21,309 nt of DNA from a virus: positions 1-21,309 of IMG/VR virus record IMGVR_UViG_3300046010_004941. One strand, 5' to 3'. Under the pieces are notes generated by a model, which worked only from the letters and a program-made list of their open reading frames with translations, searched no databases and was not told the origin of the DNA. Both the position numbers and the translations under genes were made by a program. Shown one piece after another: positions 1-21,309 of this stretch (position 1 is its first letter; each line of letters opens with the position of its first letter).

Positions 1-2
1 AG

Positions 3-203
3 ATTGCTTGCATGATTGTGGAAGGTTTATCTGAGCATGACATCTCGAAGTTTGGGGTGTTGAACACAGATGAGGGTCGTCTGTGTTATGCGGCGGCGTT
101 GGAAAATCCGAAGTATTGGTCACAAATCGGTTTGGAAGTTGAGGCAGGTTGGTGTTGTTCTGGTCTTCCGCAAGGGCTTCGTGAGTATTTGGGGTTGACA
201 TGA
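3..203 (+). CDS. C-terminal part of an unidentified phage protein (5' end probably outside window)
   Basis: The frame is open to the left edge, and the first in-window ATG (position 12) has no ribosome binding site before it. This is therefore probably the last 60-odd residues of a longer gene; a 63-residue gene starting at 12 cannot be excluded. The peptide is acidic to neutral, has two adjacent cysteines (GWCCSG) and ends in EYLGLT. No family is recognised. Its stop overlaps the next start in an ATGA junction (200-203), so the two are probably translationally coupled. In phages with this layout, the gene before the capsid accessory genes is often portal or a minor head protein. That is context only, not a call. 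Confidence 0.5.
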   Translation: MACMIVEGLSEHDISKFGVLNTDEGRLCYAAALENPKYWSQIGLEVEAGWCCSGLPQGLREYLGLT

Positions 204-1282
204 CATGCGATTGTGGTTGCGGTAAATCGCCGTTGTCCAAGGGGGAGCAGACAGTTTTGAAGCACCTTAGAGATGGGGTGTTGTGGGATTTGCCTGACGC
301 TTTGTGGGCACAGGTTGTGTCAGAGGTGGAGAAGGCTGGTTCTATTACGAAAGTTCAGGGTTCAGCGCAAGTCATTTTGTACGATGCGATTACCAAGCAG
401 GCTGGAGGGTTTGGTGGGGACCGTTCGGCGGCTGGTCGCTATGCCGCCGAGCAGAGATGGAAAGGTCATGTCAAGGCGGTACCGCAAGCAGGTGAAGCAA
501 GAAGAGCAAAGGAAATGCCATTGCCACAGGGCGAAAGCGAAAAGTTGGGTACGCCTGTCCGCTGGGACCCTAAATCACGAAGGCAAATCGTAAAGGTGTC
601 AACGGTGGAAGAAGCGTATGAAGAGATTGCCAAAGGAAATATCGTCGAGATGGCAACCGCTCAAGAAGCCGTCACCATTGTCGAGAAGATGGCGGATTAC
701 CTAAAAGAGGTTGAGGAGAAGACTGGGGAAAAGCCGAAGAATCTGAACTTTTGTCAAATCTCGGTTCCTGGGACGAACTTGTTTTGTGGTTCGTCGGTGG
801 CGACGGACAAGTATCCAGATGGTGTACCTCGTGTCGAGATGCCTCAGTTGTCTGGTATCCCTAAGGAAGGTAGCAAGGCAGACAAGTTGGCTCGCATCGA
901 CGATGAAGGAAATGTTGATGTCGGTAAGGCGTTCGTCGACAAGTTAGCGAAAGAGGGAGTCGAGACCAAGGAGGCTGAGGTTCCTGCCAGTTGGTTGAAG
1001 GCGTCGCAGAGCGAGTTGAAAGGCAAGACGGTGTCGTTTTTCCTCACGGAGAAAGGCAAGAAGATTCTTGATGACGATAAGGCTGTCATCTATGTGTCCC
1101 GTGACGGCTATGTCATCGACGGTCACCATCGCTGGGCGGGCAAAGTATTTCAAGACTTGAAGGACGGCAAGACTGGCGATGTAAAGATGAGGGTGAGAGT
1201 CATCGACATGCCCATCATGGAAGTGTTGGATGCCGCCCTTGACCATTCGGATGACATGGGCATCAAGTCGAAGAAGGGCTGA
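200..1282 (+). CDS. Phage accessory protein with C-terminal ParB/sulfiredoxin-like domain
   Basis: A 360-residue protein in three parts. Residues about 15-66 form a small helical domain also found at the N-terminus of the gene at 1321. Residues 71-90 are the basic, aromatic segment FGGDRSAAGRYAAEQRWKGH, shared exactly with that neighbour. Residues about 185-345 resemble the ParB/Srx-like domains fused to phage head genes, including RVEMPQLSG near 211-219, a WLKASQSEL stretch near 265-273, and the signature YVSRDGYVIDGHHRWAG at 298-314. Known ParB/Srx proteins bind nucleotides around an equivalent G-x-x-R turn, here GHHR. Whether this one acts on nucleotides, DNA or protein is unknown. It starts at ATG 200, overlapping the previous stop. 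A capsid-associated or injected role is inferred from position only. Confidence 0.65.
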   Translation: MTCDCGCGKSPLSKGEQTVLKHLRDGVLWDLPDALWAQVVSEVEKAGSITKVQGSAQVILYDAITKQAGGFGGDRSAAGRYAAEQRWKGHVKAVPQAGEARRAKEMPLPQGESEKLGTPVRWDPKSRRQIVKVSTVEEAYEEIAKGNIVEMATAQEAVTIVEKMADYLKEVEEKTGEKPKNLNFCQISVPGTNLFCGSSVATDKYPDGVPRVEMPQLSGIPKEGSKADKLARIDDEGNVDVGKAFVDKLAKEGVETKEAEVPASWLKASQSELKGKTVSFFLTEKGKKILDDDKAVIYVSRDGYVIDGHHRWAGKVFQDLKDGKTGDVKMRVRVIDMPIMEVLDAALDHSDDMGIKSKKG

Positions 1283-1320
1283 ACTGGGGTTATGAGTTTT
1301 TTGGATGAGAGGATGTTGTA

Positions 1321-2409
1321 ATGCGATTGGCTGACCAAATGTTGCTTGCCCAGATTCGGGAAGCGTTGCTCGGGCACATCCCTGAACAGCAGTGGGCGCT
1401 CGTCGAGCAGGAGGTCGAGAAGGCTGGCGGCGTCGACAAGGTGGGCGGCTACACGGGTGTGCTGTTGCGGGATGCGATTGAGAAGGCGAAGAAGAACAAG
1501 GTCGAGACCGTGATGAGCGAGTTCAAGGCTGGGAAACTCAAGTCGTCGTCTGGCAAGAAGGTGAAGTCCCGTAAGCAGGCAATCGCCATCGCTTTGAGCG
1601 AACAGCGACGGGTGAAGAAAGAGATGCTCGAGAAGGCGTCTTTCGGTGGTGACCGCTCAGCGGCAGGTCGTTATGCGGCGGAGCAACGCTGGAAGGGGCA
1701 TGCGAAGAGCGACAAGCCAGTTGGCTACACGGATGGTCGGGTCGGTCGGGTCGGTGCTATGGGCAACTTCAAGAACAAGGCGTTGTATCAACTGGCTGGA
1801 GAAATCGAAGAGGCATATCGGCGCCAAGGCAAGAAGGTGCCTGCGGCATTGAAGCCTTATCTCGAGGCTATGTATTCGCTCGACAGGATTGACTCAAACT
1901 ATGGAATGGATAGCGGGCAGATGATTGTTGGCTACTTCCTCAGCAACCTGACGGGGCTAAAGAACGAAGGTGGCGTCAAGGAAATCAAAGACGAGTTGAA
2001 GCGCCGCATCAAGGAAGGCGAGAGCCGTGACGAACAGACCGTTCAGTCCGACAAGCCGAGCGGAGAAGAAAGAGACGCCAAAAAAATCAAGATGATGTCG
2101 GAGGGTGCCGCCTCGCAACCGAAACCAGAGAAGGTTGCCGAGAGGAAGGCACAAATGTCAAGAGATGAGCAGGGCGTCGTCAACTGGAAAGGAATGACAC
2201 GGGAACGCATACAGGAGGCTTTGGAAGGTTCGCTCGAAGAACTCAGGGCTGTCCAAACTGGCGAGTTATCCCCTATGCGGTGGGGCAGAATCAGGAGCAA
2301 GAAACTTGCGCTCACGGAAATCGTGGACATGATTTCTGATACACGGTCCATGTTGCAGGCAATGGACGAGTTTGAGGATGAGACTTTGCCGGGGTATTTC
2401 GCTTCCTGA
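1321..2409 (+). CDS. Phage accessory protein with DUF6496-like segment, paralogous at its N-terminus to the previous gene
   Basis: A 362-residue protein. Residues 5-55 resemble residues 15-66 of the upstream protein (shared pattern W-x-x-V-x-x-EVEKAG followed by DAI). Residues about 61-100 (VMSEFKAGKLKSSSGKKVKS, then KQAIAIALSE) match the DUF6496 pattern as I recall it, a short basic segment of unknown function in bacteria and phages. Residues 108-127 are the 20-residue FGGDRSAAGR segment identical to the upstream protein. The rest is charged and helical, with no catalytic motif seen. The 38-base gap upstream carries a purine-rich GAGAGG about 9 bases before ATG 1321. The strongly basic middle suggests nucleic-acid contact, perhaps in the head, but function is unknown. 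Confidence 0.65.
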   Translation: MRLADQMLLAQIREALLGHIPEQQWALVEQEVEKAGGVDKVGGYTGVLLRDAIEKAKKNKVETVMSEFKAGKLKSSSGKKVKSRKQAIAIALSEQRRVKKEMLEKASFGGDRSAAGRYAAEQRWKGHAKSDKPVGYTDGRVGRVGAMGNFKNKALYQLAGEIEEAYRRQGKKVPAALKPYLEAMYSLDRIDSNYGMDSGQMIVGYFLSNLTGLKNEGGVKEIKDELKRRIKEGESRDEQTVQSDKPSGEERDAKKIKMMSEGAASQPKPEKVAERKAQMSRDEQGVVNWKGMTRERIQEALEGSLEELRAVQTGELSPMRWGRIRSKKLALTEIVDMISDTRSMLQAMDEFEDETLPGYFAS

Positions 2410-2419
2410 GCGAAACCCC
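2391..2419 (+). terminator. Hairpin overlapping a stop codon, possible weak terminator
   Basis: The arm GGGGTATTTCGCT (2391-2403) pairs with AGCGAAACCCC (2409-2419) across a 5-base loop. This gives 11 pairs with a two-base bulge, and the stop of the 1321 gene lies within it. A T6 run comes only at 2437-2442, about 17 bases after the stem, so it is not a textbook intrinsic terminator. Its place between two gene blocks, just before a promoter-like site, fits attenuation or 3'-end protection. Confidence 0.4.
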
Positions 2420-2505
2420 AAAATCGTCACAACTTATTTTTTGTAAAAGTTTTGGTGGCGTGGTTGTTGGGCGGCAAATCGGCGTGGACCCGTTTTCGAC
2501 CGTTT

Positions 2506-2538
2506 TTGGGCTGGGGCGTAAGTGGGGTGCGCTAGAAT
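2506..2538 (+). promoter_or_regulatory. Weak promoter-like site before the helix-turn-helix gene
   Basis: TAGAAT at 2533-2538 resembles a -10 box and lies 27 bases before the ATG at 2565. The best -35 candidate, TTGGGC at 2506-2511, is 21 bases away, longer than the usual 16-18. The 155-base intergenic gap and the hairpin upstream make a separate transcript plausible, but the -35 match is poor. Confidence 0.28.
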
Positions 2539-2564
2539 GTAGTCGTGAGAGAGAAAGGAGAGCA

Positions 2565-2996
2565 ATGACACACAGCAAGGGTGACATCGTCTATTGGGCG
2601 AAGGAGCCGAAGGGGCGGTTCGTGTTCATCGGGGTGAACAGGGACGGTTCGTTCCACATCTACGGCGGCGAGGCTGGTTACGCCAGCGGGCGTGATGCAA
2701 TCGCTGAGCATGTATCGACGATGCCGTTCGAGGGCACGGACCAACTTGCCTACTTCTCGAGGCAGGAGACGAACTTCGCCGTCGAGGTAACGGTGGCTGA
2801 GTTGGCGGAGAGGTTCAATCTCCCTACTTCGACGGTTGGTAAGTTCGTCAGGGAGAACCCGCACTTGTTCAGGAAGATTGGACATGGTCGATACGAGGTC
2901 CGTGGTCATGCTGATGAGCAGAGAGCGGTTGTTGAGAGGCAGGATGCGAAAGTGAAGCGGGAAAAAAAGAAGGTAAAGAAGATTCGGGCGGCATAG
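2565..2996 (+). CDS. Small winged-helix/helix-turn-helix protein, hypothetical
   Basis: A 143-residue protein. The start at ATG 2565 is chosen because AAAGGAGA lies 4-11 bases upstream; a longer reading from GTG 2460 lacks such a site. Residues 1-70 form a mixed beta-rich domain (KGDIVYW, RFVFIGV, SFHIYGG). Residues about 76-112 read as a DNA-binding helix-turn-helix with a short wing (VAELAERFNLPTSTVGKFV, then FRKIGHGRYEV). The last 25 residues are very basic and lysine-rich. A DNA-binding role is likely from this layout; target and effect are unknown. It is the only regulator-like gene in the window and has its own leader region, so it may regulate late transcription or bind packaged DNA. 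Confidence 0.6.
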   Translation: MTHSKGDIVYWAKEPKGRFVFIGVNRDGSFHIYGGEAGYASGRDAIAEHVSTMPFEGTDQLAYFSRQETNFAVEVTVAELAERFNLPTSTVGKFVRENPHLFRKIGHGRYEVRGHADEQRAVVERQDAKVKREKKKVKKIRAA

Positions 2997-3009
2997 CCCG
3001 CTAGTCTCT

Positions 3010-3037
3010 GCCGTCATGGACGGCGTGATGTTTTTTT
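3010..3037 (+). other. Perfect hairpin with a start codon in its loop, followed by T7
   Basis: GCCGTC (3010-3015) and GACGGC (3019-3024) are perfect inverted repeats around the three bases ATG, which is the apparent start codon of the next gene. Six bases later comes TTTTTTT (3031-3037). It could terminate the 2565 transcript or sequester the ATG at 3016. The six-base spacer to the T run weakens the terminator reading. Confidence 0.35.
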
Positions 3038-3354
3038 GGGTTGGGGCTTTGGTTCCGATTTTTCTGTTACTGGTTATTGTGATGTCGGTGTTGTGGCGTC
3101 GTGAACGCAATGAGCGGCGGTTTGCTCAGGCGATGATGATTGCGGAGTCGTTTGAGCAACAACAGGGCGTTGATTTGGCGGCGTTGACGAGCATGGCGGC
3201 ATACAAGAAGTTGTTGGAGCAAGCAGTGTTGGAAAGATGCGAAGCAATAGAAGTAGCAGAGGACGACAAAGTTTTTTTGGTGAGCGAGTTGGTAGAGATT
3301 GCTGAGGCTTACGGAAACGGTTTGGTAAAACGCTCAAAAGGTGGAACCTACTAA
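3016..3354 (+). CDS. Small single-pass membrane protein, hypothetical
   Basis: A 112-residue protein with one N-terminal transmembrane segment (residues about 4-26, rich in F, V, I, L), then WRRERNERR, which by the positive-inside rule puts the C-terminal part in the cytoplasm. The rest is helical and charged. The start is uncertain. ATG 3016 lies in a hairpin loop without a clear ribosome binding site, and ATG 3028 four codons later would still keep the membrane segment. It lies between the helix-turn-helix gene and the scaffold gene. No family is recognised. Its place in a head operon gives no direct clue to function. Confidence 0.5.
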   Translation: MDGVMFFWVGALVPIFLLLVIVMSVLWRRERNERRFAQAMMIAESFEQQQGVDLAALTSMAAYKKLLEQAVLERCEAIEVAEDDKVFLVSELVEIAEAYGNGLVKRSKGGTY

Positions 3355-3430
3355 ACCGAAGTTGATGGAATCGTTGATGCGATTACTGATGTACGCTCGC
3401 ACCAGTCCAGATTCAGGGGTCTCAACTTGA
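3341..3430 (+). CDS. Possible 29-residue coupling peptide before the scaffold gene
   Basis: This short frame starts at GTG 3341, inside the end of the membrane protein gene and just after AAAAGG. It ends at TGA 3428-3430, which overlaps the TTG start of the scaffold gene in a TTGA junction. The same 4-base overlap style (ATGA, GTGA) is used at many real junctions here, so this may be a coupling peptide. The product has a short hydrophobic, Met/Leu-rich stretch (LMESLMRLLM). Chance is a fair alternative at this length. Confidence 0.3.
   Translation: MEPTKPKLMESLMRLLMYARTSPDSGVST
3415..3419 (+). promoter_or_regulatory. Ribosome binding site supporting a TTG start
   Basis: AGGGG lies 7 bases before TTG 3427. 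No ATG or GTG exists in this frame between the upstream TAA (3352) and TTG 3427, and the next ATG is at 3448. The site therefore favours TTG initiation for the scaffold-like gene. Confidence 0.55.
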
Positions 3431-4200
3431 CGAAGAAACAACGCAAGATGGTGGCTCTGAAAGTTCTTGAGACGAGCGGTGTAGACCACCCCGCCCATCT
3501 CGAGGAGGGCTGGATTGTAATGAAGAACGCAGGAACCACGGAGGCAAAAGTGGAAAACACCGAGGCAACACCAGCAGAGCCGCAGATTGACAGCGCTCTT
3601 GAAGAGGCGTACATCGACCGCATTGTCGAACTCGAGAAGGCTCTCGCCGCCTCGGAAGAGAAGGTTGCCGAGATGACCAAGGCTTACGCCAAGAAGGAAG
3701 AAGAGATGGAGGAGGAAGAGGAAGAGGAGATGGACGAAGAGGAAACCATGAAGGCTCTCGTCAAGTCCCTCCCCGAACCTGTCCGTGAAATGCTCAAGAA
3801 GGCGGAAGATGCCGCCTCGAAGGCACAGGAAGAACTCCGCAAGGAGCGTGAAGCCCGCCGTGACGAAGAGTTCGTCGAAAAGGCGGCTGGCTGGTCGCAC
3901 CTCACCCTCGATGCCAAGAACTTCGGACCCGCATTGCGCCGTCTGACCGACATCGACAGCAACCTCGCCGAACAGGTCGAGAAGGCTCTGGAAGCGGCAA
4001 ACGCCCAGTCCGAGAGCGCCTCAATCTTCGACGAAATCGGTCGTGGCTCACGCCCCGACGAGAGCAACGCCTATGCCAAGGTGCAGGCGCTTGCCAAAGC
4101 CGCTAAGGAAGCGGGAGAGTTCGCAACCGTCGAGCAGGCAGTTGCGGGCATCATCCAGAAGAACCCAGACCTCTATGCGGCTTACCGCAACGAGAAATAA
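3427..4200 (+). CDS. Capsid assembly scaffold-like protein
   Basis: A 257-residue protein directly before the decoration and major capsid genes, the usual scaffold position. Residues 8-36 (KMVALKVLETSGVDHPAHLE and on to VMKNA) resemble the short N-terminal segment of XkdF-like and related phage capsid proteins, as I recall them. Residues 55-160 are charged and probably coiled-coil, with an extreme acidic run at 91-106. The C-terminal 100 residues are helical and end in PDLYAAYRNEK, common in scaffolds. Scaffolds guide shell assembly inside the procapsid and then leave or are cut. No protease active site is visible, so any maturation protease must lie elsewhere. The start is TTG with AGGGG 7 bases upstream. 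XkdF-like protease is a weaker alternative. Confidence 0.7.
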   Translation: MTKKQRKMVALKVLETSGVDHPAHLEEGWIVMKNAGTTEAKVENTEATPAEPQIDSALEEAYIDRIVELEKALAASEEKVAEMTKAYAKKEEEMEEEEEEEMDEEETMKALVKSLPEPVREMLKKAEDAASKAQEELRKEREARRDEEFVEKAAGWSHLTLDAKNFGPALRRLTDIDSNLAEQVEKALEAANAQSESASIFDEIGRGSRPDESNAYAKVQALAKAAKEAGEFATVEQAVAGIIQKNPDLYAAYRNEK

Positions 4201-4215
4201 CAAGGAGCAATCAAC

Positions 4216-4611
4216 ATGGCATACGAAATCGCTGGTTATGCGGTCAGAATCACACTGCCCGCTGGTGCGGACCTCTCGACGAAGCAGTATTTCTTCGTCA
4301 AGGTGAACACCTCAGGTCAGGCAGTTCTCTGCGCCGCCGCAACGGACCGCCCCATCGGCGTCCTCCAGAACACCCCAGAGTCGGGTGAAGAAGCGTCGGT
4401 ACTCGTCGTCGGCGGCACCAAGGTCGTCGCCTCGGCGTCGATTGACGAAGGCTCCCTCATCGGCACCGCCTCAACTGGCAAGGCTGATGCGAAGACCCCA
4501 GGCACGGACACGACCGAGTATGCGGTTGGAACCGTCATCCTCGCCGCTGGTGCAGACAACGAAATCCTCACGGCAGTAATCAACTGCGCCGCACCAGCCC
4601 GAGCCGCCTAA
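4216..4611 (+). CDS. Capsid decoration protein (DUF2190/lambda gpD-like)
   Basis: A 131-residue, Ala/Gly/Val/Thr-rich beta protein with the pattern of small head decoration proteins: RITLPAGADLSTKQYFFVKV early, RPIGVLQNTP near 45-54, and a run of short strands (ASVLVVGGTKVVASASIDEG). Such trimers sit on the outside of the capsid and stabilise it after expansion. It lies between scaffold and major capsid genes, as expected. Translation starts at ATG 4216 behind AAGGAG in the leader CAAGGAGCAATCA, repeated exactly before the major capsid gene. Shared strong leaders suit two proteins needed in similar, high amounts. Family membership is by pattern, not by search. Confidence 0.75.
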   Translation: MAYEIAGYAVRITLPAGADLSTKQYFFVKVNTSGQAVLCAAATDRPIGVLQNTPESGEEASVLVVGGTKVVASASIDEGSLIGTASTGKADAKTPGTDTTEYAVGTVILAAGADNEILTAVINCAAPARAA

Positions 4612-4638
4612 CCCGAATCTCAATACCAAGGAGCAATC

Positions 4639-5589
4639 ATGCCACAGCCAACATCAAGCCAAGTCCATGTTGATGCGATTCTGACCAACATCAGCGTCGC
4701 CTACATGCAACAGCAGGCGAACTTCATCGCCAGCCGTGTGTTCCCCATTGTCCCTGTGTCGAAGCAGTCGGACAAGTTCTTCACCTACACGAAGAACGAC
4801 TGGTTCCGTGACGAAGCACAGCGTCGTGCCGATGCGACCGAGTCCGCTGGTGGCGGCTACGGGTTGTCGACCGACACCTATCAGGCAGATGTCTTCGCCT
4901 TCCACAAGGACATTGGCGACCAGACCCGTGCGAACGCTGACGCCCCGATTCAGGTGGACCGTGAAGCGGCAGAGTTCGTGACGAGCCGCCTGATGCTGAA
5001 GATGGAAACCCAGTTCGTGTCCTCGTTCTTCACGAGCGGCATCTGGGGCACCGACAGCACCCCGAGCAACCTCTGGAGCGACTACACGACCTCTGACCCG
5101 CTCGGCGATGTCGAGACGGCGAAGCGAGCCATCCTGTCGACCACTGGTTTCGAGCCGAACACTCTCGTGCTTGGCTACGATGTCTTCAAGACGCTCAAGA
5201 ACCACCCAGACTTGGTGGACCGCATCAAATACACCTCCTCGCAGGTCATCACTGAGGGTCTCATGGCGAGCCTCTTCGATGTGCCCCGTGTGATGGTGGC
5301 GAAGGCTGTCAAGGCGACGAACAACGAAGGTGGCACCGCCGCTTACGACTTCACGCATGGCAAGAACGCCCTGCTCTGCTACTCGGCTCCCTCGGCGGGA
5401 CTGCTCCAGCCTTCGGCTGGCTATGTCATGTCGTGGACTGGCGTTTCGCAGGGTCTCGGGCAGACGATTGGCACGAGCCGCATCCGCATGGAGCAGTTCA
5501 AGGCTGACCGCATCGAGGCTGAAGTTGCCTTCGACATGAAGGTCATCGGCTCAGACCTCGGCTACTTCTTCTCCGCAGTCGTTTCCTGA
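4639..5589 (+). CDS. Major capsid protein (HK97-fold)
   Basis: A 316-residue protein, a usual size for HK97-fold shells without a delta domain. The N-terminus (residues 1-70) carries VDAILTNISVAYMQQ and FIASRVFPIVPV, typical of this coat group. Residues 174-199 (NTLVLGYDVFKTLKNHPDLV, then DRIKYT) are a strong hallmark of the P-domain/spine-helix region in many phage coats. The C-terminus has the beta-rich A-domain-like stretch with RIRMEQFKADRIEAEVAFDM. It forms the icosahedral shell around the DNA. Order scaffold-decoration-coat supports the call. ATG 4639 follows the leader CAAGGAGCAATC. Codon use is C-ending and uniform, as expected for a highly expressed gene. Confidence 0.88.
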   Translation: MPQPTSSQVHVDAILTNISVAYMQQQANFIASRVFPIVPVSKQSDKFFTYTKNDWFRDEAQRRADATESAGGGYGLSTDTYQADVFAFHKDIGDQTRANADAPIQVDREAAEFVTSRLMLKMETQFVSSFFTSGIWGTDSTPSNLWSDYTTSDPLGDVETAKRAILSTTGFEPNTLVLGYDVFKTLKNHPDLVDRIKYTSSQVITEGLMASLFDVPRVMVAKAVKATNNEGGTAAYDFTHGKNALLCYSAPSAGLLQPSAGYVMSWTGVSQGLGQTIGTSRIRMEQFKADRIEAEVAFDMKVIGSDLGYFFSAVVS

Positions 5590-5601
5590 TAAGGGGGATT
5601 C

Positions 5602-6042
5602 ATGTCTGACAATCTCATCACAAAGGGTGGCGCCGTTGCTGGCAAGTTGACGGCGGTTACCGATGTGGAGGCAAAGGATGACCTCATTGCTGGGGACGAT
5701 TTGACAGTTGCGGATGATGCCGCTATCACTGGCGATTTGACGGCGGGAACACTCGCTGTTGGTGCTGGAACGGTCATCAAGAAGATTTCTTCTTCCACTG
5801 CTTCGGTCGATTTCCCAAGCATTAGCGCCGCCTCTACTGGTTCGGCAACTTTCACGCTCACTGGTGCCGCTTCTGGCGACACAGTGTTCTTGAATCCGCC
5901 TGCTTTGACAACTGGTTTGGTGTTTGCTGGTGCTTCTGTGACTGGCACTGACACGGTGACGGTGTATGCGGTCAATGCGACTGCTTCGCCTATCAACGAA
6001 GCGGCGGCTACTTTCCGCTATACATGGTTTGACCTAACCTGA
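5602..6042 (+). CDS. Head-fibre or decoration-like virion protein
   Basis: A 146-residue protein directly after the coat gene, with GGGGG at 5596 upstream. Residues 1-60 form short repeats of beta-helix type (KLTAVTDVEAKDDL, DDLTVADDAAITGDLTAGTL). Residues 70-146 match a small domain widespread in phage structural proteins (GSATFTLTGAASGDTVFLNP, then a TDTVTVYAVNAT stretch and ATFRYTWFDL). The usual inference for such proteins is an outer-capsid fibre or decoration; direct function is unknown. Low charge and many A/T/G residues fit a secreted-looking, extended virion component. Confidence 0.6.
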   Translation: MSDNLITKGGAVAGKLTAVTDVEAKDDLIAGDDLTVADDAAITGDLTAGTLAVGAGTVIKKISSSTASVDFPSISAASTGSATFTLTGAASGDTVFLNPPALTTGLVFAGASVTGTDTVTVYAVNATASPINEAAATFRYTWFDLT

Positions 6043-6085
6043 CCTTCGGTTCGAGTGACCGTAGTGTCCTAACAACGGAGGAATA

Positions 6086-6349
6086 ATGGCTTACAGAGTG
6101 AACAAACCCATCCCGAAAGGTGATGGCACATTTATTGCCAGCGGGACGCTGGTTGATGGCAAGCAGTGGAGAAATCTGCGGAGTTTGATTGCTGGAAGGT
6201 ATTTGGTCGAGGTTCTCGATGCGATTCCTTCTGCTCCTGCTCCTGCTCCTGCGCCCGTGGTCGAGAAGGTTGTCGAGGCTTCCGCCGTCGAGGAGGAAAA
6301 ACCCCGCTCGAGTCGTAAGGCTCGTAAGCGTGTCGATGACGCCGAGTAA
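6086..6349 (+). CDS. Small neck-region protein with Ala-Pro linker and charged tail
   Basis: An 87-residue protein. Residues 1-45 form a small globular part (PIPKGDGTFIASGTLVDGKQ, WRNLRSLIAGRYL). Residues 48-57 are a SAPAPAPAPV linker, and the last 30 residues are charged, first acidic then RSSRKARKR. It starts at ATG 6086 behind a good GGAGGA and stops 3 bases before the head-tail adaptor. Proteins of this layout often occur between coat and connector genes; their role is not established. The gene at 9027 has the same plan (small N-terminal fold plus disordered tail) but little clear sequence identity. Confidence 0.55.
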   Translation: MAYRVNKPIPKGDGTFIASGTLVDGKQWRNLRSLIAGRYLVEVLDAIPSAPAPAPAPVVEKVVEASAVEEEKPRSSRKARKRVDDAE

Positions 6350-6352
6350 GCC

Positions 6353-6781
6353 GTGACTTGGTCTTATTCAGGTAATCCTTCCAACTCGGCGAACGATAAA
6401 GTTCGTTTTCTTTGCGGTGATACTGACACAAACAATCAACAGGTCTCTAACGAAGAGATTGCTTTTTTGTTGACGGAGTGGAACTCGAACGCTTACTTGG
6501 CGGCGGCTTTTGCTTGTGATGCTATTAGCGGGAAGTATTCGGCGAAGGCTGACCTGTCGAGGTCGGTTGGCGACTTGTCGATTTCGAGCCAGTACGGTTC
6601 GCAGGCTCGTACTTTCATGGAGCGAGCGGCGTCGTTGAGGGCGTTGGCGAGCAGGGCTTTGCCGCCTTCGGTGAACTTCGATACGACGACTTTCGACGGG
6701 ACTTTTGATTTCTATGTAGGGATGGACGAGAACATGGGTTCGTCGACTACTTCGCCGCCCACTAATCGGATTGCGGGATGA
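6353..6781 (+). CDS. Head-tail connector/adaptor protein (gp6/gp15-like)
   Basis: A 142-residue helical protein with the actinophage adaptor pattern: NDKVRFLCGDTDTNNQQVSN near residues 14-33, EIAFLLTEW next, an Ala-rich helix (AYLAAAFACDAISGKYSAKA), then RSVGDLSISSQYGSQA. These proteins form a ring beneath the portal that receives the stopper and tail. It starts at GTG 6353, three bases after the previous stop. Adaptor, stopper, gp10-like and tail terminator genes follow in the canonical order, which strengthens the call. Confidence 0.8.
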   Translation: MTWSYSGNPSNSANDKVRFLCGDTDTNNQQVSNEEIAFLLTEWNSNAYLAAAFACDAISGKYSAKADLSRSVGDLSISSQYGSQARTFMERAASLRALASRALPPSVNFDTTTFDGTFDFYVGMDENMGSSTTSPPTNRIAG

Positions 6782-6784
6782 TTC

Positions 6785-7108
6785 GTGACCATCGAAGCCG
6801 CTTTCTTGGAGATGATGCCGTCGACCGTGACGGTGTATGCCAAGACCGCCACTGACGCCTACGGCAAGTTCAGTTTCTCGGGTACGGGGACGGCTGTGCG
6901 ATGCCGTATCCAGCCTTCGGACAATGTGGTTACTACGGCGGACAACCGCAATGTGGTTGCTCGAGGGACCATCATCTTTTACGGCACCCCGACGATTACG
7001 ACTGACTCGAAAATCGTTTTGCCTGACAACACGATTCCGTTGATTCTGACTGTGCAGGTCCACAACGATGACACTGGTACCCATCACACTACGGTGACTT
7101 ACGCATGA
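6785..7108 (+). CDS. Head closure/stopper protein
   Basis: A 107-residue all-beta protein starting at GTG 6785. The pattern TVTVYAKTATDAYGKFSFSG early, then RCRIQPSDNVV, the central GTIIFYG and the late KIVLPD are typical of small head-closure proteins between adaptor and gp10-like genes. It would plug the connector and keep DNA inside until the tail joins. Its stop overlaps the next start in an ATGA junction at 7105-7108. Sequence conservation in this family is low, so the call rests on length, strand pattern and gene order. Confidence 0.7.
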   Translation: MTIEAAFLEMMPSTVTVYAKTATDAYGKFSFSGTGTAVRCRIQPSDNVVTTADNRNVVARGTIIFYGTPTITTDSKIVLPDNTIPLILTVQVHNDDTGTHHTTVTYA

Positions 7109-7557
7109 ACAAGAAGTTGATGCACATAGAGGTTACGGGGTTGCGGGACATCGCCAGCCTGATTGCGGCGGGTCAAAAGAATGTCATCGACGCCACGAAG
7201 GAGGCGTTGTACGCCGAGGCGAATGTCATCCTCGCCGAATCGAAGAGGCAGGTCCCGTTTCGTTTGGGCGTGTTGTCTGGTTCGGGCATGGTTCACGACC
7301 CGTTCGTCGTCGGCAAGAAAGTTGGCGTCGAGATTTCCTACGGTGGCGGAGCCGTGGATTATGCTTGGGTTCAGCACGAGAACTTAGAGTTTCGTCACGC
7401 CCCCGGTCGCAAGGCGAAGTACCTCGAAGACCCCGTCGCCGATGCGAAGGACCGTTTAGGTGTTCGGATACGGCAACTCGTCATGGTCGTGTTGCGGCGC
7501 AAGGGCGTCGTGCCAGAGTTTCTCCAAAGTGACTACATGGAGAACGAGGACGAGTAA
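7105..7557 (+). CDS. HK97 gp10-like tail completion/minor structural protein
   Basis: A 150-residue protein. An N-terminal helix (residues 10-50, GLRDIASLIAAGQKNVIDAT, then EALYAEANVI) is followed by PFRLGVLSGSG (51-61), a typical HK97-gp10 element. Next comes DYAWVQHENLEFRHAPGRKA at 85-104 with KYLEDP, very like the Y-A-x-x-Q-H-E-x-x-x-x-x-H pattern of this group. Such proteins act in head-tail joining or tail completion. The start overlaps the stopper stop (ATGA) and the stop overlaps the tail terminator start (TAATG). Confidence 0.8.
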   Translation: MNKKLMHIEVTGLRDIASLIAAGQKNVIDATKEALYAEANVILAESKRQVPFRLGVLSGSGMVHDPFVVGKKVGVEISYGGGAVDYAWVQHENLEFRHAPGRKAKYLEDPVADAKDRLGVRIRQLVMVVLRRKGVVPEFLQSDYMENEDE

Positions 7558-7949
7558 TGGCAATCCTCGACGCCTTGGGCACCTACCTTCAGACGCAAGG
7601 GCAGGGGACGCTCGCCACGGACATCTTCCTCGCCCGCATGCCAGCGTCCCCTGACGCCTGTGTCACCCTGTACGAGAACGCTGGCGTGGGTCCAGACCAC
7701 ACCTTCGGGGTCGGGGTCAAAGCCGTCGACCATCAGCGCATCAGGGTGTATTGCAGGGCGGCAAGGAACGACTATCCAGCCGCCAGAACGAAGGCGGAGA
7801 ATGTTCGGGCGGTGCTTGGTGCGATTAGGAACACGACCCTGTCGGGTATCAGCATCCTGTGTGTGTTGTCGACCTCGGAGTTGTACCCGCTTACTCGAGA
7901 TGACGACGACAGGGTGCTGGTCGGATGCGATTTTACGGTGTGGCTGTGA
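7557..7949 (+). CDS. Tail terminator / minor capsid-type protein
   Basis: A 130-residue alpha/beta protein. N-terminal helix (DALGTYLQTQG), strand segments (DIFLARMP, CVTLYENAG), the conserved-looking HQRIRVYCRA, a helix with YPAARTKAENVRAVLGAIRN, and a final strand (CDFTVWL) match small tail terminators that cap the tail tube and bind the neck. Its position after the gp10-like gene and ahead of the tube genes fits, although an inserted cassette separates it from the tube here. It begins at ATG 7557 (TAATG overlap) and ends in a GTGA overlap with the zinc-ribbon gene. Confidence 0.75.
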   Translation: MAILDALGTYLQTQGQGTLATDIFLARMPASPDACVTLYENAGVGPDHTFGVGVKAVDHQRIRVYCRAARNDYPAARTKAENVRAVLGAIRNTTLSGISILCVLSTSELYPLTRDDDDRVLVGCDFTVWL

Positions 7950-8095
7950 CCGAGAAACAGGCTGACCCTTACGGTCGTGGCTCGAAGGCTGACGATGCGC
8001 CCCGCTGTTGGCGGTGCAAAAAGATGTTGGCGGTATCGGTAACTCGCCCTTGGACCATTATTTGTCCACGCTGTAAGGCTCGCAACGCCGCATAA
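7946..8095 (+). CDS. 49-residue Com-like zinc-ribbon protein
   Basis: A very short gene starting at GTG 7946, overlapping the tail terminator stop by four bases (GTGA). The product has two CxxC pairs, C21/C24 (RCWRCKKML) and C40/C43 (TIICPRCKARN), a zinc-binding layout. The sequence and spacing resemble phage Mu Com, a zinc-finger RNA-binding protein that turns on translation of mom. Mom-like DNA modification is not seen in this window. It may activate translation of a nearby gene or bind nucleic acid in another way. Com-like assignment rests on the C-x-x-C spacing and the I-x-CPRCK signature, so function stays tentative. Confidence 0.65.
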   Translation: MTEKQADPYGRGSKADDAPRCWRCKKMLAVSVTRPWTIICPRCKARNAA

Positions 8096-8115
8096 CCCCA
8101 CTGTCAAAAAGGTGC

Positions 8116-8144
8116 TTGGCAAAGGCTTCTTGTTTCATTAGGAT
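8116..8144 (+). promoter_or_regulatory. Sigma-70-like promoter before the lysis-like cassette
   Basis: TTGGCA (8116-8121) and TAGGAT (8139-8144) are separated by exactly 17 bases, near the consensus TTGACA-17-TATAAT (5/6 and 4/6 matches). It lies in the 74-base gap after the zinc-ribbon gene and just upstream of the very strong ribosome binding site at 8159. It would allow the membrane peptides and transglycosylase to be expressed separately from the structural operon. Host sigma preference is unknown. Confidence 0.45.
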
Positions 8145-8169
8145 TACAGGTGACTCAAAAGGAGGGGTC

Positions 8170-8295
8170 ATGGACAAGTTTATAGATATTGGTAAGGTGC
8201 TTTTCGGCTTCGTGCTGGTGTTCCTGCCAGTGTGGATTGTTCTCGCTTATGACTGGTTTGCAAGTTTTTGGAATAAAGGCGGTCGTGGTGAGTGA
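8170..8295 (+). CDS. 41-residue single-pass membrane protein, possible holin-like
   Basis: The start ATG 8170 follows AAAAGGAGGGG (8157-8167), among the strongest ribosome binding sites in the window, which makes this tiny gene credible. The product has a short polar N-terminus (MDKFIDIGK), one long hydrophobic segment (residues about 10-28, VLFGFVLVFLPVWIVLA), then DWFASFWNKGGRGE. This would suit a pinholin or small membrane spacer, and it lies two frames before a lytic transglycosylase. The holin role is inference from size and neighbours only. It overlaps the next short frame at 8288. Confidence 0.6.
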   Translation: MDKFIDIGKVLFGFVLVFLPVWIVLAYDWFASFWNKGGRGE

Positions 8296-8359
8296 TTGGG
8301 TGGTTATTATCATTCTTTACGGTTTGACGGCGTTAGTGCTGTTCGGTGGCTCTCGATGA
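8288..8359 (+). CDS. Possible 23-residue hydrophobic peptide
   Basis: The frame runs from GTG 8288, overlapping the end of the 41-residue gene, to TGA 8357-8359, which overlaps the ATG of the transglycosylase (ATGA). The product is almost entirely one hydrophobic span (VVIIILYGLTALVLFGG). The two overlapping junctions suggest a chain of coupled small genes. The size makes chance a real alternative, and no ribosome binding site separate from the upstream gene is visible. Confidence 0.35.
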   Translation: MSDWVVIIILYGLTALVLFGGSR

Positions 8360-8883
8360 GGAGTCTGGTTCGTGTTTTGACCTTGGTTGTTGTATCTTTG
8401 GCGGCTGGCATGCTGTTGAACTGGGTGGTTTTTCCGCCCACGCCAACCACCGCACCGAGCATCACCACGGTAAAGCCAGTGGTTACGACAATCGCCACCA
8501 CCAGCACGACCACCACTACTACGACAACTGTGGCTGAACTGGTTGACTACAGCGGTTGGCGATGCCCAAAGTACGAACAACTGTTTGCCGAATACGGTCT
8601 TGTACCTGTCGAGACTTTCTCATATATCGCTTACAGGGAATCAAGATGCCGACCGAAAGCGGTCAATGCTCGTTGGGATGAAGCGGGCAACATCGTTTGG
8701 ACATTGAATAAAAACGGGTCCTACGACAGCGGCTTATTACAAATCAACTCAACATGGAAAACCGTTACCAAAAACATTTGTGGTGGCGGAATCGAAATGC
8801 TGAAAGAACTGGACTGCAATCTTCGTGTTGCAAAATATCTGCTGGACAACGGCGGACTTTCTCATTGGGGAGTCAAAGACTAG
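8356..8883 (+). CDS. Membrane-anchored lytic transglycosylase (SLT-like)
   Basis: A 175-residue protein from ATG 8356, chosen over TTG 8296 because the ATG gives a clean signal-anchor start. Residues 7-25 are hydrophobic, residues 28-60 form a Pro/Thr-rich linker with eight consecutive threonines at 51-58, and residues 65-175 are an SLT-type lysozyme-fold domain. Its motifs are IAYRESRCRPKAVN (catalytic Glu at about 95) and SGLLQIN (125-131), both hallmarks of soluble lytic transglycosylases, which cleave peptidoglycan to 1,6-anhydro products. Several cysteines (70, 98, 141, 154) could form disulfides outside the cell. The anchor and linker would place the enzyme at the envelope rather than in the virion. 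It sits inside the tail operon behind two tiny membrane proteins, resembling a lysis cassette. Confidence 0.82.
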   Translation: MRSLVRVLTLVVVSLAAGMLLNWVVFPPTPTTAPSITTVKPVVTTIATTSTTTTTTTTVAELVDYSGWRCPKYEQLFAEYGLVPVETFSYIAYRESRCRPKAVNARWDEAGNIVWTLNKNGSYDSGLLQINSTWKTVTKNICGGGIEMLKELDCNLRVAKYLLDNGGLSHWGVKD

Positions 8884-8932
8884 ACCCCACTTGTAGCGCT
8901 ATCGCTCATTGGTGGTTGTAAAGTCGGCATGT

Positions 8933-8979
8933 CATCGTGTCCTCGTGACCTCGGCATCGCCCATCGTGCCCTCGTGGTC
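8933..8979 (+). repeat. Short imperfect direct repeat in a 143-base gap
   Basis: The 18-base units at 8933-8950 and 8962-8979 match at 15 of 18 positions (CATCGTG, one variable base, CCTCGTG, then a variable end), with a 29-base period. They lie in the longest intergenic gap of the tail half, between the transglycosylase and the gene at 9027. Binding site, recombination scar or coincidence are all possible. Confidence 0.45.
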
Positions 8980-9026
8980 GGGTGAGAGTCGGGGATGCGA
9001 ACACGCCCATACGACTCAGGAGCGAT

Positions 9027-9239
9027 ATGCCGAAATATAAGGTTCTTCAAGGAATCGACTACCCGCCCAATAAGCGAGCGGAAGTTGGCGCCATCGTCGA
9101 AGACCTCCCGCCGCAGTCCATCAAATGGTTGCGTGAGCAGGGCATCATCGAGCCGCTCGACCCAAAGACCAAGGACCCTGAGGTTCAACCAAAACCAGAA
9201 CCAGTGGTGGTCGATGCGATTGAAAAGGAAGATAAGTAA
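9027..9239 (+). CDS. Small protein before the tail tube genes
   Basis: A 70-residue protein. ATG 9027 is chosen because AGGAG (9018-9022) lies four bases upstream; a longer GTG start at 8982 has no such site. Residues 1-45 look like a small alpha/beta unit (YKVLQGIDYPPNKRAEVGAI, then PPQSIKWLREQGIIEPL), similar in style to small proteins found before tail tube genes in other phages. The rest is a Pro/Lys/Glu-rich tail. Its stop overlaps the tube protein start in a TAATG junction, so it is probably coupled to tube synthesis. Function is not known. Confidence 0.6.
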   Translation: MPKYKVLQGIDYPPNKRAEVGAIVEDLPPQSIKWLREQGIIEPLDPKTKDPEVQPKPEPVVVDAIEKEDK

Positions 9240-9967
9240 TGGCTTTTATCCACGGCAAAGACGCCGCTGTCATTCACGGCGCATACCCTCTGACTTCGTT
9301 TCTCAATGACGGTTCCGTCTCCCAAGATGTAGAGACCGCCGAAACCACGGCGTTCGGCGCCGCTGGCGGAGCAAAGACCTATATCACTGGATTGCGGGAC
9401 GCCACCCTCTCCGCTTCAGGCATGTTCGACGGCGACGCTTCAGCGGTCGATGTGGTCCTCAGCGGCTCCATCGGTTCAGACACCCTTTCCCCAGTGCTGT
9501 TCGCACAAAGCGGTATTGCGGCAGGTAGTCGTTGCTACATCCTGCAAGGTAAGACGACCTCCTACGAAGTTTCAGCGCCAGTTGGCGATGTTGTGTCAGT
9601 TTCTTACGACGCTCAGGCTGATGGTGGCGCTGACGATGCGATTCTCCTGACCGCACTGGCGGCAGTCACCGCCACGGGCAACGGCTCATCGCAAGACAAC
9701 AGCGCCTCGACTAGCAACGGCGGCATCGCACAGTTGCATGTCACCGCCAACACGATGAACAACAGCACCGTTTTCAAGGTCCAGCACTCGGCTGACAACA
9801 GCACTTGGGCTGACCTTGCCACATTCACGACTGTAGCAACCACGGTCAAAACTTCGGAACGAGTCACCGTCGCAAGCGGAACGACCGTCAACCGATACCT
9901 GCGAGCCAACTACACGGCAAGCGGTACAGGCTCAATCACCTTCACAATGGCGTTTGCAAGGCGCTAA
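9239..9967 (+). CDS. Major tail tube-like protein with extra C-terminal beta domain
   Basis: A 242-residue protein. Residues 1-135 match the shorter protein at 9983 almost motif for motif (MAF-x-HGK, ETAETT, AKTYI, GL-x-DAT, TSYEVSA-x-VGDVV) and form the tube-type core. Residues about 140-242 are an added beta-sandwich-like domain (IAQLHVTANTMNNSTVFKVQ, then HSADNSTWADLATFT, and TVNRYLRANY), a module common on phage surface proteins. Tail tube proteins with such domains can display them along the tail shaft. It starts at ATG 9239 (TAATG). Whether this or the short paralogue is the main tube subunit cannot be told from sequence. Confidence 0.72.
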   Translation: MAFIHGKDAAVIHGAYPLTSFLNDGSVSQDVETAETTAFGAAGGAKTYITGLRDATLSASGMFDGDASAVDVVLSGSIGSDTLSPVLFAQSGIAAGSRCYILQGKTTSYEVSAPVGDVVSVSYDAQADGGADDAILLTALAAVTATGNGSSQDNSASTSNGGIAQLHVTANTMNNSTVFKVQHSADNSTWADLATFTTVATTVKTSERVTVASGTTVNRYLRANYTASGTGSITFTMAFARR

Positions 9968-9982
9968 GGAGAATAAAACATC

Positions 9983-10399
9983 ATGGCTTTCGTACATGGA
10001 AAATCAGCAGTTTTCAAGTTGGACGATTCGGGCGGCACCCTGCGTGACCTCTCCGCATATCTCGACGACCTCGGTTTCCCACGGGACATCGAAACCGCAG
10101 AGACCACGACCTTCGGAGTCGCAGGGTCGGCAAAGACCTACATCGTCGGACTGTCGGATGCGACCATCAGCATCTCGGGCAAGTTCGATGCAACGGCTGA
10201 CGGATACCTCGCTGGTGTCCTCGGTCAGTCGGCTACGCTTTCGTTCGAGTACGGTCCTGCTGGTAGCACTGGCGGTCTCGTAAAGTATTCTGGCGAGTGC
10301 ATTATGACTTCCTACGAAGTTTCGGCTTCGGTGGGCGATGTCGTGACCGCATCGGCAGATTTCCAAGTCACGGGACAAATCACCCGAGGCACTTGGTAA
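9983..10399 (+). CDS. Major tail tube protein (short paralogue)
   Basis: A 138-residue protein starting with MAFVHGKSAVFKLDDSGGTL, behind AAGGAGA (9966-9972). Its whole length corresponds to the core of the previous protein, lacking the extra C-terminal domain. It would polymerise into the stacked-ring tail tube. The pair is best read as a tandem duplication followed by domain gain in the first copy or loss in the second. Immediately downstream come the chaperone and tape measure genes, the normal place for tube genes. Confidence 0.75.
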   Translation: MAFVHGKSAVFKLDDSGGTLRDLSAYLDDLGFPRDIETAETTTFGVAGSAKTYIVGLSDATISISGKFDATADGYLAGVLGQSATLSFEYGPAGSTGGLVKYSGECIMTSYEVSASVGDVVTASADFQVTGQITRGTW

Positions 10400-10431
10400 A
10401 ACAAAAACCAACAACAACATAGGAGAATATC

Positions 10432-10782
10432 GTGTCCCTTCGTGACCGCATTATTGCAGTAGACGACACCCAGCGAGAACTTGTCAAGATTGACGAGTGG
10501 GGTGTTGATGTCGAAGTCCGTGGAATGTCTGGTGCCGCTCGGGCAACCATCAGTCAGGATGCCGCAAACAACAACGGGTCAATCGACTTCAGGAAGATGA
10601 TGCCTGAAATCGTTGTCCAGTGTGTGTTCGACCCTGAGAGCGGCGAACAAGTGTTCGATGCTTCAGACAAAGACATCGTCATGGGCAAGTCGGGAGCCGC
10701 CCTAGACAAAATCGTGGCAGTCGCAATGCGATTGTCAGGGTTTGGAGAGAAGGCGGTCGATGAGGCGGGAAAAGGCTCTTAG
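10432..10782 (+). CDS. Tail assembly chaperone, short product (gpG-like)
   Basis: A 116-residue protein from GTG 10432 behind AGGAGAAT. Features common in this group are an N-terminal strand region (ELVKIDEWGVDVEVRGMSG), a central charged part (MMPEIVVQCVFDPESGEQVF) and a helical end (ALDKIVAVAMRLSGFGEKAV). Such chaperones keep the tape measure soluble and help tube polymerisation. The frame stops just after a slippery heptamer, so ribosomes yield mostly this short form and some of the long fusion. Position directly before the tape measure is diagnostic. Confidence 0.8.
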   Translation: MSLRDRIIAVDDTQRELVKIDEWGVDVEVRGMSGAARATISQDAANNNGSIDFRKMMPEIVVQCVFDPESGEQVFDASDKDIVMGKSGAALDKIVAVAMRLSGFGEKAVDEAGKGS

Positions 10783-10961
10783 TCAATACCGAGCGCAGGT
10801 TCTTGTTCGACCTTGCGGAGAAACTCGGTCGGACTGTCCAAGAACTTTTGTACGGCGGGGGTGGGCATACGCCCATCACCTCGGCGGAAATCGTCGAATG
10901 GGCGGCGTACTACAGGCTGAAGGCGCACGACGCCGAGAAAGCCTCCAAGCGCAGGAGGTGA
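10432..10961 (+). CDS. Tail assembly chaperone, frameshifted fusion product (gpGT-like)
   Basis: The long product joins codons 1-114 (10432-10773) to a -1 frame segment of 62 residues from 10773 to 10958, giving about 176 residues, then TGA. The added part has the signature of the T-type domain: RRFLFDLAEKLGRTVQELLY, then ITSAEIVEWAAYYRLKAHDA. This domain has no start codon of its own, which is why it is missed by simple ORF search; the other-frame reading at 10742-10978 is a shadow. In lambda-like phages the long form binds the tape measure and the short form binds tube protein. The stop lies 9 bases before the tape measure start. The shift is predicted, not measured. Confidence 0.78.
10767..10773 (+). 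other. -1 programmed ribosomal frameshift site (G GGA AAA)
   Basis: The heptamer GGGAAAA follows the X-XXY-YYZ rule in the zero frame (GCG GGA AAA GGC). After a one-base backward slip, reading continues from 10773 through a long open frame to TGA 10959. The zero-frame stop TAG lies 6 bases after the heptamer. This is the same arrangement as lambda G/GT and many siphophages. Confidence 0.85.
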
Positions 10962-10970
10962 TGTCTTCAC

Positions 10971-13900
10971 ATGGCTGACGAAGACATTGAGGTAAGAGCG
11001 AGGCTAATCGCCGACGCCGATGCGTTCATCGACCCGATGCAGGCGGCGACCCAGTCGCTCAAACATTTCCAAGCGGCACTTGCACCCAACACGAAGTTGC
11101 TGACAGCCCTCGGCGTTGCCGCTGGAGCGGGCGGCTATGCGTTGCTTCGCTACGGCAAGGAGGCGTTCTCGGTAGCCGCCAAGGTCGCAGAGTTGAATGT
11201 CGCCATCGGTGCGGTCGGTAAGTCGACTGGTATCGGCGCCAAGAAGATTAGCGACGCCGCCAAGGCAATCCGCAAGAACGGCATCGAAATGGATGCCGCC
11301 CAGAACATCGCCCTGAAGTTCGCCCAGAACAACCTTGACCTGTCGAAGGCGGCGGGCGTCGCCCGTGTCGCACAGGACCTCGCCGTCATCAGCCAGAAGA
11401 ACTCGACCGACACCGCCGAACTCCTCACCCGTGCCATCCAAACGGGTTCGTCAATCCTGTTGAAGTCGGCTGGTATCTCCCGCTACGCCTCGGAAGGGTA
11501 CGCCAAGTACGCAAAGACGCTCGGCAAGAACTCGACGCAGTTGACCGCCACCGAGCGGCAACAGGCGACAATCAACCTCATCATGGAGGAAGGCGCCAGA
11601 GTCGCAGGACTGTACGAGGCGGCGATGACTGAACCCGGCAAGGTGCTTCGCTCGTTCAAGCGTCTCCAAAACGACATCAAACTCGAGATGGGCAATGCGT
11701 TGCTCAAGGGTTTCGGACCGATGATAAAAGCCATCTACGACATGACGAGTTCCTTCTCTAAGAGCGTCCGTGAGGGTGGGGCGTTCGCCAAGATTATCGA
11801 GGGTCTCGGCGTCGCCATCAAAGAGTTGTTGCAACCGATGACCGACCTGTTCTCGAGAACACACCTGTTCTTCAAGGACTTGGATTTGGGGCAACAATCA
11901 GTCCGTGGTATCGCCGACCAGTTCAAGAAGTTCATCCCCATCGTCACCGCTGTCGGCGGCGCTTTGGCGGCGATGGCGGGCAGAAAACTGTTGGGCGGTT
12001 TGCCGCTTATCGGAGGTCTAGCCAAGTCTCTCAACCCGTTCCTCACTGGCATCATGTTGCTGTCCGCCCTTTCGCCGAAACTGCGGGACGCCTTGATGCG
12101 AATAGGGGAGTCGTTGAAACCGATGATTCCAGCGGTACTGGCGTTAGCGGCGGCGTTCGCAGACTTCCTCGCTCGCATCGCCGAAACGACCGCCGAGTTC
12201 CTCACCGCCTTCGGACCAGCAATCACCACCGTTCTCGGCGGACTGGGCGACACGCTGAAGGTCGTCGCTGGCGCCTTCGCCGCCCTGAAGCCGCTCGTGA
12301 CCATCATCGGTTTGGTGTTGCTCAAGGGCATGATTGTCAACCTCATCACATCGACGAAGGCGTGGGGGCATCTCACCAAGGGGCTTGCGGCGGCACGGTT
12401 GGCGTTCAGGACCATCATCGCCGAACAGAAGGCGTACAGTCTCACCGCCGCACAGGGTTCGGCGTCCATCTCAACGATGAGGGCGGCGCTGTTCGCACTT
12501 AGGGCGTCTCTTACGGCGGTGAAGGCGGCAGTCGTGAGCCTGATGGCGAGCATGTTGCCGCTCATCGCCGTGTTCGCCGCCGTCGAAATCTTCATGGCTT
12601 GGCGTAAGGAACAGCAGGCGACCGAGGAAAAGACGCAGGCGTTGACACAGGCAGTCAAAGACCAGTTGTATGCGATGAAGGGGAACGCCACAGAAATAGG
12701 CAAGTTCGTCAACGAACAGAAGGACCTTGCCACGGCTCTCAGTAGCGGTAGCGAGGAGGCGGACAAGTTCGGGCAGTCGCTCCAACTCATGGGCACCGAC
12801 GCAGAAACGGTGCTTACGGCGTTCGGAGAAGGCAAGGACGCCATCACCAATCTGAACAGGGAGTTGACCGCCGCCTCTGGCATCAAGTTCACCGACGACC
12901 AGTTCGCAGGTCTTCTCACCATCGTCGAGAACCGTGGCGGATGGATGAACAACGACTGGTTGACCGAGTCGTTCAGCAACCTCACCGACCAGCAAAAAGA
13001 GTTCGTCAACAACCTCAAACAACTCAACGACATCGCCAAATCGACCGACCCAGCGGACTATGTGCTGACCAACATCGAATACCTCGCTGGAATCGACAAG
13101 TTGGGCAAAAAGGCTTACGACTATGCGATGGTCGAAGTGTTCAAGAATGAGGCAGTCGAGGGAAGCATCGACACCTACCAAGAAGCCATTATCCTGCAAG
13201 GGCTGTTTGCCAAGAAATACAACATCCTGAACGCCGCCGCCATCGCCCAAAAAGCGGCACAAGACAAAGTCAAGGAGAGCCTGAAGGAAACCACACCTCC
13301 GACTATCCAACTGATAAACGCCCTCAACGGTCTGAAGGATGCGAGCGACGACAACAAGGTTTCCGCCGAAGCGTTTGCAAAGCAGTTGTACGGCGACAAG
13401 GACGCAACAAACCAGTTCGCCCAAGCGGTCCTCGCCATCCGTCAGCAGACGGGCGAATGGTCGGACACGCTGAAGAACACCAAGGGCAACATCGACCTGT
13501 TCACCAAGTCTGGGTACGACTTCTACAACCAAATCAAGGAGAACTCGGCGAAAATCCTCGAGTTGAACGGCAACACTGGCGATGTCGTCAACTACCAGAA
13601 GTCGGCAATCGAACAGTTCTACAAGGCTGGCGAAGCCGCTGGATACACCACGGAACAGATTGACGGGCTACTCAGCGTCACGGGGATTTTGGCTGGTCTC
13701 GACAAACTGACCGTCAAGGTCGACGCCGACATTGCGGCGTTCACCGCCAAAATCAAGTTGGTCACCGAAGCGCTCGCCTTGCTGATGGGTCAAGGAGACC
13801 GTGAGGGTGCCCGCCAAGCACAAAGTGTGATTTATCGCCTACAGGGTTTGGTGAAGGCTTTGGAGGATTCCAAGACCGCCGCCAAGACTGGCGCCAACTC

Positions 13901-15668
13901 GTTCAGCAAGTTCACCGACACAACGGACGCCGCCAAGAAAGCGGCGGATGCTCTCGAGAAGCAGAAAGAGAAGTTGCGCCGCAAAATCATGGAGGTTGCC
14001 GAAAAAGCGCTCGCCAAGGCTCGGCAACGAATGGAGGAATACAAGCAGGCGATGGATGCGATGGCGGACGCCGCCAAAACCGCTGTCTACGGTTCTTATT
14101 CGATGACAGATGCTTTGACGAAGGCGGAGGCGGCGGCTCAAGAACACAATGACGCCATGAAACAGGTCAGAGATGAGATGAATGAATATGGCAAGAGTGT
14201 TGCTGATTCATTGAAGGAAACGATTTCATTCAACGAAGCATTGTCTGGTTACCAATCGGTAGCAAACGAAATCAAGTCAGCGAATGACAAGGTGGCTGAG
14301 GCACAAAGCAAGGTCAACGAAGAGCAGGCGTTGTACCAAGATTTGTTGAGAAAGGCTGAAACGACCACGGGCAGAAAAGCCCGCCGTGAAGCATACGAGG
14401 AAGCGGCAAAACAACTTGAAAAGGTAACTGAAGCACAGACTCAGTTGGCTGATGCGACTAGGTCGGCTACTGCGGCGCAACAGTCACAAAAATCTGTGTT
14501 GGATAGATTGCGGGAACAATACAAACAGGCGGTGGATTTCTCGACGAAACTGGACGAACTTGTTACTAAGGGTCTGAGCAAAGAAGGCGTGGACCAGTTG
14601 TTGGGTATGGGGGCTGAAACTGGGTTGAAGTTTGTTGAAGAGTTGTTGACAGGTGGCGGCAATGCGATTGGTGAAGTCAACACCATCTTCAAGGACCTTG
14701 CTGAAATGTCAGATAAACAAGGCAAGAAAATAGCGTCAGGTTTCTTCACCATCGGAAATGATGTTGGAGCCGATTTTATTTCTGCTCTTTCTTTACAAGC
14801 ACAAAATGCCTCAAACTTTGCGGAACAGGTGAAGCGTCTTATCGCTTTGGGCTTGTCGCCGAACAACATTCGCATGGTATTGGAGGCTGGTGTTGAAACA
14901 GGAAGCAAGATTGCCGCCGCCATCGAAAAGGGTGGCGTTGACACCATCACACAGATGAACGAAATGGAGGCGTCGCTCAGGGGGCAAGCCGAAAACCTTG
15001 CCACTCTCCTCAATAACACCTTCTACAAGGCTGGCTTTGACCTTGCCACTCAAATCGTTCAGGGCATCGAGGACAAGATTGAGAAGTTGAATGAAACCCT
15101 TTCCGACATGACGATTGGGCAGTTGAAAGAATATCTTGGCAAAGTTCAGGGCGAGTTCGATGCGATTACTTCTCGTCTATCTATTGCTCCAGCCGATGTG
15201 AGCGGCGCTAATGCTCAAGCAGGCGGTGAAATAGGAGGAGCAAGTGGCGGAACTGCTGGTCGTAGAAGTGACGCCGACCTGAAATCTTTGGGTGGCATGT
15301 ATTCATCTTTCAAGGATGCAGTAAAAGCCCTTCACCCTCTTGCGGTAGCAAAATACACTTCGGATGGTACAGGGTTGAACGCACAAGAAATGGCGGCTTT
15401 GAGGGCGCAGTTCCCTCGTTTAGCGGCGGTTCCTTTCGCTAACGGTGGTTTGGTAAATAAACCTACGCTCGGTTTGATTGGTGAGGCTGGACCAGAAGCC
15501 GTTATTCCGCTCAACCGCATGGGACAAATGAGCAATGGGCAGACAACAATCAACTTGACGGTCAATGCTGGAATGGGTGCTGACGGCAAGAGCATTGGCG
15601 ATGCGATTGTCAATGAACTGAAACGCTGGTCAAGGAAGAACGGCACCATCCCAGTACCAACCGTATGA
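10971..15668 (+). CDS. Tail tape measure protein
   Basis: A 1565-residue protein. Residues 1-320 are helical and Ala/Lys-rich. Hydrophobic segments lie near 43-60, 323-366, 386-400, 430-458 and 519-543, as in many tape measures that may contact the membrane during DNA entry. Residues about 997-1037 form a strong charged coiled-coil, followed by further helices. The C-terminus has the widespread motif FANGGLVNKPTLGLIGEAGP, followed by EAVIPLNRM, at about 1489-1517. Tape length sets tail length; by the usual 0.15 nm per residue this implies a tail of roughly 230 nm, an estimate only. No peptidase or lysozyme motif was seen. Codon use changes near nucleotide 14085, inside this gene. Confidence 0.92.
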   Translation: MADEDIEVRARLIADADAFIDPMQAATQSLKHFQAALAPNTKLLTALGVAAGAGGYALLRYGKEAFSVAAKVAELNVAIGAVGKSTGIGAKKISDAAKAIRKNGIEMDAAQNIALKFAQNNLDLSKAAGVARVAQDLAVISQKNSTDTAELLTRAIQTGSSILLKSAGISRYASEGYAKYAKTLGKNSTQLTATERQQATINLIMEEGARVAGLYEAAMTEPGKVLRSFKRLQNDIKLEMGNALLKGFGPMIKAIYDMTSSFSKSVREGGAFAKIIEGLGVAIKELLQPMTDLFSRTHLFFKDLDLGQQSVRGIADQFKKFIPIVTAVGGALAAMAGRKLLGGLPLIGGLAKSLNPFLTGIMLLSALSPKLRDALMRIGESLKPMIPAVLALAAAFADFLARIAETTAEFLTAFGPAITTVLGGLGDTLKVVAGAFAALKPLVTIIGLVLLKGMIVNLITSTKAWGHLTKGLAAARLAFRTIIAEQKAYSLTAAQGSASISTMRAALFALRASLTAVKAAVVSLMASMLPLIAVFAAVEIFMAWRKEQQATEEKTQALTQAVKDQLYAMKGNATEIGKFVNEQKDLATALSSGSEEADKFGQSLQLMGTDAETVLTAFGEGKDAITNLNRELTAASGIKFTDDQFAGLLTIVENRGGWMNNDWLTESFSNLTDQQKEFVNNLKQLNDIAKSTDPADYVLTNIEYLAGIDKLGKKAYDYAMVEVFKNEAVEGSIDTYQEAIILQGLFAKKYNILNAAAIAQKAAQDKVKESLKETTPPTIQLINALNGLKDASDDNKVSAEAFAKQLYGDKDATNQFAQAVLAIRQQTGEWSDTLKNTKGNIDLFTKSGYDFYNQIKENSAKILELNGNTGDVVNYQKSAIEQFYKAGEAAGYTTEQIDGLLSVTGILAGLDKLTVKVDADIAAFTAKIKLVTEALALLMGQGDREGARQAQSVIYRLQGLVKALEDSKTAAKTGANSFSKFTDTTDAAKKAADALEKQKEKLRRKIMEVAEKALAKARQRMEEYKQAMDAMADAAKTAVYGSYSMTDALTKAEAAAQEHNDAMKQVRDEMNEYGKSVADSLKETISFNEALSGYQSVANEIKSANDKVAEAQSKVNEEQALYQDLLRKAETTTGRKARREAYEEAAKQLEKVTEAQTQLADATRSATAAQQSQKSVLDRLREQYKQAVDFSTKLDELVTKGLSKEGVDQLLGMGAETGLKFVEELLTGGGNAIGEVNTIFKDLAEMSDKQGKKIASGFFTIGNDVGADFISALSLQAQNASNFAEQVKRLIALGLSPNNIRMVLEAGVETGSKIAAAIEKGGVDTITQMNEMEASLRGQAENLATLLNNTFYKAGFDLATQIVQGIEDKIEKLNETLSDMTIGQLKEYLGKVQGEFDAITSRLSIAPADVSGANAQAGGEIGGASGGTAGRRSDADLKSLGGMYSSFKDAVKALHPLAVAKYTSDGTGLNAQEMAALRAQFPRLAAVPFANGGLVNKPTLGLIGEAGPEAVIPLNRMGQMSNGQTTINLTVNAGMGADGKSIGDAIVNELKRWSRKNGTIPVPTV

Positions 15669-16942
15669 GTAGGACAATGCCGTGGGGCGGCACCTACAAA
15701 GTGACCGCAGAGATTGGATTTATTGCGGGATTCAAGTTAGATGCAACTGACGGTTACGGCACCCTTGATAACCCCCTTGCGGCTCTTTATGCTTCTGGAG
15801 TTGGTGTGGATATCACCGAGGATGTCCAAGAAATCACCATCAACAGAGGCAGACAAACACAGTTAGATGACTTTTCGGCGGCTACATGCTCGATTCTGCT
15901 GTACGACCAAACACGCAAATACGACCCAGTCAACACGGATTCGCCGTATTACAACACGACTACAAACACATCAGGTGTTACGATTCGGCGAATAGTCAAG
16001 GTGTTTTATGGTTCTACTCAAATCTTTGAGGGAAGAATCACCGACATAGATGTGGAGTTTCAGCCAACTTCTACGCCTATCTCGAGGTCAAATGTGACGA
16101 TTGAGGCGGCGGACGATTTTGTGCTTCTTGCTAATGCTCGTCTTGAGGAATATAACCCAACCGCTCAACTGGGTGGCGCCAGAATCAGTACCTTGCTTGC
16201 TCTTCCTGAAATCAACTATACGGAACCAGTCGACCTCGATACTGGAACCGTCACGCTTGATACGGAGACTATTCCAGACCAAACCGTTTTGTTGGACTAT
16301 TTGCAAGACATTGCCGCCACTGAACAGGGTTATTTGTTTATGAAGGGTGATGGCACTCTAAGGTTCTCAAACCGTTTGGGGACGCTGTTGGTGACTGACC
16401 CGTTCTTTTTTGCTGATGACGGCACAGGGGATGCAGATTATGAGACCTTGTCGGTGATGTACGGGCAAGAGCAACTTTACAATCGTGTTGTCTGCACACC
16501 CATTGACTCAACAAACCCCGGCATTGCGGATGATGCGACTAGCCAAAGTTCTTATGGTGTGTCGGCGTTGCATCTTTCGGATTTGTTGTGTTCTGATGCC
16601 GATGCCCAAATCCTTGCCGATTACCTGTTGCCGCTTTATAAGGACCCTCAATACAAGTTTGATTCTGTGTCATTGAGTTTTGCTGGGTCGAAGGTGTCGA
16701 CTGCTGTTCAACAAACCATCATGGAACTAGACCTAGGTTCAGTATTGAAGGTAAAGAAATCATTTGCCATAGGCACACCATCAACCCTGACTCAAACACT
16801 TTCGATAGAAGGCATCAACCACACCATCACCCCAACAGCACACACAATCCAGTTTCGTACCGCCGTCCGAGACATCGCCTACTACTGGACATTGGATGAC
16901 CCCGTTTTAGGTCAAATATCCACCGACAATGCAGTAAGTTAG
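15665..16942 (+). CDS. Minor tail / baseplate hub protein
   Basis: A 425-residue protein starting at ATG 15665 in an ATGA overlap with the tape measure. Residues 48-96 have the characteristic actinophage hub start: VDITEDVQEITINRGRQTQL, then DDFSAATCSILLYDQTRKYD and the conserved SPYY. Middle and late parts are beta-rich, with IFEGRITDIDVEF near 115-130 and a helix-containing hub region (LLDYLQDIAATEQGYLFMKG). It would sit at the tail tip, closing the tube and carrying the adhesins. No separate distal tail gene is present between tape measure and this gene, so it may combine both roles; this is inference. Confidence 0.78.
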   Translation: MSRTMPWGGTYKVTAEIGFIAGFKLDATDGYGTLDNPLAALYASGVGVDITEDVQEITINRGRQTQLDDFSAATCSILLYDQTRKYDPVNTDSPYYNTTTNTSGVTIRRIVKVFYGSTQIFEGRITDIDVEFQPTSTPISRSNVTIEAADDFVLLANARLEEYNPTAQLGGARISTLLALPEINYTEPVDLDTGTVTLDTETIPDQTVLLDYLQDIAATEQGYLFMKGDGTLRFSNRLGTLLVTDPFFFADDGTGDADYETLSVMYGQEQLYNRVVCTPIDSTNPGIADDATSQSSYGVSALHLSDLLCSDADAQILADYLLPLYKDPQYKFDSVSLSFAGSKVSTAVQQTIMELDLGSVLKVKKSFAIGTPSTLTQTLSIEGINHTITPTAHTIQFRTAVRDIAYYWTLDDPVLGQISTDNAVS

Positions 16943-16950
16943 CGAAGACT

Positions 16951-17370
16951 ATGGCTGGAGCAGGTGCTTATCTTTGGGAGGCTGGGGATGTCGTTACGGC
17001 GGCAAACCTTCAGCAGTATGTCCAAGACCAAGTGGTCGCCGTCTATGCGAATAGCACGGCTCGAGACGCCGCTTATGGCGGAAGTGGGGAGCCGACGCTC
17101 AGCGAGGGCATGCTGTGCTTCCTCAAGGACAGCGACACGCTCCAGTATTATTCAGGCTCGCAATGGGTCAATCTCATCGTGCCAGTCACCTTCAATGCGA
17201 AGGGTGATTTGCTCACCGCATCAGCGGACGATACGCCAGCAATCCTGTCGGTGGGGGCAAACGACTATGTTTTGACAGCCGACTCGACCGCACCAAATGG
17301 AATAAAGTGGGCGGCAGTCGCCACACCAGCGGCAGGCGCAGATGTTCTTCAGGTTCAGATTTTCAGTTAG
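16951..17370 (+). CDS. Small tail-tip or fibre protein
   Basis: A 139-residue protein from ATG 16951. The first half is a phage-tip type segment (AYLWEAGDVVTAANLQQYVQ and later FLKDSDTLQYYSGSQWVNL), in which a short hydrophobic strand follows the printed-out G/S/Q-W pair. The second half carries a fibre-type motif (FNAKGDLLTASADDTPAILS, then VGANDYVLTADSTAPNGIKW), common in phage and cyanophage tail fibres. It lies between the hub and the adhesin genes and is probably a virion structural part at the tip. Higher GC than the hub gene before it suggests different ancestry. Exact role unknown. Confidence 0.65.
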   Translation: MAGAGAYLWEAGDVVTAANLQQYVQDQVVAVYANSTARDAAYGGSGEPTLSEGMLCFLKDSDTLQYYSGSQWVNLIVPVTFNAKGDLLTASADDTPAILSVGANDYVLTADSTAPNGIKWAAVATPAAGADVLQVQIFS

Positions 17371-17379
17371 GAGATAACA

Positions 17380-17745
17380 GTGGCAACATACGAAAAGTTG
17401 AAGTTGGGTGCGTCAACCAATGGTCGTCCTATCAAGGTAGACCAGACCGCAATCGCAACTGGAACGACCATTCACACAGGTTCTACAACCACAACTACTT
17501 ACGATGAAATCTGGTTGTATGCGATGAACTCTTCAACAGCCAGCGTCAAACTAACGATTGGTTGGGGAGGAACTTCCGACCCAGATGATTTGATTGAAGT
17601 TACAGTTCTTCCAGAGGCAGGTCTTGTTACGGTAGTCCCAGGTCTTGTGCTGAAAGGTGCCGCAACTGCGTTGATTGTGAAAGCGGCGGCGGCTACGGCG
17701 AATGTCATCACCATCCACGGTTTCGTGAACCAAATCACGGCGTAA
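17380..17745 (+). CDS. Small beta-rich virion protein, probable tail tip
   Basis: A 121-residue protein from GTG 17380, behind AGGAGATAAC. Its sequence (KLGASTNGRPIKVDQTAIAT, then TTIHTG, DEIWLYAMNSSTASVKLTIG and DDLIEVTVLPEAGLVTVVPG) fits a family often seen among structural genes of marine and freshwater phages, whose members end in a HGFVNQIT-like strand. It would form a compact beta barrel or sandwich. No enzymatic motif is visible. Placement directly before the adhesin genes suggests a tip or fibre-base component. The family's exact role is not established to my knowledge. Confidence 0.6.
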   Translation: MATYEKLKLGASTNGRPIKVDQTAIATGTTIHTGSTTTTTYDEIWLYAMNSSTASVKLTIGWGGTSDPDDLIEVTVLPEAGLVTVVPGLVLKGAATALIVKAAAATANVITIHGFVNQITA

Positions 17746-17748
17746 CTG

Positions 17749-18600
17749 ATGGCTACTGCTCGCCGTCAACTTGGGTATGTGTCGTCGCTGACGGTACAGA
17801 CCAATCTTTCAACTTTGGTTGAGATTGAGTATGTGGTCGTCGCTGGTGGCGGCGGCGGTTCAACATTTAGCGGCGGTGGCGGTGCTGGCGGATTCCGCAC
17901 CAATGTTTCTGGGGCAACAAGCGGCGGCGGTGCTTCTGCCGAACCAACTTTGTATATGCCCAAAGGCACTGCATTTACGGTTACAGTTGGTGCGGGTGGT
18001 GCTGGTGGCACATCGGCGCAAGGTTCCAACTCCGTCTTTGGAACAATCCTGAGTATCGGTGGTGGTGCTGGCAGTTATGGCACTGGTGGTTCTGGCGGTG
18101 GTGCAGGCGGCTCTGGCGGAACTGGAACTGGTGGCTCTGCTGTTGCTGGTCACGGCTATGCAGGTGGCAACATCACGACTGGAATGGGAAGCGGAAACGA
18201 AAGCGGTGCTGGCGGCGGCGGTGCGGGTGCAGTAGGTCAAACTCTCGCTAGCGCATCTAGCGGTACAGGGTCAAACGGTGGCGACGGTCAAAGCACAACT
18301 ATTACTGGTTCATCAGCGACTTACGCTGGTGGCGGTGCTGGCGGTTCACGATTTGCAACTGGAACGGGCACGGGTGGAACTGGCGGCGGCGGCAATGCTG
18401 GTGTCGCAGGCTCGACGAACACGGGTGGCGGTGGTGGTGGGCGTTCAACATCAACGGGTCAGGCTGGTGGAAGTGGAATAGTAATCATTCGTAGCAAGAC
18501 AGCCGCCGCATCAACGACAGGAAGCCCGACAGTCACAACAGGCATTACTGGTGGTTGGACCGCTTACACTTTTACGAGCAGTGGAAGCATTACTTGGTAG
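17749..18600 (+). CDS. Glycine-rich tail adhesin (first copy)
   Basis: A 283-residue protein starting with the short element LGYVSS (residues 8-13). It then has a long glycine-rich body (GGGGGSTFSGGGGAGGF, many GGxGG runs) ending in GGSGIVIIRSK and a C-terminal WTAYTFTSSGSITW. Glycine runs of this kind form polyglycine sandwich folds in T-even-type gp38 adhesins, which place variable loops at the tip for receptor binding. The same architecture recurs at 18850. It lies at the distal end of the tail cluster, as expected for a receptor-binding gene. Similarity to gp38 is in composition and position only. No weak ribosome binding site stands out before ATG 17749. Confidence 0.68.
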   Translation: MATARRQLGYVSSLTVQTNLSTLVEIEYVVVAGGGGGSTFSGGGGAGGFRTNVSGATSGGGASAEPTLYMPKGTAFTVTVGAGGAGGTSAQGSNSVFGTILSIGGGAGSYGTGGSGGGAGGSGGTGTGGSAVAGHGYAGGNITTGMGSGNESGAGGGGAGAVGQTLASASSGTGSNGGDGQSTTITGSSATYAGGGAGGSRFATGTGTGGTGGGGNAGVAGSTNTGGGGGGRSTSTGQAGGSGIVIIRSKTAAASTTGSPTVTTGITGGWTAYTFTSSGSITW

Positions 18601-18607
18601 GTATCTA

Positions 18608-18853
18608 ATGGCTCATTTTGCAAAAGTAGAAAACGGTATCGTTCGAGAAGTTATCGTCGTCGGCAACAGTGACGCCCCGACAGAAGCCGCAGGCAAAGCG
18701 TTCATCGCAAGCATCGGTCTTGCTGGTGAGTGGGTGCAAACCTCGTACAACAATAATCCTGTTGAGGGTGCGGACCGTGGGAAGTTTGCTGGTATTGGTG
18801 ATGTGTGGGATGGTTCTAAGTTTGTTGCGCCGACAAGTGAGGTAGCAGAGTGA
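18608..18853 (+). CDS. Small MAHFA-type protein paired with the adhesin (first copy)
   Basis: An 81-residue protein. ATG 18608 is chosen because it opens with MAHFAKVENGIVREVIVVGN, as in its paralogue at 19772; a longer frame start at 18551 would add residues from the adhesin's reading region. The core has GKAFIASIGLAGEWVQTSYN and GKFAGIGDVWDGSKF. Related small proteins occur beside tail fibre genes in many marine phages, where function is unproved. A role as adhesin cap, chaperone or tip component is inferred from pairing. The stop overlaps the next gene start in GTGA (18850-18853). Confidence 0.65.
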   Translation: MAHFAKVENGIVREVIVVGNSDAPTEAAGKAFIASIGLAGEWVQTSYNNNPVEGADRGKFAGIGDVWDGSKFVAPTSEVAE

Positions 18854-19770
18854 CTCGTTCTTATTTGGGTTATGTTTCATCGCAGACAACGGACACTGTG
18901 GCGGTAGGTGCTACGAAGGCTATTGCTATTGACTATCTGCTTGTGTCAGGTGGTGGTGGCGGTGCTGCTGGTGGCGGTGGTGCTGGTGGTGTTCGGACTA
19001 TCACGAGCGAGTTGTTAGGTGTAGGCACTTATCTTGTTGTCATTGGCGGTGGCGGTGCAGGTCAGCGAGCGAATGTGACGCAAGCCTCAAATGAAACTGC
19101 GCTACCACGAGATAGTGGTAATGGTAATCCATCGTTCTTCAAGAACCTGACTGCGACAGGTGGCGGTGGCGGCGGTTCTTTTACCTCAACGAACTCAGGT
19201 GGCTATGCGCTCGCTGGTTATGCAGGTGCTTCTGGTGGTGGTGGCAACTTCAACGGTGGCACGGTAAGCGCTGGTGGCGCAGGCAACGCTGGCGGCTATT
19301 CGCCAGTTGAAGGTTTCGCAGGCTCGCAAGGCAATGTCGGCGCAGGCGATAAGCACGGCGGCGGTGGTGGAGCAGGTCAGGCTGCTGGCTCAGGTGGGAC
19401 AGACGGCGCAAATGGCGGTGACGGAATCCAGAACGCCTTTCAGACAGGAAGCAATCAGTACTACGGTGGTGGCGGTGGTGGCGGTTCGCAAGACGGACTC
19501 AACAACGGTGCAGGTGGTCAAGGCGGCGGTGCTAATGGAGTAGGCAACACAACAGCCAACGCTGGGACAGCGAACACAGGTGGTGGTGGTGGCGGAAGAA
19601 CTAATACAGGTAATGGTGGCGCAGGTGGAAGTGGTGTAGTCATCATCAGGTATCTGACAGCAGACCTTGCCGCAGCAGGACTAACAAGCATCACGGGTGG
19701 AACAACGAGTTCATACGGTTCTTATTCTGTTCACACTTTTACTTCGACAGGAACTTTGACGGTGGCATAA
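18850..19770 (+). CDS. Glycine-rich tail adhesin (second copy)
   Basis: A 306-residue protein from GTG 18850 (GTGA overlap). It begins with SYLGYVSSQT and has glycine-rich blocks (GGGGGAAGGGGAGGV, later YYGGGGGGGSQDG), an Asn/Gly-rich end section, GGSGVVIIRYLT and a final TFTSTGTLTVA strand. Architecture equals that of the 17749 protein, but the middle differs strongly in sequence, with blocks unique to it. Two different receptor-binding tips on one phage could broaden host range, or they could form one hetero-oligomeric tip. Polyglycine-sandwich fold is inferred, not shown. Confidence 0.68.
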   Translation: MTRSYLGYVSSQTTDTVAVGATKAIAIDYLLVSGGGGGAAGGGGAGGVRTITSELLGVGTYLVVIGGGGAGQRANVTQASNETALPRDSGNGNPSFFKNLTATGGGGGGSFTSTNSGGYALAGYAGASGGGGNFNGGTVSAGGAGNAGGYSPVEGFAGSQGNVGAGDKHGGGGGAGQAAGSGGTDGANGGDGIQNAFQTGSNQYYGGGGGGGSQDGLNNGAGGQGGGANGVGNTTANAGTANTGGGGGGRTNTGNGGAGGSGVVIIRYLTADLAAAGLTSITGGTTSSYGSYSVHTFTSTGTLTVA

Positions 19771-19771
19771 C

Positions 19772-20023
19772 ATGGCGCATTTTGCAAACATCAACGAGTT
19801 CAACATTGTTGAACAAGTCATCGTCATCAGTAACGCAGACTGTGGTGGTGGACACTTCCCTGAAAGCGAACCGATAGGTCAAGCGTTTATCGCATCACTC
19901 GGTTTGGAAGGCTTGTGGTTGCAAACAAGTTATTCAGGCTCGTTCAGGGGTATCTATGCAGGTACAGGGTGTTGGTACGACTACGACATTGACGAGTTCA
20001 AGGTAGTAGATGCTGACGCATAA
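19772..20023 (+). CDS. Small MAHFA-type protein paired with the adhesin (second copy)
   Basis: An 83-residue protein, paralogue of the 18608 product. It shares MAHFA-x-x-(N/E)-x-x-IV, VIVI/VVG-SNAD-type and GQAFIASLGLEGLWLQTSYS elements, then GIYAGTGCWYDYDIDEFKVV. A Cys-containing insert (DCGGGHFPESEP) is unique to this copy. It starts at ATG 19772, one base after the adhesin stop, and its last 14 bases overlap the oxygenase start at 20010. As with its paralogue, function is unknown, and adhesin cap or assembly factor is a guess. Confidence 0.65.
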   Translation: MAHFANINEFNIVEQVIVISNADCGGGHFPESEPIGQAFIASLGLEGLWLQTSYSGSFRGIYAGTGCWYDYDIDEFKVVDADA

Positions 20024-20633
20024 CCTTCTGCCGAAACAGCAGTCTGATTATCTTGCGTCGTGGTTGTTGTCTCCTAACTTTCCGCATTATTACAGCGGCA
20101 ACATACACAGTGGCAACTTGACTGATAGGTACGACAACGACTTGAATGCAACTGGTTTCAGTCACCGTTTCTACGACAACCTGCAACAGCACAGCGACGG
20201 ACTTCACCTTGTGATGCCCTACCTGTGGGCGTTGCTTCATCGCAACGGTTTGCGAATGAAAGAGTTATTGCGTGTCCGTTCGTTCATGTCGTTGCAGAAC
20301 GGCTCTCAACACAACGGATTCCCACACATTGACATTCCGAACTTTGATGGGTACATGACTGCCATCGTTTATGTCGTGGGTGCAGACGGTGACACCATTC
20401 TCTACAACGAGACTTTCAACGGTGAACCGATACCAAAGCCAGACACCTTGACTGAGATGTGCCGAATCACGCCTAAGCCGAACAGCGGCATTGTGTTTGA
20501 CGGACATCGCTATCACACAGGTTTGCTTCCACAGACGAGCAAGGTTCGCCTAGTGTTGAACTACAACTTTACTGTTGATGCGGCTAGTGATGCGTTCGTA
20601 GCACCGAATGAAGAATCAGAAGAAACTCCGTAG
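20010..20633 (+). CDS. 2-oxoglutarate/Fe(II)-dependent oxygenase, prolyl-4-hydroxylase-like
   Basis: A 207-residue protein with the double-stranded beta-helix metal triad: H106-x-D108 (FPHIDIPN) and distal H169 (DGHRYHTGL), followed by R180 in VRLVLNYNF, which would bind the 2-oxoglutarate carboxylate. The fold is supported by YMTAIVYVVGADGDTILYNE between the two metal parts. Such enzymes use Fe(II), O2 and 2-oxoglutarate to hydroxylate proteins, nucleobases or small molecules, and are common in cyanophages and marine phages. The start ATG 20010 lies in the end of the previous gene behind AAGG (20000-20003). Its place after the adhesins suggests it modifies a tip protein or host surface product, but substrate is unknown. 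Confidence 0.82.
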   Translation: MLTHNLLPKQQSDYLASWLLSPNFPHYYSGNIHSGNLTDRYDNDLNATGFSHRFYDNLQQHSDGLHLVMPYLWALLHRNGLRMKELLRVRSFMSLQNGSQHNGFPHIDIPNFDGYMTAIVYVVGADGDTILYNETFNGEPIPKPDTLTEMCRITPKPNSGIVFDGHRYHTGLLPQTSKVRLVLNYNFTVDAASDAFVAPNEESEETP

Positions 20634-21309
20634 ACTTCGCTGGCTGATTTTTGCACCTGCGGCTATTCTTGCGGTTGGAGCGCCAGTTTCAGCAGAAAAT
20701 CAAGCAGGTTTGGCTTACACCGTTTGGGATAATCGAACTGGTCAGTTCAACCAATATAACTCAAGTCCTCCACTGCCGCCAACTACTTCAGTTGTAGCAA
20801 CTGGTATTGCTCCAAAAATCGAGTATCAGTGGGGTGGCGATGCGATTATGGGGACGAGTATTTCTGAAGATGTAGTTATACGGTTTGCTGGTTGGTTGGA
20901 CCCCCCTGTTGACCAACAGTATTACTTTTGTGTTGAGTCAGATGATGGTGCCCAGTTGTTTTTAGATGATGAGTTGGTTGTAAATGATTGGTATGACCGA
21001 GGAGGGGGTTGTGGTCAAACAGCGGATGTGGATTTCTCTAACGGAGAACCGAAACAGATAACTGTTTGGTGGTACGAGAACGGCGGTGGGGCACATGTAA
21101 CGATGCTTTACTACTCAAATGAGGGTTGGAATGTTGTGCCTGCGGATTGGTTCACTGTTTCTGAACCAGAATCGTCGGTGACTACTACTACTGATGCGAC
21201 TACAACCACGGAAGTAGTTACCACAACTTCACAAACTTTTCTACCTACAACTGTTTTTCCTTCTTCTACGATGCTGGAAACAACCACCACTGAGGAAACA
21301 ACAACAACC
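20608..21309 (+). CDS. Secreted PA14-domain protein with Thr-rich tail (3' truncated by window)
   Basis: An open frame of 234 codons from ATG 20608 (overlapping the oxygenase by 26 bases) to the end of the window, with no stop. Residues 1-29 are a signal peptide: basic start (MKNQKKLRRLRW), hydrophobic core, and a PVSA cleavage site before E30. Residues about 70-185 are a PA14-type beta domain, with FAGWLDPP, ESDDGAQLFLDDELVVNDW at 110-128, and WWYENGGGAHVTMLYY near 154-169. PA14 domains bind carbohydrates or act in adhesion. From 190 on the chain is Thr/Ser/Glu-rich, a typical extended linker, so another domain probably follows. Whether it is on the virion, at the host surface or secreted cannot be decided. 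Confidence 0.75.
   Translation, partial: MKNQKKLRRLRWLIFAPAAILAVGAPVSAENQAGLAYTVWDNRTGQFNQYNSSPPLPPTTSVVATGIAPKIEYQWGGDAIMGTSISEDVVIRFAGWLDPPVDQQYYFCVESDDGAQLFLDDELVVNDWYDRGGGCGQTADVDFSNGEPKQITVWWYENGGGAHVTMLYYSNEGWNVVPADWFTVSEPESSVTTTTDATTTTEVVTTTSQTFLPTTVFPSSTMLETTTTEETTTT

Follow-up and report, generated by a model that had tools for sequence, protein, structure and literature searches.

Two tandem pairs of a glycine-rich adhesin and a small MAHFA protein in a siphovirus-like late region: putative host-recognition cassettes with a predicted one-domain chaperone or cap

Introduction

The closest arrangement described so far is that of the Pseudanabaena phage Pam3, in which the fibre protein gp24 and the chaperone gp25 form a 3:3 complex seen by cryo-EM (PDB 7YPX; PMC9608196). 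The N-terminal beta-sandwich of gp25 sits there on the junction between the TNF-like and the glycine-rich domains of gp24, the domain pair proposed to bind the receptor, with beta2/alpha1 of gp25 against beta5-7 of gp24, and its nearest structural relative is reported to be the N-terminal domain of Mu Tfa (PMC9608196). In Mu, the small gene of this chaperone (Tfa or gpU, PDB 5YVQ) also lies directly after the fibre gene, and the pairs are duplicated (S/U and S'/U'). A different type of tip is gp38 of T-even phages, which forms a polyglycine-II sandwich at the end of the fibre (PMC12892980) and which, in Salmonella phage S16 and coliphage PP01, has conserved glycine-rich motifs split by variable loops. 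Glycine-rich 'brush' domains are also found in mycobacteriophages, as in the tail tip of Bxb1 (9D93).

Here we describe two head-to-tail gene pairs, each encoding a glycine-rich protein (adhesin) and then a short protein that opens with MAHFA, in a 21.3-kb IMG/VR virus record; the whole stretch is referred to as the window. Gene order and spacing are as in Pam3 gp24/gp25. The fibre gp24 combines TNF-like and glycine-rich domains, as the adhesins are predicted to do, with a match to the Pfam family Gly_rich_2 (PF21722) just under the cut-off. Among the relevant PDB structures, a MAHFA model matches the N-terminal beta-sandwich of gp25 best, and this domain retrieves MAHFA proteins by sequence. 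Two differences stand out: gp25 has a 99-residue helical trimerisation domain whereas MAHFA consists of a single domain, about 80 residues long, and the window has two tandem cassettes with exchangeable modules. With Mu, the likeness extends to the fold of the Tfa N-terminal domain, which is among the MAHFA matches; however, MAHFA profiles do not match Mu U, MAHFA is without the helical C-terminal domain, and the C-terminus of the Mu fibre S has, by eye, no glycine-rich domain. The T-even gp38, unlike the window adhesins, is a separate tip protein placed on gp37; the adhesins match Gly_rich_2 but have no match to the Pfam family of gp38, and are predicted to include a TNF-like part like that of Pam3. 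The Bxb1 tail tip, that of a siphovirus too, is the top fold match of adhesin 2. In the literature on MAHFA, phrog_7759 or PF21722, we found nothing describing a pair of a glycine-rich and a MAHFA protein.

Results

By its ORF content, the window looks like a siphovirus late region, with a tape-measure-like ORF of 1565 residues at 10971-15668 and tail genes downstream. The record is probably a fragment of a virus genome, and a megablast of the whole window against annotated phage records gave zero matches, hence no close relative. The two pairs occupy 17749-20023 on the plus strand, and their ORFs bear out the matched pairs of 283+81 and 306+83 residues of the initial annotation. Adhesin 1 (17749..18600, 283 aa) consists of the slot-1 anchor MATARRQLGYVSS, a Gly_rich_2 tip module and a C-terminal hairpin tail (PF21722, E 4e-10; phrog_2295, E 1.5e-34). 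MAHFA 1 (18608..18853, 81 aa; phrog_7759, E 6e-13) comes after it, its mechanical ORF beginning upstream of this start, at 18551. Adhesin 2 (18850..19770, 306 aa) has a GTG start and the same make-up behind the slot-2 anchor MTRSYLGYVSS (PF21722, E 3e-21), and is followed by MAHFA 2 (19772..20023, 83 aa; phrog_7759, E 9e-17). Along the four ORFs we found a gap of 7 nt, an overlap of 4 nt and a gap of 1 nt. The motif GGSG(I/V)VIIR, which had been taken to close each large gene, is not the end of the adhesins, as 35-40 more residues come after it, namely the hairpin TGSPTVTT...TAYTFTSSGSITW.

MAHFA 1 and MAHFA 2 are 47% identical (E 7e-18), with a z of 21-22 against shuffles, none of 500 reaching the real score. 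The two adhesins gave E 0.76 by composition-corrected BLAST; their alignment has a z of about 15-17, reached by 0/500 residue shuffles and 0/500 dipeptide-preserving shuffles, and both match Gly_rich_2 over nearly the whole model (40.4 and 76.7 bits, cut-off 24.3). The shuffle z-scores and the shared Gly_rich_2 match indicate that both members of the pairs are homologous beyond composition, as the initial annotation had supposed, and the shuffles rule out that composition alone accounts for the likeness of the large proteins. The tandem duplication it had proposed is an old one: a forced global DNA alignment of the two pairs gives about 62% and 66% identity, and a recent event is ruled out because both slots recur, in unchanged order, in relatives. 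Likewise, the contrast of conserved ends and a diverged middle is clearest between phages and at the DNA level, and is not confined to the two copies in the window.

MAHFA relatives were gathered from IMG/VR by MAHFA similarity alone, with five queries and single-protein seeds, and the family is large, with at least 371 distinct proteins. Among the matches listed, a glycine-rich ORF, by a glycine threshold of our own choice, lies directly upstream of 337 of 371 distinct MAHFA genes, a set dereplicated by identical MAHFA protein only, so that related phages count repeatedly. Eleven exceptions lie at or near contig edges, and leaving out such cases the linkage is 337/360 (94%). As a background, a glycine-rich gene lies directly upstream of 3.4% of the other small genes in these loci, and of 7.9% of all genes there other than MAHFA. 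One result that would have refuted the initial annotation, MAHFA genes lying mostly apart from glycine-rich adhesins, was not found. A glycine-rich gene is present somewhere on the locus for 355 of 363 non-edge MAHFA genes, and the exceptions that remain mostly have such genes no further than about 3 kb from MAHFA; in the T4-like cyanophages S-SSM5 and P-RSM4, other genes are inserted between the two. The commonest adhesin/MAHFA junction in the IMG/VR loci is a 1-nt stop/start overlap. Copy number varies among relatives, a locus having between 1 and 4 pairs, and the linkage holds in sipho-, podo- and myovirus-like phages, whose backbones and MAHFA sequences differ greatly. The pair is also carried by isolated phages, namely Bellamy, HTVC025P, HTVC023P, CRP-143, CRP-207, Melnitz, Manatee Spring podovirus and S-SM1. 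In the last of these, an isolated T4-like cyanophage, the pair (L368:11842-13472, SSM1_049/050) is annotated as hypothetical proteins and is followed by 2OG oxygenases, and this phage would be a handy system for laboratory work.

In the opposite direction, the 570 genes that follow a glycine-rich gene comprise 385 MAHFA genes, 87 further glycine-rich genes and 98 others. MAHFA is therefore not universally needed, since 185/570 of the genes following Gly_rich_2 genes are not MAHFA. In several phages, two or three adhesin genes stand in a row ahead of one MAHFA gene, which rules out a strict one-to-one pairing. At seven loci (L017-L019, L062, L068, L076 and L111) the small genes after glycine-rich genes miss the MAHFA profile and look like divergent relatives of the phrog_14370 type. 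Natural fusions of a glycine-rich and a MAHFA protein were also sought and none was credible; two ORFs extend further upstream, but these extensions look like another frame being read.

Regarding the large protein, there are proteins of 1000 residues (L303, L278) that carry Gly_rich_2 at the C-terminus and match tail-protein families at the N-terminus. Its C-terminal place in such T7-like tail fibres, seen in relatives and not in the window protein itself, shows that the module is a fibre tip. When 54 adhesins are aligned, invariant glycine motifs emerge and, between them, segments highly variable in length and sequence, a pattern also described for gp38 of T-even phages (PMC12892980). The AlphaFold2 model of adhesin 2 (pLDDT 87.5) retrieved by Foldseek the Bxb1 tail tip first (E 3e-3, probability 0.90), then the Pam3 fibre 7ypx_A and then the glycine-rich domains of ALK/LTK, the E-values to Pam3 gp24 and ALK/LTK being 0.19 and above. 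Pam3 gp24 in turn matches Gly_rich_2 along its length (E 5e-5), at 23.8 bits where the curated cut-off is 24.3. Sequence searches of the PDB returned zero matches with the adhesin profiles and zero with the MAHFA profiles, and a Pfam search with the window adhesins gave only Gly_rich_2, without a match to the gp38 family model. By analogy with these fibres, the initial proposal that the large proteins act in receptor binding is supported, and we consider them predicted receptor-binding tip modules.

The small proteins belong to phrog_7759 or phrog_14370, both listed as of unknown function, in keeping with the remark that MAHFA genes are usually unannotated. The AlphaFold2 model of MAHFA 2 (pLDDT 93.7) has the topology beta-beta-alpha-beta-beta-beta. 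Its Foldseek search against 350,542 chains placed the Pam3 chaperone gp25 (7ypx_a) at rank 5 (TM 0.52, E 2.9) and the Mu fibre chaperone (5yvq_B) at rank 11; no PDB fold match is significant by E-value, 2.9 being the best relevant one. Three tail-fibre or tail assembly chaperones are among its named BFVD matches. When 12,995 ORFs were searched with the N-terminal domain of gp25, MAHFA proteins made up almost all of the top matches, the best with E 0.02, and 0/300 shuffled gp25 sequences scored as well against MAHFA; an alignment by eye sets gp25 HYARVVDGLVVE against HYAKVVDSKVVQ in a MAHFA protein. Profile-profile comparison by hhalign of MAHFA with Pam3 gp25 or with Mu U alone was not significant, and V22 gp27, a DUF4376 chaperone, had no credible match to MAHFA. 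From the predicted models and a weak sequence match, we infer that MAHFA is related in fold to the N-terminal domain of Tfa and gp25. The searches with adhesin and with MAHFA thus point separately to the two partners of 7YPX, and this convergence, together with the linkage, is our main argument. MAHFA would most likely be an assembly or cap factor for the tip, the role first suggested for it, and by analogy may work like the client-binding half of Tfa or gp25, in a complex that is so far a predicted one.

The MAHFA 2 protein stops after the beta core, at 83 residues, and its model is without a C-terminal alpha-helical trimerisation domain, so by a strict definition MAHFA is not of the Tfa/gp25 type. 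Alternatively, MAHFA may be built into the tip for good, as an accessory adhesin or collar that remains in the virion and contributes to contact with the receptor, and not act as a transient chaperone. We regard this as unlikely, though to be taken seriously. MAHFA has no counterpart of the trimerising domain of gp25, which is released; it is slot-specific and conserved; in many members a W-rich segment is added at the C-terminus, the protein so extended having 115-190 residues in other phages; and Mu Tfa is reported, in literature cited in PMC9608196 and PMC10579305, to stay on the fibre tip. On the other hand, gp25 of Pam3 was not detected in virions (PMC9608196).

The two pairs occupy distinct slots. 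In close relatives, slot 1 opens with MATARRQLGYVSS and slot 2 with MTRSYLGYVSS, in that order in 24 of the 24 loci with both. Within slots, mean identity is 85-90% for the anchors, 46-56% for the modules and 75% for the slot-1 MAHFA; unrelated modules compared across slots give 45%. The 5' anchor block of slot 1, with the LGYVSS element (17749..17788, plus strand), is conserved as DNA even where the remaining adhesin is replaced, and the segment 17739-17793 is 98-100% identical in L035, L047 and L053. In L035, that segment is 100% identical to the window, most of the adhesin body is unalignable, and identity returns to 89% at 18608-18878. At the protein level, some relatives have a MAHFA 1 that is 94-96% identical to that of the window with an adhesin 1 only 43-49% identical.

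The slot-1 module of the window was also found in other slots and backbones. In L355 (3995-5111) it stands, with 78% DNA identity, behind a slot-2 anchor and before a MAHFA-2-like gene, the block of window positions 17812-18657 being joined to that gene at window position 19815, and in L356 (2602-4002) and L358 (778-1914) it follows a third, unrelated N-terminus. These arrangements, together with L035, show that tips move between slots and backbones and that caps are not matched to tips, which agrees with a cap that, like gp25, is attached to the conserved beta part. Conservation of MAHFA to up to 96% while the adhesin is replaced also disfavours a tip-specific chaperone. The view of the initial annotation that the MAHFA proteins are dedicated partners is not supported, as the same module occurs with different MAHFA types, the same MAHFA with unrelated modules, and one MAHFA with two or three adhesins.

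The position of these joins raises another explanation, namely that MAHFA is an unrelated small protein kept beside adhesins only because tips are exchanged by recombination at its conserved 5' region, its product having little to do with the adhesin. In mosaic relatives, the shared blocks do end near that region, as at the L355 junction, and MAHFA is conserved whichever adhesin module precedes it. We consider this explanation very improbable, because the linkage persists across phages of the three tail types with diverse backbones and MAHFA sequences, MAHFA is strongly conserved as a protein, and independent fold and sequence leads indicate fibre chaperones. The initial annotation also took the two large proteins for alternative tips, which could mean that only one cassette is expressed or displayed per virion. 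There is a precedent in the G segment of Mu, where inversion selects one of the two annotated fibre-chaperone pairs. In the window, however, both pairs lie in a single co-oriented cluster, tightly spaced and with translational-coupling overlaps, and their slot-specific anchors in a constant order suggest two distinct attachment sites. Display of both tips at once, at two tail positions, is as likely from these anchors, and a choice of one tip per virion seems to us rather improbable.

Discussion

The observation made in the initial annotation is correct and more general than proposed, and its interpretation is right in kind. We favour the reading, with a probability of roughly 0.7, that each pair is a host-recognition cassette formed by an exchangeable TNF-like/glycine-rich tip and a one-domain chaperone or cap. 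The tip would begin with a short slot-specific N-terminal anchor, the LGYVSS element, and continue with a TNF-like beta-sandwich from which the glycine-rich strands project as a lattice, so that the variable loops between the conserved glycine motifs may contact the receptor. MAHFA would be a small chaperone with a beta-sandwich fold, akin to the N-terminal domain by which Tfa-type chaperones bind their client. Translated directly after its client, it would bind the nascent tip in the conserved beta part, at the TNF-like/glycine-rich junction, where it may protect and align the tip and aid its folding, and then leave or stay as a cap until or after virion maturation, presumably doing so without the C-terminal helical trimerisation domain that Tfa and Pam3 gp25 have. 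Tip modules are traded between slots and genomes, the joins falling close to the 5' anchor and to the adhesin/MAHFA boundary. The caps remain in their slot and so have to accept a variety of tips.

The arrangement of a fibre followed by its chaperone is already known, and in our best reading the one-domain cap with exchangeable tips is a new version of it. More broadly, and only tentatively, with confidence a little short of even, we propose that cassettes of exchangeable glycine-rich tips are common to aquatic phages of the three tail types, and that in them each slot has its own minimal one-domain MAHFA cap that works without a trimerisation domain and is tied to the slot and not to the tip, letting tips be swapped without loss of foldability. 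This would give a testable function to phrog_7759, a very common unnamed family of aquatic phages. The entries of phrog_7759 and phrog_14370 contain no link to glycine-rich tips or fibre chaperones. MAHFA genes could also be used as markers in metagenomes, where a receptor-binding tip would be expected directly upstream. Furthermore, tips that move between slots and backbones while caps stay offer a definite way in which phages could alter their host range, and, should the one-domain cap prove sufficient by itself, this would reveal the minimum required part of Tfa chaperones.

The adhesins of the wider family occur in two forms. The conserved hairpin GGTxTTSGxYxxHTFtSSGTF comes after the glycine-rich domain in 198 of 265 adhesins, the form of both window adhesins, and before it in the others; the two arrangements were noted from the window adhesins together with L115, L149, L190 and L012. 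A profile of the C-terminal tail matches 41 of 66 N-terminal segments of the hairpin-first form and 0 of the hairpin-last form. Judged by these sequences, the relation between the two forms looks like a circular permutation.

Downstream of the cassettes, a gene overlapping MAHFA 2 by 14 nt (20010..20633, plus strand, 207 aa) encodes a protein similar to 2OG-Fe(II) oxygenases (phrog_81, E 3e-4). Its best PHROG is phrog_274 (E 3e-33), labelled 'DNA endonuclease V'; this label looks wrong because the protein has oxygenase-like HxD...H motifs. Homologues of this gene were found in 11/11 loci with an adhesin-2-like module, from about five lineages, and in 4/72 others, so it travels with the adhesin-2 tip. 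The next ORF (20608-21309), open at the end of the window, has a signal-like N-terminus, a PA14 domain (E 3.5e-10) and a Thr-rich linker, and similar ORFs come after the cassettes in many relatives. Another Thr-rich linker is found in the ORF at 8296-8883, between tail genes, which by eye combines a hydrophobic N-terminus with a lysozyme-like (SLT-type) sequence.
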